The notes beneath the pieces are model-generated. The model saw only the letters and a program-made list of their open reading frames with translations. It was not told where the DNA came from and made no database searches. Shown one piece after another: positions 1 through 64,000 of a stretch of DNA of 64,000 nt. Source of the stretch: Lachnospiraceae bacterium (lineage in GTDB: Bacteria > Bacillota > Clostridia > Lachnospirales > Lachnospiraceae); NCBI GenBank assembly GCA_003862155.1, contig QOUV01000007.1, forward strand, positions 1 through 64,000, given 5' to 3'. Position numbers and translations under genes: made by a program. Position 1 is the stretch's first letter. Each line of letters begins with the position of its first letter.

Positions 1-173
1 GTCTGGAAGGGATAAACGCTGAAGGCATCTAAGCGTGAAGCCCACCCTAAGATGAGATATCCCGTCTTTAAAAGACATAAGATCCCTTGAAGAGTACAAG
101 GTAGATAGGGCAGGGGTGTAAGAGCTGCAAGGCTCTCAGCTGACTGTCACTAATAGATCGAAGGCTTGATCAA
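1..173 (+). rRNA. 23S ribosomal RNA, 3' end (partial)
   Basis: The first 173 bases match the conserved 3' end of bacterial 23S rRNA, including the closing part that reads CTAATAGATCGAAGGCTTGA. The gene starts outside the window. The 3' boundary is estimated from the pairing end and is good to a few bases. The next gene, tRNA-Asp, starts only about 65 bases later, so a 5S rRNA gene (about 117 nt) cannot fit in the usual 3' position. Confidence 0.93.
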
Positions 174-238
174 GAGTTCGGGTTAGATAAGAGATAATGT
201 ATGAAGTTTTGAAGGTATTTTCATTACTTTGAAAAAAT

Positions 239-312
239 GGCCTGGTGGCTCAGTTGGTTAGAGCGCCGCCCTGTCACGGCGGAGGTCGAGGGTTCGAACC
301 CCTCCCAGGTCG
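239..312 (+). tRNA. tRNA-Asp (anticodon GTC)
   Basis: The sequence folds as a complete cloverleaf of 74 nt. The acceptor stem pairs GGCCTGG with CCAGGTC, the anticodon at 273-275 is GTC, and the T-loop is GTTCGAA. No CCA end is encoded. It is the first of six tRNAs in the cluster downstream of 23S rRNA. Confidence 0.97.
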
Positions 313-315
313 TAT

Positions 316-388
316 GGGATCTTAGCTCAGCTGGGAGAGCATCTGCCTTACAAGCAGGAGGTCATAGGTTCGAGCCCTATAGGTCCCA
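316..388 (+). tRNA. tRNA-Val (anticodon TAC)
   Basis: The 73-nt cloverleaf has the acceptor pair GGGATCT/AGGTCCC with one G-T pair, anticodon TAC at 349-351 and discriminator A. CCA is not encoded. It lies 3 nt after tRNA-Asp, so both come from one transcript. Confidence 0.97.
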
Positions 389-407
389 TTTTTTAATAAT
401 TATATAC

Positions 408-480
408 GCCGATGTGGCTCAATTGGCAGAGCAGCTGATTTGTAATCAGCAGGTTAACGGTTCGAGTCCGTTCATCGGCT
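408..480 (+). tRNA. tRNA-Thr (anticodon TGT)
   Basis: The 73-nt cloverleaf has a perfect acceptor stem GCCGATG/CATCGGC, an anticodon stem GCTGA/TCAGC and the anticodon TGT in a seven-base loop. The discriminator is T and CCA is not encoded. Confidence 0.97.
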
Positions 481-502
481 TTTTGTCTTATTCAAGGCAA
501 AT

Positions 503-584
503 GGGTGGTTTCCCGAGTGGCCAAAGGGGACAGACTGTAAATCTGCTGCAACTTGCTTCGATGGTTCGAATCCATCACCACCCA
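503..584 (+). tRNA. tRNA-Tyr (anticodon GTA)
   Basis: This is a class II tRNA of 82 nt with a long variable arm, as expected for Tyr. The acceptor stem is GGGTGGT/ACCACCC and the anticodon loop CTGTAAA contains GTA. CCA is not encoded. Confidence 0.96.
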
Positions 585-603
585 TTGGCGAAAGCCCTAA
601 CAT

Positions 604-677
<74 letters not shown>

Positions 678-737
678 TTTTAGCTTCTGGTCAAAGGCTA
701 CAAGGCCGGATGACTTGGAAGTTATTTTTTTATATAT

Positions 738-810
738 GCCCAGTTAGCTCAGTTGGTAGAGCAGGGGACTGAAAATCCCCGTGTCTCTGGTTCGATTCCG
801 GAACTGGGCA
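738..810 (+). tRNA. tRNA-Phe (anticodon GAA)
   Basis: The 73-nt cloverleaf has acceptor stem GCCCAGT/ACTGGGC, anticodon GAA in loop CTGAAAA and discriminator A. It is the last tRNA in the cluster and is followed within 5 nt by a terminator. Confidence 0.97.
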
Positions 811-814
811 TATT

Positions 815-849
815 AAAAAAGGATCTATCATTTAGATAGGTCCTTTTTT
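815..849 (+). terminator. rho-independent terminator of the rRNA-tRNA operon
   Basis: An A-run, the stem GGATCTATC/GATAGGTCC (one bulge) and a run of six T form a strong intrinsic terminator right after tRNA-Phe. The flanking A-run lets it work in the other direction for the convergent gene at 895-1872. Confidence 0.9.
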
Positions 850-894
850 GTATAGGATATAATGATTTGGCGGTCAAAAGGTTGACCACCAAAA

Positions 895-1872
895 CTATTT
901 AAGGGGAAGCCCGCTGTCATATGAAAGATTCCCAAGACTAGATTTTAACAGGCGAATATATTCAAAGTAATCTCGAGAACCGAATTCAGCTTTAGTGAGC
1001 TTATTTAGAAGTGAAAGACGGTGAATATAGTTGTGCATAGCCTTGAAAAACAAGTCGTATAACGACTCGGTAGAAAAGATATCAGTCTTCCATGGGTTGC
1101 GCCAGAGATGGTGTCTGAGGTTGCAGGGATCGCTGTATGTGATATGGTCATCTGCTGCGATCATGGCTGATACTTGTGGATGAGAAGAAAATATGCCTTC
1201 AAGTGAGCGGACAAATTTCTTTTTCCAGCTGAGAGGGTCCTCCATTAAATCGTAAGCTAGACGAGTGGTATGAAACGCCTGGTTGATCTCATAGGAAAGT
1301 ACAAGAGAAGAAGGGTAGGTCTTATCGATAGCTCTTACAATAAATGAAGAAAGAAAAAATGAATCTTCACTCGAAAGCCTTATAGTATAGGAAGGGTGAA
1401 ATTCAGAGGGACGGAGTTTTAAAAAGTGAGCTATTAAAGCACAGTCGATGTCAGTTTCAAGAAGAACGTGATTGTGAAAACCCTTATTTGACTTATCATT
1501 TATATCTTTACATGATCTGAAATGTATATACGGGTGGCATACAGTGTCAAGTGAGTAATGGCCTATAAAACCTGCTGTATAAGCATATGCCAGGGATTTG
1601 AGCCGATGATTCTTTATCGAACCAGCAGTGTCGATAAGCTGCATTATATATTCAAGCGTTCGTTCATGGTGCATCCGTATGCCAATATTCTGGTGATGCA
1701 GATAAGATGTCGGATTAAAGAAAAAAATATCCGGACCCTGTTCGCCTAAAGCATAAACGGCTGGATAAGCTCTAATCATATCCCAAACAGCAAGACTGCT
1801 GTCAGTATTTGTCTTTTTCAATTCATTTCTAGTCTCGATACCAAAAATATAATGAGAACGAAAACCTGGCAT
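895..1872 (-). CDS. zinc-dependent phospholipase C-like protein
   Basis: The 325-residue protein resembles the zinc-dependent phospholipase C domain found in many clostridial proteins of unknown substrate. Family-type features visible are LGEQGPDIFFF near residue 45, then histidines in YLHHQNIGIRMHHE, and the GFIGHYSLDTVCHPYIH segment near residue 110 that holds His and Asp ligands of the metal cluster. There is no signal peptide or membrane segment, so it should stay in the cytoplasm, unlike secreted toxins of the family. The start is an ATG preceded by AAAGGAGAG. It stands alone and converges on the tRNA terminator. Catalysis is inferred from the family only. Confidence 0.75.
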   Translation of the reverse strand: MPGFRSHYIFGIETRNELKKTNTDSSLAVWDMIRAYPAVYALGEQGPDIFFFNPTSYLHHQNIGIRMHHERTLEYIMQLIDTAGSIKNHRLKSLAYAYTAGFIGHYSLDTVCHPYIHFRSCKDINDKSNKGFHNHVLLETDIDCALIAHFLKLRPSEFHPSYTIRLSSEDSFFLSSFIVRAIDKTYPSSLVLSYEINQAFHTTRLAYDLMEDPLSWKKKFVRSLEGIFSSHPQVSAMIAADDHITYSDPCNLRHHLWRNPWKTDIFSTESLYDLFFKAMHNYIHRLSLLNKLTKAEFGSRDYFEYIRLLKSSLGNLSYDSGLPLK

Positions 1873-1961
1873 GAAAACTCTCCTTTAAGAAAATAGTTAA
1901 AAATTTTACCCTCATCCGTGACATTATAACAGAAAAAAAATATAAGTAAAGGAAATTTGAC

Positions 1962-1990
1962 TTGAAAGAGTAGTTGAAACGTATTACAAT
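1962..1990 (+). promoter_or_regulatory. SigA-type promoter of the ATPase gene
   Basis: TTGAAA (1962-1967), a 17-bp spacer and TACAAT (1985-1990) make a near-consensus housekeeping promoter. The start codon at 2022 follows an AAGGAGA ribosome site. Confidence 0.7.
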
Positions 1991-2021
1991 AGATTACGCA
2001 AATATATAAAAGGAGACAGCT

Positions 2022-3416
2022 ATGGTCGGAAGAGAGAGAGAATTACAGATCCTGCGTGAATTTTACGATAATTCTGATACAAATGTGATTTCAGTAACCG
2101 GAAGAACAGGCATCGGAAAAACTACACTGATAAAGGAATTTGTAAAAGATAAACAGTGCATATTTTTTACCGCTTATTCGACAACGGAGATGCATCAACG
2201 AGCATTATTTGGTAAGGCTGTTGGCATTGATGACGATCAATCTACCCTGGATCAGATTTACAGTAAAGTTACAGCTATGTCAGACGAGGGGACAGCAGTC
2301 CTTGTGATTGACCACTATGCAGATTTTGCGAAGACTGACAAGAAGTTTCCTGAAAGCCTTTATAAGTATATGACGACAGTGTGGAAACAAGGCACTGTAA
2401 AGCTTATTTTATGCGATTCTTCAAGCATCCAGATGGAAAAATCAGTCTATGGGCCCAGGGCCGTATGGAACAGTCTGCATCCTGTAATTCTTACAGTTGA
2501 TACGCTCTACTTCGACGAGGCTGTAAAGATGTTACCGGATACAGACAGGCTGACTGAAAGTGAGATATACGGTATCACAGGCGGAATCCCGGTATTGCTG
2601 GAGATTGCAGCTGAAGGACTTAAAAATAATCCAGAAGATGCCGTATGGAGAACAATAGAGCGGATTTTTTTGTCAAAATTTTTTGATTTCAAAGGATCGC
2701 CAGAAAATATCCTCGGCAGAGAGCTCAGGGAGAAAGCATATTACGACAGGCTGATGTATTCACTTGCCCATGGCTATCTAAGAGTAAATCAGCTCTCGGA
2801 GCAGCTTGGCAAACCCAAAGATGTCGTCGTGCCATACCTTTCAACTCTTATGAAGCTGGGGCTGGTGACGAAGGAAAATCCGGTCACAGAGCCTACAAAC
2901 CGCAGAAAGACAAGGTATTCTCTTATATCAGACTATGACAGATTCTGGTACCAGATCATCATGTCGAGGTACGAAGACTTCGTAAATGACAACAGAGAAA
3001 ATATAAAGGCTTATTGGAATGACCATATTTCTGAATATATGAAACCTGTTTTTATCAGAATGTGTCATGAATATCTGCTCCGGCAATGCAGGGCAGATAA
3101 AATGCCGTTTTCGATCAAAAATATCGGAAGCTGGTGGGAAAACAATGAATCCACTGGAGAAAGTGATGGTTTTGACCTAATGGCAACTGGAGAAGCGGAA
3201 GGTAAAAACGCATATATTTTTGCCAGATGTTTTTTCAAGGAGCAACAGGTAGATATGATGGATGTGAAAGAGCTTATTGATCTTACAAAAAAAATCCACA
3301 ACAAAATTTCGACATTTTACCTGTTCTTCTCAGTGAATGGCTTTGCAGAGAATGTACAGACTGTATCTCAAACTATACGAAATATCATGTTAATTGACTT
3401 GAAAGATATGGTATAA
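2022..3416 (+). CDS. P-loop ATPase with C-terminal DUF234-like region
   Basis: The 464-residue protein starts with MVGRERELQILREFY, typical of the archaeal/bacterial ATPase_2 (STAND-like) family. Walker A is GRTGIGKTT near residue 28 and Walker B-like VLVIDHY is near residue 105. The middle holds a winged-helix-like part (LRVNQLSEQLGKPKDVV, about 270-290), and the C-terminal part (about 315-455) resembles DUF234, a predicted nuclease-like fold. Members are common in clostridia and their function is unknown. Some act with nucleic acids or in stress or defence. It is a single gene with its own promoter, and the transketolase promoter lies over its stop codon. Another family ATPase (62345) is near the far end of the window. 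Confidence 0.75.
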   Translation: MVGRERELQILREFYDNSDTNVISVTGRTGIGKTTLIKEFVKDKQCIFFTAYSTTEMHQRALFGKAVGIDDDQSTLDQIYSKVTAMSDEGTAVLVIDHYADFAKTDKKFPESLYKYMTTVWKQGTVKLILCDSSSIQMEKSVYGPRAVWNSLHPVILTVDTLYFDEAVKMLPDTDRLTESEIYGITGGIPVLLEIAAEGLKNNPEDAVWRTIERIFLSKFFDFKGSPENILGRELREKAYYDRLMYSLAHGYLRVNQLSEQLGKPKDVVVPYLSTLMKLGLVTKENPVTEPTNRRKTRYSLISDYDRFWYQIIMSRYEDFVNDNRENIKAYWNDHISEYMKPVFIRMCHEYLLRQCRADKMPFSIKNIGSWWENNESTGESDGFDLMATGEAEGKNAYIFARCFFKEQQVDMMDVKELIDLTKKIHNKISTFYLFFSVNGFAENVQTVSQTIRNIMLIDLKDMV

Positions 3417-3417
3417 T
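3409..3417 (+). promoter_or_regulatory. extended -10 promoter for transketolase operon
   Basis: TGGTATAAT (3409-3417) is a perfect extended -10 that overlaps the stop codon of the upstream ATPase gene. No good -35 lies at 17 bp, and a TTGACT at 3394 is too close. Predicted transcription start is about 3424, two bases before an in-frame ATG at 3426. Confidence 0.65.
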
Positions 3418-3461
3418 CAAAGAAGATGTCAAAAATTGACTTTTTAAAGAAAGGGAAACAG

Positions 3462-4301
3462 ATGACAAATCAAGAATTAGCAATCAAAGCGAACGAAGTG
3501 AGAAAGGGCATTATCGAAGGGGTTTATAATGCTCACAGTGGACATCCGGGCGGATCGCTTTCTTCAGCAGATGTACTTACATATCTGTATTTTGAAGAAA
3601 TGAACATCGACCCGAAGAACCCAGACAAGGCAGACAGAGACAGATTCGTACTTTCGAAAGGACATTGCGCACCTGCTTACTATTCTGCACTGGCCAACAG
3701 AGGATATTTTCCGGTAGAGGATCTTAAGACATTAAGACATGTTGGCTCTTACCTTCAGGGACACCCTTGCAAGAATGACACACCTGGAGTTGATGCTTCA
3801 AGCGGATCACTCGGTCAGGGTATTTCTGTAGCAGTCGGTATGGCTCTTGCTGGAAAGATTGACGATGCATCATACAGAGTATATACACTTTTAGGCGATG
3901 GAGAGATCGAAGAAGGACAGGTTTGGGAAGCTGCTCTTTTCGCAGGTGCAAGACATCTTGACAATCTCGTTGTAATAGTGGATAATAACGGCCTTCAGAT
4001 AGACGGACCAGTAGATCAGGTCGATTCTCCATATCCTATCGCAGACAAATTCCGCGCATTCAATTTCCATGTAGTAGAAGTTGCAGACGGCAGTGACTTT
4101 GATCTTTTAAGAGGCGCATTTAAAGAGGCCAGAGATACAAAGGGTGCTCCGACAGCTATCATCATGAAGACACTCAAGGGTAAAGGAGTATCATACATGG
4201 AAGGTCAGGTCGGCTGGCACGGTAAAGCTCCGAACGAAGAACAGTACAAGCAGGCTATGGATGAATTAACAAAGGCAGGAGAAGCATTATGTCAGAAGTA
4301 A
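3462..4301 (+). CDS. transketolase, N-terminal (thiamine-binding) subunit
   Basis: This is the first half of a split transketolase (279 residues from this start). The complex moves two-carbon units between sugar phosphates in the pentose phosphate pathway using thiamine diphosphate. Visible features are HSGHPGGSLSSAD near the start, LSKGHCAPAYY, and the diphosphate and metal-binding stretch GDGEIEEGQVWEAALFA to DNNG. An in-frame ATG at 3426 would add 12 residues (MSKIDFLKKGKQ). I prefer 3462 because it has AAAGGGA upstream and starts like other family members, whereas 3426 would be leaderless. The 3' end overlaps the next gene by 13 nt, so the two subunits are translationally coupled. Confidence 0.93.
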   Translation: MTNQELAIKANEVRKGIIEGVYNAHSGHPGGSLSSADVLTYLYFEEMNIDPKNPDKADRDRFVLSKGHCAPAYYSALANRGYFPVEDLKTLRHVGSYLQGHPCKNDTPGVDASSGSLGQGISVAVGMALAGKIDDASYRVYTLLGDGEIEEGQVWEAALFAGARHLDNLVVIVDNNGLQIDGPVDQVDSPYPIADKFRAFNFHVVEVADGSDFDLLRGAFKEARDTKGAPTAIIMKTLKGKGVSYMEGQVGWHGKAPNEEQYKQAMDELTKAGEALCQK

Positions 4302-5233
4302 AGAAGATCGCTACAAGACAGAGTTACGGTGAAGAACTGGTTGAATTAGGAAAAGAGTACGATAATCTTTATGTACTTGATGCCGACCTTGCTTCGGCTA
4401 CAAAGACAGGTATTTTTAAAGAAGCATTCCCAGACAGACATATTGACTGTGGCATTCAGGAGTCAGATATGATGGGAATCGCCGCAGGTCTCGCATCATG
4501 CGGAAAGATACCATTCTGCTCTACTTTTGCAATGTTTGCAGCTGGCAGAGCTTATGAACAGGTTAGAAATTCCATCGGCTATCCGCATCTGAATGTAAAG
4601 ATCGGCGCTACACACGCAGGAATTTCTGTAGGTGAGGATGGAGCTACACATCAATGCCTTGAGGATCTGGCCCTGATGAGAGTTATTCCGGGTATGACTG
4701 TCATAAATCCGGCAGACGATGTAGAAGCTAAAGCAGCAGTTAAGGCAGCATATGAGTTTGAAGGACCTGTTTACCTGCGCTTTGGCAGACTTGCAGTTCC
4801 GGTTATTAACGACAGATCTGATTACAAGTTCGAGATCGGTAAGGGTTATGTAGTAAAGGAAGGCACAGATGTTACTATCATTGCTACCGGACTTGAGGTG
4901 TCAGCAGCCATCGACGCAGCAGATCTTTTAGCAAAGGACGGCATCAGCGCTGAGATCGTAAACATTCACACGATCAAGCCGATCGATAAAGATCTTATCA
5001 TCAAAGAGGCCGAGAAGACAGGAAAGGTAGTAACTGTTGAAGAGCACTCAGTAATTGGAGGACTTGGCAGTGCCGTATGTGAGGTACTCGCAGAGAATCA
5101 TCCGCTTCCTGTAAAGAGAATCGGTGTATATGACAGGTACGGTGAATCAGGACCGGCAGTAGAGCTTTTACATAAGTATAAGCTCGATGGAGAGGGGATA
5201 GCAGAACAGGTTAAGGAGTACCTGAAGGGTTAA
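4289..5233 (+). CDS. transketolase, C-terminal subunit
   Basis: The 314-residue second half of the split transketolase carries the pyrimidine-binding domain and the C-terminal domain. Visible signs are the conserved glutamate region DCGIQESDMMGIAAGLA, FCSTFAMF, and HSVIGGLGSAVCEVLA. It completes the active site at the interface with the product of the gene at 3462. Equal amounts are favoured by the 13-nt gene overlap. A 14-bp perfect palindrome (AAGGGTTAACCCTT, 5225-5238) spans its stop codon. Confidence 0.95.
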   Translation: MSEVKKIATRQSYGEELVELGKEYDNLYVLDADLASATKTGIFKEAFPDRHIDCGIQESDMMGIAAGLASCGKIPFCSTFAMFAAGRAYEQVRNSIGYPHLNVKIGATHAGISVGEDGATHQCLEDLALMRVIPGMTVINPADDVEAKAAVKAAYEFEGPVYLRFGRLAVPVINDRSDYKFEIGKGYVVKEGTDVTIIATGLEVSAAIDAADLLAKDGISAEIVNIHTIKPIDKDLIIKEAEKTGKVVTVEEHSVIGGLGSAVCEVLAENHPLPVKRIGVYDRYGESGPAVELLHKYKLDGEGIAEQVKEYLKG

Positions 5234-5251
5234 CCCTTTATATAAAAGCCT

Positions 5252-7633
5252 ATGAGTAGTACAAAGAAGAAAAAGCATAGTGGTGCGAAGAAGTTTCTGA
5301 TCGTTCAGCTTGTGATTCTTGGAATTATCTTAGCATTTGTTGGTTATTACTATGGCAGCGGATTAGCTGGCAAAATAAGCAAATTGAAAGCAGATGCTGA
5401 CAAGGCTGTAGCTGAATCAAACAGAGACACGTTCAAGAGAGAGGAAACGGGAGTCGCATATGATTCAGATGGCAAAACCATTGCAGTCCTTAAAAAGGAC
5501 AAAGATGTCTACTATCTGACGTATGATGAGATACCTGTCGAAGTCCGCCAGGCCATTGTTTCTATCGAAGATAAAAAATTCGAAGAACACCATGGCGTCG
5601 ACTTCATGGCCATTGTGAGAGCCGCATTTGCTGTTATCAGACATAACGGTGAGAAGACTCAGGGTGGTTCCACGATTACTCAGCAGCTTGCCAGAAATAT
5701 TTTCCTTACTCAGAAGAAGACATACGAACGAAAGATAGAAGAGATTTTTATAGCATTAGATCTCGAGAAAAAATATACTAAACATGATATTCTGGAGTTC
5801 TATCTGAACAATGTCTACTTTGGCAATGGATACTATGGTATTGAGGCTGCTGCCCAGGGATATTTCAGAAAAGATGCCGTTGATCTTGATACCTCGCAGA
5901 TCGCATTTCTGTGCGGACTTCCGAATGCTCCAAGCAGATACGATCCGAGACTGCATCTGAGTGCAGCTGTTTCACGTAGGAACAGAGTCCTTAAAAATAT
6001 GCACGAGGATGGAGTACTTGGCGAATCTGACTATCAGAAGGCTGTCGCTGAAAAGATAAAGATAAGCAAGCCTAAGCAGTACTACCAGAACTACATGGAG
6101 ACTTATGTATACTGGTGCGCCACCCGTGCTTTGATGGATGTCGATGGATTCAAGTTCCAGTATAAATTTAAAGATAACGCTGAGAAGAAAGCTTATCAGA
6201 AGAAATATTACAAAGAGTACAGTATCTGCAACGATAGGCTTTACACTGGAGGTTATCGTATCTACACAACGCTTAACCGCAGAGTGCAGAAACAGCTTCA
6301 GGCCAGCATTAATGATGGATTAAAGGGCTTTGGAGATAAGACCAAAAACGGTATTTACAAAACTCAGGGAGCCGGCGTCTGCATAGACAATGATACAGGA
6401 TCAGTTATAGCTATAGTCGGCGGCAGAAGCCAGAAGATTACAGGATATACCTTAAACAGAGCTTTCCAGAGTTACCGACAGCCAGGTTCATCGATCAAGC
6501 CTCTGATAGTTTATACCCCGGCTCTTGAAAATGGCTATACTGCAAATACGATAGTAGATGACCATAAGTTTGAGGGCGGACCATCTAATGCTGGTGGTGG
6601 CTATCATGGCAAGATAAAGCTTTCAGAAGCTGTTCAGAGATCGCTCAATACAGTAGCATGGCAGATATTTGACAAGCTGACACCGAAGGTTGGAATTTCA
6701 TATCTTTACAAGATGAAATTCTCAAACATCGTAAAAACAGATGAAACACTTGCATCATCTCTTGGAGGCGTAACAAATGGTGTTTCTCCACTCGAGATGG
6801 CAAAAGCTTATGCTACTATAGAGAACGATGGATCTTACAGAGATCCGACCTGTATCGACCGAATCACCACCGCAGATGGTAAAAAGGTCTGGGAGAATCA
6901 CCGTAAGGAAACAGTCGTATATACCAAAGAAGCATCCAGAGAGATGGTTGATATACTTAAAGGTGTATTTACTACCAGTTGGGGTACAGGAAGAGCCTTA
7001 AAGCTTGGTACAATGCCTTGCGCAGGAAAGACTGGTACTACTAATGACTACAAAGATGGATGGTTCTGCGGCTTTACCCGTTACTACACGACAGCTATCT
7101 GGGTAGGAAACGATCAGCCAGTCAGACTGTACGGCCTGCAGGGAGCATCTTACCCGGGTCACATCTGGCAGAATTTTATGCTGAAGGTTCACCAGAACAA
7201 GTCACCTATAGACTTCGAGAAGCCGACACAGGTGACTGGAGAGATCAGAGAAGACATAAGTACTGATGAAGCATCTCAGGCAGAACAGGATTTGAAGGAC
7301 CAGAAAGCTGCCGAAAATGCAACTACGGATACAAAGACACAGAGTACAGATAACAGTACAAAGCAGAATACAGACAACAGTACGAAAAAAACTCAAAATA
7401 CGACCCAGAACAGTACCCAAAATAACAGCCAGGATACTGGCAACAAGAATCAAACTACTACGAATAATACCCAGAATCAGCAGTCTACTGGGGAAAATAC
7501 GCAGAATGCCAATACAAATGGCAACGCAAACCAGAATACCAGTCAGCAGACTACTGATAACAACCAGAATGCTGACGCCAATAACGAAAATAAAGCTGAC
7601 ACCTCTGGAACAAATAATTCAGGCAATCAGTAA
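5252..7633 (+). CDS. penicillin-binding protein 1A (bifunctional peptidoglycan synthase)
   Basis: A class A PBP of 793 residues that polymerises lipid II glycan and cross-links peptides on the outer face of the membrane. Order: basic cytoplasmic tail (KKKKHSGAKK), one membrane anchor (about 15-38), GT51 domain with catalytic Glu106 in SIEDKKFEEHHGVD and GGSTITQQLARN, then transpeptidase with SSIK (Ser413), SLN (464-466) and KTGTT (593-597). From about residue 667 the protein ends in a 125-residue tail very rich in Thr, Asn and Gln, probably a disordered wall-spanning extension. It lies 18 nt after transketolase. No clear Shine-Dalgarno precedes the ATG, which is odd here. Confidence 0.95.
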   Translation: MSSTKKKKHSGAKKFLIVQLVILGIILAFVGYYYGSGLAGKISKLKADADKAVAESNRDTFKREETGVAYDSDGKTIAVLKKDKDVYYLTYDEIPVEVRQAIVSIEDKKFEEHHGVDFMAIVRAAFAVIRHNGEKTQGGSTITQQLARNIFLTQKKTYERKIEEIFIALDLEKKYTKHDILEFYLNNVYFGNGYYGIEAAAQGYFRKDAVDLDTSQIAFLCGLPNAPSRYDPRLHLSAAVSRRNRVLKNMHEDGVLGESDYQKAVAEKIKISKPKQYYQNYMETYVYWCATRALMDVDGFKFQYKFKDNAEKKAYQKKYYKEYSICNDRLYTGGYRIYTTLNRRVQKQLQASINDGLKGFGDKTKNGIYKTQGAGVCIDNDTGSVIAIVGGRSQKITGYTLNRAFQSYRQPGSSIKPLIVYTPALENGYTANTIVDDHKFEGGPSNAGGGYHGKIKLSEAVQRSLNTVAWQIFDKLTPKVGISYLYKMKFSNIVKTDETLASSLGGVTNGVSPLEMAKAYATIENDGSYRDPTCIDRITTADGKKVWENHRKETVVYTKEASREMVDILKGVFTTSWGTGRALKLGTMPCAGKTGTTNDYKDGWFCGFTRYYTTAIWVGNDQPVRLYGLQGASYPGHIWQNFMLKVHQNKSPIDFEKPTQVTGEIREDISTDEASQAEQDLKDQKAAENATTDTKTQSTDNSTKQNTDNSTKKTQNTTQNSTQNNSQDTGNKNQTTTNNTQNQQSTGENTQNANTNGNANQNTSQQTTDNNQNADANNENKADTSGTNNSGNQ

Positions 7634-7670
7634 GACACACGCTTAAGATGAAAGGAACAAAAACAGTAAG

Positions 7671-8612
7671 ATGAAGTATGCAGTGGGATTTGATCTCGGA
7701 GGAACTACCTGCAAGGTAGGAGTTTTTGACGAGACCGGAAAGCTATTAGACAAGTGGGAGGTTCAGACAGACAAAAAAGACGGCGGTAAGAATATCATCC
7801 CAAATCTTGCTGAAAACATCAAAAGCTATCTGCATGGGAAGAATATTCCGATATCCGATGTTATTGGTGGAGGTATTGGTGTTCCCGGTGCAGTTACACC
7901 TGATGGCATCGTAAACAAATGCGTTAACCTTGGCTGGGATGAAAAAGTAGCGATAGAAGAGCAGATGACAAAGTACTGCGGTTTCCCTGTCAAGGCAGGA
8001 AACGATGGAGATGTAGCTGCATTAGGTGAAAATTACAAAGGCGCTGGCCAGGGAACTCAGAGCATGGTCATGGTAACGCTTGGCACAGGAATCGGCGGCG
8101 GAATCATAATCGAAAACAAAATGCTGATCGGATTCAATGGAGCAGGTGGAGAAATTGGCCACATACATATTGATGATGATGAAACAGAACAGTGTGGGTG
8201 TGGCAATAAAGGCTGTATTGAGCAGTATGCTTCAGCGACAGGAATTGTCCGCCTTGCACACCGTGCGCTTCTTAAAGAGAGCATGGATTCTCCACTGAGA
8301 CAGATGCAGCACATTACTGCAAAGGATGTATTTGACCAGGCGAAAGCCGGCGATGCACTTGCCAATCAAATCGCCGATGAAGTCTGTGCAAGGCTTGGAA
8401 AGGCCCTTTCGATTATTGCAAATATCATAAATCCCGAGATGTTTGTTATAGGTGGAGGCGTTTCCAAAGCCGGCCAGATTATAATTGACAAGACTCGTCC
8501 ATCATTTGAAGAATACGCATTCCATGCCTGCCGCGGCACAAAGATTGAGCTTGCAAAACTCGGAAATGACGCTGGAATCTACGGAGGCGTAGGACTTATA
8601 TTAAATAAATAA
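7671..8612 (+). CDS. glcK: ROK-family glucokinase
   Basis: The 313-residue ROK kinase phosphorylates glucose at the expense of ATP, feeding glycolysis. Visible features are the phosphate-binding FDLGGTTCKVGVFD (8-21), the GVPGAV motif, NDGDVAALGE with the catalytic Asp, TLGTGIGGGI, and the ROK zinc motif CGCGNKGCIEQYAS near residue 180. GGGVSKAG is the C-terminal adenosine site. An AAAGGAA site lies about 12 nt before the ATG. It follows the PBP gene by 37 nt. Sugar specificity cannot be read from the sequence with certainty, although the motif set is that of glucokinases. Confidence 0.9.
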   Translation: MKYAVGFDLGGTTCKVGVFDETGKLLDKWEVQTDKKDGGKNIIPNLAENIKSYLHGKNIPISDVIGGGIGVPGAVTPDGIVNKCVNLGWDEKVAIEEQMTKYCGFPVKAGNDGDVAALGENYKGAGQGTQSMVMVTLGTGIGGGIIIENKMLIGFNGAGGEIGHIHIDDDETEQCGCGNKGCIEQYASATGIVRLAHRALLKESMDSPLRQMQHITAKDVFDQAKAGDALANQIADEVCARLGKALSIIANIINPEMFVIGGGVSKAGQIIIDKTRPSFEEYAFHACRGTKIELAKLGNDAGIYGGVGLILNK

Positions 8613-8618
8613 AAATAC

Positions 8619-8647
8619 TTGCATTTTCCGAACAGAAGTGGTAAAAT
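8619..8647 (+). promoter_or_regulatory. promoter of tRNA-Pro
   Basis: TTGCAT (8619-8624), 17 bp and TAAAAT (8642-8647) preceded by TGG form a good SigA promoter with an extended -10. The predicted start is near 8654, ten bases before the mature tRNA. Confidence 0.75.
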
Positions 8648-8660
8648 ACCATCTGTTCGG
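8628..8660. repeat. inverted repeat over the tRNA-Pro promoter
   Basis: CCGAACAGA..TGGTA and TACCA..TCTGTTCGG are perfect complements over 14 bp, apart from a 2-nt bulge, around an AAA centre. The dyad covers the -10 box and the predicted transcription start, the place expected for an operator. It could also fold as RNA when transcribed through from glcK. Confidence 0.7.
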
Positions 8661-8663
8661 TTG

Positions 8664-8737
8664 CGATGCGTGGCTCAGCTTGGTAGAGCGCTGCGTTCGG
8701 GACGCAGAGGTCGCTGGTTCAAATCCAGTCGCATCGA
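8664..8737 (+). tRNA. tRNA-Pro (anticodon CGG)
   Basis: The 74-nt cloverleaf has acceptor stem CGATGCG/CGCATCG, anticodon stem CTGCG/CGCAG with loop TTCGGGA (anticodon CGG) and discriminator A. CCA is not encoded. It stands alone with its own promoter and terminator. Confidence 0.96.
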
Positions 8738-8745
8738 TACAATTT

Positions 8746-8787
8746 AGCTGCAGCTCTTTGGTAATGAGAGGTGCAGCTCTTTTTTTA
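8746..8787 (+). terminator. rho-independent terminator of tRNA-Pro
   Basis: AGCTGCA/TGCAGCT with an added CTCT/AGAG pair and a run of eight T forms a strong intrinsic terminator ending just before the SDR gene. Confidence 0.9.
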
Positions 8788-8818
8788 AATAAAAATAATT
8801 TACCAGGTGGAGACAGCT

Positions 8819-9649
8819 ATGGGCACTAAGACAAAATGGGCAGTAATCACAGGCGCCTCGTCCGGCATAGGAGAGGAGTTCGCATACAGATTTTATGACA
8901 TGGGTTATTCACTGGTGCTGATTTCACAAACAAGAGAGAAACTCTCCGCAGTTGAAAAACATCTTCTGAAGAGAAAAAAAAAAGCACCTGAAAGGCGGCA
9001 GGAGATAAAGCTGATCGACGCTGATCTTGGCGAGATGGGGTCTCTTAAGAAGACAAGTCTTGAGATAAAGAAAATATTTCAGATGGAAAAGTTCACAGAA
9101 GATTCAAATCTGCCTGCTATACTAATAAATTGTGCCGGTTTTGGAGCTGTAGGTGAATTCACCGATATTTCGATAGAAAAACAGGAATCCATGATCGATG
9201 TAAATGTCAAGGGATTAGTATATCTGACATACGAGATGCTTCCGATAATGGAGGCAGCAGGCGGCGGAAGGATATTAAATGTCGCAAGCTCAGCGGGATT
9301 TTTCCCGGGTGGACCGTATATGACTATATACTACGCGACAAAGTCTTTTGTGCTGAGCTTTACTAACGGACTTAGGCGTGAGCTTTTTGAAAAAAAGAGT
9401 CCGGTACATATTTCGGCACTGTGCCCAGGACCAGTGAATACGCCTTTTAACGCAAGAGCAAATGTCCGAAATGCCCTGCCGGGAATCAGTGCGAAACGTT
9501 GTGTCAGCGCTGCGATTTCCGGAATGAAACACGACAAGGCAGTCATAGTACCGGGGATTACAATAAAAGCGGCTGAGCTAGGAGCGAAGATTCTACCGGC
9601 AAAAGCTGTTATTCCAATGGTATCACATCAGCAGAAGAAAAAAATTTAA
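8819..9649 (+). CDS. SDR-family oxidoreductase
   Basis: The 276-residue short-chain dehydrogenase has the NAD(P) site TGASSGIGEEFA, an NCAGFGAVGEF segment, catalytic Ser in NVASSAGFFPG and YxxxK in YYATKSF. It resembles the YqjQ/DltE-like classical SDRs that act on lipids or short fatty compounds, and the substrate is unknown. The ATG at 8819 is chosen because AGGTGG sits 8 nt upstream. A GTG at 8807 lies inside that ribosome site. A run of ten A near 8977-8986 is a possible slippage spot. It comes before lepB with a 33-nt gap. Confidence 0.85.
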   Translation: MGTKTKWAVITGASSGIGEEFAYRFYDMGYSLVLISQTREKLSAVEKHLLKRKKKAPERRQEIKLIDADLGEMGSLKKTSLEIKKIFQMEKFTEDSNLPAILINCAGFGAVGEFTDISIEKQESMIDVNVKGLVYLTYEMLPIMEAAGGGRILNVASSAGFFPGGPYMTIYYATKSFVLSFTNGLRRELFEKKSPVHISALCPGPVNTPFNARANVRNALPGISAKRCVSAAISGMKHDKAVIVPGITIKAAELGAKILPAKAVIPMVSHQQKKKI

Positions 9650-9682
9650 AAATATAGTTTTAAACAGAGGAAGGAAAAAAGA

Positions 9683-10369
9683 GTGTCTGAAGATAGAAAT
9701 AAGTTGAATCAAGAGCAGACTAGTGACGAAAAAACGGAAAACGACATAGACAACGAAAAGGTTGAACCAAAAACCAACGTGTTTAAGGAGCTGATGTCGT
9801 GGGTTATGATGGTTGTTATAGTTCTGGCGATAGTCTGGTTTCTGACGAATTATATAATAGTAAATGCCAGCATTCCATCAGGCTCGATGGAGAACACGAT
9901 AATGACAGGGGACAGGCTGATAGGCCAGAGGTTCGCATATTGGTTTAATGACCCGAAGAGGGGCGATATTGTACTTTTTCACTGGCCTGTAGAACCAAAG
10001 ACTATCTATATAAAGAGAGTGATCGGTCTGCCAGGAGAGACAGTAACTATAAAAAAGGGCAGGATCTATATTAACGACAGCACTACTCCATTGAAAGAGG
10101 ATTACCTGAAGGAAAAGTGGGTTAATGAGAATGACGGATTCACATTTCATGTGCCAAATGACAGCTATCTGATGCTTGGAGACAACCGTAACAATTCAGC
10201 CGACAGCAGAGACTGGGCTGAAGAGGCTGTTGAAAAGGGAGTAACCAACAGCACAAAGAAAGCTAAGAAGCTTACCTATGTTAAAAAGAACCAGATAATA
10301 GCGAAAGCCTGGTTCAGATATGTGGGCGGTTTCAAGAACCTTACTAATACAGCAGATTACGACAACTGA
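9683..10369 (+). CDS. lepB: signal peptidase I
   Basis: The 228-residue membrane protease removes signal peptides from Sec-exported proteins. It has an acidic cytoplasmic N-terminus (1-30), one membrane segment (about 38-60), catalytic Ser68 in SIPSGSM, catalytic Lys111 in YIKRVIGLPG, and the conserved GDNRNNSADSRDW near residue 168. The start is GTG with AGGAAGG upstream. The single-anchor form is typical of Gram-positive SipS-type enzymes. The large repeat protein, NlpC/P60 protein and LRR protein in this window are likely clients. Confidence 0.95.
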   Translation: MSEDRNKLNQEQTSDEKTENDIDNEKVEPKTNVFKELMSWVMMVVIVLAIVWFLTNYIIVNASIPSGSMENTIMTGDRLIGQRFAYWFNDPKRGDIVLFHWPVEPKTIYIKRVIGLPGETVTIKKGRIYINDSTTPLKEDYLKEKWVNENDGFTFHVPNDSYLMLGDNRNNSADSRDWAEEAVEKGVTNSTKKAKKLTYVKKNQIIAKAWFRYVGGFKNLTNTADYDN

Positions 10370-10392
10370 TAGAAAACGAAAGAGGCCAATTA

Positions 10393-12135
10393 TTGAAAAA
10401 TATTTTAAAAAACGTTAAAGGATACAGACTGGTATCCATTCTTACGCCCCTTGCGATGCTGCTCGAAGTAGCTATGGAAATGGTACTTCCAGGCCTTATG
10501 GCAAGCATCATCGATGACGGTGTAAACAAAGGAAATATGACAGTTATACTACAGGACGGTGGCTGGATGCTCCTTGTCGCACTGATCGGACTTGCGGCAG
10601 GTGTAGGCGGCGGAGTTTTCGGAGCACAGGCCTCGGCCGGACTTGCCAGAAACCTCAGGGCGGCACAGTTTAGAAAAATTCAGACCTATTCCTTTGAAAA
10701 TATAGATAAATTTGAGAGTTCATCGCTTATCACAAGACTTACGACAGATGTGACAAACGTACAGAATGCCTATATGATGACACTTCGAATGGGAATGAGG
10801 GCGCCGGCATCTATGGCAGTCGCACTTATAATGTCATTTATTGTAAGCCCGAGGATGGCGATCATCTATGTATATGCACTGTTATTCCTTGCGGTAATTC
10901 TTATAGTTATAATGCCTGTAGCTAACCGCATGTTCCAGAGAGTTTTCAAGAAATACGATGCACTAAACGAGAGTGTAGAGGAAAATGTCTCTGCAATCCG
11001 TGTAGTTAAGGCCTATGTCCGTGAAAAGTTCGAAAATGAGAAGTTTAAGAAAAAGAGCGGAGATATTTACAAGAACTTCCTTAAAGTAGAGAAGCTGATG
11101 ACATTTATTATGCCTGTAATGATGGGAACAGTGTATGTGGTTATCCTTCTTCTGTCATGGAATGGAGCAAAGCTGATCATCGGCGGAGATCTGACGACAG
11201 GACAGCTGGTCCAGATCCTCACCTACTGCATGAGCATACTGATGAGTCTTATGATGTTCGCGATGGTCGCAATGATGATTCTGATGAGCGAAGCATCAGT
11301 TGAGAGAATCAGCGAGGTTCTCGATGAGGAGCCGGCTATTAAGAATCCAGAGAATCCAGTAATGGAGATCAGGGACGGCAGCATAGACTTCGACCATGTA
11401 AATTTCTCATACTTAAAAAATGACAACTATATTTTAAATGATATAGATCTGCATATAAAGAGCGGAGAAACCATTGGAGTTATCGGTGGGACCGGAAGCT
11501 CTAAAACCAGCCTCGTAAATCTGATAAGCAGGTTGTATGATGTATCAACCGGTGACGTAAAAGTGGGCGGAGTCGATGTCAGAAAGTACGATGTTCAGAA
11601 GCTGAGAGACGCAGTATCAGTTGTACTCCAGCAGAATATGCTTTTCTCCGGGACTATTTACGACAATCTAAGATGGGGCGATAAGAATGCCACGGACGAA
11701 GAGTGCAGGAGAGCTGCACATCTGGCTTGTGCGGATGAATTTATTGACAGATTCCCAGACGGCTACAACACCAGAATATCCCAGGGCGGAACAAACGTAT
11801 CAGGCGGACAGAGACAGAGGCTCTGTATTGCAAGAGCGCTTCTAAAGAAGCCTAAAGTCCTGATTCTTGATGACTCTACAAGTGCAGTCGATACAACGAC
11901 CGACGCAAATATCAGAAGAGCCTTCAGAGAGGAAATCCCGGGAACTACAAAGATTATCATTGCGCAGAGAATCAGCTCGGTAAAGGATGCAGACAGGATA
12001 GTCGTAATGGACGAAGGCCATATTGATGGAATCGGAACACACGACGAACTCCTTAAGACAAATGCGATCTACAGGGATGTGTATGACTCACAGGCCAGCG
12101 GATCGGGAGACTTTGATGAAAAGGAGGAAGCCTGA
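10393..12135 (+). CDS. ABC exporter half-transporter A (degenerate nucleotide site)
   Basis: The 580-residue protein has six predicted membrane helices (about 15-315) and a C-terminal nucleotide-binding domain. Walker A is GGTGSSKTS, the signature is VSGGQRQR and Walker B is VLILDDSTSAVD. The catalytic Glu after Walker B is Asp, and the H-loop His is Gln (IIIAQRIS). This pattern marks the non-canonical partner of heterodimeric exporters of the TM287/288 and BmrCD type. The start is TTG with AGAGG upstream. Its stop overlaps the next start by 1 nt (TGATG), so the two halves are co-translated. Substrate is unknown; multidrug export is the common family role. Confidence 0.9.
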   Translation: MKNILKNVKGYRLVSILTPLAMLLEVAMEMVLPGLMASIIDDGVNKGNMTVILQDGGWMLLVALIGLAAGVGGGVFGAQASAGLARNLRAAQFRKIQTYSFENIDKFESSSLITRLTTDVTNVQNAYMMTLRMGMRAPASMAVALIMSFIVSPRMAIIYVYALLFLAVILIVIMPVANRMFQRVFKKYDALNESVEENVSAIRVVKAYVREKFENEKFKKKSGDIYKNFLKVEKLMTFIMPVMMGTVYVVILLLSWNGAKLIIGGDLTTGQLVQILTYCMSILMSLMMFAMVAMMILMSEASVERISEVLDEEPAIKNPENPVMEIRDGSIDFDHVNFSYLKNDNYILNDIDLHIKSGETIGVIGGTGSSKTSLVNLISRLYDVSTGDVKVGGVDVRKYDVQKLRDAVSVVLQQNMLFSGTIYDNLRWGDKNATDEECRRAAHLACADEFIDRFPDGYNTRISQGGTNVSGGQRQRLCIARALLKKPKVLILDDSTSAVDTTTDANIRRAFREEIPGTTKIIIAQRISSVKDADRIVVMDEGHIDGIGTHDELLKTNAIYRDVYDSQASGSGDFDEKEEA

Positions 12136-14036
12136 TGCCTAGACCAGGAAGCAGAGGCAGAGCCTCAAAAGAAGATAGAAAAAAAGCTATGAAAACGCTG
12201 AAAAGGCTGTTTAAAGACCTTTTCAAGAATTACCCTGTACAGCTTATCATGGTGGTAATTTTTATCATTATAAGCGTATTAGCTAATGTTCAGGGAACAC
12301 TTTTCATGCAGACTCTGATAGACAACTACATCACTCCAATGCTTAAGTCAAAAAGTCATAACTTCGACCCGCTGCTCGGAGCGATAAGAAGAGTTGCAGC
12401 ATTCTATATTATTGGTATCATGGCTACGTATGCATACAATTTTATAATGATATACGTAAACCAGGGAATGCTTAAAAAAATGCGTGATGCGATGTTTACG
12501 CATATGGAGACGCTGCCAATCCGATATTTTGATACGCATGCTCACGGCGATATCATGAGCTGTTATACAAATGATATTGATACGCTGCGCCAGATGATAA
12601 GCCAGTCGATACCGATGATAATTCAGGCATCGTTTACGATCATTACAGTGCTTATCTCGATGATCTACCTATCGCCAATTCTTACACTTTTGACTCTCGC
12701 AATGACAGTAGTCATGATATTTGTGACAGGAAAGGCAGCGAGCCTATCGGGCAGATTCTATACACAGCAGCAGTCAGACCTTGGCGCACTGAATGGTCAG
12801 ATCGAAGAGATCATGAAGGGCGAGAAAGTTGTAAAAGTATTCAACCACGAGAAAGAGGCAACTGCAGATTTCGACAAGTTAAACGATGCACTGTACAAGA
12901 GCGCGGCGAATGCGAACAGTTACGCAAATATTCTAGGCCCTATAAATAATCAGCTCGGAAACGTAAGCTATGTGCTTGTAGCTGTAGCTGGCGGCGGAAT
13001 GGCTATATCCGGGTTCGGAGGTATAACGCTTGGAAAACTTGCAAGCTTCCTGTCGTTCAACAGAAGCTTCAATATGCCGATCTCACAGGTCAGCCAGCAG
13101 CTGAACTTCATAGTAATAGCTGCAGCCGGAGCCAGACGTATCTATGCTCTGCTTGACGAAGAACCGGAGCACGACGACGGCTACGTTACACTTGTAAATA
13201 CTAAAGAGGAGAATGGCAGACTCGTTGAGACGAAGGAGAGGACAGAGCAGTGGGCCTGGAGACACGAACATCAGGCAGACCACACTGTTGATTACAAGAA
13301 ACTCACCGGAAATGTAGTAATGGATCATGTGGATTTCGGGTATGCTCCGAATAAGCAGGTCCTCTACGATATAACTCTCTATGCCGAGCCTGGCCAGAAG
13401 GTCGCATTTGTCGGTGCTACCGGAGCTGGAAAGACGACGATCACGAACCTGATCAATCGGTTCTACGATGTAGAGGATGGAAAGATCCGCTACGACGGAA
13501 TAAATATAAATAAGATAAAAAAACCAGACTTAAGAAGATCGCTTGGCATAGTTCTTCAGGATACACATCTTTTCACGGGAACTGTAGCCGACAATATCCG
13601 CTACGGAAAGCTTGAAGCTACTGATGAGGAAGTAAAGGCGGCTGCTAAGCTGGCAAATGCTGATGGTTTTATCAGACATCTGAAAGATGGCTATAATACG
13701 GTGCTAAAGGGAGACGGCGCCAATTTGTCAGCAGGCCAGCGGCAGCTTTTAGCAATAGCCAGAGCGGCCATAGCCAATCCACCAGTGCTGATCCTTGATG
13801 AAGCTACTTCATCTATCGATACCAGAACAGAGAAAATAGTCCAGGATGGAATGGACAAGCTGATGGCAGGAAGGACCACCTTCGTAATAGCCCACAGGCT
13901 TTCGACAATCAGAAACTCCGATGTCATCATGGTACTCGACCAGGGACATATCATCGAGCGCGGAAGCCACGAAGAACTGATGGCGAAGAAGGGCAAGTAC
14001 TACCAGCTCTACACAGGCAAAATTGTGAACGCATAA
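12135..14036 (+). CDS. ABC exporter half-transporter B (canonical ATPase site)
   Basis: The 633-residue partner has a basic N-terminal tail (RPGSRGRASKEDRKK), six membrane helices, and an intact nucleotide-binding domain: VGATGAGKTT, LSAGQRQL, VLILDEATSSID and IAHRLS. About 40 extra residues lie between membrane and ATPase domains (VTLVNTKEENGRLVETKERT). With the degenerate half encoded just upstream it should form a heterodimer with one working and one degenerate ATP site. A terminator follows 18 nt later. Confidence 0.92.
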   Translation: MPRPGSRGRASKEDRKKAMKTLKRLFKDLFKNYPVQLIMVVIFIIISVLANVQGTLFMQTLIDNYITPMLKSKSHNFDPLLGAIRRVAAFYIIGIMATYAYNFIMIYVNQGMLKKMRDAMFTHMETLPIRYFDTHAHGDIMSCYTNDIDTLRQMISQSIPMIIQASFTIITVLISMIYLSPILTLLTLAMTVVMIFVTGKAASLSGRFYTQQQSDLGALNGQIEEIMKGEKVVKVFNHEKEATADFDKLNDALYKSAANANSYANILGPINNQLGNVSYVLVAVAGGGMAISGFGGITLGKLASFLSFNRSFNMPISQVSQQLNFIVIAAAGARRIYALLDEEPEHDDGYVTLVNTKEENGRLVETKERTEQWAWRHEHQADHTVDYKKLTGNVVMDHVDFGYAPNKQVLYDITLYAEPGQKVAFVGATGAGKTTITNLINRFYDVEDGKIRYDGININKIKKPDLRRSLGIVLQDTHLFTGTVADNIRYGKLEATDEEVKAAAKLANADGFIRHLKDGYNTVLKGDGANLSAGQRQLLAIARAAIANPPVLILDEATSSIDTRTEKIVQDGMDKLMAGRTTFVIAHRLSTIRNSDVIMVLDQGHIIERGSHEELMAKKGKYYQLYTGKIVNA

Positions 14037-14053
14037 TATTTTCATATCATAAT

Positions 14054-14083
14054 AAAAAAAGGTGTCGCAGGACACCTTTTTTT
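14054..14083 (+). terminator. rho-independent terminator after ABC exporter
   Basis: A seven-A run, GGTGTC/GACACC stem with a GCAG loop and seven T make a near-symmetric, bidirectional-looking intrinsic terminator. Confidence 0.92.
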
Positions 14084-14168
14084 AGTGGAAAAATGAGTTA
14101 ATTAAAAAAAACGTCGCATAATTGTGGAAAGAATGGTAAACTATTTATAAAGTTCGCCGACATAAATA

Positions 14169-14188
14169 TTAGACATAGTCTAACTATG
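14169..14188. repeat. two overlapping dyads upstream of the giant surface gene
   Basis: TTAGAC-ATA-GTCTAA (14169-14183) and CATAG-TCTAA-CTATG (14174-14188) overlap and cannot both form at once. They lie about 100 bp before the start of the surface protein and may be an operator or leader hairpin. I see no convincing -35/-10 pair here. Confidence 0.5.
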
Positions 14189-14283
14189 CCCAAATGAAAG
14201 ACAGGGCAGACCGAATAGATACGAACAAATGAGGACTGCAGAATATAAAACTAAAACCACAATAGTAAGAGTGGAGGCAATGA

Positions 14284-17200
14284 ATGGAAACTAAAAGACT
14301 TCTGAAGAGAATTGCAGCTGTTACGATGGCGGCTCTGACCGTTATGACATCGTCCAATATAGATGTAAATCTTCTGACTGCAAATGCTGCCGAGAAAGTA
14401 GAGCAGCCTGCGGCGCAGAGCACCGAACAGACGACATCCGAAAATAAGACGACAGACACAGACAGCAAATCGGATGCCGCAACAAAACGTTCATTCACTA
14501 CAGACGAAAGCCTTCAGAGAGCAGTGGCAGATGCGGGTTTTACAATAGATGTAAAGACTGACAAAGTGACATCTGCAGTTCTTAAAGATGGTGAGACTCA
14601 GCTTACACTCGGAAAAGACTTCACAGCAGATGCAAAGCGTACCGGTGTGAAAAATGTTGAATCGAAATACAACTATATTTATACAATCACGATAAACGGC
14701 ACTGGTGAATTTGAAGGAACAGCAAAAAGAGAAAACGTAGAGCAGATTTCTGATATCGCTCCAGACGGTACAGAGGATAATTCTGCCAAGAAGCAGGAAA
14801 CTAAGAAAACTACAGTTTCGAAGAAATCAGCACCAGTAAAGAAATCATCTGTTCGGAAAAACGCGCCAGTACTGAAAGCTGCCAGTACTACAGAGACGGA
14901 AGATCCGAATAAAGTTTTTCAGGCGACAGTTACTAGTGTCACTACAGACAAATACTTGAGATATGACACAGGAGAGGGATGGGTATTTTATTTCAATCAG
15001 AGATTTGTAAACTATGATCCTGAGGGTAAGAAGCAGGTAGCAAGATTTGGTGACGGAACCAGGTTGAATAATGGAGTGACCGTATACTACAAAGATGAAA
15101 AAGGAGAAGAACCACTTAATGGTGGAGGTGACGATTACTCTATCGAATATGGCGAAAACACAGAAGCTGGAGAGAGTTCAGGAACATTTACTGTTACATC
15201 AAATCTGGTTGGTGGCAGCTATTTTTCAACACGGACAGACGATATTGCCAGTAAGCCTTATGCTAAAAAAATCACCGTAAGTTTCAGGATTCTGAATTCA
15301 ATTCTTAAGGGATCATCTGGAGAGGGGTTAAAACTAATCTATAACGGGCAGGAACATAATGTAGAAAGAACTTCAAATGGAAACGGTAAGGCAGAAGGAG
15401 AATTTGTATATAACGGAAATAAGGTAAGACCTGAGATAAAATATAGAAATGGTACCAGTAATTCCGGAGAGCCAATTTGGGCAACTCTAAGCGAAGCAAA
15501 TCAGAAAATAAAAATTGAATATACATATGATAACAAAACCGGAACAGCATTGATTCAGACGTCAATTCCAAGTGAAGGGGAAACATACGAAAAAGTAAAT
15601 ATAAAATATACGATCAGCGCAAGATCAATAACTGATAACTATAATACTGATATAAATTCGACAACAGGCATTACTATACAGTTGAGTAACGCAGATGACC
15701 TGACTTACGATGGGACTTCTAAGGAACCAAAAGTAACAGTAACTGAAAAAGGCGAATCTTCAGATAAAGATGGAACAAAAACATCGCACACTCTTACAGA
15801 GGGTACAGATTATACAGTTACTTATCAGAATAATACAAATGCAGGAACAGCGGATGTCGTTGTTTCGGCCGTTGAGAACAGCAACTATACAGGTTCCGCT
15901 ACAGTACCTTTCACTATAAAACCAAAGGAAGCAGTTTCAGGGGATATCATAACTGACGAAAGTAAAAAAGATGAAGGCAAATTATATATCACTGGACTTG
16001 ATTCCAAGTACACAGGCTCCGAATTAAAACCTGTTCCTACAATTAAATACTACGTTCGGAAAAAGGGTGATGACTACGATGTCCTTACACTCGAGCAGGG
16101 AAAGGACTTTGAAGTAACAAGCTGGACTAATAATACGAATATTGCCGGAAGTGACGCTCAGAACCTTCCTACAGCTCATATTTGCTTCAAAGGAAACTAT
16201 ACGGGAGAAATAGATCAAACGTTCTCTATTACATTGTACGATCTCTCGAGCGCTGGTACGAAGGTAACTGTAAACAGTTCTTCAGAAAAAGAAGTAAAAA
16301 ATACAAGAACCGGTACGGGAGAGGTTGATTTTAAGGATTATACGATAGATTACAGTCCTATAAAATCTGAACTACCAGTTATCCAGATCAAGGATTCAAA
16401 CAATAGAACTCTGTCATGCGATAAGTACAATAAGAAGGGGGATGGAGACTATAGTATAGCTGAAGAACCGACGTGGGCAGGCTCAGGTACAAAGCAGGAA
16501 TGGCCAAGTGTTGGAGACTGGAATTTGACCATAACTGGCGAAGGTAACTATTCAGGAACAATCACGGTAAAGTTCCATGTGAGTCCGTTAGACTTATCAA
16601 AATCAGTTTCCAGTGGAAAATTAAAGATAGTAAATCAGGGATTTGATTCAAATGGTAAGGCGTATGTAGAGTTTTCCTATAAAAATACCGTTTCGGAATA
16701 TGGAAAAACGATTCCATATGAAACTGAGGAAAATATCAAAGCTACTAAAGAAGTTAAGACAGGAGACACAACTGAAACTGTAACCAATTTTACAATTGAT
16801 CCAGACACAAATGAAGGGCTGAAAGCCTCAAAAAACATCACACTGACTCTGCACGGTAAGGGAAACTACACAGGCAATCTGGCAGTGGATGGCTTTAAAA
16901 ATGGTCTGAACCTGGCCGATGCTGCGATGACAAAAGATGAGAATACGCTTAATAACGCGCAAATTCGAATCAGAGAATTTGATCCGTTTACAGGAGCAGA
17001 GTTGACACCATCCAGCAATGGCGTTATAGCTATGCCTTATTACGGGGACGATATAATACCACAGTTTATTGTGCAAATCAAAGAAGTAAATCAAGAAGGT
17101 GGCAAAACAACTACAACGTGGAAAAGATTAGATTCAGAATGGTTTAAATCAAGTGATGTATCAAAACAAACAAATGTAGGCTCGACTTATGTCTACCGCG

Positions 17201-20200
17201 GAACGATTACTCTGTCTGCCATAGAAAGTGATCAGAATACTAAAGTTTATGGAGAAAAGACGGTTCAGTTTTATGTAGAGCAGCACAGCCTTTCTCAAAC
17301 CGATAGTGACGGAAATGTTAATAAAAATATACTCTCGAGTGATATAAAGGCAAATGCTTCAAAAATAGCAAGTAAGACAAATCTGGACGACATTGGAAAT
17401 GGACTTGAACTTACACTGGAGCCTGAGAATGCAAACAAATATATTTACATTCCGGAAGATTCGAGCAATGATCCTAAAGTCCATACTTCAGATGTATTTA
17501 ATGAAACAAAGGCAGGAGATGCACTGGCTTATTGGAGAACCCCAACTATAAGCGACAATAAGCTCAAATATAATACAGACTTTACAGTCGATTTCCAAAG
17601 GAATGCAGATGGAAGACCAATAAATGTAGGAACGATTATTGCAACGGGGCGTGGAAATTATGCCCATGATGTCATTATCAAGTTAGGACAGGATGATCTG
17701 AGTAATGATGACTTTTTTATCAGGTACAATGCCACAGACTATACAGATAATCCGGCTGTTCTACCTGGCATTGATTTTGATGGGAATGAACATTGGCCAT
17801 CAGTTCAGCTTTGGAGAAAACAGGTTGCAGGACAGCAGAGCCCTACACAGCTTAAAGAAGGAATAGACTACCGTGTAGCATACATAAATCCTAATGGAGA
17901 GATGACGGATGCAAAAGGGTATCTGATAAATAATGACGGAGAATATGTAGATCTAAATAATAATAAAATAAACACATACGGATATACTGCTATAGATGAA
18001 TATGGAAACCTTCTAAAAGATGGTAAATACATTGGTTCAGATGGATATGAGATAAATGATAGTGATGTGACTCTTAATAAAAAGGATGGTAATCTTTACA
18101 AGGGAGACACAAAAGTCGATAATGCCAAATTAGTGAAGAGTATTCATGGCTTCAGACAGGCTGGAAGTTATACGATACAGCTGATCGGCACAGCAACCGG
18201 ATCGGCTGATAAAGATAAAACGGCAACAACGACAGACACAAAATCAAGTGACACAGCACAAACAGGTACTGATACAGGATCAAAATCAGGTGATACAGCG
18301 ACAAAGACCGATGATTCACAGAGTATGTACTTTGGTACGAGAACTGTCACTTATACAATAGCAGCTAGCACAACTCCTCTTACTGCTACGTTCACTCAAA
18401 ATGGAATAGTAAACTATAATTATAGTAGTGACGAGAAAAAAAATAATACATTAAAGCCAGATTTCGCTTACGAAGAAGAGAAGGAAGAAGTACCAGACGG
18501 TGCAATTCGTTTAAATGTATGGGCTCAGGGTGTAGCACAGCCTCTCGTAAGAAGCACTGATGGCGTTACAGGAGACTATACTGTAAGATCTGATGATAAT
18601 CTCACAGAACCAGGCCAGAAGATGGTATACATAACTGGAATCAACAAGTACGCTGGTCAGTCAATCACGACTTCGTACAATGTTGTAGTTAATATGAGTG
18701 AAATAGGCAGATCAGACGGAATGCTGAAAGCTACACCTGATTTGTCTAAAGAAGAGGCTGATGAGAAGACACTGTATTACGATGGCGGTACGACTCTTAA
18801 AACCGGCAAAAGACAACCATTCAGTCAATATGTGACGATTAAGACTGATGGCGGCAATGGAAACATTGTTGATGATTCGAATTATACAGTAAGTATTGAT
18901 GGTCAGGATGACTCGATAACTAATCTGTACTCTGCGGGATCTCATTATATCGATTATATAGGAAAGGGAGCATATCAGGGTTCTTATAGACGCAATATTA
19001 ACGTCGTAGTCACTAGGGCCAATTTGCTCTGGACCGGAGACAGCACGACGAAGGGCAATGGCACTACAAGCGTAACTCTTCCTTGGAAAAACGATGGTTA
19101 CAAGCTTGGACAAGGTGCACTGTCACTTTATAAAAGTGTAAATGGTACGGTAGAAAGTGTAAAGCTCACAGACACAGACATAATTACAGTAGATGGAAAA
19201 CAGAGTAAACAGAAAAACAGTGATGGAACGGTATCAGAAGATCTGCTGCAAAAAGCCTGGAAAGAAATTGGAACTCATACAGTAACGATCAAAGGGCCGC
19301 TGGGATCTGATGATTTCACAACGCTGACATTTACTATCCTCTACGATCTGTCCAAAGTTGATATCAATTTAGGCAAAGAGAAAAGCACTCCGTACAACGG
19401 GACAGATGTATACTTTGACAGTGATAATAATAAGATAGACTTAAGCCAGATAAAGGTTGCTTCAGGAAGCCAGCACCTTAATTATGACACAGATTATGGA
19501 ATCGAGAGAAAATACACTGCTGGAAATGACAGCAAAGCAACTGACTTTAAGAATGCTGGAACAATCGAAGTCTCTCTGACAGAAAAAACTGGAAAAAGTA
19601 TGTACTTCGATGAGAACACCAAACCTACAGCCTCCTACACTATTTCAAGGCTTATGGATGGCGACAAGTATTTCGACATCAGTCAAAAGCCGATTACACA
19701 TCTGACATATAATGGGCAGAGACAGGAGCCAAAAGAGAGCGATTTTGATGAAAAGGTAAGCTACAGTTCAGCTGTATTTACTGATAAATTAAAATATGGC
19801 ACGGATTATACTGTAAAATACGATTCAGACAGCACAAATGCTGGAAGCAAGTCTGTTACTATTACAGGAATAGGGAACTATGGCGGATCTAAGACAATAA
19901 AGGACGCCTATGAAATAGATAAAGCTGATCTCAGCACAATAGATGCTAAAAATATACATATTCCAGATCAGTACTTTGCGGGAGCAGAGAATGCAATTAC
20001 ACCAAAAACTCTTACAATTGATGGGATAACAGGTACTCTTGACTTCAGCACGGACTATAATATTTCAAATCCAAGGAATAATAATGTTCTGGGAACAGCT
20101 ACGATCAACATTAATGGTACCGGGGATAATTTTACAGGTACTGCTTCAAATGTGACGTTCCAGATAGTAAAGCTAGATCTTAGTTCAGAAACAGTAAAAA

Positions 20201-22776
20201 ATAATATCGAGGTAAGCGATACTACATATAACAAGGGCGCATCGGTTGGTATAGACCAGCATATTAAGATATTTGTACCTGATGGTAAAGGAGGAGATGG
20301 AAGAATTCAGCTGCAGCGAGGGAGAGACTATACTCTTACGTTTATAAGTGGGACAGTCTCTACTTCAAGTGATCCTACAGACGCCGGAACATATGATGTC
20401 CAGATAACAGCAAAAGATTCAAGCAGCTATGTGAAGAACCAGTACACGATAAAAGGATTTAAAGTTAACGCACTGAATATCGAAGATGTCGCAGACCAGT
20501 TCAATGTGGAAAATGCTGCATGGACAGGCAACCCTGTGACACCAAAGGTGACATTTAACGGAAGCGATCTCGATTCTACATACACGGTAACATACGAGAA
20601 CAATATAGATGCATGTGCCAAGACAAGAGCAGAAATGCTGCAGTATAACACGAGCTTTGATGGTAATAAGATTCCGCAGGCTGTTATTACTGGAAAAGGG
20701 AACTATGTCGGAACTATAAAGAGGCCGTTCCAGATAGGTATGCCATTTAGCGATGCGACAATCACACCTACATCGAACTCAAAGATCATTTACAATGGTA
20801 ATTCACAGAGAAGGGAGTATACAGTAAGCTATACTGATGCTTCAGGAAACCGCCAGACGGTTGCGGCAGAAAGATATAACGTTTTATATCCAACAAACAC
20901 AACTGATGCAGGAGACAAAACAGTTCTCTTTACTGCAAATAGTGGTCCGCTTTATGGAACAAAAACTGTAACGTATACGATTTACCCAGTTACAGGCAGC
21001 ACCTGGTCAATTGAGTTTGATACTCTGACGATGGATACGACTGGACAGTATACTGCTCAGTACAATGGAGCCCCTGTCACTCCTTCAGTAAAAGCATATA
21101 GAATAATAGCGGGTGGCACCAGAGAAGAAATTCCGCTCAAGCCGAGTGAGATAACTTATAAAAATAACGAAGCGCCAGGAGTTGCAACGGTATCCGTCAG
21201 TCCGACTAACTACGAGGGAACAAAAACTTTAAACTTCAGAATACTTGGACTTGATATCTCAGGTGACGAATTCTATGCAGCATTTACTGACGGTGTAACA
21301 CGTCTGAAGTACACTGGAAGTGAAATAAAGCCGCCGGTTATAGTGACATATACTGGTTCTCAGGGAACGGTGACTCTGACAGAGGATCGCGATTACTCGC
21401 TGACTTATGAAAATAACATAAATGCTGGTACTGCAGATGTAAAGGTTAACGGCATCGGTAACAATATTGGAACAAGGACATTGACCTTCGATATATATGC
21501 TGATTTTAATGACGCAACCTCAGTATTTACAATACCAAAGCAGATGTACACTGGGAAACCAATTACGTCACTTATGAGAACGACTCTCCAGGCTGGTGGA
21601 AATGACCTGAAGTTGACAGATGATTATACGTTGAATATTATATCAACAGACTCATTTAAAACAAGTGGAACTGCTATATTTACATCACAAGGCAAATACT
21701 ACGAGGGCACGAGAAGAGTGCAGTTCGAGATAGGAACTGTGGATTTGAATTATACAGTTCAGGGCGTAGAATCGTCATATGTATTCGACCATACCGCGCA
21801 CAAACCGGTACCTACAGTTATAGATGACTATGGTAATTCATACACAGTAGAGAATGTAAACTATGCCAGCACATCCGATGGAGGCGCCTGCATAGATGCC
21901 GGTACTGTCCAGATGGAAATTACGATATCGAATAATGGACATCCGGTAACTATACCGTACAGTTACACTATTGAGCAGAGAAATATAAACACTGCAACTA
22001 TGTCTCAGGTTGCAGATGTTGATTATACTGGAACTGCCCAGACGCCGACAGTAAGTATCAGTGATGGGAAAAATCAGCTGAAGAGTTCAAATTCGACGAA
22101 TGATGGCTCTGCGGACTATGCAGTTACTTACACAAACAATGTAAAACCAGGCGTTGCAAAGGTTACAGTAAAAGGTATAAATAACTACAACGGCGAGTCA
22201 AACCTTTATTTCCAGATTAAGGTAAAGACTGCTCCAAAGTTTATTGTTACTGCTATGCCTAATGGCCGGATCAAGGTGACATGGAAGAAAGTAAGTGGAG
22301 CTTCCGGATACCGGGTATTCTATTCGAAAGCCAAGAGCTCACAGAAACAGAAGAATCTTGGAAGTAAGACAACCAGCACATATCTGACAGGTTTGAAGAG
22401 AGGTGTGGTCTATAAGATTGGAATCCAGAGCTATGTTAAAAATAACGGGAAGAAGATTTACAGTAAATCTACAACGAAGAGCATAGCTACTTCGACCAGT
22501 CAGCCGAAGATAAAGACTGCAAAGAGCACTGGAAAGGGCAAAATCAAGATTACCTGGAGTAAGGTTAAAAACGCCACCGGGTATATGGTATACAGAAGAA
22601 ACCAGGGATCTAAGAAGTGGAAGAAAGTAAAGACCACTAAGTCGACTTCGTTCACGAATACAAAACTGAAGAGAGGCAGAAAATACTATTATAAAGTGGT
22701 TTCTTATAAGCAGTACGACAAGACAAAGCGAAGCTACAGCAAGTATTCGAAGACCAGAACTGTAAAATCAAAATAA
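14284..22776 (+). CDS. giant secreted Ig-like repeat surface protein
   Basis: A 2830-residue exported protein. It starts with a signal peptide (MAALTVMTSS.. to ANAAEK, about 1-38) and a Thr/Ser/Lys-rich stretch. Most of it is about fourteen or more degenerate Ig-like repeats with the pattern YxG..xP.V.V...L..G.DYTVTYxNN.NAGTA.V.V.G.GNYTGT. A low-complexity loop sits near residues 1305-1345. The C-terminus (2649-2830) is two fibronectin III-like domains that are very rich in Lys and Arg. There is no LPXTG-like signal or membrane anchor, so wall attachment would rely on charge or partners. GGAGG sits 6 nt before the chosen ATG. Role is probably adhesion or scaffold, but the ligand is unknown. 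Confidence 0.85.
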   Translation: METKRLLKRIAAVTMAALTVMTSSNIDVNLLTANAAEKVEQPAAQSTEQTTSENKTTDTDSKSDAATKRSFTTDESLQRAVADAGFTIDVKTDKVTSAVLKDGETQLTLGKDFTADAKRTGVKNVESKYNYIYTITINGTGEFEGTAKRENVEQISDIAPDGTEDNSAKKQETKKTTVSKKSAPVKKSSVRKNAPVLKAASTTETEDPNKVFQATVTSVTTDKYLRYDTGEGWVFYFNQRFVNYDPEGKKQVARFGDGTRLNNGVTVYYKDEKGEEPLNGGGDDYSIEYGENTEAGESSGTFTVTSNLVGGSYFSTRTDDIASKPYAKKITVSFRILNSILKGSSGEGLKLIYNGQEHNVERTSNGNGKAEGEFVYNGNKVRPEIKYRNGTSNSGEPIWATLSEANQKIKIEYTYDNKTGTALIQTSIPSEGETYEKVNIKYTISARSITDNYNTDINSTTGITIQLSNADDLTYDGTSKEPKVTVTEKGESSDKDGTKTSHTLTEGTDYTVTYQNNTNAGTADVVVSAVENSNYTGSATVPFTIKPKEAVSGDIITDESKKDEGKLYITGLDSKYTGSELKPVPTIKYYVRKKGDDYDVLTLEQGKDFEVTSWTNNTNIAGSDAQNLPTAHICFKGNYTGEIDQTFSITLYDLSSAGTKVTVNSSSEKEVKNTRTGTGEVDFKDYTIDYSPIKSELPVIQIKDSNNRTLSCDKYNKKGDGDYSIAEEPTWAGSGTKQEWPSVGDWNLTITGEGNYSGTITVKFHVSPLDLSKSVSSGKLKIVNQGFDSNGKAYVEFSYKNTVSEYGKTIPYETEENIKATKEVKTGDTTETVTNFTIDPDTNEGLKASKNITLTLHGKGNYTGNLAVDGFKNGLNLADAAMTKDENTLNNAQIRIREFDPFTGAELTPSSNGVIAMPYYGDDIIPQFIVQIKEVNQEGGKTTTTWKRLDSEWFKSSDVSKQTNVGSTYVYRGTITLSAIESDQNTKVYGEKTVQFYVEQHSLSQTDSDGNVNKNILSSDIKANASKIASKTNLDDIGNGLELTLEPENANKYIYIPEDSSNDPKVHTSDVFNETKAGDALAYWRTPTISDNKLKYNTDFTVDFQRNADGRPINVGTIIATGRGNYAHDVIIKLGQDDLSNDDFFIRYNATDYTDNPAVLPGIDFDGNEHWPSVQLWRKQVAGQQSPTQLKEGIDYRVAYINPNGEMTDAKGYLINNDGEYVDLNNNKINTYGYTAIDEYGNLLKDGKYIGSDGYEINDSDVTLNKKDGNLYKGDTKVDNAKLVKSIHGFRQAGSYTIQLIGTATGSADKDKTATTTDTKSSDTAQTGTDTGSKSGDTATKTDDSQSMYFGTRTVTYTIAASTTPLTATFTQNGIVNYNYSSDEKKNNTLKPDFAYEEEKEEVPDGAIRLNVWAQGVAQPLVRSTDGVTGDYTVRSDDNLTEPGQKMVYITGINKYAGQSITTSYNVVVNMSEIGRSDGMLKATPDLSKEEADEKTLYYDGGTTLKTGKRQPFSQYVTIKTDGGNGNIVDDSNYTVSIDGQDDSITNLYSAGSHYIDYIGKGAYQGSYRRNINVVVTRANLLWTGDSTTKGNGTTSVTLPWKNDGYKLGQGALSLYKSVNGTVESVKLTDTDIITVDGKQSKQKNSDGTVSEDLLQKAWKEIGTHTVTIKGPLGSDDFTTLTFTILYDLSKVDINLGKEKSTPYNGTDVYFDSDNNKIDLSQIKVASGSQHLNYDTDYGIERKYTAGNDSKATDFKNAGTIEVSLTEKTGKSMYFDENTKPTASYTISRLMDGDKYFDISQKPITHLTYNGQRQEPKESDFDEKVSYSSAVFTDKLKYGTDYTVKYDSDSTNAGSKSVTITGIGNYGGSKTIKDAYEIDKADLSTIDAKNIHIPDQYFAGAENAITPKTLTIDGITGTLDFSTDYNISNPRNNNVLGTATININGTGDNFTGTASNVTFQIVKLDLSSETVKNNIEVSDTTYNKGASVGIDQHIKIFVPDGKGGDGRIQLQRGRDYTLTFISGTVSTSSDPTDAGTYDVQITAKDSSSYVKNQYTIKGFKVNALNIEDVADQFNVENAAWTGNPVTPKVTFNGSDLDSTYTVTYENNIDACAKTRAEMLQYNTSFDGNKIPQAVITGKGNYVGTIKRPFQIGMPFSDATITPTSNSKIIYNGNSQRREYTVSYTDASGNRQTVAAERYNVLYPTNTTDAGDKTVLFTANSGPLYGTKTVTYTIYPVTGSTWSIEFDTLTMDTTGQYTAQYNGAPVTPSVKAYRIIAGGTREEIPLKPSEITYKNNEAPGVATVSVSPTNYEGTKTLNFRILGLDISGDEFYAAFTDGVTRLKYTGSEIKPPVIVTYTGSQGTVTLTEDRDYSLTYENNINAGTADVKVNGIGNNIGTRTLTFDIYADFNDATSVFTIPKQMYTGKPITSLMRTTLQAGGNDLKLTDDYTLNIISTDSFKTSGTAIFTSQGKYYEGTRRVQFEIGTVDLNYTVQGVESSYVFDHTAHKPVPTVIDDYGNSYTVENVNYASTSDGGACIDAGTVQMEITISNNGHPVTIPYSYTIEQRNINTATMSQVADVDYTGTAQTPTVSISDGKNQLKSSNSTNDGSADYAVTYTNNVKPGVAKVTVKGINNYNGESNLYFQIKVKTAPKFIVTAMPNGRIKVTWKKVSGASGYRVFYSKAKSSQKQKNLGSKTTSTYLTGLKRGVVYKIGIQSYVKNNGKKIYSKSTTKSIATSTSQPKIKTAKSTGKGKIKITWSKVKNATGYMVYRRNQGSKKWKKVKTTKSTSFTNTKLKRGRKYYYKVVSYKQYDKTKRSYSKYSKTRTVKSK

Positions 22777-22789
22777 TATTTTACATCAG

Positions 22790-22818
22790 AAGGCTCTGAC
22801 AAAGTTCAGGGCCTTTTT
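22790..22818 (+). terminator. rho-independent terminator after the giant surface gene
   Basis: AAGGCTCTGA/TTCAGGGCCTT with a short loop and a five-T run. The last T bases and following GACT form the -35 box of the sortase promoter, so terminator and promoter overlap. Confidence 0.85.
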
Positions 22819-22845
22819 GACTAATATTTCCTTCCGTGATAATAT
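22817..22845 (+). promoter_or_regulatory. sortase promoter
   Basis: TTGACT (22817-22822), 17 bp, then TAATAT (22840-22845) preceded by TGA gives a near-consensus promoter with extended -10. Predicted start of transcription is about 22852, one base before the ATG. Confidence 0.75.
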
Positions 22846-22852
22846 ATTCTCA

Positions 22853-24121
22853 ATGAAAAAAAATGAGATAGATGAGGCCATGAGGCCTTATATAGAAAAA
22901 GAAAAGAAGGTTAAGTCAGAAGAGACAGAACAGACTGATGAAAGTCAGGAAGAGGAAGTTTCAACTGAGGAAGAGACTGATAATAAGAAGGATGAATCTT
23001 CTGAAGATGGAATTGTCGAAGTAAATGGCATCCGAAAATTCAAGCTGGGTGATTACTATTTCGACAGTTTTCATGAATACAGGAATGGGCAGGCTGACTT
23101 GAAGAAGATTCAGCTTATAGAAGACAAGATCGATATGAAGGACCCGAACCTTGTCTTAAGGCTTTACCAGACGATCCGCGACGGAGAAATCACTTTCAAG
23201 ACGAAGATTGGTGAGGACTATTTTTCACATATCGGAGATCTGGTGGCTGACAAGTCGGTTGGACTTTTGAAGGATAAGGAAGTAGTTGACACAGCTGAGA
23301 AAAAAGTTCGTCCACAGAGATATATCGGAATGGTGACTATTACAGCGGCTGTAGTTCTCTTCTCTTATTTTGGATTCAATCAGCTTGATGATTATCTGAA
23401 CACGAGGCGTTTGAAGGATCTGCAAGCGCAGACTACTACTCAGAAGGTTGACAGAGCGGGAAAAGCTTCGGAAGAGAAATCGGCAGAGCTTAAAAACGGT
23501 AATCCGTTCAAGCACAAAAAGACTGTAGACGAGAAAAAGCTTACTGTACTTAAAGATTACAGGGAAATGAAGGCCCAGAATAAGAACCTTATCGGATGGC
23601 TAAGGATAGATGGTACAGACATCAACTATCCGGTGATGCAGTCCAAAGATAACTCGTATTATCTGACGCACTCGTTTGATGGAAAGAACAGTACTGCGGG
23701 TGCTCTGTTTATGGATTACAGGAGCGATGCTGTAAACCCGACTACTAACACGATCATTTACGGCCACAATATGAACAATGGCTCGATGTTTGGCAGTCTG
23801 AAGAATTTTCTCAGTGAAAAATACTTCAATCAGCACAGCAAGATAAAATTCGATACGATATACGAACACAGAGAATACGAGCTGGTGGCTGTCTGTCTTG
23901 CAAAAGTTAAAGCTTCAAAGGACAATACTTTCAGATACTATAACTTTATTCAGGCGAATAACGAAAACGAGTGGAACGCTTTTACAGAGAGTGTGGGAGC
24001 GATGGTAGTAAACGGTGGTATGAGTGTTAAGGCCGGAGACGAGCTGCTGACACTTTCCACTTGTAACAACTATATCGAAGACGGCAGGCTGTTTTTGCTT
24101 GCGAAAAGGGTTGAAGGGTAG
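22853..24121 (+). CDS. srtB: class B sortase with long cytoplasmic N-terminal region
   Basis: A membrane transpeptidase that joins surface proteins to the cell wall. From the ATG at 22853 it has 422 residues. The first about 145 are cytoplasmic: an acidic stretch (EETEQTDESQEEEVSTEEE) then a folded-looking region (NGIRKFKLGDYYFDSFHEYR). One membrane segment follows (YIGMVTITAAVVLFSYFGF). The sortase fold has catalytic His in IIYGHNMNNGSMFG, Cys404 in TLSTCNNY and Arg in GRLFLLAKR, a class B layout. Usual SrtB proteins are 230-260 residues. No ribosome site precedes the ATG, while the promoter is only 8 nt away. The adjacent LRR protein is the likely substrate. Confidence 0.9.
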   Translation: MKKNEIDEAMRPYIEKEKKVKSEETEQTDESQEEEVSTEEETDNKKDESSEDGIVEVNGIRKFKLGDYYFDSFHEYRNGQADLKKIQLIEDKIDMKDPNLVLRLYQTIRDGEITFKTKIGEDYFSHIGDLVADKSVGLLKDKEVVDTAEKKVRPQRYIGMVTITAAVVLFSYFGFNQLDDYLNTRRLKDLQAQTTTQKVDRAGKASEEKSAELKNGNPFKHKKTVDEKKLTVLKDYREMKAQNKNLIGWLRIDGTDINYPVMQSKDNSYYLTHSFDGKNSTAGALFMDYRSDAVNPTTNTIIYGHNMNNGSMFGSLKNFLSEKYFNQHSKIKFDTIYEHREYELVAVCLAKVKASKDNTFRYYNFIQANNENEWNAFTESVGAMVVNGGMSVKAGDELLTLSTCNNYIEDGRLFLLAKRVEG

Positions 24122-24171
24122 TAAAATAGAAACTGTATGAAATTAATTGTTTACAGATACAGGGCAGCATA

Positions 24172-25431
24172 ATGAAAAAGAGTACGAGAATAGGATGGAT
24201 ACTTATCACTCTGGCACTCGTGATGGGGGTCTGGGCTTTAACTTCTCACAATTCACAGGCCGACCAGACGACAAATGCCGGATTTGTATTAAGCGATGAT
24301 GGCAGCAGATTGAAGTCATATCAGGGATCTGGTGGTTCGGTTACAGTACCGAGCGGAGTCACAACTATAGATTCCGGAGTTTTTGCTAATAATACTTCGA
24401 TAACGAATGTCAGTCTACCGAATTCAGTCACGACACTGGGAAGCAGGGTTTTTGCTGGTGCTACGAACCTTAGGAGTGTAAGCCTTGGCAATGTTACGAG
24501 TATTCCAGCGCAGACTTTTCAGAACTGCATGAGTCTGACACAGGTATCTATACCATCTACAGTTACAAGTATTGGGAGCCAGGCGTTTTATGGATGTGCA
24601 GCATTGGGTTCTGTCTCAGTGCCGGATTCGGTATCGAGTATATCTACAGATGCATTTGGAGAGTGTAACAACCTGACGTCGATTTCGGCATCGAACAGCT
24701 TCTACTCATCTTACGATGGGTGCTTATATAACGCTTCGGGCTCAAGACTTATCCTGGTTCCACCGGGAAAGTCATCGATTTCATTTTCATCTAATATGAA
24801 ATCGATAGGAGCAGGATCATTTTCATACAATAAGAATATCCGCACGGTTTCGGTGCCTGGCACAGCAGATTCAATCGAAGCAGGAGCGTTCACTAATTCG
24901 GCGGTCAACTCTATAACGATTCCAAAGAGCGTTGTACAGATTGGCTCGCAGGGCAACTGGAAGCCAAATGAGCTGTATGGCTATCAGAACAGTGAAGCCG
25001 CTACATATGCATCAAACAACGGAATCACATTTATAGCATTAGATCCTGGTACTAACAGCAGTTCGGATACTGATGATTCGAATTCTTCAGATGATTCAAG
25101 TGATATTTCGAATAATGATGACCCTGATGATCCGGAGGATGAATCTGATGACGAAAGCAGTGCATCAGGTAATGCTTCAAAGAAAAAAAATGGAGCAGGC
25201 GTACTTCCGAATAAAGGATCCAAAGGTGGCGGTACTGCAGGAGGCGGAAGTTCTACGGCCGGAGGCCGCGGTGGCAGTTACAACGGAAAGGATATAACGC
25301 CGAAGACCGCCGATCCTAACTTAGACCCGAGATACGCTATGTGCGGAGTGCTTTTATTACTTGGTATTTTTGTAATGGTATCGGGAAATAAGAAAAAACT
25401 TACACTAGTAAATCAAGAGAAAGACAGATAA
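24172..25431 (+). CDS. BspA-type leucine-rich repeat surface protein with PKTAD sorting signal
   Basis: The 419-residue exported protein has a signal peptide (1-30), about seven LRR_5/BspA-like repeats (about 48-255: VTTIDSGVFANN, VTSIGSQAFYGC and so on), an acidic Asp/Ser linker (about 283-325), a Gly/Ser-rich linker, and a C-terminal sorting signal: TPKTAD (376-381), a hydrophobic stretch (YAMCGVLLLLGIFVMVSG) and a basic tail (NKKK). PKTxD is a common sortase B-type motif in Clostridia, here with Ala in place of Gly. The gene follows the sortase by 50 nt, so enzyme and substrate are probably paired. A role in adhesion is inferred from BspA relatives. Confidence 0.87.
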   Translation: MKKSTRIGWILITLALVMGVWALTSHNSQADQTTNAGFVLSDDGSRLKSYQGSGGSVTVPSGVTTIDSGVFANNTSITNVSLPNSVTTLGSRVFAGATNLRSVSLGNVTSIPAQTFQNCMSLTQVSIPSTVTSIGSQAFYGCAALGSVSVPDSVSSISTDAFGECNNLTSISASNSFYSSYDGCLYNASGSRLILVPPGKSSISFSSNMKSIGAGSFSYNKNIRTVSVPGTADSIEAGAFTNSAVNSITIPKSVVQIGSQGNWKPNELYGYQNSEAATYASNNGITFIALDPGTNSSSDTDDSNSSDDSSDISNNDDPDDPEDESDDESSASGNASKKKNGAGVLPNKGSKGGGTAGGGSSTAGGRGGSYNGKDITPKTADPNLDPRYAMCGVLLLLGIFVMVSGNKKKLTLVNQEKDR

Positions 25432-25436
25432 TAAAT

Positions 25437-25472
25437 ACCCCATCTGGTGAATGCCAGACGGGGTGTTTTTTT
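25437..25472. terminator. terminator between convergent genes
   Basis: ACCCC-A-TCTGG pairs with CCAGA-C-GGGGT (one mismatch), followed by seven T on the plus strand. It ends the LRR gene and may also serve the convergent gene at 25502. Confidence 0.85.
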
Positions 25473-25501
25473 AAATACTATAGAAGCCTATTTAAAAATA
25501 A

Positions 25502-27457
25502 TCATTTATAGAGGTCAAGTGAAATCGTACTGTCGCTAAGCGCCAGAGCACTGACCCTGTAATCCGGCACACCACTGCGATCAGAGGAAAGCTTCTTGAA
25601 GGAAATGGCACGGACAGAGACAGAATCTTTATCAGTAGCAGTAGATAAACTTACAACGTCTGATTCACTGGAAAGTGTATCGAGTATAGTATCAGACGAA
25701 ATCTTTGTACCATCTGTCCTGCTTCGCTTGAGGACAAGAGAATTTCCGGATGAAGAGACGCTTGTTATAAGAACGTCACTCTTCTGATATTTCTTGATCG
25801 TGGTTAGTTTTTCGTTCTTAAAGCTGACAATATTAAGAGAACTCATATAACCTTTATCGAGATTTGCGAAATTTACTGTGCCATATACAAGGTCTTCATT
25901 CATAAAGCAGAGGGCTCTTAGACGATCTGAACCAGATGCTTTTATCTTATATACTTTATCAAGACTTAGATCCAGGACGCTGATCGAGGTATCGGGCTTT
26001 TCTGTGGAAGTCCAAGCGATGTATCTCATATCGTCAGAAACACAATACTGGACATCCTTCAGGTTCTTTATGATTACATCAGTCTTTTTTGTTGCAAGGT
26101 CAATACCGAGCAGATTTCTGTTCAACAAACAGTAAAACCGGCCACCTGAAGTTCTGTGCAGAAGCTCTGAGAAGTTCTTCCGGAGGTAGGACAATGGCTC
26201 GGCGCTATTGATAAATCCCTCTTCTGTAGCAATATTAAGAGAACTGTCATAATGGTAAATGTCAATTCCGCTTTCCCCCTCATGGCTTCCGCTGTTCATA
26301 TAACCATAGACGACGAAGTCCATTGAGCCGGAAGCATCTATATTTAAAATCTGAATATCATGATCTTTTATCAGTGAACGGGGGTCAGTTGGATCATTTA
26401 AAAATGAGAAAACCGAAGTGATCCTGTTTTGATTTACACTGTATTCAAACAGCGCACCTGACTGAACGAATGCTGCGACAGAACCAGGCTCGTTGGAAGA
26501 TACAACAGGTTTCTCGGCGGAAGCACCTAACAGGAGGGATTTATTCTTGACAGAGAAGCTGTCGTAATTTGGAATAATATCGAGCTTTCTATCGAATGAC
26601 AGGAGGTACATACGAGGTGAACCATAGCGAATTCGGTATTTCTCTGTAGTAAGATAAGAGGCTTTACTGCCATGCTCCAATATATAGGAAATATTAATTG
26701 AGGCTGTGTCTCTGGTCATATTTGTAACAGCGATAATTGGCTCAGACTTAATTTTATGAGAGAATCCGTTCATTCCGATGTCATTTATAGACGAATGAAT
26801 ATTTACATGTGAGATATTTCCACCAGACAGATCGTTAGAAGGTTCGAGATATCTCGATAAAGAATTGTAATCATCAGAAAGACTCGTATTGTGGAAATCA
26901 TGTGCGAAATTTATGAGTTCTTTCATATGACTGTTCTGTGAGATAACAATCTGGCTGTAGTAATGTATATCTTTTCTGCCTGAAGTCAGATTAAGTATCA
27001 GTGTGTATTTGACACCTGGATTAAGCAGATTCGTAAAGGAAGTGTCAAAGGTGACCTTCGAGGACTTCTTATTCAGATTACTGATGGAATCTGTCGAGAT
27101 AGTTCTGGACTCTGAATCAGATGAGCGTATCTCATAACTGGCTTTTTCTATAGAGTTTCCATAGGTATTTACATTAAAAGAGAGTTTCCTGTCGGTATCA
27201 AGAGGAATAAGATTGTCAGTCATCTCGGAGGCGTTCATCTTAGAAGTGTAGCCATGGAGAAGGAGCTGATCTGTCCCAAAGCTGTTTACAGAAACAGTCG
27301 GGAGAGTCGGTGTGCTCATCTGGGAAACATTTGGCGTAGTGTGCCGATTTAATAAAATATAGAAAAAAACAAGAGCAGCAAGAAAAACAACGACCAGGAG
27401 GATGATCCTGTGTTTGGTGCTCTTTTTCATTCCTGTAGTTCTAAATTTAAGAGCCAT
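25502..27457 (-). CDS. membrane-anchored extracytoplasmic protein, function unknown
   Basis: I do not recognise this 651-residue protein. It has a basic start (TTGMKKSTKHR), one membrane segment (RIILLVVVFLAALVFFYILL, about 17-36) and a long outside region of Ser- and Asp-rich short strands with no clear catalytic motif. Repeated patterns such as LNIDASGSMDFVVYGYMNSG and CVSDDMRYIAWTSTEKPD look like beta-propeller blades (TolB/WD-like), but this is inference. There are no cysteine pairs or sorting signals. The gene starts 9 nt after the EamA transporter, so they are co-transcribed. Confidence 0.7.
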   Translation of the reverse strand: MALKFRTTGMKKSTKHRIILLVVVFLAALVFFYILLNRHTTPNVSQMSTPTLPTVSVNSFGTDQLLLHGYTSKMNASEMTDNLIPLDTDRKLSFNVNTYGNSIEKASYEIRSSDSESRTISTDSISNLNKKSSKVTFDTSFTNLLNPGVKYTLILNLTSGRKDIHYYSQIVISQNSHMKELINFAHDFHNTSLSDDYNSLSRYLEPSNDLSGGNISHVNIHSSINDIGMNGFSHKIKSEPIIAVTNMTRDTASINISYILEHGSKASYLTTEKYRIRYGSPRMYLLSFDRKLDIIPNYDSFSVKNKSLLLGASAEKPVVSSNEPGSVAAFVQSGALFEYSVNQNRITSVFSFLNDPTDPRSLIKDHDIQILNIDASGSMDFVVYGYMNSGSHEGESGIDIYHYDSSLNIATEEGFINSAEPLSYLRKNFSELLHRTSGGRFYCLLNRNLLGIDLATKKTDVIIKNLKDVQYCVSDDMRYIAWTSTEKPDTSISVLDLSLDKVYKIKASGSDRLRALCFMNEDLVYGTVNFANLDKGYMSSLNIVSFKNEKLTTIKKYQKSDVLITSVSSSGNSLVLKRSRTDGTKISSDTILDTLSSESDVVSLSTATDKDSVSVRAISFKKLSSDRSGVPDYRVSALALSDSTISLDLYK

Positions 27458-27466
27458 AATTCTCCT

Positions 27467-28339
27467 TTACATAAAATGTGCGAGAACAAATCTGGTACAG
27501 TAAGCGGCGACTATAATGATAAGACCGGTAACAGAGACTGCGGAAATTTTTTCATGTAGAAAGATAGTAGCCAGGATAACAGTGATTACGATCCAGAGAC
27601 TGTAAATAAGGTTTAGCCACAAATCGTAGCTGCAGAGTGCATTTGCCCGGGACAGGGCAAGTGGGGCATAGTAAAATGCTATACCAGCTAAGATTGCAAA
27701 AAGTACGTGGTAGGCTGTGATCTTCTTCAAGTCCTTGTGGTGGATAACAAAAGACAGTATAAGAGCAACAAGCACTACTACAAACATAGATGCCGTCTGC
27801 TGAAGGTCGCCGATAGGATTTTTATTCACATATAGCTTCTGGGCCGCAAGAAAGGCTGGACCTACCAGAGCAAAAAGCCACCATACCGAATGTTTGTGGT
27901 GGATGCCAAATCCCATCAAAAGGACGCCGAGTGTGATCATGATATTTACAATAAGACCAGGTATACCGGGTACCTTTTTAGATAAAACAGCCTGAGCCGC
28001 ATACACAAATACAGCTGTAAGCAGATAAAATGGAGCCGTCGAAAGAACTTCCGTTACCTGAAATGCCAGGCAGAGGAAAATACATCCAAGGCTTAGAAGT
28101 ACACCTGAGATAATAATGTCAATTATATTACCATGAGAAAAATGTTTTGCACTCTTGAAAAAACCATTGAACGAGAGAGTAGTAAATGAGAGCACAAGCA
28201 TAGTGATTCCGGCGATAAGTACTGTCTGAGGCGCAGAAAGTCCCTCCAGCGAGATTTTCGCAAAAACAGCGACAAATCCTGCCAGAAGCAGGGCAACTAT
28301 GAAAAATCCGATCCATCCGGATACAATTCCTGAAGACAT
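27467..28339 (-). CDS. EamA/DMT-family transporter
   Basis: The 290-residue protein is hydrophobic throughout, with about ten predicted membrane helices in two homologous halves, which is the drug/metabolite transporter (EamA) layout. Examples are FIVALLLAGFVAVFAKI and LNLIYSLWIVITVILATIFLHEKISAVSVTG, the second carrying the usual hEKhS-like end of an EamA repeat. Substrate cannot be named. AAAGGA lies before the ATG. It is the first gene of a two-gene unit and is divergent from ltaS, with overlapping promoters. Confidence 0.85.
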   Translation of the reverse strand: MSSGIVSGWIGFFIVALLLAGFVAVFAKISLEGLSAPQTVLIAGITMLVLSFTTLSFNGFFKSAKHFSHGNIIDIIISGVLLSLGCIFLCLAFQVTEVLSTAPFYLLTAVFVYAAQAVLSKKVPGIPGLIVNIMITLGVLLMGFGIHHKHSVWWLFALVGPAFLAAQKLYVNKNPIGDLQQTASMFVVVLVALILSFVIHHKDLKKITAYHVLFAILAGIAFYYAPLALSRANALCSYDLWLNLIYSLWIVITVILATIFLHEKISAVSVTGLIIIVAAYCTRFVLAHFM

Positions 28340-28357
28340 TTACATAAATCCTTTCAC

Positions 28358-28386
28358 TTGAAACCTTAGCCTTCCTATTATATAAT
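28358..28386 (+). promoter_or_regulatory. ltaS promoter
   Basis: TTGAAA (28358-28363), 17 bp, TATAAT (28381-28386). The -10 shares bases with the -10 of the divergent EamA promoter. Confidence 0.8.
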
Positions 28387-28405
28387 ATCAAATTGCGAGA
28401 ATCAA
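28377..28405 (-). promoter_or_regulatory. EamA operon promoter (divergent)
   Basis: On the minus strand TTGATT (28405-28400), 17 bp, then TATAAT (28382-28377). The palindrome ATTATATAAT serves as the -10 of both promoters, so polymerase can occupy only one at a time. Confidence 0.75.
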
Positions 28406-28429
28406 ACTATTTTGTTTGGAGGAATCATT

Positions 28430-30448
28430 TTGAAAAGCAGATGGACCAGATTTTCCACTTTCTTTGAAAAGTATGCACTAATTTTACATATCCCGCTGGC
28501 GATGCTTTTAGTTCTGGTAAATGAATCACTGAGCAGGCATTCGCTGATTGAAGGATTGGGCTTTATTACGAATCACCCGGGACCTTTTCTCTACAACAGC
28601 TATATAATCTATGTGATATTACTGCTGGTATTTTTGTCACCGAGACGACTTTTTATGCGGCTCGTCATGATGGCAATAGTCATACTGTTCGGAATAATCA
28701 ACTGTATAATCCTAAATAACAGGGTAACACCATTCGGATTTACAGATTTTGCGATGGTCGGCGACCTGCTGACGATGCAGAACACGAAGTATTTTACAGC
28801 GCAGCAGGCGGGTATCTGCCTTATCGCAATACTGATCTTTGTATTCCTGATGGTCATGCTTCATATGCACGGCAAAAAACAGAAAGTGCGCTCGAAGCTA
28901 TGGGTTAGAATATTAACTTGTGCTATAGGATTCGCAAGTCTTTTCCCTGTGACAAAGATTTGTCAGAAAACAGGAGTTGTTCAGACATACTTTGGAAATC
29001 TGGCGCAGGGATATCTGGACAACGGATATGCATACGGCTTTGCTATGTCTGTTGCAGGGCGAGGCATGAATCAACCGACGGGCTACTCAGCAAAATCAGT
29101 AGAGAATATTGTAGAAGATACCAGTAAAGGCAAGTCAAAGATGGGGAAGGTCAAGCCGAACGTCATCGTAGTGCTGCTTGAGTCCTGTTTTGATGTGAAC
29201 GAGTACCCGGCTCTCTCCTACAATAAGGACCCGATTCCATATTTTCACAAACTGGAGAAGAATTACTCGACAGGACATCTGACTGTGCCTGTAGTCGGAG
29301 CCGGTACCTGCAATACCGAGTTTGAGATGTTAACCGGCATGAGCTGCAAGTTCTTTGGACCGGGCGAGTATCCGCAGAAGACAGTGCTGAAAAAGCGCGA
29401 CTGCGAGAGTACAGCTGATGTAATAAAAAAACTCGGATACGGCACTCATGTCGTACACAACAACGGCGGAAATTTTTACAGCCGTGCCAATGCTTTCTCT
29501 AAGATGGGATTTGATACATTCACTTCGAAAGAGCTGCTCGACATAACTGACTACACGCCTTTAAATACCTGGCCTACGGACGATATTCTGGTAGGTGCGA
29601 CGAAGGATGCACTGGATTCAACCAAGGGTCCGGATTACTGCTATACGATTACTGTCGGTACTCATGGCGACTACCCTAAAGAGAAAGTTATTGAGAATCC
29701 GAAGATCAAGGTAAAGGTAAAGGGTGTGAGTGAGGAAAGGCAGAACCAGTGGGAATACTACTGCAATATGCTTAACAATATGGACCGCTTCCTGAAAGAG
29801 TACACTGCGATGCTTTCAAAGAGAGGCGAGCCAACTCTTCTCATATGCTTTGGCGATCATCTGCCTACAATGGGCCTGCAGAACAAAGATGTAAAGCAGA
29901 AGGATATTTACCAGACAAAGTACATTACCTGGAACAACTTCGGTATGAAGAAAAAGGACCAGGATCTTACAGCCTACCAGCTGGTTTCAACGTACTTTGA
30001 CAGGCTCGGTATTCATGGCGGAACAGTTGTAGATTATAACCAGACCATGACAGAGAGAGGAATCAGTGGCAAATCTCAGAAATACTTAAAGAATCTGCAG
30101 ATGCTTCAATATGACCTTCTCTATGGCAAGAGATACGCCTACCACGGTATAGACATGTATCCGCCATCAGACCTCGTTATGGGCATCAGGCCTGTAAAGA
30201 TCGACCGAATATACAGTTACGATAATCAACTTCACATTTATGGGGAGAATTTCACACCATGGTCTAAAGTATATGTAAATGGTGAAAAAGTAAATACGAC
30301 TTACGAAAGCGGTCAGGTTCTTACAATAAATTCAAAAGGTGTATCGAATGGTGCGTACATAGTTGTAAATCAGATGGGCTCGAATAACACGATATTCAGA
30401 AGCTCTAATGAATTCGAGCTGAAACTGGCAGCTGAAGATCAACAGTAA
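28430..30448 (+). CDS. ltaS: lipoteichoic acid synthase-type phosphoglycerol transferase
   Basis: A membrane enzyme of 672 residues from the TTG at 28430, chosen because GGAGGA lies 6 nt upstream. Five membrane helices (about 15-200) lead to an extracellular alkaline phosphatase-like domain: PNVIVVLLESCFD (metal site), the nucleophile Thr293 in GAGTCNTEFEMLTGMS, VGTHGDYP and CFGDHLPTMG. The family polymerises glycerol phosphate from phosphatidylglycerol. After the catalytic domain there is a C-terminal extension of about 90 residues (MGIRPVKIDRIYSY onward) that looks like an IPT/TIG-type beta sandwich, unusual for LtaS. It may bind wall or glycan. Single gene with its own promoter and terminator. 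Confidence 0.9.
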   Translation: MKSRWTRFSTFFEKYALILHIPLAMLLVLVNESLSRHSLIEGLGFITNHPGPFLYNSYIIYVILLLVFLSPRRLFMRLVMMAIVILFGIINCIILNNRVTPFGFTDFAMVGDLLTMQNTKYFTAQQAGICLIAILIFVFLMVMLHMHGKKQKVRSKLWVRILTCAIGFASLFPVTKICQKTGVVQTYFGNLAQGYLDNGYAYGFAMSVAGRGMNQPTGYSAKSVENIVEDTSKGKSKMGKVKPNVIVVLLESCFDVNEYPALSYNKDPIPYFHKLEKNYSTGHLTVPVVGAGTCNTEFEMLTGMSCKFFGPGEYPQKTVLKKRDCESTADVIKKLGYGTHVVHNNGGNFYSRANAFSKMGFDTFTSKELLDITDYTPLNTWPTDDILVGATKDALDSTKGPDYCYTITVGTHGDYPKEKVIENPKIKVKVKGVSEERQNQWEYYCNMLNNMDRFLKEYTAMLSKRGEPTLLICFGDHLPTMGLQNKDVKQKDIYQTKYITWNNFGMKKKDQDLTAYQLVSTYFDRLGIHGGTVVDYNQTMTERGISGKSQKYLKNLQMLQYDLLYGKRYAYHGIDMYPPSDLVMGIRPVKIDRIYSYDNQLHIYGENFTPWSKVYVNGEKVNTTYESGQVLTINSKGVSNGAYIVVNQMGSNNTIFRSSNEFELKLAAEDQQ

Positions 30449-30465
30449 AATTTATCTATTAAAGC

Positions 30466-30505
30466 AAAATCCCCCTTTACCGGCAGTCCGGTAAAAGGGG
30501 ATTTT
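30466..30505. terminator. bidirectional terminator between ltaS and prs
   Basis: A stem of about 18 bp (AAAATCCCC..TTTACCGG with CCGGTAAA..GGGGATTTT) around a CAGT loop, with A and T runs on the two sides, sits between two convergent genes and can stop transcription in both directions. Confidence 0.92.
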
Positions 30506-30534
30506 GTTATATAAAGGGGAAATTTAATCTGTAA

Positions 30535-31716
30535 TCAATACTCGCCTTTTCTATACTTCTTCAGAAGGTTGTTGATCCTGTCATAGGGATCTAGAAGGTG
30601 AGAAATCGAGCAGTCGTGATTTAAAGTATCGATAATGTAGGCGATGTACTTGCCCATGTCACAACTGATGTAGTAGTCCCTGGAGAGAAGTTCCGGTGTC
30701 TGATAAATGAGATTTGTCGTAACTACCTTATAGATGAGACCATCCTCTACGGCTTTGTCGAACTTCTCAAGACCATTTGTAAAGAGACCAAAAGTAGCAA
30801 CACAGAAGATACGTCTGGCTTTTCTCATCTTCAGCTGTCTGGCAACGTCTATCATAGATTCTCCTGAGGAGATCATATCGTCTACTATGATGACATCCTT
30901 GTCTTCAACTGATGAGCCTAAAAACTCGTGTGCAACGATAGGGTTTCTGCCATCTACGATCTTCGAGTAATCGCGTCTCTTGTAGAACATACCCATATCA
31001 ACGCCTAAGACTGTGGCAAGATAAACAGCACGGCTGGTACCGCCTTCATCAGGGCTTATGATCATAAGATGATCGTTGTCGATCTTTAAGTCCTTGACTT
31101 TCTTGCAGATACCTTTGATGAACTGATAGGCAGGCTGCACAGACTCAAAACCATGTAAAGGGATGGCATTCTGTACTCTCGGGTCATGGGCATCGAAAGT
31201 GATGATGTTGTCAACACCCATATTTACAAGTTCCTGAAGTGCCATAGCGCAGTCAAGAGACTCCCGCGATGTACGGCGATGCTGTCTGCTCTCATACAGG
31301 AAAGGCATAATGACGCTGATTCGGTTGGCCTTTCCGCCGACCGCAGCGATAACACGCTTCAGGTCACTGAAGTGGTCATCTGGTGACATATGATTTTCGT
31401 GACCGCTGAGAGAATAAGTAAGGCTGTAGTTCATAACATCGACCATGATGTAGAGATCTAAGCCTCTGACCGATTCATTGATCTGTCCCTTTGCTTCACC
31501 GCTTCCGAATCGGGGCGTTGAAATAGAAATCTTGTACGAATCCGTCGTGTAGTTGGCTTTGTCAACGACATCGAGGTGATCCGATTTGCGGTTCTTACGC
31601 CATTTGACCAGGTAGGCATCTACTTCGTCCCCTAAAGGTTCGCAGCTCTTCAGAGGTATGATACCGAGAGGGGCTACAGGTTTGCGTCTTGACAGAACAT
31701 CGTCATTGAGTGGCAT
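30535..31716 (-). CDS. prs: ribose-phosphate pyrophosphokinase (long clostridial form)
   Basis: Makes PRPP from ribose 5-phosphate and ATP for nucleotide, His and Trp synthesis. The 393-residue protein is longer than the usual 310-320. Motifs are the metal-binding segment ITFDAHDPRVQN (normally DLHA..Q), the PRPP loop VIIVDDMISSGESM, and the ribose 5-phosphate region. The extra residues are mainly at the N-terminus (RRKPVAPLGIIPLKSCEPLGDEVDAYL). GGAGGAA precedes the ATG. It is the last gene of the dnaD-dnaC-prs unit, 12 nt after dnaC, which ties nucleotide supply to replication genes. Confidence 0.92.
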   Translation of the reverse strand: MPLNDDVLSRRKPVAPLGIIPLKSCEPLGDEVDAYLVKWRKNRKSDHLDVVDKANYTTDSYKISISTPRFGSGEAKGQINESVRGLDLYIMVDVMNYSLTYSLSGHENHMSPDDHFSDLKRVIAAVGGKANRISVIMPFLYESRQHRRTSRESLDCAMALQELVNMGVDNIITFDAHDPRVQNAIPLHGFESVQPAYQFIKGICKKVKDLKIDNDHLMIISPDEGGTSRAVYLATVLGVDMGMFYKRRDYSKIVDGRNPIVAHEFLGSSVEDKDVIIVDDMISSGESMIDVARQLKMRKARRIFCVATFGLFTNGLEKFDKAVEDGLIYKVVTTNLIYQTPELLSRDYYISCDMGKYIAYIIDTLNHDCSISHLLDPYDRINNLLKKYRKGEY

Positions 31717-31728
31717 TTTGTTCCTCCA

Positions 31729-32709
31729 TTAATCTTTGGCAGGTTTCATGTCTTTTAGTTTGTTCTCGATCCTGCCATCGAAACCAAACAGATGATAAAA
31801 ATTATACTTTTCAGCGAGGCGGGAGAAGACTCTCTGTGAGTAGCGGTCCGAAACCTCGTTTAAAGTCAGATTGGTGGAAATGATCGTTGACTTTTCGGTC
31901 AGCAATCTCTCGTTCAGGAGGGAAAAAAGAGCGGATGCTGTGAATGTATTCGTAACTTCAGTCCCAAGGTCATCTATTATCAGAAGATCAGCCGAAAAAA
32001 GGCTGCTGTAGGCATAGTCATCACGGTTCTTTCTCGGATTAAATGAGTAATCTGCCATAACATCAAACAAGCGGACGGCAGACAAATAGATCACTGTATG
32101 ATCTGTCTTTATAAGCCTGCTAGCAATGCAGCTCGAAAGAAATGTCTTTCCCGAACCGGGTGTTCCGTAGAAAAAGAGATTCTTAAAATCGCTGTCAAAT
32201 GTCTCTACAAAACGCCGGCTCTGTGAAAATGCCTTGCTGGCACATTCGTAGGAGCTGATACCGGAACTGTCTTTCTTTGAAGTATAGCCGGAAAGGTCAA
32301 AATCCTCAAAACTGTCAGTGAGGATTCTCCTCATAACAGGCTCGTCCTTATAGATAAGATCGAGTGCGTATTTTTTAAAACAGTGGCACGGCTCGTCGTG
32401 ATTCTCACCAACATAGCCTGTATCGTGACAGTCAGGACAGTGGTAAGGCGGATCAAGGTAGTCCTCAGGATATCCGTGTTCAAGCAAGAGATGCTTCTCC
32501 TGATCGATAAATTTCGCTGTGAGTCCTTTGTAATTCATATGGAGACCACGTTTGCGGCCGGCACTCCTGAAAGAATCCTCGAGCTGAGAAAGTTCAGGTA
32601 TATTCTTCCGAAGCTCTGTCCGACGGGATCGGATCAGCTCGTCTCTGTCCTGCCTTGCCTCACGGTAAATCTGCATGATGTAGTTGTACTGAGTGTCTGT
32701 TAGTCTCAT
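31729..32709 (-). CDS. DnaC/DnaI-type helicase-loading ATPase
   Basis: The 326-residue AAA+ protein loads the replicative helicase onto DNA with the DnaD-like protein encoded just upstream. It has a helical N-terminus, a Cys/His cluster (YHCPDCHDTGYV then CHC, about 88-108) as in DnaC-family zinc sites, Walker A GTPGSGKTF and Walker B LLIIDDLGTE, and a sensor-like NERLLTEKSTIISTNL. Only 2 nt separate it from the upstream stop codon. Confidence 0.9.
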   Translation of the reverse strand: MRLTDTQYNYIMQIYREARQDRDELIRSRRTELRKNIPELSQLEDSFRSAGRKRGLHMNYKGLTAKFIDQEKHLLLEHGYPEDYLDPPYHCPDCHDTGYVGENHDEPCHCFKKYALDLIYKDEPVMRRILTDSFEDFDLSGYTSKKDSSGISSYECASKAFSQSRRFVETFDSDFKNLFFYGTPGSGKTFLSSCIASRLIKTDHTVIYLSAVRLFDVMADYSFNPRKNRDDYAYSSLFSADLLIIDDLGTEVTNTFTASALFSLLNERLLTEKSTIISTNLTLNEVSDRYSQRVFSRLAEKYNFYHLFGFDGRIENKLKDMKPAKD

Positions 32710-32711
32710 CT

Positions 32712-33914
32712 TTAAAAAGTGTTATTCTTCAGGAGCATGGCCTCAATGGCTTTGCTGTCGTAATCGTTCTTCTCAGAGTAGGAGTTAAAGCCGTTCTTCT
32801 TAGGAGCCTGTGTCTTACCGGAAGCAGATCTGGATTTAATCTTCTCTGAATGCTTCCTGTCGTCTTCGGCAGTCTGAGACAGGTCAGTATAGCCCTTGTC
32901 ATGCCAGGTGCTTAGGATCTCATTAACGTAGTTCCAGTTCGAAGTGCCAATGCTTGTCCGTGTGCGGTTACAGGCGTCAACTACCATCTCCTGCGAAAAA
33001 TGCCACTGGTTGAACCACTTGTCGATATATTCAAGCTCTGCCGGAGCGAGATTCCCAGAGACACCGAGTGCCTTCTTTACAGCAAGTGCGTTTGCACTGT
33101 GCTGCTTCTTCTCGTCCATGGCTTCCTTTACAGTATGGATGCCCTGCCTGTACCAGCTGATCGCGATCTTGTTCATGTAGTTCATGATGTTCATGTTCGA
33201 AGAACGCTTGCCTGCATCTAGTGTGCTGGTAATAAGGTAATCGATCATATCCTCGTTCATGCCGAGCTCAATATGCCAGTAAAGGATCATGTTCATGCCG
33301 TTGTTGTTCAGCTCTTTCCCGAGATAGCGCTCGGCAATAAAGAGAATCTGACTGAGCTCAGGATCGGAGTCGAGGTCGTAGCTGCTCATATCATGCTGGG
33401 CAGCAGGCGGAATCCCGCCTCCAATAGAGTCAGAATCTGCACTCACGGGAGAGTTTGTATCCTCGGATGAGGACATTATAGCAGATTTGGCAACCGTTTT
33501 CACAGCAGAATTGGAAACCGAATCAAAAGAGGTGGTTTCCTTACTGGCATGAGAAACAGGCCTGTCGCTTGTCAAATTAAAACTCAGCTGTCCATCATTC
33601 TCTTCTGTCACTTCTGTAGAGAGTGGCAGCATCTGAATATCGCAGAGCTCGCCCTCATCATCATAACCGAGGGTGACGAGACCTGCTGAGGAGAGCCTGT
33701 CAAGTGAAGTGCGGACTTTTCCCGCACTGATGCCAAGGCGCTCGGCGGCTGACGAGACAGAAAACACGACACCTGTACCGTAAATGCAGCGCAGGAGCAT
33801 AAGGTATACCTTCAGCTCGTCGCCGTTCAGACCGCTCATGTAGTGATCGATAAAATTATTTGAAATACACGTAACTGTGGCAAGTGAATCTGCGTGAAGA
33901 TTGATAGAAGCCAT
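32712..33914 (-). CDS. DnaD-domain primosome protein
   Basis: The protein (400 residues from the ATG at 33914, chosen for its AAAGGA site) has an N-terminal winged-helix region (MASINLHADS to about 110: GISAGKVRTSLDRLSSAGLVTL), a Ser-rich linker, and two DnaB_2/DnaD C-terminal domains: LSQILFIAERYLGKELN to AISWYRQGI, and LAPAELEYIDKWFNQW to WNYVNEILSTWHDKG with the family YxxxILxxW signature. DnaD proteins help DnaA and the loader open DNA and load helicase. The tandem DnaA boxes 95-200 bp upstream are therefore notable. Confidence 0.88.
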   Translation of the reverse strand: MASINLHADSLATVTCISNNFIDHYMSGLNGDELKVYLMLLRCIYGTGVVFSVSSAAERLGISAGKVRTSLDRLSSAGLVTLGYDDEGELCDIQMLPLSTEVTEENDGQLSFNLTSDRPVSHASKETTSFDSVSNSAVKTVAKSAIMSSSEDTNSPVSADSDSIGGGIPPAAQHDMSSYDLDSDPELSQILFIAERYLGKELNNNGMNMILYWHIELGMNEDMIDYLITSTLDAGKRSSNMNIMNYMNKIAISWYRQGIHTVKEAMDEKKQHSANALAVKKALGVSGNLAPAELEYIDKWFNQWHFSQEMVVDACNRTRTSIGTSNWNYVNEILSTWHDKGYTDLSQTAEDDRKHSEKIKSRSASGKTQAPKKNGFNSYSEKNDYDSKAIEAMLLKNNTF

Positions 33915-33944
33915 CCAAATATCCTTTCGTTCTAACTCGCGGTC

Positions 33945-33953
33945 ATTATAACA
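33945..33953 (-). promoter_or_regulatory. extended -10 promoter of dnaD operon
   Basis: On the minus strand TGTTATAAT (33953-33945) is a perfect extended -10. The -35 position is a T-run. The transcript would start near 33938 with a leader of about 24 nt carrying the ribosome site. Confidence 0.65.
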
Positions 33954-34008
33954 CAAAGGATTTTTTAAAAAAAGTCGCGACCCTTCAACAACAGCGGTGT
34001 ACAGCCAT

Positions 34009-34114
34009 TGTGGATAATGTGGAAAACTTCGTGTAAATCTCTTGAATACGGCGTTTCAAATCCACACTCTTTTGTTGCTGCTTTTTACACAAAAAATGTG
34101 GATAAAGTGGATAA
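34009..34114. promoter_or_regulatory. DnaA-box cluster upstream of the helicase-loader operon
   Basis: The intergenic DNA has two tandem box pairs in the same orientation with no spacer: TGTGGATAA-TGTGGAAAA (34009-34026) and TGTGGATAA-AGTGGATAA (34097-34114). Two match the reverse of TTATCCACA perfectly and two have one mismatch. Weaker 7/9 matches lie at 34058 (AAATCCACA) and 34083 (TTTTACACA). The second pair ends at the murC stop codon. An A/T run (33961-33973) lies toward dnaD. This suggests DnaA control of dnaD-dnaC-prs or a DnaA-binding locus. Confidence 0.65.
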
Positions 34115-35494
34115 CTAGTCTTTAATGAGCGCTTCGCCCACTTTATAGATGTCTCCGGCACCCATAGTTATCAACAAATCTCCGTCGATAACATTTTTTG
34201 ATAAATATTTTTCAATCTCGTCGAAAGTCGGGAAACACTCGCACGGAGTTCCTAGTTCGCGGATCTTCTGGCAGAGGTCTATAGAATGTACTCCATAGAT
34301 ATCCTTTTCTCTGGCAGGGAAGATCTCTGCAAGTACTACCTGATCAGCGACTGAGAGTGCATTCGCAAAGTCATTCAAAAATGCCCTGGTCCTGGTATAG
34401 GTATGCGGCTGGAATACTACCACAAGCCTCTTGTGAGGGTATTTCTGTGCTGCGTCGAGTGAGGCCTTAACCTCTGTAGGATGGTGGGCATAGTCGTCAA
34501 TGACTGTAGCTCCGTGGTATTTGCCCTTATACTCAAAACGTCTCTTCGCGCCGCCGAATTTCTTTAAGCCATCCTTTATCTGATCGAGTGTAAAGCCAAG
34601 CTCTCTGGCTACTGCGATAGCCGCGAGGGCATTTCCAACATTGTGTCTTCCCGGAACGGACAGTACGATTTCTCCGAGGTCATCGCCAAATCCTACAACT
34701 TCAAAACGGGCTTCTCCGGTCTCATCGTAGCGGATATTCTCTGCATGGTAATCGGCACCTTCATTGAATCCAACAGTTATGACACGGGCCCGAATGCCAT
34801 CTACTATCTCTCTATAGTTCGGAATCTCGTCATTTATGATAACAGCTCCGTCTGCCTTAGTGTCAGCTGCAAACTGGTGGAAGCTGTTTCTAATGTCATT
34901 TATATCCTTAAAAAAGTCCAGATGTTCTGCTTCTACATTTAAAATAACACTGTATTTCGCATAGAGCTGGAGAAAGGAGTTCGTATATTCGCAGGCTTCG
35001 GTCAGGAAAAGATCGGAGTCGCCGACATGAATATTGGAATTTATCGCCTTAAAGATGCCGCCGATAGAGAGCGTCGGGTCTTTCGAACCTTCAAGCATAA
35101 TCTGGGAGATCATGCTCGAAGTCGTAGTCTTGCCATGAGTTCCGGCAACTGCGACGCTGTTCGGGTAGTGCTTCATGATCTGGCCTAAAAGCTGTGCGCG
35201 AGTCATCATCGGGATATTTTTATCCTGTGCAGCCTTGTACTCCGGGTTATCCGGATGGATAGCAGCAGTGTAGACTACACAGTCTATATCATCTGTGATA
35301 TTTGATGCGGCCTGAGGATAAAGCACCTTCGCACCGAGCTCAGTCAGGTGGCGAGTCAGATCACTTTCGGCCCTGTCTGAACCGCTTACTGTGAAATGCC
35401 TGTCAAGAAGTACCTCGGCGAGTCCACTCATGCTGATGCCGCCAATGCCGATAAAGTGTACATGTACCGGTTTATCGAAATCTATCTGATACAT
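34115..35494 (-). CDS. murC: UDP-N-acetylmuramate--L-alanine ligase
   Basis: Cytoplasmic Mur ligase of 459 residues (normal length) that adds L-Ala to UDP-MurNAc with ATP. Visible features are GIGGISMSGLAEVLL for UDP binding, GTHGKTTTSSM as the ATP loop, ACEYTNSFLQLYAKYSVILNVEAEHLDFF and the domain 3 YAHHPTEV segment. It is alone on its transcript, with DnaA boxes at its 3' edge. Confidence 0.97.
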   Translation of the reverse strand: MYQIDFDKPVHVHFIGIGGISMSGLAEVLLDRHFTVSGSDRAESDLTRHLTELGAKVLYPQAASNITDDIDCVVYTAAIHPDNPEYKAAQDKNIPMMTRAQLLGQIMKHYPNSVAVAGTHGKTTTSSMISQIMLEGSKDPTLSIGGIFKAINSNIHVGDSDLFLTEACEYTNSFLQLYAKYSVILNVEAEHLDFFKDINDIRNSFHQFAADTKADGAVIINDEIPNYREIVDGIRARVITVGFNEGADYHAENIRYDETGEARFEVVGFGDDLGEIVLSVPGRHNVGNALAAIAVARELGFTLDQIKDGLKKFGGAKRRFEYKGKYHGATVIDDYAHHPTEVKASLDAAQKYPHKRLVVVFQPHTYTRTRAFLNDFANALSVADQVVLAEIFPAREKDIYGVHSIDLCQKIRELGTPCECFPTFDEIEKYLSKNVIDGDLLITMGAGDIYKVGEALIKD

Positions 35495-35545
35495 TTGAAA
35501 AGTCTCTCTTTCCTATTAAATGCTGTTTTTGTTATTTTCGTGTTA

Positions 35546-35574
35546 AGGATACATCAAATCATTTAAAAAGACAA
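35546..35574 (-). promoter_or_regulatory. putative murC promoter
   Basis: Minus strand TTGTCT (35574-35569), 17 bp, TATCCT (35551-35546), with the start codon 52 nt downstream of the -10 and AGGAAAGAG as ribosome site. Match is moderate. Between here and 35696 I see only A/T-rich DNA. Confidence 0.5.
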
Positions 35575-35695
35575 GATATCAGGCACTGTATCATTATAAG
35601 TGCAGACTTATATTTTTATGACAGACAAACTGTAAAATTAGGAATATTTCATCGTGCTAAAGTGAAAAAATGATATAAAAACCTTCAAAAAAAGA

Positions 35696-35724
35696 TTGAC
35701 AGATGAAACCGGTTAAGCTATAGT
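35696..35724 (+). promoter_or_regulatory. promoter of RHH regulator gene
   Basis: TTGACA (35696-35701), 17 bp, TATAGT (35719-35724) is a near-perfect SigA promoter. AGGAGG (35771-35776) serves the ATG at 35785. The gene should be well expressed. Confidence 0.85.
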
Positions 35725-35784
35725 TATTCGAAGGGATTTTCAGGTAGTTTGGAAAAAGATTATTTGTGTTAGGAGGTTACTAGC

Positions 35785-35976
35785 ATGGAAGAAGAAAAGA
35801 CTGAGGCTTTGGACGTCAAGAGAAGAGGTCGTCCGAGAGTAGCAAATAAGAAGAAGCAGTACACTCTGACTATGAGGCCGGATATGTACGAACAGGCACG
35901 CGAAGAGGCTGACAGAAGAGGAATTTCGTTTTCAGCGCTTATAGCGAATGCTTTGGTAGAATACTTAGATAAATGA
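35785..35976 (+). CDS. small ribbon-helix-helix DNA-binding protein with AT-hook
   Basis: The 63-residue protein has a basic AT-hook-like start (KRRGRPRVANKKK, about 12-24) followed by a short ribbon (QYTLTMRP) and two helices (DMYEQAREEADRRG, SFSALIANALVEYLDK), the Arc/CopG fold. It likely dimerises and binds DNA, with the GRP hook gripping the minor groove. It has its own strong promoter and ribosome site, has no toxin partner next to it, and ends 1 nt before the convergent SDR stop. It is probably a regulator or a nucleoid-type protein. Confidence 0.8.
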   Translation: MEEEKTEALDVKRRGRPRVANKKKQYTLTMRPDMYEQAREEADRRGISFSALIANALVEYLDK

Positions 35977-35977
35977 A

Positions 35978-36742
35978 TCAAAGGAAGCCGCCGTCAGCGC
36001 CGAGGATCTGTCCGGTTACATAGGTCAGGTTCATAAGGCTCCAGGCGGCTTCAGCTATTTCTTCAGGTCTGGCGAAACGGCCTATCGGGATCTCTTCACA
36101 GAGGTCCTTTTTTTCTTCTTCAGAAAAAATGGCGTTCATATCTGTATCAACACAGCCTGGGGCAATGGCGTTTACAGTGATGCCGGACGGGGCGAGTTCC
36201 TTCGCCATAGCACGTGTAAGGAGGTTTACTCCTCCCTTTGTGGCTGAGTAGGCAGCTTCGCATGAAGCGCCGCTGGTGCCCCACATTGAAGAGATATTGA
36301 GGATAGAACCGGATTTCTCGTGGATCATTGTTGGGAGAAATGCGTTCATAGTGTAAAAAACGGAAGAGAGATTTACGGACAGTATTCTGTTCCATTCATC
36401 ATTCGTCATATCGGTCAGCAGTCCGACGATAGAGATTCCGGCATTATTTACCAGATAATCTATTCGCGGGAAATGAGAGAGGATATCAGATGCCATAGCG
36501 GATACAGAGGCCGGATCGCCGACATCTGTCTTATATGTATAGACCGTAATACCTGATTTTCTGCGGAGACCTGCAGCGAATTCATTCAGGCTCTCTATGC
36601 TTTTTTCACAGCAGATGGCGAGACTGACGTGTTCAGATGCCATCTTTTCGGCTATGGCCCGGCCTATTCCGCGGCTTGCACCTGTGACTATGCCATATTT
36701 TTCTGGAAGCTGACTCTCTCTATTGTTTAATAAATCTTTCAT
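35978..36742 (-). CDS. FabG-like SDR (3-oxoacyl-ACP reductase family)
   Basis: The 254-residue classical SDR has VTGASRGIGRAIA (cofactor), VNNAGISIVG, catalytic Ser in ILNISSMWG and YSATKGG (Tyr and Lys), and PGCVDTDM. It resembles FabG and could reduce 3-oxoacyl-ACP, but it stands outside a fab cluster and may act on another substrate. It is divergent from the small RNA that starts at about 36787. Confidence 0.87.
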   Translation of the reverse strand: MKDLLNNRESQLPEKYGIVTGASRGIGRAIAEKMASEHVSLAICCEKSIESLNEFAAGLRRKSGITVYTYKTDVGDPASVSAMASDILSHFPRIDYLVNNAGISIVGLLTDMTNDEWNRILSVNLSSVFYTMNAFLPTMIHEKSGSILNISSMWGTSGASCEAAYSATKGGVNLLTRAMAKELAPSGITVNAIAPGCVDTDMNAIFSEEEKKDLCEEIPIGRFARPEEIAEAAWSLMNLTYVTGQILGADGGFL

Positions 36743-36786
36743 TTCTCGTTCACAATTAAATCACAAACAACTTGTATTATATAACC

Positions 36787-36878
36787 ATCAAAGGAAATAA
36801 ATCCTTTGATACGGAAATTGTTTTCGTTTTTCATACTCCCCCTCTTTTACAAGGACCGCCGCAAGGCGGTCTTTTTTT
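36787..36878 (+). ncRNA. candidate small RNA, copy 1 of a two-member family
   Basis: An intergenic unit of about 92 nt with a -10-like TATTAT (36775-36780) just upstream. It starts with a 7-bp hairpin TCAAAGG/CCTTTGA (36788-36809), then an unpaired core (36816-36846) rich in U and ending in CATACTCCCCCTCTT, then a terminator GACCGCC-GCAA-GGCGGTC with seven T (36854-36878). The 31-nt core is identical to that of the unit at 53479, while hairpin loop and terminator differ in sequence but not shape. The C-rich stretch is complementary to Shine-Dalgarno-like sequences. The terminator also ends plsC on the other strand. Confidence 0.75.
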
Positions 36879-37587
36879 ATCCCATCATATCTATAATCTG
36901 ATCGCGGACACGGTTTGGAAGCTCTTTTATCTCTTCACGGCTCATGTCTCTGGTCTCTATTGGCTCTCCGAAGGTGAGAGTAACGTGCGATTTTTTAATA
37001 TTTGGGAAATGGTATTCGAGGATATCGCGGGTACCGTTAACAGCGACCGGAACGACCGGGCACTTCGCTTTCGTCGCTATCTTAAATGAGCCTGCATGGA
37101 ATTCATGGACTTTGCCATCCTTTGAACGGGTGCCCTCGGGATATATAAAAATGCTGACTCCGTGCTTTATTTCATCGATGGACTCGAGAACAGTATTGAG
37201 TCCCGAGCGAAGGCTCGAGCGGTCGATGCCTAAACAGTGGAGACGCTTCATAAGCCAGCCGAGAAGCGGGACTTTGAAAACATTCTGCTTTGAAATAAAT
37301 CCGGTAAGCCCTGGAAGCCGGCTGTACGTCACTACTATATCGAAAAAACTCTGATGATTTCCGATGTAGAGGACAGGCCTGTCTTTTGGAATATTTTCAA
37401 GCCCCTGCACTGTGACCGTAGATCCCGACAGCTTTTCAACACAGCGGAACATCCACTGCACATAGCAAAGGATCATCTTGTCACGCTTCTGCTTGTCACG
37501 AGGAGCGATGAGCCACTGAATGCCGGAAACCGGCAGAGAGATAATGAGAAAGACTGCAATATAGACAAGAGTTATAATAGTACGCAT
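36877..37587 (-). CDS. plsC: 1-acyl-sn-glycerol-3-phosphate acyltransferase (PlsC-like)
   Basis: The 236-residue membrane-bound acyltransferase makes phosphatidic acid from lysophosphatidic acid. It has an N-terminal membrane helix (about 3-25), the catalytic NHQSFFD (HxxxxD), FISKQNVFKVPLLGWLM, EGTRSKDGK and VPVAVNGT blocks in the proper order. Its stop codon lies in the T-run of the sRNA terminator. Confidence 0.9.
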   Translation of the reverse strand: MRTIITLVYIAVFLIISLPVSGIQWLIAPRDKQKRDKMILCYVQWMFRCVEKLSGSTVTVQGLENIPKDRPVLYIGNHQSFFDIVVTYSRLPGLTGFISKQNVFKVPLLGWLMKRLHCLGIDRSSLRSGLNTVLESIDEIKHGVSIFIYPEGTRSKDGKVHEFHAGSFKIATKAKCPVVPVAVNGTRDILEYHFPNIKKSHVTLTFGEPIETRDMSREEIKELPNRVRDQIIDMMG

Positions 37588-37608
37588 AAAAACTCCATAA
37601 AATAACAG

Positions 37609-37641
37609 AAAAAAAGGCGGCAGGAAAAACTCCCTGCCACC
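37609..37641 (-). terminator. terminator of hpf
   Basis: On the minus strand GGTGGCAGG/CCTGCCGCC (one G-T pair) with a GAGTTTTT loop is followed by seven T. It separates hpf from plsC. Confidence 0.88.
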
Positions 37642-37664
37642 CGAACTGGCGGAATAAAATGAGA

Positions 37665-38207
37665 TCAGAACTCAGGCTCTATAAGACCGTATGTGTTGCC
37701 GCGGCGCTTATAGACAACATTTACCTCATCTGTCTCAGCGTTTCTGAATACGAAGAAATCGTGCCCCAAAAGCTCCATCTGGACGCAGGCATCCTCCGGA
37801 TACATAGGCTTGATGCCGAAATGCTTCGTACGTACGATCTTAATCTTCGAACTGTCGTCATCGTCATCTACATCTACGTCGTCGATGAAATCTTCCTGGA
37901 AGAAGTCTGCAGGTTCCTGCTGCTTGGTGACAAGCTTATGACGATACTTCTGTAACTGCCTCTCGATAACCTCCTCAACAAGGTCGATTGATACATACAT
38001 ATCATTCGATACCTGCTCAGATCTGATTATAGAACCCTTCATAGGGATCGTAACCTCGATCTTCTGCCTGTCCTTCTCTACTGAGAGAGTAACATTCGCG
38101 ATGGTATCATCAGCGAAGTACTTGTTCAGCTTTGAAAGCTTGTCATTGATGGCAGCCTTGATGCCGTCGGTCAGTTCGATGTTTTTTCCAGTAATGTTGA
38201 TTCTCAT
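37665..38207 (-). CDS. hpf: ribosome hibernation promoting factor, long form
   Basis: The 180-residue protein binds 30S subunits and, through its C-terminal domain, pairs ribosomes into 100S dimers when growth slows. The N-terminal HPF domain (MRINITGKNIELTDGIKAAI) and the C-terminal domain (KHFGIKPMYPEDACVQMELLGHDFFVFRN) are joined by an acidic linker (DDVDVDDDDDSS). The ATG at 38207 is chosen over 38237 because of AAGGGGG 8 nt upstream. That G-rich ribosome site could pair with the C-rich core of the sRNAs (8 of 9 positions). Confidence 0.94.
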   Translation of the reverse strand: MRINITGKNIELTDGIKAAINDKLSKLNKYFADDTIANVTLSVEKDRQKIEVTIPMKGSIIRSEQVSNDMYVSIDLVEEVIERQLQKYRHKLVTKQQEPADFFQEDFIDDVDVDDDDDSSKIKIVRTKHFGIKPMYPEDACVQMELLGHDFFVFRNAETDEVNVVYKRRGNTYGLIEPEF

Positions 38208-38299
38208 AGTGAAAACCCCCTTTTCTATTAGATTCACGGGGTAAAAAATACCCTCGCATTATTGGGTTGTCATGTATTTAGTATAACACATATCGAACC

Positions 38300-39244
38300 T
38301 TAAAACACCATAATTTTTGGTGAATTTTTCATGAAAGTTGAAAATGAAGGCGGATTGGGAATTTTTGAGAATAAATAGCGGATCATCGAGACGATCTCGG
38401 TGCATCTCTCATTTAAACCACATCTTTTATAATAGTAATATTCGCATCGAAGATCTTTGCAGAACAGATAAAAACCTCCGGAACTCGTAAAAAAGGCCGG
38501 AATCATGTCGAGATGCCGCCTCGCCTCGGCCAGATCGCCGTGAGAGTATTCGAAAAAACCAAGGTTTACGAGAAGGCAGATCAGGGCCTCTCTCTGGTAA
38601 AACAAAGAATTGCGGCGTTTTTCGACGCATATAAGCTGCCCGATCAGCTCAATGGCGCGCCGGTAGAGCACCTCCTGATGAGTCTCGATCATTCCGCAGG
38701 CTATGGCGTTAAACAGCATCAGCTCGATTGTAGTCGGGATAAAGTCGATCTGGCCTATGTCGCGGCTGATGGAAGGCTGTGTAAATTTTAAAATGGTGTA
38801 TGCGTTCTCACACAGTGTCAGTCCCCGAAACGTATCATTCATATTGTAATCACTCATCAATGCAAAAAAAGAAATAAGCTGCATCTCATTGGGCGACATC
38901 TTCTGGTGCTGCCCGGAGTAACGGGAAACTATGTCACTGACTTTTTCCCAGTGGTCGAGATGACTTTCGTTCTGCAGTACGAGCATTACTGCGAACTGGT
39001 CGAAGATCGGGTCGATGTAGAGATCACTGTAGTCCAAACCGCTCTCGTGCATTTTTTCCATAAGAAGAGAAAACTCTTCGCGGGTCGGATGCTCCTGGCC
39101 CGATTCGATGCGCGAATACCTGGCGGGAGAACAGATACCATAAGACAGGTCCTCCTGGGTAATGCCGAGACGTAAACGCCAGACTTTAAGCGTCTGGCCA
39201 GGGTTCAGATTGTTGCTTAAATTGTCCGTTACTGTACTTTCCAT
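38300..39244 (-). CDS. XRE-family regulator with long helical C-terminus
   Basis: The 314-residue protein has an N-terminal helix-turn-helix (LKVWRLRLGITQEDLSYGICSPARYSRIESGQEHPTREE in part, about 15-55) and a long alpha-helical region like the Rgg/PlcR/TPR-type quorum or state sensors. Its ligand is unknown. The ATG at 39244 is preferred because AGGAG is upstream. A GTG at 39274 lacks a site. It is a single gene divergent from veg. Confidence 0.8.
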   Translation of the reverse strand: MESTVTDNLSNNLNPGQTLKVWRLRLGITQEDLSYGICSPARYSRIESGQEHPTREEFSLLMEKMHESGLDYSDLYIDPIFDQFAVMLVLQNESHLDHWEKVSDIVSRYSGQHQKMSPNEMQLISFFALMSDYNMNDTFRGLTLCENAYTILKFTQPSISRDIGQIDFIPTTIELMLFNAIACGMIETHQEVLYRRAIELIGQLICVEKRRNSLFYQREALICLLVNLGFFEYSHGDLAEARRHLDMIPAFFTSSGGFYLFCKDLRCEYYYYKRCGLNERCTEIVSMIRYLFSKIPNPPSFSTFMKNSPKIMVF

Positions 39245-39384
39245 ATTTTCTATACTCCTGTTTCCTCCTGACACAAAGCGACAGTAAACAGCTTACCACT
39301 AATGGGTGGTGCCGTGCTTTGGTAAAATAAAAATTAAATTTACGTAATATTTCAAGAAATATATTTCAAAGCTATTTCAAATTT

Positions 39385-39413
39385 TTGACATAATCCGAAT
39401 AAAATGGTATACT
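39385..39413 (+). promoter_or_regulatory. veg promoter
   Basis: TTGACA (39385-39390), 17 bp, TATACT (39408-39413) with TGG before the -10 is an almost ideal promoter, matching the well-known very strong veg promoter of Bacillus. Confidence 0.9.
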
Positions 39414-39480
39414 ATATCTTGTGTTTTTTGAAGTCACCACTTTCGGTTATTAGAAGAAGGGACTGGAGGTATTTTTTCTA

Positions 39481-39723
39481 ATGGAACAGTCAGAGTACAA
39501 CAAGATCCGTTATTCGATCCAGCAGCAGTGCGGAAATAAAGTAAAGATTCAGCTGGATAGAGGAAGGAATAAAGTCGACGTACAGGAGGGGATTATACAG
39601 GAAGCTTACCCTAGTGTATTTACGGTTCTTGTGTCCGATGATGATGTGGAGCATCCGGATCAGTTACTTTCATTCAGCTATACCGATGTGATCACGAAAG
39701 AAATCCGAATGGAGCTCGTATAA
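39481..39723 (+). CDS. veg: Veg-family protein
   Basis: The 80-residue protein matches Veg (DUF1021): IQQQCGNKVKIQLDRGRNKVDVQEGIIQEAYPS is the core of the family. In Bacillus Veg promotes biofilm matrix gene expression, and its molecular action is not settled. GGAGG lies 8-9 nt before the ATG, and a strong terminator with a UUCG loop follows. Confidence 0.92.
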   Translation: MEQSEYNKIRYSIQQQCGNKVKIQLDRGRNKVDVQEGIIQEAYPSVFTVLVSDDDVEHPDQLLSFSYTDVITKEIRMELV

Positions 39724-39746
39724 GAGAATTGAGCTGATAAATTGAC

Positions 39747-39776
39747 AGAGAGCGGTTCGCCGCCCTCTTTTTTTTT
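39747..39776 (+). terminator. rho-independent terminator of veg
   Basis: AGAGAGCGG-TTCG-CCGCCCTCT with a bulge and a run of about ten T, a UUCG tetraloop terminator. Confidence 0.93.
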
Positions 39777-39787
39777 ACAAAAAAGCG

Positions 39788-39796
39788 TGTTATAAT
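39788..39796 (+). promoter_or_regulatory. extended -10 promoter of the NlpC/P60 gene
   Basis: TGTTATAAT (39788-39796) is a perfect extended -10. The -35 position falls in the T-run of the veg terminator. A leader of about 33 nt ends in GAGGTG before the ATG. Confidence 0.6.
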
Positions 39797-39835
39797 TACT
39801 ACCAAATACGGTTTTGATATACATATGAGGTGCAA

Positions 39836-41071
39836 ATGAAAAAATTTACAGCTTTGTTACTGGCTTGTGTAATGATGGCTTCAGGTACATTTTATTCGCC
39901 TTACGTCACAGCACAGGCTGCCACTAAGACGACCAAGAAGATAAAGACTCTCGAGAAGAAGAAGAAGAAAGCCCAGACTGAGGTCAACAGCCTCCAGTCG
40001 AAGCTGGTCGACATTATTTCGCAGATCGACGGTCTTGAAGACGATATCAAGGCCAACGCCAATGATATTAAGGATACGAAGGCTGAGGTCAAGGAAGCCA
40101 AGAAGGCTGAGAAGAAGCAGTACAATGCTATGAAGTCACGTATCAGGTATTTTTACGAGAACGATACGAATAATAATGTCTTCAACATCCTTGTCGGTTC
40201 CAAGAGCCTGACTGATTTTATCAATAAAGTTTCCTATATGAACTCTGTCTACAGCTACGACAGAGACCTTCTCGATTCATACGAGGCTACGAGAGTTGAA
40301 ATCCAGGGAATGGAAGAGGACCTCGAGGACAAACAGCTGAACCTGAAGAAGGAGAAGCAGCAGCTGAAGACTAAGAAAGCCAGCCTTAATTCACTGATCG
40401 AATCCAAGAAGGGCGAAGTGGCCAATCTTGGTGAGCAGGTAAAGAAGGCCAAAGAGCAGGCGGCCAGAGAAGCGGCAGCGAGGGCTGCAGCTTTAGAGGC
40501 TGAGCGCCGCAGAAAAAATGAAGCGGCAGCTGCGGCTGCAGCAGCTAAGGCGGCGAAAGCTGCGGAGGCTGCAAGGGCGGCTCAGGCGGCAAGAGCAGCT
40601 GCTAATTCAGCAGCAAATTCGAATTCGAATGCTGCAAACACGAGCACGAATACGGCAAATACAGATTCTAACACCGACACGAATTCGAATACTTCTGTCA
40701 ATCCAGCGCCGGTTACAAATGTAAGCGGTTCTTCGGTAGCGTCATTTGCTAACCAGTTTGTCGGAAACAAGTATGTATGGGGAGGAAACTCCCTGACGAA
40801 TGGCTGTGACTGCTCGGGTTTTGTCGTTCAGGTCTACAAACATTTCGGTGTAAATCTGTCAGGCGCCAGAAACTCCGCGGCACTGCGTTCGGTGGGACAG
40901 GCTGTAAGCCCAGGCAATATTCAGGCTGGAGACATTGTATGCTATCCCGGACATGTGGCTATTTACGGTGGCGCCGGGAATATTATCGAGGCACAGAGCA
41001 CTAACGCAGGAATTACGAATAACAGGGCCTGGAACCATGGTACAGTTCTTGCGATAAGAAGAGTTCTATGA
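39836..41071 (+). CDS. secreted NlpC/P60 peptidoglycan endopeptidase with coiled-coil arm
   Basis: The 411-residue exported hydrolase cuts stem peptides in the wall. Order: signal peptide (MKKFTALLLACVMMASGTF to AQAA, about 1-28), a long PcsB-like coiled coil (about 30-215, Lys/Glu-rich), an Ala/Arg then Asn/Thr linker, and a C-terminal NlpC/P60 domain with Cys in NGCDCSGFVVQVY and His in PGHVAIYGG. The coiled coil probably keeps the enzyme inactive until FtsEX or another partner acts, by analogy with PcsB and CwlO. The ATG at 39836 has GAGGTG upstream. It overlaps the next gene by 4 nt (ATGA). Confidence 0.9.
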   Translation: MKKFTALLLACVMMASGTFYSPYVTAQAATKTTKKIKTLEKKKKKAQTEVNSLQSKLVDIISQIDGLEDDIKANANDIKDTKAEVKEAKKAEKKQYNAMKSRIRYFYENDTNNNVFNILVGSKSLTDFINKVSYMNSVYSYDRDLLDSYEATRVEIQGMEEDLEDKQLNLKKEKQQLKTKKASLNSLIESKKGEVANLGEQVKKAKEQAAREAAARAAALEAERRRKNEAAAAAAAAKAAKAAEAARAAQAARAAANSAANSNSNAANTSTNTANTDSNTDTNSNTSVNPAPVTNVSGSSVASFANQFVGNKYVWGGNSLTNGCDCSGFVVQVYKHFGVNLSGARNSAALRSVGQAVSPGNIQAGDIVCYPGHVAIYGGAGNIIEAQSTNAGITNNRAWNHGTVLAIRRVL

Positions 41072-41820
41072 TGGAAGCTTTTAGAAGCTGCTGCAGAAGG
41101 ATACTTGCGAAGACGAAGAAGGGCCTGCCATGGGTCATTGCGGCCGTTCTCGTAGTTGTTATTCTGGGAATTGGTGTAAAGGTCGGTGTCGAGCAGCGGG
41201 CAAAGTTTATCTACAAGGATCATCTGAACGATACGGCTGTTACGGTCGACGGAGAGGCCCTTACTTTCAGGGACCTCGCGTTCTATGTGGTCTATGAGGA
41301 GAATCTCGTTCAGAAAAGCGCTTTAGTTTACAATCAGGAAGCACCGGCGGATTACTGGAATTCACATGTTAATGGCAAATTTATAACCTTGGAAGCCAGA
41401 AACTCAGTGATGAAAATGGCTGTCCACGACAGGATACTGCTTCGGAAGGCCCAGTCGAAGGGGGTTGTGCTTACGTCTGACGAGAAGAGCAGACTTGAAA
41501 CCAGACGGACCGATTTTTACGAAGACCTCTATGACGACCAGAAGGAGCGCCTTCCAGTGTCATATTCGGTCCTGAATGACACAATGGAAGATATAGCAGT
41601 GGTAGAGAAGTACCAGCGAATGCTGGCTTCGGAGCGAAATGACACCTATGCAAGCTTCGACTACGATGGGAAAAACTACAGAGCCTTAAAGAAAAAACAT
41701 GATGTCGAGATAAACACAAAACTCTGGAACAGGGTTTCAATAGGGCGTGTTACTTTAAACAATGCGCCTGATTATCAGGCAGCTAAAGGCAGGCAAAATT
41801 ATCATAGAGAAGGAAAATAA
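41068..41820 (+). CDS. single-pass membrane protein, SurA/PrsA-N-like
   Basis: The 250-residue protein has one membrane helix (LPWVIAAVLVVVILGIGVKVG, about 19-39) and an extracytoplasmic helical part. The stretch VDGEALTFRDLAFYVVYEENLVQ followed by NSVMKMAVHDRILLRKAQSKGVVLT resembles the N-terminal helical domain of SurA/PrsA foldases, but no PPIase domain follows. It may be a chaperone for exported proteins or an adaptor for the upstream hydrolase. The gene is wedged between the hydrolase and map with 4-nt and 1-nt overlaps, so all three are coupled. Confidence 0.65.
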   Translation: MMEAFRSCCRRILAKTKKGLPWVIAAVLVVVILGIGVKVGVEQRAKFIYKDHLNDTAVTVDGEALTFRDLAFYVVYEENLVQKSALVYNQEAPADYWNSHVNGKFITLEARNSVMKMAVHDRILLRKAQSKGVVLTSDEKSRLETRRTDFYEDLYDDQKERLPVSYSVLNDTMEDIAVVEKYQRMLASERNDTYASFDYDGKNYRALKKKHDVEINTKLWNRVSIGRVTLNNAPDYQAAKGRQNYHREGK

Positions 41821-42728
41821 TGAACGCATTTTTAAACCAAGACAAGAGAAAAAAAGAAGAGAAGATTGGAAGAAATGATCCGTGCTGGTGCGGAAGCGGC
41901 AGGAAGTACAAGAACTGCCACGAGGCTTTCGACAGGAAGATCGAGAAAATCAGGCTTGAAGGTCATGAGGTTCCTCACAGGGATATGATAAAGACTCCGG
42001 AGCAGATCGAGGGAATAAAGAAGAGTGCAGTCATCAACATGGCCTGCCTCGATGAAGTTGGAAAGCAGATAAAAGAGGGTATGACTACTCTCGACATTGA
42101 CAATATTATCAATGAAGTCACATACGGTATGGGCGGAATTCCGGCCTGCCTTAATTACGAGGGCTTTCCGAAGAGCGTCTGCACATCCATTAACGATCAG
42201 GTCTGCCACGGCATTCCTTCAAAGGACGTAGTATTACACGATGGAGATATCATAAATGTCGACTGTTCGACTATTTTAAATGGCTATTTCTCGGATTCAT
42301 CCCGTATGTTTATGATCGGAAACGTTTCCGATGAGAAGAGAAAGCTCGTCGAAGTTACGAAAGAGTGCTGTGATCTTGGACTTGCCCAGGTCAAGCCATG
42401 GGGTTTCCTTGGAGATATGGCTGAGGCAGTTCACACCCACGCTGAGGAGAACGGTTACAGCGTAGTCAGAGAGATCGGCGGGCACGGATGCGGAGTTGAA
42501 TTCCACGAGGATCCGTGGGTCGGCTATCTTTCTAACCGCGGCGAGGATATGCTGATGGTTCCAGGCATGTGCTTTACTATCGAGCCTATGATAAATATGG
42601 GGTCAGCAGATATTTACACCGATAAGGAAAACAACTGGGAAGTCTATACGCTGGACGGCATGCCTTCGGCTCAGTGGGAGTACCAGGTACTCGTTACAGA
42701 GACTGGAGCTGAGGTCCTTTCACACTGA
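41820..42728 (+). CDS. map: type I methionine aminopeptidase with N-terminal SEC-C motif
   Basis: The 302-residue enzyme removes N-terminal Met from new proteins. The first 45 residues hold a SEC-C zinc motif (NDPCWCGSGRKYKNCH), as in SecA, which likely docks the enzyme at the ribosome. The metal ligands of the pita-bread fold are visible: NVDCSTILNGYFSDSS (two Asp), GGHGCGVEFHEDPW (His), FTIEPMI (Glu) and QWEYQVLVTE (Glu). The stop of the previous gene overlaps its ATG by one base. Confidence 0.94.
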   Translation: MNAFLNQDKRKKEEKIGRNDPCWCGSGRKYKNCHEAFDRKIEKIRLEGHEVPHRDMIKTPEQIEGIKKSAVINMACLDEVGKQIKEGMTTLDIDNIINEVTYGMGGIPACLNYEGFPKSVCTSINDQVCHGIPSKDVVLHDGDIINVDCSTILNGYFSDSSRMFMIGNVSDEKRKLVEVTKECCDLGLAQVKPWGFLGDMAEAVHTHAEENGYSVVREIGGHGCGVEFHEDPWVGYLSNRGEDMLMVPGMCFTIEPMINMGSADIYTDKENNWEVYTLDGMPSAQWEYQVLVTETGAEVLSH

Positions 42729-42734
42729 CTTTGA

Positions 42735-42773
42735 GCAGATTAAAATAAATCTGCTATCTTGTCAGATTTTTTT
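42735..42773 (+). terminator. terminator with competing upstream hairpin after map
   Basis: AAATCTG (42747-42753) pairs with CAGATTT (42763-42769) next to a T-run. The same left arm can instead pair as GCAGATT/AATCTGC (42735-42741 with 42748-42754). The two folds exclude each other. Confidence 0.6.
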
Positions 42774-42878
42774 GCGAAATACAGCATCTAGACACCGAAA
42801 AGTATGCGGAGAAAATTGTACATTTTTTTGACACAATTTACTACAAAATTGTCTTCAGAGATTTTTTTATAAAAAGTC

Positions 42879-42907
42879 TTGCATTTTTTCAGACGATGTA
42901 GTATATT
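42879..42907 (+). promoter_or_regulatory. mfd promoter
   Basis: TTGCAT (42879-42884), 17 bp, TATATT (42902-42907). Predicted start about 42914, inside the double operator that follows. Confidence 0.7.
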
Positions 42908-42909
42908 AT

Positions 42910-42941
42910 GTTAGAACCAACTAACGTTAGTAAAAACTAAC
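42910..42941. promoter_or_regulatory. tandem inverted-repeat operator at mfd
   Basis: Two perfect 16-bp units GTTAG-N6-CTAAC lie back to back (42910-42925 and 42926-42941), spacers AACCAA and TAAAAA, with an exact 10-bp palindrome CTAACGTTAG at the junction. They sit over the predicted transcription start. The regulator is unknown. The spacing suggests two dimers bound side by side. Confidence 0.7.
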
Positions 42942-42956
42942 ACAGTTGCCTCCACT

Positions 42957-43009
42957 ACATACTTTTCATACATACTTTTCCAGTTGAACTTCGGCTTTGG
43001 CCGGAGTTC
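42957..43009 (+). promoter_or_regulatory. mfd leader: direct repeat and hairpin
   Basis: ACATACTTTTC is repeated at 42957 and 42970. It is followed by a perfect 10-bp hairpin GAACTTCGGC-TTTG-GCCGGAGTTC (42986-43009). No T-run follows at once, so a simple terminator is unlikely. A translation or RNA stability role is possible. Confidence 0.55.
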
Positions 43010-43030
43010 TTCTGGTTTATGGGGAATATC

Positions 43031-46000
43031 ATGAACAATGGATTTACGTCGAACCTGTCTGAACTCGGTGAATTCACTGAGCTTTCTGATGCGCTGAAGA
43101 AAGGCGGTATGTATGAACTCTCCGGCGTGCTCGATGTCGCAAAAGGGCAGATCATCGACGCGCTGGGCGAAGTGACTGGCAGCCGGCACAAGCTGGTTGT
43201 CTTTGCGTCTGAGAGAGCAGCCGAAGAGTTTGCTGACGAATACAGGCATATAGAGGAAAATACTGTCTATTTTCCGGCGAAAGATGTGCTATTTTATCAG
43301 TCGGATGTCAAGGGAAATACTCTGACCAGGGAGAGACTGCGCGCTTTAAGAGTACTGAATCAGGAAGACAGCGCTACGGTAGTCACCACGGTCGATGCGC
43401 TTATGAACAGGCTCCCGGAGCCTGGTGAGCTGACGGATGCAATTGTTTCGATAGAAGATGGCGAAGAGTATGATTTTTCGGCGCTTCAGAGGAAATTTGT
43501 CGACCTCGGGTACGAAAATGTGCTGCAGGTCGACTCTCCGGGACAATTTTCCGTAAGAGGCGGTATTATCGATATTTTTCCTCTGACTGACGAGACCCCT
43601 GTGAGGATAGAATTTTTCGGCGACGATGTGGATTCTATAAGGACTTTTGATGTCGTAAGCCAGAAATCGGATGACAATCTGGATCGAGTGCTTATTGATC
43701 CCGCAATGGAACTTGTCCTTACAAAAAAGAAGCTCGACCGGGGACTTAAGCTTTTAAAGTCTGATTACGAGAGCCGGTACAAAGAGCTCAGGTCCGACAT
43801 GAAGACAGAGGAGTCCTTTCGACTGAAGACTTCATACGAGGATTTAAGAGACAGGCTTTTAAGCGGCGATTATACGCAGGCTGACGGCTTTCTCACTTAC
43901 TTCGAACAGGATACCGCGAACCTTCTGGATTATTTTCCAGAGGATACGCTTCTGATACTAGACGAGCCGGCGAGACTTACCGAGAGGGGCGGAGTATTAG
44001 AGAAGGAATTTTCTGAAAGCATGCTTCGCCGCGAGGAGAACGGTTCGGCTCTTCCGGGGCAGCTTCAGATGCTGGCTTCATCTAAGGAAGTTCTCGCGAG
44101 ATGCATGAATATGACAGGCGTTATGCTGCCCCAGATCGGGGGAAATGACGGCGGACTCAAGGCAGATGACAGGTTCTATCTGCATCAGATCTCTGTAAAC
44201 AGCTACGAAAATTCACTCGACAATTTAAAAAAGGAACTCGTTTCCTATCAGAAGAAAAAATACCGCGTCTATCTGCTTACTGCATCGAGGACAAGGGGCA
44301 GCAGGCTCGCTTCGGACCTTCGGGAAGAAGGACTCAATGTATTTTTTTCAGAAAAGGAAGATGCCGAGGTGAAACCGGGGCAGATTCTGATCACGACCGG
44401 ATTTATCCGAAGGGGCTTTGAATACCCTGATATACGAGTTGTCTATATCAGCGAGAGCGATATTTTTGGCGCTGTAAAAAAGAAAAAAAAGAAGAAAAAA
44501 CGCTACGGTGGCGGAGATGCTGTTACAAGCTTTTCGGAACTTACGCCGGGTGACTATGTAGTACATGAGGACCATGGCCTCGGAATTTACGAGGGTGTGA
44601 AAAAAATCGAGCACGACCATGTGACAAGGGACTATATCGAAATTTCCTATGCCGGGGGCTCGACGCTCTACATTCTGGCTACACAGCTTGATACCTTATC
44701 AAAATATGGCAGCATCGGAGACAAAAAGCCGAAGCTCAATTCTCTCGGCGACGGCACATGGAAGAAGACTAAGGCAAAAGTAAAACATGCAGTCGGCGAG
44801 GTCGCCAAGGACCTGGTAGATCTCTATGCGCTGAGACAGCAGAACCAGGGCTATGTCTATGGACCGGATACCGAGTGGCAGAAGGAGTTCGAGGAGTCAT
44901 TTCCCTACGATGAGACCGACAGCCAGATTTCCGCAATAGAGGACGTAAAATCCGATATGGAAAGCCCGAAAATAATGGATAGGCTCGTATGCGGGGACGT
45001 AGGCTTTGGAAAGACAGAGATCGCAATGAGGGCCGCATTTAAAGCAGTCCAGGAGAACAAGCAGGTCGTCTACCTCGTTCCTACGACGATACTCGCCCAG
45101 CAGCACTACAACAATTTCCGCGAACGGATGAAGAACTACCCGGTTTCAATCGGGATGCTTTCGAGATTTAACACTCCGGCGAAAAACAAAGAGACTATTA
45201 AAGGCCTGAAAAACGGAACGCTCGACATTGTTATCGGAACGCACAGAGTCCTCTCAAAGGATGTGGGATTCAGGGACCTTGGACTTCTTATAATCGACGA
45301 GGAGCAGCGCTTCGGTGTTGCCCACAAGGAGAAGATCAAGGAGCTGAAAAAGAACATCGATGTGATGTCTCTCTCCGCTACGCCTATTCCGAGAACTCTC
45401 CATATGAGTATGACAGGGATCAGGGATATGAGTCTTCTCGAAGACCCGCCTATGGACAGAACTCCGATCCAGACATTTGTATTTGAGGAAAATGAGGAGA
45501 TGGTCCGCGAGGCTGTTGAGCGGGAACTCGACAGGGGCGGACAGGTCTACTATGTCATTAACAGGATAAATCAGATTGCGGATGTCGCTGCGAAGATCCA
45601 GGAGATGGTTCCGGATGCGAATGTCGCCTACGCACACGGGCAGATGTCGAAGAACCGGCTCGAGGAGATCATGACGGACTTTGTCAACAGGGATATAGAT
45701 GTGCTTGTTGCGACAACGATCATTGAGATCGGACTCGATATCAGCAATGTAAATACTATTATTATCCAGGATGCCGACAAATTCGGACTTTCCCAGCTCT
45801 ATCAGCTCAGGGGGCGCGTCGGAAGAGGCTCAAGGACTGCGTTTGCCTTCCTTATGTATAAGCGCGACAAGATTTTAAAAGAGGTTGCAGAGAAGAGACT
45901 TGCGGCTATAAAGGAATTTACAGACTTAGGCAGCGGATACAAGATAGCGATGAGAGATCTCGAAATCCGCGGCGCAGGGAACCTGCTCGGCAGAGAGCAG

Positions 46001-46561
46001 TCGGGGCATATGGAGTCGGTAGGTTACGAACTCTACTGCAAGATGTTAAATGCCGCCGTCGCCAGAGAGAAAGGCCTTAATGTCGGAGAAGAGTACGAGA
46101 CGACAGTCGATATCCCTGTAAACGCTTTCATACCTCCTTCATATATTAAAGATGAGGAGACGAAGCTCGATATGTACAAGCGTATCAGCTCTATTGAGAC
46201 CGAAGAGGATGAAAGTGAGATCTTAGACGAGCTTATTGACAGGTTTGGAGAACCGGCGAAATCCGTACAAAACCTGCTGCTCGTGGCGCGCCTTCGCGCT
46301 CAGGCCCATTCAGTATATCTTACAAAAATAAAGCAGTCGGGCTCCGATGTCGTGATGACTTTCTGGGACAAGGCGAAGATTGATGTTTCACGTATTTCAG
46401 AGGTTCTGGATGCGTTTTCTCCGTACCTGACTTTTGTTCCGACAGGAGAGACACCGGCGCTTATCTTAAAGACCGGCCGTGACAATCGTTTTCCAAAGGG
46501 CGATATCCTGCAGTATCTGCTGAATGTATGTGAAAAGCTGTCTACCATTCTGCTTAAATAG
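43031..46561 (+). CDS. mfd: transcription-repair coupling factor
   Basis: The 1176-residue DNA translocase removes stalled RNA polymerase and recruits UvrA. Visible are the UvrB-like N-terminal part (FYQSDVKGNTLTRERLRAL, RGGIIDIFP), the RNA polymerase-interacting CarD-like domain (TPGDYVVHEDHGLGIYEGV), helicase motifs GDVGFGKTEIAM, IIDEEQRFGV, SATPIPRT and QLRGRVGRG, and the C-terminal TRCF domain. A run of eight Lys (about residue 490), coded by an A-rich tract near 44477-44499, precedes the CarD-like domain and is a likely slippage spot. The ATG at 43031 is preferred over 43019 because GGGGAA lies 6 nt before it. Confidence 0.96.
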   Translation: MNNGFTSNLSELGEFTELSDALKKGGMYELSGVLDVAKGQIIDALGEVTGSRHKLVVFASERAAEEFADEYRHIEENTVYFPAKDVLFYQSDVKGNTLTRERLRALRVLNQEDSATVVTTVDALMNRLPEPGELTDAIVSIEDGEEYDFSALQRKFVDLGYENVLQVDSPGQFSVRGGIIDIFPLTDETPVRIEFFGDDVDSIRTFDVVSQKSDDNLDRVLIDPAMELVLTKKKLDRGLKLLKSDYESRYKELRSDMKTEESFRLKTSYEDLRDRLLSGDYTQADGFLTYFEQDTANLLDYFPEDTLLILDEPARLTERGGVLEKEFSESMLRREENGSALPGQLQMLASSKEVLARCMNMTGVMLPQIGGNDGGLKADDRFYLHQISVNSYENSLDNLKKELVSYQKKKYRVYLLTASRTRGSRLASDLREEGLNVFFSEKEDAEVKPGQILITTGFIRRGFEYPDIRVVYISESDIFGAVKKKKKKKKRYGGGDAVTSFSELTPGDYVVHEDHGLGIYEGVKKIEHDHVTRDYIEISYAGGSTLYILATQLDTLSKYGSIGDKKPKLNSLGDGTWKKTKAKVKHAVGEVAKDLVDLYALRQQNQGYVYGPDTEWQKEFEESFPYDETDSQISAIEDVKSDMESPKIMDRLVCGDVGFGKTEIAMRAAFKAVQENKQVVYLVPTTILAQQHYNNFRERMKNYPVSIGMLSRFNTPAKNKETIKGLKNGTLDIVIGTHRVLSKDVGFRDLGLLIIDEEQRFGVAHKEKIKELKKNIDVMSLSATPIPRTLHMSMTGIRDMSLLEDPPMDRTPIQTFVFEENEEMVREAVERELDRGGQVYYVINRINQIADVAAKIQEMVPDANVAYAHGQMSKNRLEEIMTDFVNRDIDVLVATTIIEIGLDISNVNTIIIQDADKFGLSQLYQLRGRVGRGSRTAFAFLMYKRDKILKEVAEKRLAAIKEFTDLGSGYKIAMRDLEIRGAGNLLGREQSGHMESVGYELYCKMLNAAVAREKGLNVGEEYETTVDIPVNAFIPPSYIKDEETKLDMYKRISSIETEEDESEILDELIDRFGEPAKSVQNLLLVARLRAQAHSVYLTKIKQSGSDVVMTFWDKAKIDVSRISEVLDAFSPYLTFVPTGETPALILKTGRDNRFPKGDILQYLLNVCEKLSTILLK

Positions 46562-46562
46562 A

Positions 46563-46571
46563 TGGTATAAT
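46563..46571 (+). promoter_or_regulatory. extended -10 promoter of the sensor diguanylate cyclase
   Basis: TGGTATAAT (46563-46571) is perfect, with no good -35. It starts just after the mfd stop codon, and the ATG follows 9 nt after the -10 box. Confidence 0.65.
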
Positions 46572-46580
46572 AAAAACTAT

Positions 46581-48500
46581 ATGAAAAAAATAGCACTTTT
46601 GATGGATAGCTGGCACCGCTATATGGTGGCGGCCTGGGCTATCGGCACAGTACAAGAACTGAAGAAGAGGAAGATAGACGCCTGTCTCTATATTTTCTGC
46701 TGTGCAGGGAACTGGAGTCTGGATGAGGAATACAACGAGGGCGAGCATGGCATTTTTTCACTGCCGAATTTCAATGAGTTTGATGGCGTTCTGGTTGATT
46801 TCAGTAATATGCTCTCTGACAACGAGGAACAGATCGTTACTGAGAGGATAAGATACAGTGGCATTCCGGCTATTTCACTCCAGAAACAGATAGAGGGATT
46901 TACCTATGTCGGACCTGATAATTACTCTGCGATGCGCCAGATGACAGCACATCTGCATGAAGTACACCATATCAACAAATTCTGGCTGATGATGGGTCCG
47001 GAGGAAAACTTCGAGAGCAACGTCAGAGAGAAGGCTATCCGGGACTATATGAATGAAAAGGGCATAAGTCTGGGAAAGAACGATGCAATACATGTTGATT
47101 TCGACTATCAGGCCGGAGTCAGAGGGTATCGTGAGCTTAGAAGCACCCACAGTGATCTGCCCGAAGCTATAATCTGTGTAAACGACAATCAGGCCATTGC
47201 AGTCTGCGAAGAGGCTGAAAAAGATGGGCTGAAAGTTCCAGGTGACTTCGCTGTTACAGGCTTTGACAATTTTGACAAAGCTGGTTTCTATTCACCTAGG
47301 ATAACTACGATGTCCAACGTCCGTGAAAAGCTTGTGGCGAAAGCGGTGGACGCTCTTATTGACGTGTGGAATGGATATCCTGCTCCGAAGAAAATTTACA
47401 ATACTGTCGATTTTCTGACGTACGAGAGCTGTGGCTGCCATCCGCGCCATGCAGACATCAGAGCAAACCTGAAAAAAATGGTTCTTGAGAATATCAATCA
47501 GGACAAATACAGCGCTGAACTTCTGGAACTCGAGTCTGTTATGTCGATGTGTCACTCTGTTACAGAGGTGGCGGAAGAGGCGGATAAGCACCTTGAGCTG
47601 CTTCGTGGGGATGCATTCTATATGATGGTGGATCCGAAACTCTTTGCTGAGCTAAGTCTCAATGGAGTACTTCCGAATTCCAGGGAGAAGCTTACTGCCA
47701 GCTTCTGCAGGGGCTGCTATCCTCTTCAGATGGAGATAGTTTACGCCCGGGAGGGGGATAAGCGCCTGAAGGAATACGAGGGGCAGATGATATCAGATAT
47801 CTTCCTGCTTCTGAATCTCGACAGGCCGGCAGAGGACTTTTTGTTTCTGCCTCTTCATTTCAAGGAATCGTCGATAGGCTATATTGCCTTCAAAAATGTC
47901 ACAGGGTGTCTTGACAAACAGATGTATTTTCCAGCGGCTATTACCATCCAGAGACGAATCAAAGAACTTTACAACGAAAAGGCATCCAGAGAGGTCAACA
48001 GACGGCTGTTGTATCTCTACAAGACAGACTCGCTGACAGGAGTATTGAACAGAGTCGGATACAATGAAGAAAGCGTCTCATACTTTGAAATCCACCGCCG
48101 CCGTGGGCAGCAGGTGTATGTGATGTTCTGCGATCTCGACAGGCTTAAATATATAAATGACAATTATGGACACAAGGCTGGAGACCGCGCGATAAGAGAC
48201 CTTGCAAAGACTCTGTGTCAGGTCCTTGGCAAAGATTCGGTCATTGCCAGAATGGGCGGGGATGAGTTCGTGGCAATGGGATCATTTGCATCGGAAGAAG
48301 ACATGAGAGATATGATTGATGCCATTAAAACGCGGCTCAAAGCCCTTCAAAAAGAGGAGAGACTGCCGTTTGGCCTCGAAGTGAGCATTGGCACAAGCAT
48401 TGCCAGACCAAGCGATGGGCATGACCTTGAATACTATGTGAAAGAGGCCGACAAGCGGATGTACATAGAAAAATTGCAGCATCACAAACTTACCTCTTGA
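46581..48500 (+). CDS. cytoplasmic LacI-type sensor diguanylate cyclase
   Basis: The 639-residue soluble protein has a LacI/periplasmic-binding-like sensor (about 1-290: MKKIALLMDSWHRYMVAAW, VCVNDNQAIAV-like region, AVTGFDNFDKAGFYSPRITTM), a middle region of unknown fold, and a GGDEF domain with intact GGDEF at 559-563 that makes cyclic di-GMP. It has no signal peptide or membrane helix, so it probably binds a sugar-like ligand inside the cell. The RxxD inhibitory site is missing (LGKDS before VIARM). An upstream in-frame ATG at 46524 lies within mfd. The chosen ATG has no ribosome site but sits close behind an extended -10, suggesting a leaderless mRNA. Confidence 0.9.
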   Translation: MKKIALLMDSWHRYMVAAWAIGTVQELKKRKIDACLYIFCCAGNWSLDEEYNEGEHGIFSLPNFNEFDGVLVDFSNMLSDNEEQIVTERIRYSGIPAISLQKQIEGFTYVGPDNYSAMRQMTAHLHEVHHINKFWLMMGPEENFESNVREKAIRDYMNEKGISLGKNDAIHVDFDYQAGVRGYRELRSTHSDLPEAIICVNDNQAIAVCEEAEKDGLKVPGDFAVTGFDNFDKAGFYSPRITTMSNVREKLVAKAVDALIDVWNGYPAPKKIYNTVDFLTYESCGCHPRHADIRANLKKMVLENINQDKYSAELLELESVMSMCHSVTEVAEEADKHLELLRGDAFYMMVDPKLFAELSLNGVLPNSREKLTASFCRGCYPLQMEIVYAREGDKRLKEYEGQMISDIFLLLNLDRPAEDFLFLPLHFKESSIGYIAFKNVTGCLDKQMYFPAAITIQRRIKELYNEKASREVNRRLLYLYKTDSLTGVLNRVGYNEESVSYFEIHRRRGQQVYVMFCDLDRLKYINDNYGHKAGDRAIRDLAKTLCQVLGKDSVIARMGGDEFVAMGSFASEEDMRDMIDAIKTRLKALQKEERLPFGLEVSIGTSIARPSDGHDLEYYVKEADKRMYIEKLQHHKLTS

Positions 48501-48525
48501 CAAATTTCAATAATCGTGTAAAAAT
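48497..48525 (+). promoter_or_regulatory. putative promoter of the Rrf2 gene
   Basis: TTGACA (48497-48502) starts at the end of the cyclase gene, with an AAAAAT or TAAAAA element 16-17 bp later. Downstream, GAGGAG serves the ATG at 48577. A CTCTAT/ATAGAG pair (48530 and 48559) flanks the leader and could be an operator, but is short. Confidence 0.5.
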
Positions 48526-48576
48526 TAAACTCTATTAAACCGAGTAGTTTTGTAGGATATAGAGGAGCGCGATTAT

Positions 48577-49008
48577 ATGAAAGTTAGTACCAGGGGCAGA
48601 TATGCCATTAAGGTTATGATAGATCTGGCAGAGCATGATAACGGTCAGTTTATCCCGTTGTCTGATATAGCCAGGAGACAGGAGATTTCAGAAAAATACC
48701 TCGAAGCAATAGTTTCGACGCTGTCCAAAGCAGGTTTCTTACAGTCGCTTCGTGGGAAAGGCGGCGGCTACAAATTAAGCCACAGACCAGATGAGTATTC
48801 GGTCCGTGAGGTTTTAGAGGCTACTGAAGGTTCACTGGCTCCTGTTCCCGAAGAGGAGATGTATTCAGTCGGTGACGAGCATGTATCGACTTTCCGCACC
48901 GCGAAGATGTGGAAGGGGCTATACGATGTGATAGAAGATTACCTGAATTCAGTCTCCATTAGAGATCTGGCCGGTGAAGACAACGGTCAGTACGACTTCG
49001 TCATTTAA
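48577..49008 (+). CDS. Rrf2-family transcription regulator lacking cysteines
   Basis: The 143-residue winged-helix protein begins MKVSTRGRYAIKVMIDLA, the Rrf2/IscR/CymR signature, and has the recognition helix and wing (ISEKYLEAIVSTLSKAGFLQSLRGKGGGYKLS). The three Cys that hold a 2Fe-2S cluster in IscR are all absent; the segment reads MYSVGDEHVSTFRTAKMW. It is therefore more like CymR (sulfur control through a partner enzyme) or another non-FeS member. No isc or cys genes are adjacent. Confidence 0.88.
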   Translation: MKVSTRGRYAIKVMIDLAEHDNGQFIPLSDIARRQEISEKYLEAIVSTLSKAGFLQSLRGKGGGYKLSHRPDEYSVREVLEATEGSLAPVPEEEMYSVGDEHVSTFRTAKMWKGLYDVIEDYLNSVSIRDLAGEDNGQYDFVI

Positions 49009-49014
49009 TTTGGA

Positions 49015-49236
49015 GAGCGGTGCAATTCGCACTACATAAATGAGCGGTGCAATTCGCATTCCGCTTCGCTCCATGCTCATTCGCGCGTTCGCGCAATGGA
49101 TAAATGAGCGGTGCAATTCGCATTCCGCTTCGCTCCATGCTCATTCGCGCGTTCGCGCTATTGATACAAAAAGAGACGCCCTTACGGATACAAGTATCCT
49201 CCAGGCGTCTCTTTTTGTATCAGCACCGCTCATTTA
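49015..49236. repeat. mosaic palindromic repeat element 1 (14-bp terminal inverted repeats)
   Basis: A 200-bp element (49037-49236) is bounded by TAAATGAGCGGTGC and its exact inverse GCACCGCTCATTTA. Inside are two tandem units with a 64-bp period, identical over 58 bp (49037-49094, 49101-49158), each ending in ATTCGCGCGTTCGCGC, then a 19-bp perfect hairpin stem (49162-49180 with 49204-49222) holding a small inner hairpin. A partial unit, GAGCGGTGCAATTCGCA, lies at 49015-49031. It fills most of the Rrf2-secA gap and is more GC-rich than its surroundings. No transposase is encoded. Confidence 0.8.
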
Positions 49237-49248
49237 TTACGCGGAAGA

Positions 49249-49277
49249 TTGCACTTCTTTTTAGGACATGTTATAAT
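49249..49277 (+). promoter_or_regulatory. secA promoter
   Basis: TTGCAC (49249-49254), 17 bp, TATAAT (49272-49277), just outside the right end of the repeat element. It gives a leader of about 34 nt with AAGGAG. Confidence 0.75.
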
Positions 49278-49317
49278 ATAATCTAATTGGCATTTGACAA
49301 AGGAGAATGAATTTTTA

Positions 49318-51912
49318 ATGAGTATAGTCAGCAAGATTTTTGGTACGCACAGCCAGCATGAGCTCAGACGTATCAAACCTATCGTGGATAAGATCGAATC
49401 GTACCACGATGAGATGGGAAAGCTCTCTGACGATGAGCTGAAAGGCAAGACACAGTATTTCAAGGATCAGCTCGCAGATGGAAAGACTCTCGATGACATC
49501 CTTCCTGAAGCGTACGCTGTAGTCCGTGAGGCTGCGAAGAGATCTGTCGGGATGGAACCGTTCAGAGTCCAGCTGATTGGTGGCGTTATCCTCCACCAGG
49601 GCCGTATCGCAGAGATGAAGACCGGTGAAGGAAAAACCCTCGTTTGTACACTTCCAGCATATCTTAATGCACTTGAAGGCAAGGGTGTTCACGTGGTTAC
49701 CGTAAACGACTACCTGGCAAAGCGTGATGCACAGTGGATGGGAAAAGTGCATGAGTTCTTAGGCCTTACAGTTGGTGTCGTTTTAAACGACATGGATAAG
49801 GAAGAGAGACAGGCAGCGTACAACTGCGACATTACTTATATTACAAATAATGAGCTTGGATTCGACTACCTCAGAGACAACATGGTCGTTCACAAAGAGG
49901 ATATGGTACAGCGTGGCCTGAACTACGCTATTATCGATGAGGTCGACTCAGTTCTTATCGATGAAGCCAGAACTCCTCTTATCATTTCAGGTCAGAGCGG
50001 CAAGTCCACAAAGCTCTATGAGATGTGCGATGTCCTTGTCAGACAGATGGAGCGAGGCAAGGATCTCCCTGAGTACTCGAAGATGGATGCCATCATGGGT
50101 ATTGAGCAGGAGGAGACAGGTGACTACATCGTAGGCGAGAAGGATAAGGTAGTTAACCTTACCCAGCGTGGCATCAAGAAGGTCGAGGATTTCTTCCACA
50201 TTGACAACCTCGCAGACCCGGAGAACCTCGAGATCCAGCACTGTGTTATCCTCGCTATCAGAGCACATGAGCTGATGCACAGGGATGAGGATTACGTTGT
50301 AAAGGACGACGAAGTTCTTATCGTTGATGATTTTACTGGACGTATTATGCCGGGCCGCCGTTATTCTGATGGTCTCCATCAGGCTATCGAGGCGAAGGAG
50401 CATGTTCACGTAAAGCGTGAGAGCATGACTCTTGCAGACATCACGTTCCAGAATTTTTTCAATAAGTACAAGAAGAAAGCAGGTATGACTGGTACTGCCC
50501 TCACCGAGGAGCAGGAGTTCCGTGACATTTACGGAATGGACGTTATCGAGATCCCTACGAACAAGCCTGTTATCAGAGTCGATCACGATGATGCCGTATA
50601 CAAGACCAAGAAAGAAAAATTCAACGCAGTTGTTGACGAAGTGAAGAAGTCCCATGCGAAGGGACAGCCTGTTCTCGTTGGTACTATAAATATTGATGTT
50701 TCCGAGCAGCTTTCGAGAATGCTCTCGAAGGAGGGAATCCAGCACGAGGTGCTGAACGCGAAAAACAACGAGAGAGAGGCTGAGATCGTAGCACAGGCTG
50801 GTATTCACGGGCATGTTACTATCGCAACGAACATGGCAGGCCGTGGTACTGATATCAAGATCGATGACGAAGCGCGTGCGGCAGGCGGACTGAAGATCAT
50901 TGGAACAGAAAGGCACGAGTCCAGACGTATCGACAACCAGCTGCGTGGCCGTTCCGGTCGTCAGGGAGACCCGGGTGAATCACAGTTCTTTATCTCACTT
51001 GAGGACGACCTTATGAGACTGTTCGGTTCTGAACGTCTGATAAAAGTCTTCAATTCTCTTGGAATCCCTGAGGGAGAGCAGATCCACCACAAGATGCTCT
51101 CAAGCGCTATCGAGCATGCACAGGAGAAGATCGAGTCGAACAACTTCGGCATCAGAAAGAACCTTCTCGAGTACGATGAAGTCACAAATGACCAGCGTGA
51201 GCTGGTCTACAAGCAGAGGCGCAGGGTTCTCGATGGCGAGGATATGCATGACCAGATCAAGAACATGATCAGTGGCCAGATCAAGGATTCTGTCGAGACA
51301 GTTATTAATGACGGAATCAACAGAGACGAATGGGATTTAAACGAGCTGAACCGTGTCCTTCTCGACATCGTTCCTTTAAAGCCTGTAAATGAGACTTATC
51401 TAGAACAGCACGATATAAAGAATGTTGCTGCGTTAGAGGATGAACTGACTAGCGATGCTTTCGAGCTCTATGACCAGAAGGAGAAAGAATTCCCGCCGGA
51501 AATTGATTTCCGCGAAGTGGAGCGTACAATTCTTCTGCGTGTTATCGATCAGCACTGGATGGAAGAGATCGACAACATGGAGCAGCTGCGCCAGGGCATT
51601 GGGCTTCAGGCCTACGGTCAGAGAAACCCTATCGATGAGTACAAGGCACAGTCGTATGAGATGATGGATGCGATGAACGCCGCTATCCAGCACGATACCG
51701 TTCAGATGATGTATCGTATCAGAGTCGAGAGACAGGTCGAGCGTGAGGAAGTCGCCAAGGCTACCGGAACAAATAAGGAGGAGGGCCCTTCACAGTCAGG
51801 TCCTAGACGCCGCAAGGCACCTAAGATCTACCCGAATGATCCTTGCCCATGTGGATCCGGTCTCAAATACAAGAACTGCCACGGCAAAAAGATATATGGA
51901 AACAAAGGCTGA
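49318..51912 (+). CDS. secA: preprotein translocase ATPase SecA
   Basis: The 864-residue motor drives proteins through SecYEG. Features include the N-terminal [18 protein letters not shown], Walker A region [10 protein letters not shown], Walker B region [46 protein letters not shown] and the C-terminal SEC-C zinc motif [19 protein letters not shown]. The ATG at 49318 has AAGGAG 12 nt upstream. A TTG at 49294 would place the ribosome site inside the gene. It is a normal-length housekeeping SecA. The next gene overlaps its last 17 nt. Confidence 0.97.
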
Positions 51913-53374
51913 TGATATTTTAGAAACACTGGCGCTTTCTCGAGAGAAAGCCGCCGGTGTTTCTCAGTTAAAGAACGATTTAAAATATGGTGACAGCGAC
52001 CTTCGCTGGAAGACGGACTGTTTTCTTGTAAGCTGGCTTCAGCAGGAGCTTGCGGCAGCCGGGCAGTTTGACAACATGGTGCTTCTGGCGCTTGGTTCTG
52101 ACATACAGGCCCGCATGCCATTTTTAAAGGATATGCTGTCGCACCAAGGGGAGTATGGGCGTTTTCTTGAAAATGCATCTCCTTATATGTTTCTTGTAGG
52201 AGACGACATCTGCTTCGGAGTGCTCGAGGATTTTTCCAGAAAATTTGGCGCGGCCCTGCAGAGAGCAGGATATCAGGTGATCTTTCAGAACAGAAACGAG
52301 ATACCGCAGGTTTATGGACAGAGATTTCAGGGAAATTCATACAGGGGGATCTTTGGCATGCAGGACCCGCTGATGGCGACGAAAATAGAGAACGGTTCAT
52401 ATCTGTTTGATCATATTAATTCAAAGAAATATTACTGGTCATTTGACCATCCGGCTGGATTTTTTGATACACTCCATGCTGCGCCTGAAGATGTTATCGT
52501 TCTGACGCTGGACAAGAACTATGTTTCTTACACTAAGCGTTTTCTGAAAAGAAGGGCACTGTTCTTCCCACCGGGCGGCGAAAAGCAATCAAAGACCTGG
52601 AAAAATTTCGACGAATTTAAGGCCTCGAAGCTGCGTGAAAACCAGATGGGCATCTCATTTCTGGGAACTCCGGGAGTGGGTCTTCAGGAAAATATAGATT
52701 ACACCCGCGAACACAATAGAAAGCTCTATCCGCTGGTATCGACTTATTCGTATAATCTTTTAAACCACACAGATGAACCGAGCGAAATGGCATTCGAGAG
52801 GACCCTTGAGGATCCGGAAGTCGGCATAAAGAATCAGATAAGTGATGACGACTTTGCAGAATTATTTGGCGAGTGGGCCAGCCTCGAGAAAAATGCCTCT
52901 AAAACTGTGCGAAAACAGGTAGTTAAAGAGATAGTTTCCGCTGGTGCAGATCTCAATGTCTATGACAGAGGGTGGAAGGATATCGGCGATTTTCCGAATC
53001 TGATCGTCCACGACAGTATTCCATACGAGGATGCCAGAAAAGTTTACGACAAGTCCTGGATGTCGTTAAATGTGATGAGCTGGCACAAGGACGGCTTTAC
53101 CGAGAGAATCGCCGAGCCGCAGCTTCACGGATCTCTGGTCGTTACAGACAGCACCAGGTATCTTCGTGAAAATTACACAGATGGTGAGGATATTGTGATG
53201 TTCGATCTGAACGATCAGAGCATAAAAGAGCTTCCGGAGAGGATCAGGGCACTCCTTTCCGATAAAGACAGATTATTGCACATCGCATACAATGGATATC
53301 TGAATGCCTTGAAGAATCATACCTGGGACGCAAGAGCAGAACAGTTCTTAAAGCTGACAGCAGCTTTGGATTAA
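51896..53374 (+). CDS. CgeB/DUF3880-like glycosyltransferase
   Basis: The protein (492 residues from the ATG at 51896) looks like a group 1-type glycosyltransferase of the CgeB/DUF3880 kind: an N-terminal helix-rich part, a Rossmann-like first half ([30 protein letters not shown]), and a second half with [40 protein letters not shown] in part and [18 protein letters not shown], the donor-binding E-rich motif region. It starts within the secA 3' end (17-nt overlap) without a separate ribosome site, so it is coupled to secA. It may glycosylate an exported or wall component; acceptor and sugar are unknown. Confidence 0.7.
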
Positions 53375-53478
53375 AAAAATTAGAAATGTTATTCTGTATA
53401 GGGAAAATTTATCTAAAGAAAACAATTTTTTAATTATTGGTCCACAAATTTTTCACAAATGGATAGTATAGTAATAAT

Positions 53479-53573
53479 TGTCAAAGGGAAAGACCTTTGA
53501 TGTTAATTGTTTTCGTTTTTCATACTCCCCCTCTTAGGACTGTGAGATTTATCTCACAGTCCTTATTTTTTTG
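53479..53573 (+). ncRNA. candidate small RNA, copy 2 of a two-member family
   Basis: About 94 nt with TATAGT (53467-53472) as likely -10. It has the same 5' hairpin stem TCAAAGG/CCTTTGA (53481-53500, loop GAAAGA) as copy 1, the identical 31-nt core (53505-53535) ending CATACTCCCCCTCTT, and a different terminator (11-bp stem AGGACTGTGAG/CTCACAGTCCT, 53536-53563, T-run to 53573). Conserved core with changed but preserved helices supports a real RNA. It is next to mosaic repeat element 2. Confidence 0.75.
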
Positions 53574-53578
53574 CGTAT

Positions 53579-53795
53579 TAAATGAGCGGTGCTGAAATAT
53601 CGTATCGGCTCCCCCGGAGGACGCTTGCGTACGGAGGGGGAGTCGATACGATATTTCAATAGCGCGAACGCGCGAATGAGCAGCCGCGAAGCGGGTGCGA
53701 ATAGCACCGCTCATTTGCGAAGAGAGCGAAGGAGCGTATCGATGCCGGCGGACGAGAGCGTACGCAAAGGCAATCGATACGATATTTGTAAGCAC
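53579..53795. repeat. mosaic palindromic repeat element 2
   Basis: Bounded by AAATGAGCGGTGCT (53580-53593) and AGCACCGCTCATTT (53703-53716). Inside are a 14-bp hairpin GAAATATCGTATCG/CGATACGATATTTC with a nested CTCCCCC/GGGGGAG, then an inverted copy of the element 1 unit (53660-53716), sharing 22 bp (AGCGCGAACGCGCGAATGAG onward) exactly. A further module (53717-53795) repeats the CGATACGATATTT part as another imperfect hairpin (53732-53783). Modules are shuffled between element 1 and 2. No coding potential is credible here. Confidence 0.8.
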
Positions 53796-53810
53796 TTATT
53801 ATAAAGTTTG

Positions 53811-53839
53811 GTGACACCGTGAAATATTTGTGGTAGAAT
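53811..53839 (+). promoter_or_regulatory. promoter of the cell-wall precursor operon
   Basis: GTGACA (53811-53816), 17 bp, TAGAAT (53834-53839) preceded by TGG. Predicted start about 53846, two bases before the ATG at 53848. No ribosome site fits between. Confidence 0.75.
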
Positions 53840-53847
53840 AATGTGCT

Positions 53848-54621
53848 ATGGAAATAACAGTTGATGGAAAAAATATAAGATATAAAGTGACTGGCAGTGG
53901 TAAGAAGACCGCTGTTATACTGCAGGGCTGGGGCACAGATATGAAGCTATACGATTCGATCGCTGCGGATATAAGCGATGAGTACAGGGTCATTCAGTTC
54001 AATCTGCCTGGATTTTCAGACAGTGAAGAGCCTTCGGAACCATGGGGCGTCGAGGAGTTCGCGGCCTGGTTCAATCATTTTATGCAGGCACTTGAGATCA
54101 GAAAAGCGGTCTTGATCGGACACAGTTTCGGCGGAAGGATAATGATCTGGCTCGGTTCGCTCTCGAAGGACGAGATCTCATTTGCTATCGACAAGCTCGT
54201 GCTTGTGGATGCAGCAGGCATTCAGAGGGAGAAGACGCCGAAGCAGAAGAGGAGCATCGCAAGATACCATTTTAAGAGGAGATTTTTTCATCTGCCGCTT
54301 ATCTACTATTTTTTTAAGGATGCGGTAGACATATGGCAGGGACAGCAGGGCAGCGCTGATTACAGGAATTCTTCCCCGATGATGAAGAAGTGCATGGTAA
54401 AGGCTGTAAATGATGACCTTACATACAGGCTGCCAGACATTCCTTACGAGACCTGCCTTATCTGGGGCGACCAGGACACTGCGACGCCTCTTTTAGATGG
54501 GAAGGACATGGAGAGGCTGATGCCGAATGCTGCGCTTCATGTGCTGACTGGAACTGATCATTTTTCTTTTCTCAGAAAACCGCAGGAGTTCAATGAGATA
54601 CTAAGGAGCTTTTTATGCTGA
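53848..54621 (+). CDS. alpha/beta hydrolase
   Basis: The 257-residue alpha/beta fold hydrolase has nucleophile Ser93 in LIGHSFGGR, the likely acid Asp in LIWGDQDTATPL (about 212) and His238 in GTDHFSFL. The cap contains KRSIARYHFKRRFFHLPL. Substrate is unknown. It begins a four-gene unit with a MurF-like ligase (7-nt overlap), ddl and murI, which suggests an acyl or ester hydrolysis step linked to the wall. The ATG appears leaderless. Confidence 0.85.
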   Translation: MEITVDGKNIRYKVTGSGKKTAVILQGWGTDMKLYDSIAADISDEYRVIQFNLPGFSDSEEPSEPWGVEEFAAWFNHFMQALEIRKAVLIGHSFGGRIMIWLGSLSKDEISFAIDKLVLVDAAGIQREKTPKQKRSIARYHFKRRFFHLPLIYYFFKDAVDIWQGQQGSADYRNSSPMMKKCMVKAVNDDLTYRLPDIPYETCLIWGDQDTATPLLDGKDMERLMPNAALHVLTGTDHFSFLRKPQEFNEILRSFLC

Positions 54622-56198
54622 AAACTATAAATCTGGTGCTAGGCGATGTGGAGGTTGTGGTCACGCTGGTGACACTGATACTGGCTCTCCGCTTCAACCT
54701 CCAGATGTTCCAGCAGAACGGTTATAAAAATGGTGAATATTTTCACTGGCTCTCGAAAAACAGTAACAGACAGCGCTTCCTATGGGCAATGATCATCACT
54801 TTTGTGCTGCAGCTTCTGATCAGGCAGCCGGTGATCCAGCTGATACTGATAGTGATCACTATTGTATGGCTTGGCGCGGTAAATTCCGCTTACAACCTCT
54901 ATAGAAAGACCGAGACCAAGAAAAAACTCGTTGTCACTGCGAGAGTCAAGAGACTGATCGTAACTTTTATAATTCTCTGTGCTCTGATGCTGATCTTCTC
55001 GGGAAAATACAGGGTTTTCTGCACTGGTGTATTTCTTATCTGCACTCCGGAGATCGTGATCCTATGCAATATTATAAATCATCCGATCGAAGCCGGGATC
55101 AACAGGTACTATATCAGAGATGCACAGAAAATCCTCCGCGAAAACCCACAGATCAAGCTGATAGGTATCACCGGAAGTTATGGCAAGACATCGATGAAGT
55201 ACTACCTGAATACGCTTCTTAAGGATTTTTACGATGTGCTTATTACTCCGGGAAATTTCAATACGACTCTCGGTGTCGTCAGGACCATAAGAGAGCATCT
55301 GAAGCCATCCAACCAGATTTTCCTCTGTGAAATGGGCGCGAGACACGTTCACGATATCAAGGAGATCTGTGATCTGTTCAAGCCATCTGAGGGCATCATT
55401 ACGAGTATCGGGCCGCAGCACCTGGAGACGTTTCACACTCAGGAGAATATTGTAAATACGAAATTCGAACTCGCGGACGCGGTCCCGGAGGGCAACAGGG
55501 TGTACCTGAACGCCGACAACGAATTCGAGCTGAAAAAAGCTTCCGAATACACTGACAAGCGAAAGATCATTTTTTACTCATATAAGTCGAACAAGGGCTA
55601 CCATGCATCTGAGGTGCGCCTTACAACGCTTGGCACAGAGTTTACACTGACTGCACCGGATGGTGAGACCGCCAGATTTACTATGAGACTTATAGGTGAG
55701 CACAATGTCATAAATGTATGTGGTGCGATCGCTGTAGCGCATGAGCAGGGTATTTCACTCGAGAAGCTCCGCGTTCCGGTCAGAAGAATCGAACCTGTTC
55801 CGCACCGCCTTCAGATGATTCAGCGCGGTGACGTGACTATAATCGACGATGCATACAATTCGAATCCAGCCGGTTCAAAGGCCGCTGTCGAGACACTTCA
55901 TATGTTTGACGGCATAAGGATACTAGTGACGCCTGGAATGGTCGAGCTTGGTGAGAAGGAAGACGACTACAACTACAAATTTGGCACTTACGCAGCTGCA
56001 AACTGCGACTATATTCTGCTGGTCGGAAGGATCTCGCATACGGATCCTATCAGAGATGGCGCTATCGAAAGCGGTTTTCCTGAGGCAAGAGTCCGCTCAT
56101 TTGACGACCTCCAGGGTGCGATGAACTGCGCTTACGGCATCAGCGGTGAGGGACACAAGTATATCCTCCTTGAGAATGATCTGCCGGATGCTTATTGA
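54615..56198 (+). CDS. membrane-anchored MurF-like Mur ligase
   Basis: The 527-residue protein joins an N-terminal hydrophobic region (about 5-160, with four to five helices such as FLWAMIITFVLQLL and LIVTFIILCALMLIF) to a Mur ligase: ATP loop GITGSYGKTSMKYYL, EMGARHVHDIKEIC, GPQHLETFHT, HNVINVCGAIAVA and DDAYNSNPAGSKAAVETL. The last part is the MurF type that adds D-Ala-D-Ala to the UDP-MurNAc-peptide, which fits with ddl next door. Ordinary MurF is soluble and about 455 residues, so membrane anchoring is notable. It could be the only MurF or a second one. The start has AAGGAG. Confidence 0.85.
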   Translation: MLKTINLVLGDVEVVVTLVTLILALRFNLQMFQQNGYKNGEYFHWLSKNSNRQRFLWAMIITFVLQLLIRQPVIQLILIVITIVWLGAVNSAYNLYRKTETKKKLVVTARVKRLIVTFIILCALMLIFSGKYRVFCTGVFLICTPEIVILCNIINHPIEAGINRYYIRDAQKILRENPQIKLIGITGSYGKTSMKYYLNTLLKDFYDVLITPGNFNTTLGVVRTIREHLKPSNQIFLCEMGARHVHDIKEICDLFKPSEGIITSIGPQHLETFHTQENIVNTKFELADAVPEGNRVYLNADNEFELKKASEYTDKRKIIFYSYKSNKGYHASEVRLTTLGTEFTLTAPDGETARFTMRLIGEHNVINVCGAIAVAHEQGISLEKLRVPVRRIEPVPHRLQMIQRGDVTIIDDAYNSNPAGSKAAVETLHMFDGIRILVTPGMVELGEKEDDYNYKFGTYAAANCDYILLVGRISHTDPIRDGAIESGFPEARVRSFDDLQGAMNCAYGISGEGHKYILLENDLPDAY

Positions 56199-56249
56199 TG
56201 ATTATTTTGATTCATTTGATAATTATTTTTTATGTTTGAAAGGAACAAA

Positions 56250-57431
56250 ATGAAGACTAGAGTAGCTGTTATGTACGGTGGCAGAAGTGTTGAGCATGAA
56301 GTTTCCGTTATTTCCGGAATCCAGGCTCTGATGAATATAGACACGGACAAATATGAGACGATACCGGTCTATATTACGAAGCAGAACGAGTTCTATGTCG
56401 GAGATGACATCGGAAAGATTGAGGCCTATAAGGATATCGACGGACTGCTCGCCAGATCTCAGAAGGTCGTCTGGGTCAATGAGGGAGACAAAGTTGTCCT
56501 CTCGCCTTACCCGAAGAAAATGTTCGGCGGAATGAAAGATATCGAAGTCGACGTCGCATTCCCGGTAGTTCACGGCACTAACGAGGAGGACGGAACACTC
56601 GTAGGATTTTTAAAGACTCTTGGCATTCCGTTTGTAGGCTGCGATGTAACCTCTGCAGCAGTCGGAATGGACAAATACATCCAGAAGTGTGTCTTAAAGG
56701 ACGTTGATATTCCGGTCCTCGACTGTGTCTGCTTCCACGAGGACGATTATGCTGACATGGAAAAACTGCTAGACACTGCAGAGCAGAAGGTCGGCTATCC
56801 TGCTGTCATAAAACCGGTAAATTCGGGCTCATCAGTCGGAATTTCGATGGCCAGAAACAGGGAAGAGCTCACAAAGTCGATTGATGACGCATTTACCTAC
56901 GCTTCGATCGTACTTGTTGAGCATGGAATCGAGAAATTAAAAGAGATTAACTGCTCTGTTTTAGGAGATGACAGTGGCGCGAAGGCATCTATTCTTGAGG
57001 AACCATTCCACACGAAGGATATCCTCTCATACAAAGATAAGTACGAGAGCAATGGCGCCAAGTCCGGTGGTTCGAAAGGCATGGCTTCTGTCCAGAGAAA
57101 AATTCCGGCAGATCTTCCGGAGGAGACCACAAAGCAGATCCAGGACTACGCAGTCCGTGCATTCAAGGCACTCGGATGCAACGGTGTCGTTCGTATCGAC
57201 TTTATGATCGACGAAGCTACCGGAAAGCTCTATTTCAACGAGATAAATACTATACCTGGCTCACTTTCGTTCTACCTCTGGGAACCTTCGGGAGTTCCTT
57301 ACAAGGATCTTCTCGATCAGCTTATACAGCTTGCGCTGAAACGTGCCAGAAAGTACCAGAATATCACATTTACATTTGATACGAATATTCTGAATTCAGC
57401 TTCATTCGGAGGCGCGAAGGGAGTCAAATAA
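56250..57431 (+). CDS. ddl: D-alanine--D-alanine ligase
   Basis: The 393-residue ATP-grasp enzyme makes D-Ala-D-Ala. Features are MYGGRSVEHEVSVISG, AFPVVHGTNEEDGTLVGFL, KPVNSGSSVGIS and the C-terminal VVRIDFMIDEATGKLYFNEINTIPGS in part, with the metal ligands. The omega loop (SYKDKYESNGAKSGGSKG) is longer than in E. coli Ddl but keeps the Tyr typical of D-Ala-D-Ala rather than D-Lac ligases. The ATG at 56250 has AAAGGA 5 nt before it; 56232 lacks a site. The stop overlaps murI (TAATG). Confidence 0.94.
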   Translation: MKTRVAVMYGGRSVEHEVSVISGIQALMNIDTDKYETIPVYITKQNEFYVGDDIGKIEAYKDIDGLLARSQKVVWVNEGDKVVLSPYPKKMFGGMKDIEVDVAFPVVHGTNEEDGTLVGFLKTLGIPFVGCDVTSAAVGMDKYIQKCVLKDVDIPVLDCVCFHEDDYADMEKLLDTAEQKVGYPAVIKPVNSGSSVGISMARNREELTKSIDDAFTYASIVLVEHGIEKLKEINCSVLGDDSGAKASILEEPFHTKDILSYKDKYESNGAKSGGSKGMASVQRKIPADLPEETTKQIQDYAVRAFKALGCNGVVRIDFMIDEATGKLYFNEINTIPGSLSFYLWEPSGVPYKDLLDQLIQLALKRARKYQNITFTFDTNILNSASFGGAKGVK

Positions 57432-58282
57432 TGGCAGAGATTTTTGAGCCAATTGAAAAAAATGATATAATTCATGCGCCGATTGCTGTCTTTGATTCAG
57501 GAGTCGGCGGTGTTTCGGTGCTCCGCGAACTCGTGCGCGTCATGCCTAAGGAAAAATTCTACTTCTATGGGGATTCGGGAAACGCCCCGTATGGAACTAA
57601 ATCCAGGTACGAGGTCCTGCAGCTTACCAGAGGTCATGTTGAGGACTTTATCGACATGGGTGTCAAGGGAATCTGTATCGCCTGCAACACCGCGACATCA
57701 GCTGCAGTAAGACAGCTTCGGCTCGACTATCCGGAAGTTCCTGTTGTAGGGATAGAGCCGGCACTCAAGCCTGCGGTCTCATTTATGCACCACCCTAAGG
57801 TGCTCGTGATGGCGACACCTATGACTATCCGGGAAAATAAGTTTCAGAACCTTCTGAATAAATACGGCGAAGAGGCTGAGGTATTCCCGCTCGCCTGCCC
57901 AGGTCTTATGGAGTATGTGGAAGCTGGAAAAGCCGGGACAGAAGAAGTTCAGAAATTTTTAAATGATCTGTTGAAAGACTATGCGCCTGGTGGAAAATAC
58001 GGTCCTATGGACGCAGTTGTCACCGGCTGTACTCACTATCCTTTTGTCAAAGACCAGATAGAGACTGCTCTCGGTGGCGGGACCCGTGTATTTGACGGCG
58101 CAAATGGTACTGCCCGTGAGATGCGCCGCAGACTTTTTGCGGCCGGCAGCCTGATCCCTGAGGAACGCAGCACAGAGGCTCTTTCCGATGAGCAGATCCT
58201 CTCCCGTGTCCACTTTGAGAACTCTGCCCCGGACCGCGAGGCAAAGATTGAGCTGTGCAGGAAGCTGCTGCTGGAAAAATGA
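57431..58282 (+). CDS. murI: glutamate racemase
   Basis: The 283-residue enzyme turns L-Glu into D-Glu for peptidoglycan. It shows AVFDSGVGGVSVL, the first catalytic Cys in GICIACNTATSAAV, and the second Cys in VVTGCTHYPFV with the neighbouring His. Its ATG overlaps the ddl stop, so D-Ala-D-Ala and D-Glu supply are coupled. Confidence 0.95.
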   Translation: MAEIFEPIEKNDIIHAPIAVFDSGVGGVSVLRELVRVMPKEKFYFYGDSGNAPYGTKSRYEVLQLTRGHVEDFIDMGVKGICIACNTATSAAVRQLRLDYPEVPVVGIEPALKPAVSFMHHPKVLVMATPMTIRENKFQNLLNKYGEEAEVFPLACPGLMEYVEAGKAGTEEVQKFLNDLLKDYAPGGKYGPMDAVVTGCTHYPFVKDQIETALGGGTRVFDGANGTAREMRRRLFAAGSLIPEERSTEALSDEQILSRVHFENSAPDREAKIELCRKLLLEK

Positions 58283-58328
58283 CAGGGTGGTAAAAAGGAA
58301 AAATACAAATTCGTTGTAGTTAAAAATT

Positions 58329-58976
58329 ATGAGATATAAGAATATTTTTTTTGACCTGGACGGGACTATCACTGATTCTGGAAATGCTATAATGACATGT
58401 GCAAAGTATGCCCTTGACCGGATGGGTTTTCCAGATGAACCAGAGGAGAGGCTCAGAAGATTTGTAGGGCCGTCTCTGATGGATTCTTTTGTGAAACTCT
58501 ATGGGATGACAGAAGAGAGGGCAGCCGAAGCAACCCGTATTTTTCGCTCACTCTATGTCGATAACAAAATGTATGACGTTACAGTTTATCCTGGTATCCC
58601 TGAGCTTCTCGCGAAGTGTCGCGAGGCCGGCCTGAAGACTTTTGTCGTGACCTCGAAAGTTCAGGAATATGCTGGCCGTATTATTAAAAAAACAGGTCTT
58701 GCAGACCTTTTCACTGATACAATCGGTCCTGATCCAACCGATTTTTCTTCTGATAAATCAAGGCTTATCAACCGCGTAGTCGATGATTATTCTCTTGATA
58801 AGGCAGAGTGCGTAATGATCGGAGACACCCGCTTCGATATCGAGGGAGCAGTAAAGGCTGGGGTAGACTCGATAGCCGTGACTTATGGCTATGGAAATCC
58901 GGCTGAGATGCAGATGGTCCACCCGACATACAAAGCGGCAGACGCGGCTGAGATTGGGGATATAATACTTCCGTGA
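58329..58976 (+). CDS. HAD-family phosphatase (phosphoglycolate phosphatase-like)
   Basis: The 215-residue HAD subfamily IA protein has nucleophile Asp in FFDLDGTITDS, motif II Thr in FVVTSKVQ, motif III Lys in SSDKSR and motif IV Asp in MIGDTRFDIEGA. It is of the phosphoglycolate phosphatase/PpaX type. The substrate is not fixed by sequence. It follows murI by 46 nt and has only a weak ribosome site. Confidence 0.85.
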   Translation: MRYKNIFFDLDGTITDSGNAIMTCAKYALDRMGFPDEPEERLRRFVGPSLMDSFVKLYGMTEERAAEATRIFRSLYVDNKMYDVTVYPGIPELLAKCREAGLKTFVVTSKVQEYAGRIIKKTGLADLFTDTIGPDPTDFSSDKSRLINRVVDDYSLDKAECVMIGDTRFDIEGAVKAGVDSIAVTYGYGNPAEMQMVHPTYKAADAAEIGDIILP

Positions 58977-58993
58977 AACTTTTTATTTCTGTT

Positions 58994-59179
58994 TCAGATG
59001 GTGATTGTAAAGGTGACCATATTCAGGACATTGCTTCCGGTCGAGACTCCGGAAAGACCAGCTGTCGTGCCGAATTGGCCGACGACTAAGAGGTCGACTG
59101 CTCCATACATTGCCTGGAGTATCAGGGAACCGAATAACTGAAACGTAAACATGAGTTGCTTTTTTACGGTAGGCCACAA
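58994..59179 (-). pseudogene. remnant of a MATE-family efflux protein (N-terminal piece)
   Basis: A 61-codon minus-strand fragment reads QLMFTFQLFGSLILQAMYG then AVDLLVVGQFG and GVSTGSNVLNMVTFTITI, the first two membrane helices of a MATE exporter (normally about 450 residues). It stops at 58994, next to the end of the HAD gene, so the other 85 percent is gone. It reads back from the start of the cyclase gene at 59182. The loss probably came with a rearrangement that joined the neighbours. Confidence 0.7.
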
Positions 59180-59181
59180 TT

Positions 59182-60270
59182 ATGAGCAATAAAACTCTTG
59201 ATTTAAACTTTCTGATCAATCTGATAAATTCATATAAAAAACTGTCCAAATCTGAGCGTGAGAAGTTCCTTGACTTCAAACTGCGCTATTATCAGTTCTT
59301 TATAAAGGTCTCTCTGACGGCTACCTGCCTTTCGTCTATACTTTTCCTTGTGTCAGATGCACAACTAAGCGGAACCTTCGGTTCTACAGTGATTACCCGG
59401 TTTTCCGTCATGTTACCGTTGATACTGTATCTTATCGTGGAACCAAGGATAAAGGGCAGGCGGTTAAAGACATTTTCGGATTATTTTCTGTCAGAATGCA
59501 TAGTGTGGGCAACGATATGGTCAGTCTATCATTTGACAAACAAAGTCCACTTCGCAGAAGGTTCGTTTTCCATGAACCTTATATTTATAATCCTGGGGCT
59601 TGGCACATCAGCTGCGTCAGGACTTATCAATTATGCAGTATTTTTCGCGGGACTTATCATATCAAATACCTTTAACTGCTATCCGAATTTTGATATCATC
59701 CTGTCGCTCAATATCCCTACTGCCGTAGCTGTAACCGCCGCCCAGGTTATTCTCTCGCTCGGTGCGTACGACAATTACCTGACGAATGCAAGGCTTGAAA
59801 AATCACTGATGTATGATGCCCTCACTGGAGTTGGAAACAGAGAACGCCTGCAGAGTCTTCTCTCTGAAAATAAACTGGTTAAGGATATAAAACCGACATC
59901 TGTGATCATGATAGATGTCGATAATTTCAAAAGCATAAATGATACAAATGGCCATGAGGCCGGTGACATAGTCCTCAAATATGTCGGCGATTTTTTCAAC
60001 CGCCACATGAGAAACGGGGATAATGTGATAAGGTACGGTGGCGACGAATTTCTTCTGATCATGTATAACTGTAAAACAACTGTCGCCAGTAAACGGATAA
60101 AAGCCATCCGTGAAAAAATGAACGCAGACGAGACAAAACCGTATGATTTTTCATTTTCGGCAGGAATAGCGGCATATACCGGAGACTTCAAAGGCGACCT
60201 TGAGTGCGCGGACAAGGCACTCTACCATGTAAAGCAGGGAAGCAAAGGCTCGACCTATGTCTCAAAATAA
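59182..60270 (+). CDS. membrane diguanylate cyclase
   Basis: The 362-residue protein has five to six membrane helices (about 48-210) and a C-terminal GGDEF domain: GGDEF at 286-290 with the inhibitory RxxD site (RNGD, 277-280) kept, and DALTGVGNRERL at its start. It makes cyclic di-GMP and should be product-inhibited, in contrast to the soluble cyclase at 46581. The membrane part is of the 5TM or MHYT-like unknown type. No ribosome site or clear promoter precedes the ATG. Confidence 0.88.
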   Translation: MSNKTLDLNFLINLINSYKKLSKSEREKFLDFKLRYYQFFIKVSLTATCLSSILFLVSDAQLSGTFGSTVITRFSVMLPLILYLIVEPRIKGRRLKTFSDYFLSECIVWATIWSVYHLTNKVHFAEGSFSMNLIFIILGLGTSAASGLINYAVFFAGLIISNTFNCYPNFDIILSLNIPTAVAVTAAQVILSLGAYDNYLTNARLEKSLMYDALTGVGNRERLQSLLSENKLVKDIKPTSVIMIDVDNFKSINDTNGHEAGDIVLKYVGDFFNRHMRNGDNVIRYGGDEFLLIMYNCKTTVASKRIKAIREKMNADETKPYDFSFSAGIAAYTGDFKGDLECADKALYHVKQGSKGSTYVSK

Positions 60271-60447
60271 TAAGCTTCACCGGCCCGCTTGGAAGAGGCT
60301 CTGACTGTCAGTGTGTCAGCAGACTCCCAGGAATTAGCCTATTTAAACTATGTCTGCGGTTAAAACGTACAGCTTTTTCCAGGGAGGTCAAGCTGCAGTT
60401 TTTTCACAAATTTTTCATGTAGATATTTTCAAATTCTGTGTATATAC

Positions 60448-60453
60448 TATAAT
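60448..60453 (+). promoter_or_regulatory. -10 box upstream of the broken ABC gene
   Basis: TATAAT (60448-60453) with an imperfect -35 (TTTTCA, 16 bp before). AAGGAG then precedes the ATG at 60495. The rest of 60271-60440 holds a weak CAGCTT/AAGCTG hairpin before a T-run (about 60370-60406), and no gene. Confidence 0.5.
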
Positions 60454-60494
60454 AGTTTCAAGAGATTACACGAAAAGAAGGAGAAATCGAGTCT

Positions 60495-62074
60495 ATGGGT
60501 TCTGTAAAAAACGGAAAGGCTCCAGAGGAATATATCAGGGATTTTGAGGAGAACAAAGGCCATCCGCTGAAGACCTTCATGGCTCTTTTCAAGGGGTATT
60601 ATCATAACCTGATACTAGCGGGCATTTTTTTCTTTATAAAACACAGCCCGGTGCTGGTTTTTCCAATAGTCACAGCAAATATCATAAACCTTATCATCGA
60701 AAATAAGCCTGGTTCCCTGCACAGCATCATAATAAATGCCGTGGTGATCACGGCGCTTCTTATTCTGAACCTTCCGATGGCTGACCTTCAGATGCATTTC
60801 AGGAGTATCGCGCAGAGGTCGGTCGAGGCGGGACTTCGAAAAAGCCTGGTGTATAAGATTCAGCAGCTTTCGATTCCGTATCAGAAGGATATCGAGACTG
60901 GACGTATGCAGTCGAAAATGATCCGTGATGTCGAGGCTGTGGAGACCTTGTCGGATCAGGTCTTCAATAACATGATGAGCATAATCACGGTGTCTGTCGC
61001 GGCGTTTGCAGTAACAGCTGTTAAAAGCCTGACTGTGCTTGTATTTTTCCTGTTGATGGGACCTGTCGGAGCAGTTGTGGTCTACTCCTTTAGAAAGCAG
61101 ATTTTCAGACGGAACCGGACCTTTAGAAAAGAGATGGAGTCAGCGAGTGGAAAAGTAGCCGAAATGGTTGAATTGGTTCCGGTGACCAGAGCTTTTTCAC
61201 GCAGATTGTCGGCCAGATGAACCAGCTTCTTAACCTTATTCCTATCCTTACGAAGGGACTTGAGTCAGTTACAAGTATTGGAGAGATTTTGACAGCGGAT
61301 GATATAGAAGAGGACAACGGTAAGAGGATACTTACCAGCATGAACGGAGATTACGATTTTAAGGATGTGACCTACCGATATCCAGACAATACCGATCCGG
61401 CCGTTCTGAATCTGAATCTTCATGTAAATGCAGGCGAGACTGTCGCGTTTGTCGGAGAAAGTGGAGCAGGAAAGTCCACAATTTTAAATCTCCTGGTTGG
61501 CTTTGGACAGCCATCAGAGGGTGAGATTTATATCGATGGACAGCCGCTTTCAGAAATCTCGCTCAGGTCTTATAGAAAATTTCTCGCAGTTGTACCGCAG
61601 AATACGATACTTTTTTCAGGAAGTGTAAGGGAAAATATTCTCTATGGCACTACTGGGGTTACAGAAGAAAAGTTTAAGGACGTGCTGAAGAAATCAGGTC
61701 TGGAGAGCGTTATCAAAAACCTGCCGAACGGTGCTGACACTATGGTTGGTGAACACGGCGACAAGCTTTCCGGCGGCCAGAAGCAGAGGATTTCGATAGC
61801 AAGGGCTCTTATCAGGGACCCTAAGGTTCTGATTCTCGATGAGGCTACCAGCGCTCTCGATGCAGTCTCAGAAAAAGAGGTCTCCGAGACTCTTGACAGC
61901 CTTGGAAACAGCTGCACGACCTTTATCGTGGCGCATAGACTTTCGACTGTCCGCAGAGCCGACAGAATAATCGTCATGAAAGAAGGAAAAATGATAGAGA
62001 CCGGTACCTTCGACGAGCTGCTAAAGCGAAACGGCGCCTTCCAGGAGATGATAATGGCCGGAGCCGGGGACTAA
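60495..62074 (+). pseudogene. ABC exporter broken by an internal deletion and frameshift
   Basis: Two reading frames cover one ABC exporter. The first (60495-61220) has membrane helices 1-4 and ends at ELVPVTRAFSRRLSAR. The second (61217-62074) continues with MNQLLNLIPILTKGLESV and a complete ATPase domain (VGESGAGKSTIL, LSGGQKQR, VLILDEATSALD, IAHRLS). Read in the second frame, the bases before its ATG encode QIVGQ, so the frames meet at about 61195-61205. Comparison with intact exporters (about 580 residues) suggests roughly 65-75 codons, including helix 5, are missing. The ATPase motifs are intact, so decay is recent. It might still yield a free ATPase fragment. Confidence 0.8.
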
Positions 62075-62287
62075 AGGAGCTATGATAACACATATGTCAC
62101 AGACTTGTAATTCTGCTTCACATGGTAGAACGCTGTTTCTGGCCTCATGACCGTTGGAGTCGTTTGTTTTTTTAAATTATCGACATCAATCATGATAAGA
62201 AAAGCCGGGCGGACATCCTTAAAGGAAGTGCCCCAATTGATCTTAGCGCTCAATTTGTTATTGAAACAAATGTCTGGTTGCTTTATA

Positions 62288-62335
62288 CTTATATTGAGTA
62301 CTTGAGACGCAAACGTCTAAAGTACTCAATATAAG
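62288..62335. repeat. 48-bp near-perfect palindrome abutting a ribosome site
   Basis: CTTATATTGAGTACTT (62288-62303), a mismatch, AGACG-CAAA-CGTCT, a mismatch and AAGTACTCAATATAAG (to 62335) form one long dyad. Its last three bases are the start of AAGGAGG, the ribosome site of the ATPase at 62345. The rest of the gap (62075-62287) holds only a weak GGGC../..GCCC hairpin near 62207-62235 and no gene I can support. Confidence 0.75.
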
Positions 62336-62344
62336 GAGGCATCT

Positions 62345-63616
62345 ATGATACAACGTAATCTCTATATACAGCAGCTTATTTCTTACATGTGGGATGGTCA
62401 GATCAAGGTTATTACCGGTATACGTCGCTGTGGAAAATCTGTCCTTTTATTTGAACTATTTCGTGACTATCTGCTATCACAGGGGACAAATGCTGATCAT
62501 ATCATAACGATAGAATTGGATAATCGTAAAGATATTAAATACCGCAATCCGATTATTCTTTGTGATATGGTTGAAGAAAAAATTCAGGAAAGCACTCAGC
62601 AGTACTATCTTTTTATTGATGAAATTCAGCTTTCTGTTTCTGTCCCAGATCCAGATTTTCCAGGGGAAAAGGTGACTATTTATGAGATGCTGAACGAATT
62701 ACGAGGATATAAAAACCTTGACATATATGTTACTGGCAGCAATTCAAAAATGCTTTCCAGCGACATTATGACAGAATTTCGAGGCCGTTCTTCACAGATC
62801 CATGTATTTCCGTTTTCCTTCAAGGAATTTTTCATGGCAGTTGGAGGGGATAAAAGAGACGCATTTGACAGGTATATGCTGTATGGAGGGATGCCATATC
62901 TTCTGAATTTAAAGGAAGACCGTCAGAAAAAAGACTATCTGAAGCAGCTTTTTGACGAAGTATATATAAAAGACATCGTGGAACGTGAAGGCATCGAGCG
63001 TCCTGATGTTTTATCAGATATTTTGGATTACCTGGCATCGTCTGTGAGTTCACTGACAAATCCAACAAATATCGCCAATACACTTAACAGCACAAAAAAA
63101 GCAAACATTAGCGCAAATACTGTCTCAAGTTATCTGGGGTATTTAAAAAATGCATTTCTTATTAATGAGGCAAAGCGCTGGGATGTAAAAGGAAAACGGT
63201 ATTTTCAATATCCCAATAAATATTATTACACAGATATTGGTCTTCGCAATGCCCGAGTTAATTTCAGGCAATTCGATTCTGGGCATATAATGGAAAACAT
63301 CCTGTACAATGAGTTGATCGAACGAGGATATTCCGTTGACGTTGGTGTCGTATATGACCGCAGGAGGGAACAGAAGGTGCAGAAAGAGATTGATTTTGTT
63401 GTCAATCAGGGAGATAAAAAGGTATATATCCAGTCTGCATATGAAATGACTAATACAGAGAAAGCAGCAAGTGAATTGGATTCTCTCCGCCTGACTAATG
63501 ATTTTTTTGGAAAAATAATCATGCGTCGTGATATACCGGCCTCCTTTACGGATGAAAATGGGATACGCCATATCAATGTACTGGATTTCCTTCTAGGCAA
63601 AGAGTCTATCTTCTAG
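62345..63616 (+). CDS. AAA ATPase with DUF4143 (AAA_14 family)
   Basis: The 423-residue protein begins MIQRNLYIQQLISYMWDGQI and has Walker A GIRRCGKSVLLFEL, Walker B YYLFIDEIQL, an arginine-rich GSNSKMLSSDIMTEFRGRSS sensor, and the C-terminal DUF4143 region (KRYFQYPNKYYYTDIGLRNARVNF, IDFVVNQGDKKVYIQSAYEM), which resembles a PD-(D/E)xK nuclease with E-x-x-x-DFVV..kVYIQ. These genes are often mobile and vary between strains. Codon use is more A/T-rich than in its neighbours. Cellular role is unknown. The palindrome over its ribosome site suggests tight control. Confidence 0.88.
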   Translation: MIQRNLYIQQLISYMWDGQIKVITGIRRCGKSVLLFELFRDYLLSQGTNADHIITIELDNRKDIKYRNPIILCDMVEEKIQESTQQYYLFIDEIQLSVSVPDPDFPGEKVTIYEMLNELRGYKNLDIYVTGSNSKMLSSDIMTEFRGRSSQIHVFPFSFKEFFMAVGGDKRDAFDRYMLYGGMPYLLNLKEDRQKKDYLKQLFDEVYIKDIVEREGIERPDVLSDILDYLASSVSSLTNPTNIANTLNSTKKANISANTVSSYLGYLKNAFLINEAKRWDVKGKRYFQYPNKYYYTDIGLRNARVNFRQFDSGHIMENILYNELIERGYSVDVGVVYDRRREQKVQKEIDFVVNQGDKKVYIQSAYEMTNTEKAASELDSLRLTNDFFGKIIMRRDIPASFTDENGIRHINVLDFLLGKESIF

Positions 63617-63686
63617 GGACATTATCTGCCTGTCGGTATTATTTCAAATCATTCCAATTTAGAATATTTATATTTACATTCCGCAC

Positions 63687-64000
63687 TCAAATAATTCCAT
63701 ACTTAGACAGATCAACTTTCCCGTCTTTCACTTCAATCCCGTCTGCTTGAAGAAGTCTTTCCTGAACACCTTCTCCAAATGCAAAATTGCCGGACAGGCC
63801 ACCTTTCGAGTTTACGACACGAAAACACGGGATGTGATCAGAATCAGGATTTCTATGAAGCGCATTTCCAACTGCTCGCGACATCCTGGGATTGCCAGCC
63901 ATCGCAGCCACCTGGGCATAGGTTGCGACATGGCCTTTAGGTATTTTTTTCACAGCCTCATAAATCCTTTTTGTCGGCGAGTCGGTAACTAAGTCATAGC
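63687..64000 (-). CDS. MGMT/alkyltransferase-like protein (partial, cut by window end)
   Basis: The reading frame matches the C-terminal domain of O6-alkylguanine-DNA alkyltransferases: RIYEAVKKIPKGHVATYAQVA, AVGNALHRNPDSDHIPCFRVV and GGLSGNFAFG. Family enzymes have PCHRV, in which His helps activate the acceptor Cys; here His is Phe (PCFRVV) though Cys is kept. The frame stays open upstream of the GTG at 63953 to the window end, and the family similarity begins before that GTG, so the true start lies at or beyond 64000. It could be a repair enzyme or an ATL-type sensor. Confidence 0.8.
   Translation of the reverse strand, partial: YDLVTDSPTKRIYEAVKKIPKGHVATYAQVAAMAGNPRMSRAVGNALHRNPDSDHIPCFRVVNSKGGLSGNFAFGEGVQERLLQADGIEVKDGKVDLSKYGII

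Follow-up and report, generated by a model that had tools for sequence, protein, structure and literature searches.

Tandem DnaA boxes in the gap between murC and the dnaD-dnaC-prs operon raise the question of why binding sites for the replication initiator stand upstream of helicase-loader genes. They lie in the window analysed here, a stretch of 64,000 nucleotides from a genome of the family Lachnospiraceae. Control of DnaA activity in Clostridia is largely unknown, as has been stated for C. difficile (PMC7561715). Here we describe the murC-dnaD gap as a likely two-module element that binds DnaA and regulates the dnaD-dnaC-prs operon, a reading based on sequence comparison. No earlier description of such a DnaA-box element between murC and dnaD was found in the open-licence papers and Rfam families searched, and the results suggest a link between DnaA and loader supply that is widespread in Lachnospiraceae and apparently undescribed.

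Sequence of the murC-dnaD gap

Between the murC stop (34115) and the dnaD ATG at 33914, the gap is exactly 200 bp long. This ATG is a better start than the TTG at 33956, which begins the longest dnaD open reading frame and adjoins the -10 element. The helicase-loader product gave weaker matches to DnaC and DnaI besides its match to NF005304. Coordinates of all features are listed in Table 1.

On the forward strand the gap contains TGTGGATAA-TGTGGAAAA (34009-34026) and TGTGGATAA-AGTGGATAA (34097-34114), two gap-free pairs in the same orientation, 88 bp apart from start to start. The transcribed (-) strand carries them as TTATCCACT-TTATCCACA ... TTTTCCACA-TTATCCACA, pointing to dnaD. On this strand the murC stop is followed by the first pair, a hairpin that closes with TGTGGATTT, a stretch of about 30 nt, the second pair, a stretch of about 58 nt, TGTTATAAT and the dnaD ATG. 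Three of the four tandem boxes match TTWTCCACA exactly, and box1 has one mismatch. Between the pairs lie the weaker forward-strand box TTTTACACA at 34083 and the inverted AAATCCACA. An earlier sequence-only reading of the window had reported both pairs with their spacing, the 200-bp gap and the presence of weaker boxes, all of which are exactly as it described; it did not recognize that the first pair belongs to a terminator-like hairpin with covariation, which starts at the murC stop.

The genome of 2.1 Mb contains 70 exact DnaA boxes, compared with 35 occurrences of the reversed control pattern. About 0.007 exact boxes per 200 bp are expected from the genome count, and three are present in the gap. 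The tandem 18-mer TTWTCCACWTTWTCCACW has three copies without mismatch in the genome, two of them in the murC-dnaD gap. The tandem boxes in this gap are not due to chance. The same box words are present in the rpmH-dnaA gap of this genome, and its DnaA keeps the recognition motif GGRDHST.

Table 1. Features of the murC-dnaD region, in positions of the window
Feature	Position	Strand	Remarks
murC	34115..35494	-	TIGR01082, 1.7e-145; stop codon abuts box1
DnaA box1, TTATCCACT	34106..34114	-	1 mismatch; directly 3' of murC stop
DnaA box2, TTATCCACA	34097..34105	-	5' base of hairpin
44-nt hairpin	34060..34103	-	base ATCCACA/TGTGGAT; RNA fold -16.8 kcal/mol, z = -1.97
Inverted box3, AAATCCACA on + strand	34058..34066	+	2 mismatches; hairpin 3' arm
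DnaA box4, TTTTCCACA	34018..34026	-	76 bp upstream of -10 start
DnaA box5, TTATCCACA	34009..34017	-	67 bp upstream of -10 start
-35-like T-rich hexamer TTTTTT	33968..33973	-	17 bp from -10; direct sequence
Extended -10 of dnaD promoter, TGTTATAAT	33945..33953	-	direct sequence
dnaD	32712..33914	-	PF07261 and TIGR01446; start ATG 33914 backed by relatives
dnaC/dnaI-like AAA+ helicase loader	31729..32709	-	NF005304, 2.3e-88, above cut-off
prs, phosphoribosylpyrophosphate synthetase	30535..31716	-	NF005299, 8.7e-179

Conservation in the genus and family

The family was sampled with 100 upstream regions, one per genus, drawn from the list of DnaD matches blind to the boxes; 99 were usable and, as the list was ranked by DnaD score, they lean to the better DnaD matches. 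In all 99 sampled genera, dnaD is preceded by the murC C-terminal motif. A tandem same-strand pair is found in the murC-dnaD gap of 85 of these 99 genera but in none of 4,950 shuffled gaps, and the mean number of exact boxes per gap is 2.68, versus 0.017 in the shuffles. The 18-mer double box occurs 0-4 nt past the murC stop with at most two mismatches in 71 of 97 genera, whereas shuffles always showed at least four. A separately gathered named set, which comprises Lachnotalea, Herbinix, Butyrivibrio fibrisolvens, Lachnobacterium and many MAGs and may overlap the 99-genus sample, has the tandem pair in 65 of 77 readable loci.

Genome contigs were searched with the loader alignment, the DnaD family alignment being too divergent. 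A strict composite pattern was detected in 110 of 299 genomes of the family, the reversed control never, and in 13 of 245 class-wide genomes, three of these 13 being Lachnospiraceae. In 56 genomes that match this pattern and have a placed dnaD, 64 matches were counted, of which 53 are upstream of dnaD and in its orientation; none of the 11 located elsewhere is 53-56 nt long.

Within the genus both pairs are near-fixed, standing at -164/-155 and -76/-67 from the -10 element in the nearest relatives. Conservation of paired boxes in relatives, which the sequence-only reading had named as support for its proposal, is thereby borne out, the architecture being kept genus-wide and in most genera of the family. 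The tandem pair is absent in 14 of the 99 genera, which indicates that the element can be lost. About ten genera have direct boxes without an inverted box, so that what the gaps share is the boxes and not the terminator.

The layout with direct boxes and no inverted box was observed in G017, G057, G063, G128, G161, G164, G168, G170, G230 and G276. Here the last box is placed about 5 bp past the pair, often as TTATCTACA or as TTATCCACA followed by AAAAAACC, and the gap is often short.

The dnaD promoter and other box sites

Ninety of the sampled genera possess an extended -10 element, TGCTATAAT being its commonest form. Relative to this element, the start of the last tandem pair has a median position of -87 (interquartile range -97 to -86), and the family consensus at the place of the -35 is T-rich (TTTtct). 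Among boxes up to 125 bp from the -10, 237 are in the orientation of dnaD versus 8 in the opposite one. Successive same-strand boxes are 0 bp apart in 170 cases and 3 bp apart in 39. The preferred distance to the -10 and the fixed locus lend support to the earlier suggestion that boxes at a loader promoter would link the initiator to primosome supply.

Helical phasing of the boxes to the promoter is not claimed, because the best period in a Rayleigh test was 9 bp, equal to the box length, and not 10.5 bp. A recurrent word resembling CCTTG-ATTTTACTGGG was noticed between the promoter-proximal boxes and the -35, sometimes within an inverted repeat (e.g. G074, G318).

The boxes might instead absorb or inactivate DnaA after they have been copied, in the manner of the B. 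subtilis clusters or of E. coli datA, with the operon being incidental. Several strong boxes outside oriC are what such a titration site would have, B. subtilis DnaA-box clusters act in this way (PMC5295017), and the site is origin-proximal in seven complete or near-complete genomes, at distances of 126, 139, 195, 254, about 286, 406 and 667 kb from dnaA. A sink, however, need not hold to one promoter, one orientation and a preferred distance from the -10, as the dnaD site does. Other tandem pairs in the genus are located at mntP/tyrS, in four near relatives including this genome, or at unrelated loci in other species. That the dnaD site stays while the other tandem sites move argues for a function tied to the operon, and for the same reason control of primosome supply fits better than pure titration. 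Titration with an incidental operon is accordingly considered unlikely, while titration and promoter roles of the dnaD site could coexist.

The mntP/tyrS cluster of this genome (G000) carries the identical 18-mer TTATCCACTTTATCCACA at contig C24:122939-123167 (locus L001 1501-1729). It sits between the divergent mntP and tyrS and is common only to the nearest relatives G002, G004 and G011.

The hairpin at the end of murC

A hairpin with box2 and the inverted box paired at its base was identified in 72 of 99 genera, and 66 of these hairpins span 42-45 nt. At least six T occur within the 12 nt after the hairpin in 69 of the 72 genera, and box1, which lies outside the stem, is kept in 60. The search had fixed the outer stem as [AT]TCCAC/GTGGA[AT], so its invariance is not independent evidence. 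In 34 genera with a hairpin of exactly 44 nt, stem positions 7-9 are paired in 99 of 102 instances, compared with about 52 when the partners are shuffled, and these positions covary between genera with several pair types. The continued pairing of these inner stem positions shows that the hairpin is real. When the gaps are anchored on box1-box2 alone, both boxes stand out by high information content, and that of the hairpin interior is low.

The window strain has preserved the stem, but box3 is followed by only the short T-run TTTGAAA, and a consensus scan detected no terminator; termination may therefore be weak in this strain. From its sequence, module 1, which consists of box1-box2 and the hairpin ending in the inverted box3, has the appearance of a murC terminator constructed from DnaA boxes, with a decayed T-run in the window strain. 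In the murC-dnaD gaps that were compared with Rfam, no match reached the gathering score, and the window gap gave weak sub-threshold matches only. The word TTTACATAA is present in the gap of 29 of 99 genera, typically just 3' of the terminator-like hairpin.

Module 1 might be an intrinsic murC terminator and nothing else, with a box-like stem base inherited without binding of DnaA. Such a terminator would account for the hairpin and T-run seen in most genera and for the start of the module at the murC stop, yet it leaves unexplained that box1 is kept although it lies outside the stem, and that information is concentrated over box1-box2 while the inner stem varies with compensation. Moreover, module 2, formed by box4-box5, carries the same word without needing a hairpin, and the window strain retains boxes and stem despite its decayed T-run. 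A terminator alone is therefore held to be improbable.

A role at the level of RNA appears highly improbable. DnaA would here bind boxes in the hairpin of the murC 3' RNA and tune termination, as was proposed for the rDnaA boxes of the E. coli his leader. A covarying hairpin would indeed be made as RNA, and binding of DnaA to RNA has been proposed in PMC10989985, but the same paper calls direct binding not proven, and module 2, being located upstream of the dnaD promoter, would normally stay untranscribed.

A secondary or alternative replication origin, for which DnaA boxes adjoining an A/T run might speak, was rejected and is given practically no chance, since GC skew remains close to zero or positive through 34 kb without reversal at the site or across the window, no DnaA-trio run follows the last box (at least four repeats in 0 of 96 versus 3.1 expected), an oriC-like box cluster lies at rpmH-dnaA on another contig (dnaA on C24, the window on C41), and the A/T run is the -35 region of the promoter. 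The sequence-only reading, which had called for inspection of GC skew, was right that this is not the usual dnaA-dnaN origin, and the A/T run that it noted beside the boxes includes the -35-like hexamer of dnaD.

Proposed function

From the directly observed boxes, their conservation, the covariation of the hairpin and the preferred promoter distance, we infer binding of DnaA, termination and control of transcription, and a sign of regulation. As a regulatory element of dnaD-dnaC-prs, the gap would work through both modules. In most relatives, module 1 would terminate transcription of murC; it probably also binds DnaA, and read-through from murC would thereby be cut off and the operon insulated. 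At module 2 a DnaA dimer or short filament would be placed upstream of the extended -10 promoter and would determine how strongly the helicase-loader genes are transcribed. In this manner, active DnaA may tune the supply of DnaD and of the loader, which DnaA needs at oriC. Activation is slightly favoured, because the boxes are upstream of the -35 and -10 and not over them; a DnaA filament or loop might instead act as a repressor.

In B. subtilis DnaD binds DnaA. A more specific and rather doubtful model is a DnaA-gated switch of terminator and promoter, in which the boxes of the murC terminator stem and the pair at the dnaD promoter together set helicase-loader transcription across Lachnospiraceae, and DnaD could feed back on its own promoter.

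A family-wide, position-fixed DnaA-box site at a helicase-loader operon would represent a concrete link between initiator and loader supply in major gut bacteria, and in a terminator stem composed of DnaA boxes a single sequence would have to satisfy two constraints.

Comparison with known systems

DnaA of E. coli prefers pairs of boxes that are 2-3 bp apart (PMC11317965). These double boxes resemble the sites described here in that tandem same-strand pairs are the functional DnaA unit, but their spacing differs from that in Lachnospiraceae gaps, which is mostly 0 bp with 3 bp second commonest, and this counts against the proposed reading.

As described in PMC10950094, transcription is blocked or attenuated by DnaA at asnC and at datA/glyV-X-Y of E. 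coli. The asnC terminator with its DnaA roadblock (Schaefer and Messer 1988, 1989, as cited there) is alike in that RNA polymerase is halted by DnaA bound to boxes where a transcription unit ends. Unlike at asnC, the murC-dnaD box supplies the base of the stem in a hairpin that covaries and occurs in most sampled genera, and a second pair serves the next promoter. At datA with the glyV-X-Y terminator a box likewise overlaps a terminator/attenuator upstream of the cluster and read-through is controlled (PMC10950094); datA, however, needs IHF and inactivates DnaA, whereas the murC-dnaD cluster precedes a helicase-loader operon.

The clusters and DnaA-regulated promoters of B. subtilis, e.g. sda, are similar as titration sites or promoter elements outside oriC (PMC5295017, PMC4447404). 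The strongest DnaA regions named in the excerpt of PMC4447404 are without helicase-loader genes, which counts against the reading of the gap as a loader control site. In Caulobacter DnaA affects the helicase gene dnaB, which belongs to the DnaA regulon in the part of PMC8203912 consulted, and DnaA is thus tied there, too, to transcription of a gene for the helicase step. The Caulobacter case differs in that dnaB encodes the helicase and not the loader, the organism belongs to another phylum, and that part of the paper describes no hairpin module.

Additional boxes in the genome

Three exact DnaA boxes occur within 225 bp at contig C40:101205-101429 of this genome (locus L263 3706-3930), upstream of an open reading frame which, judged by eye, resembles an OGG/AlkA-type DNA glycosylase. 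In the window, a one-mismatch box, TTATCAACA, lies within murC at 34168-34176 (+) and recurs in relatives, most likely because the sequence encodes the conserved MurC end GDLLITMGAGD.
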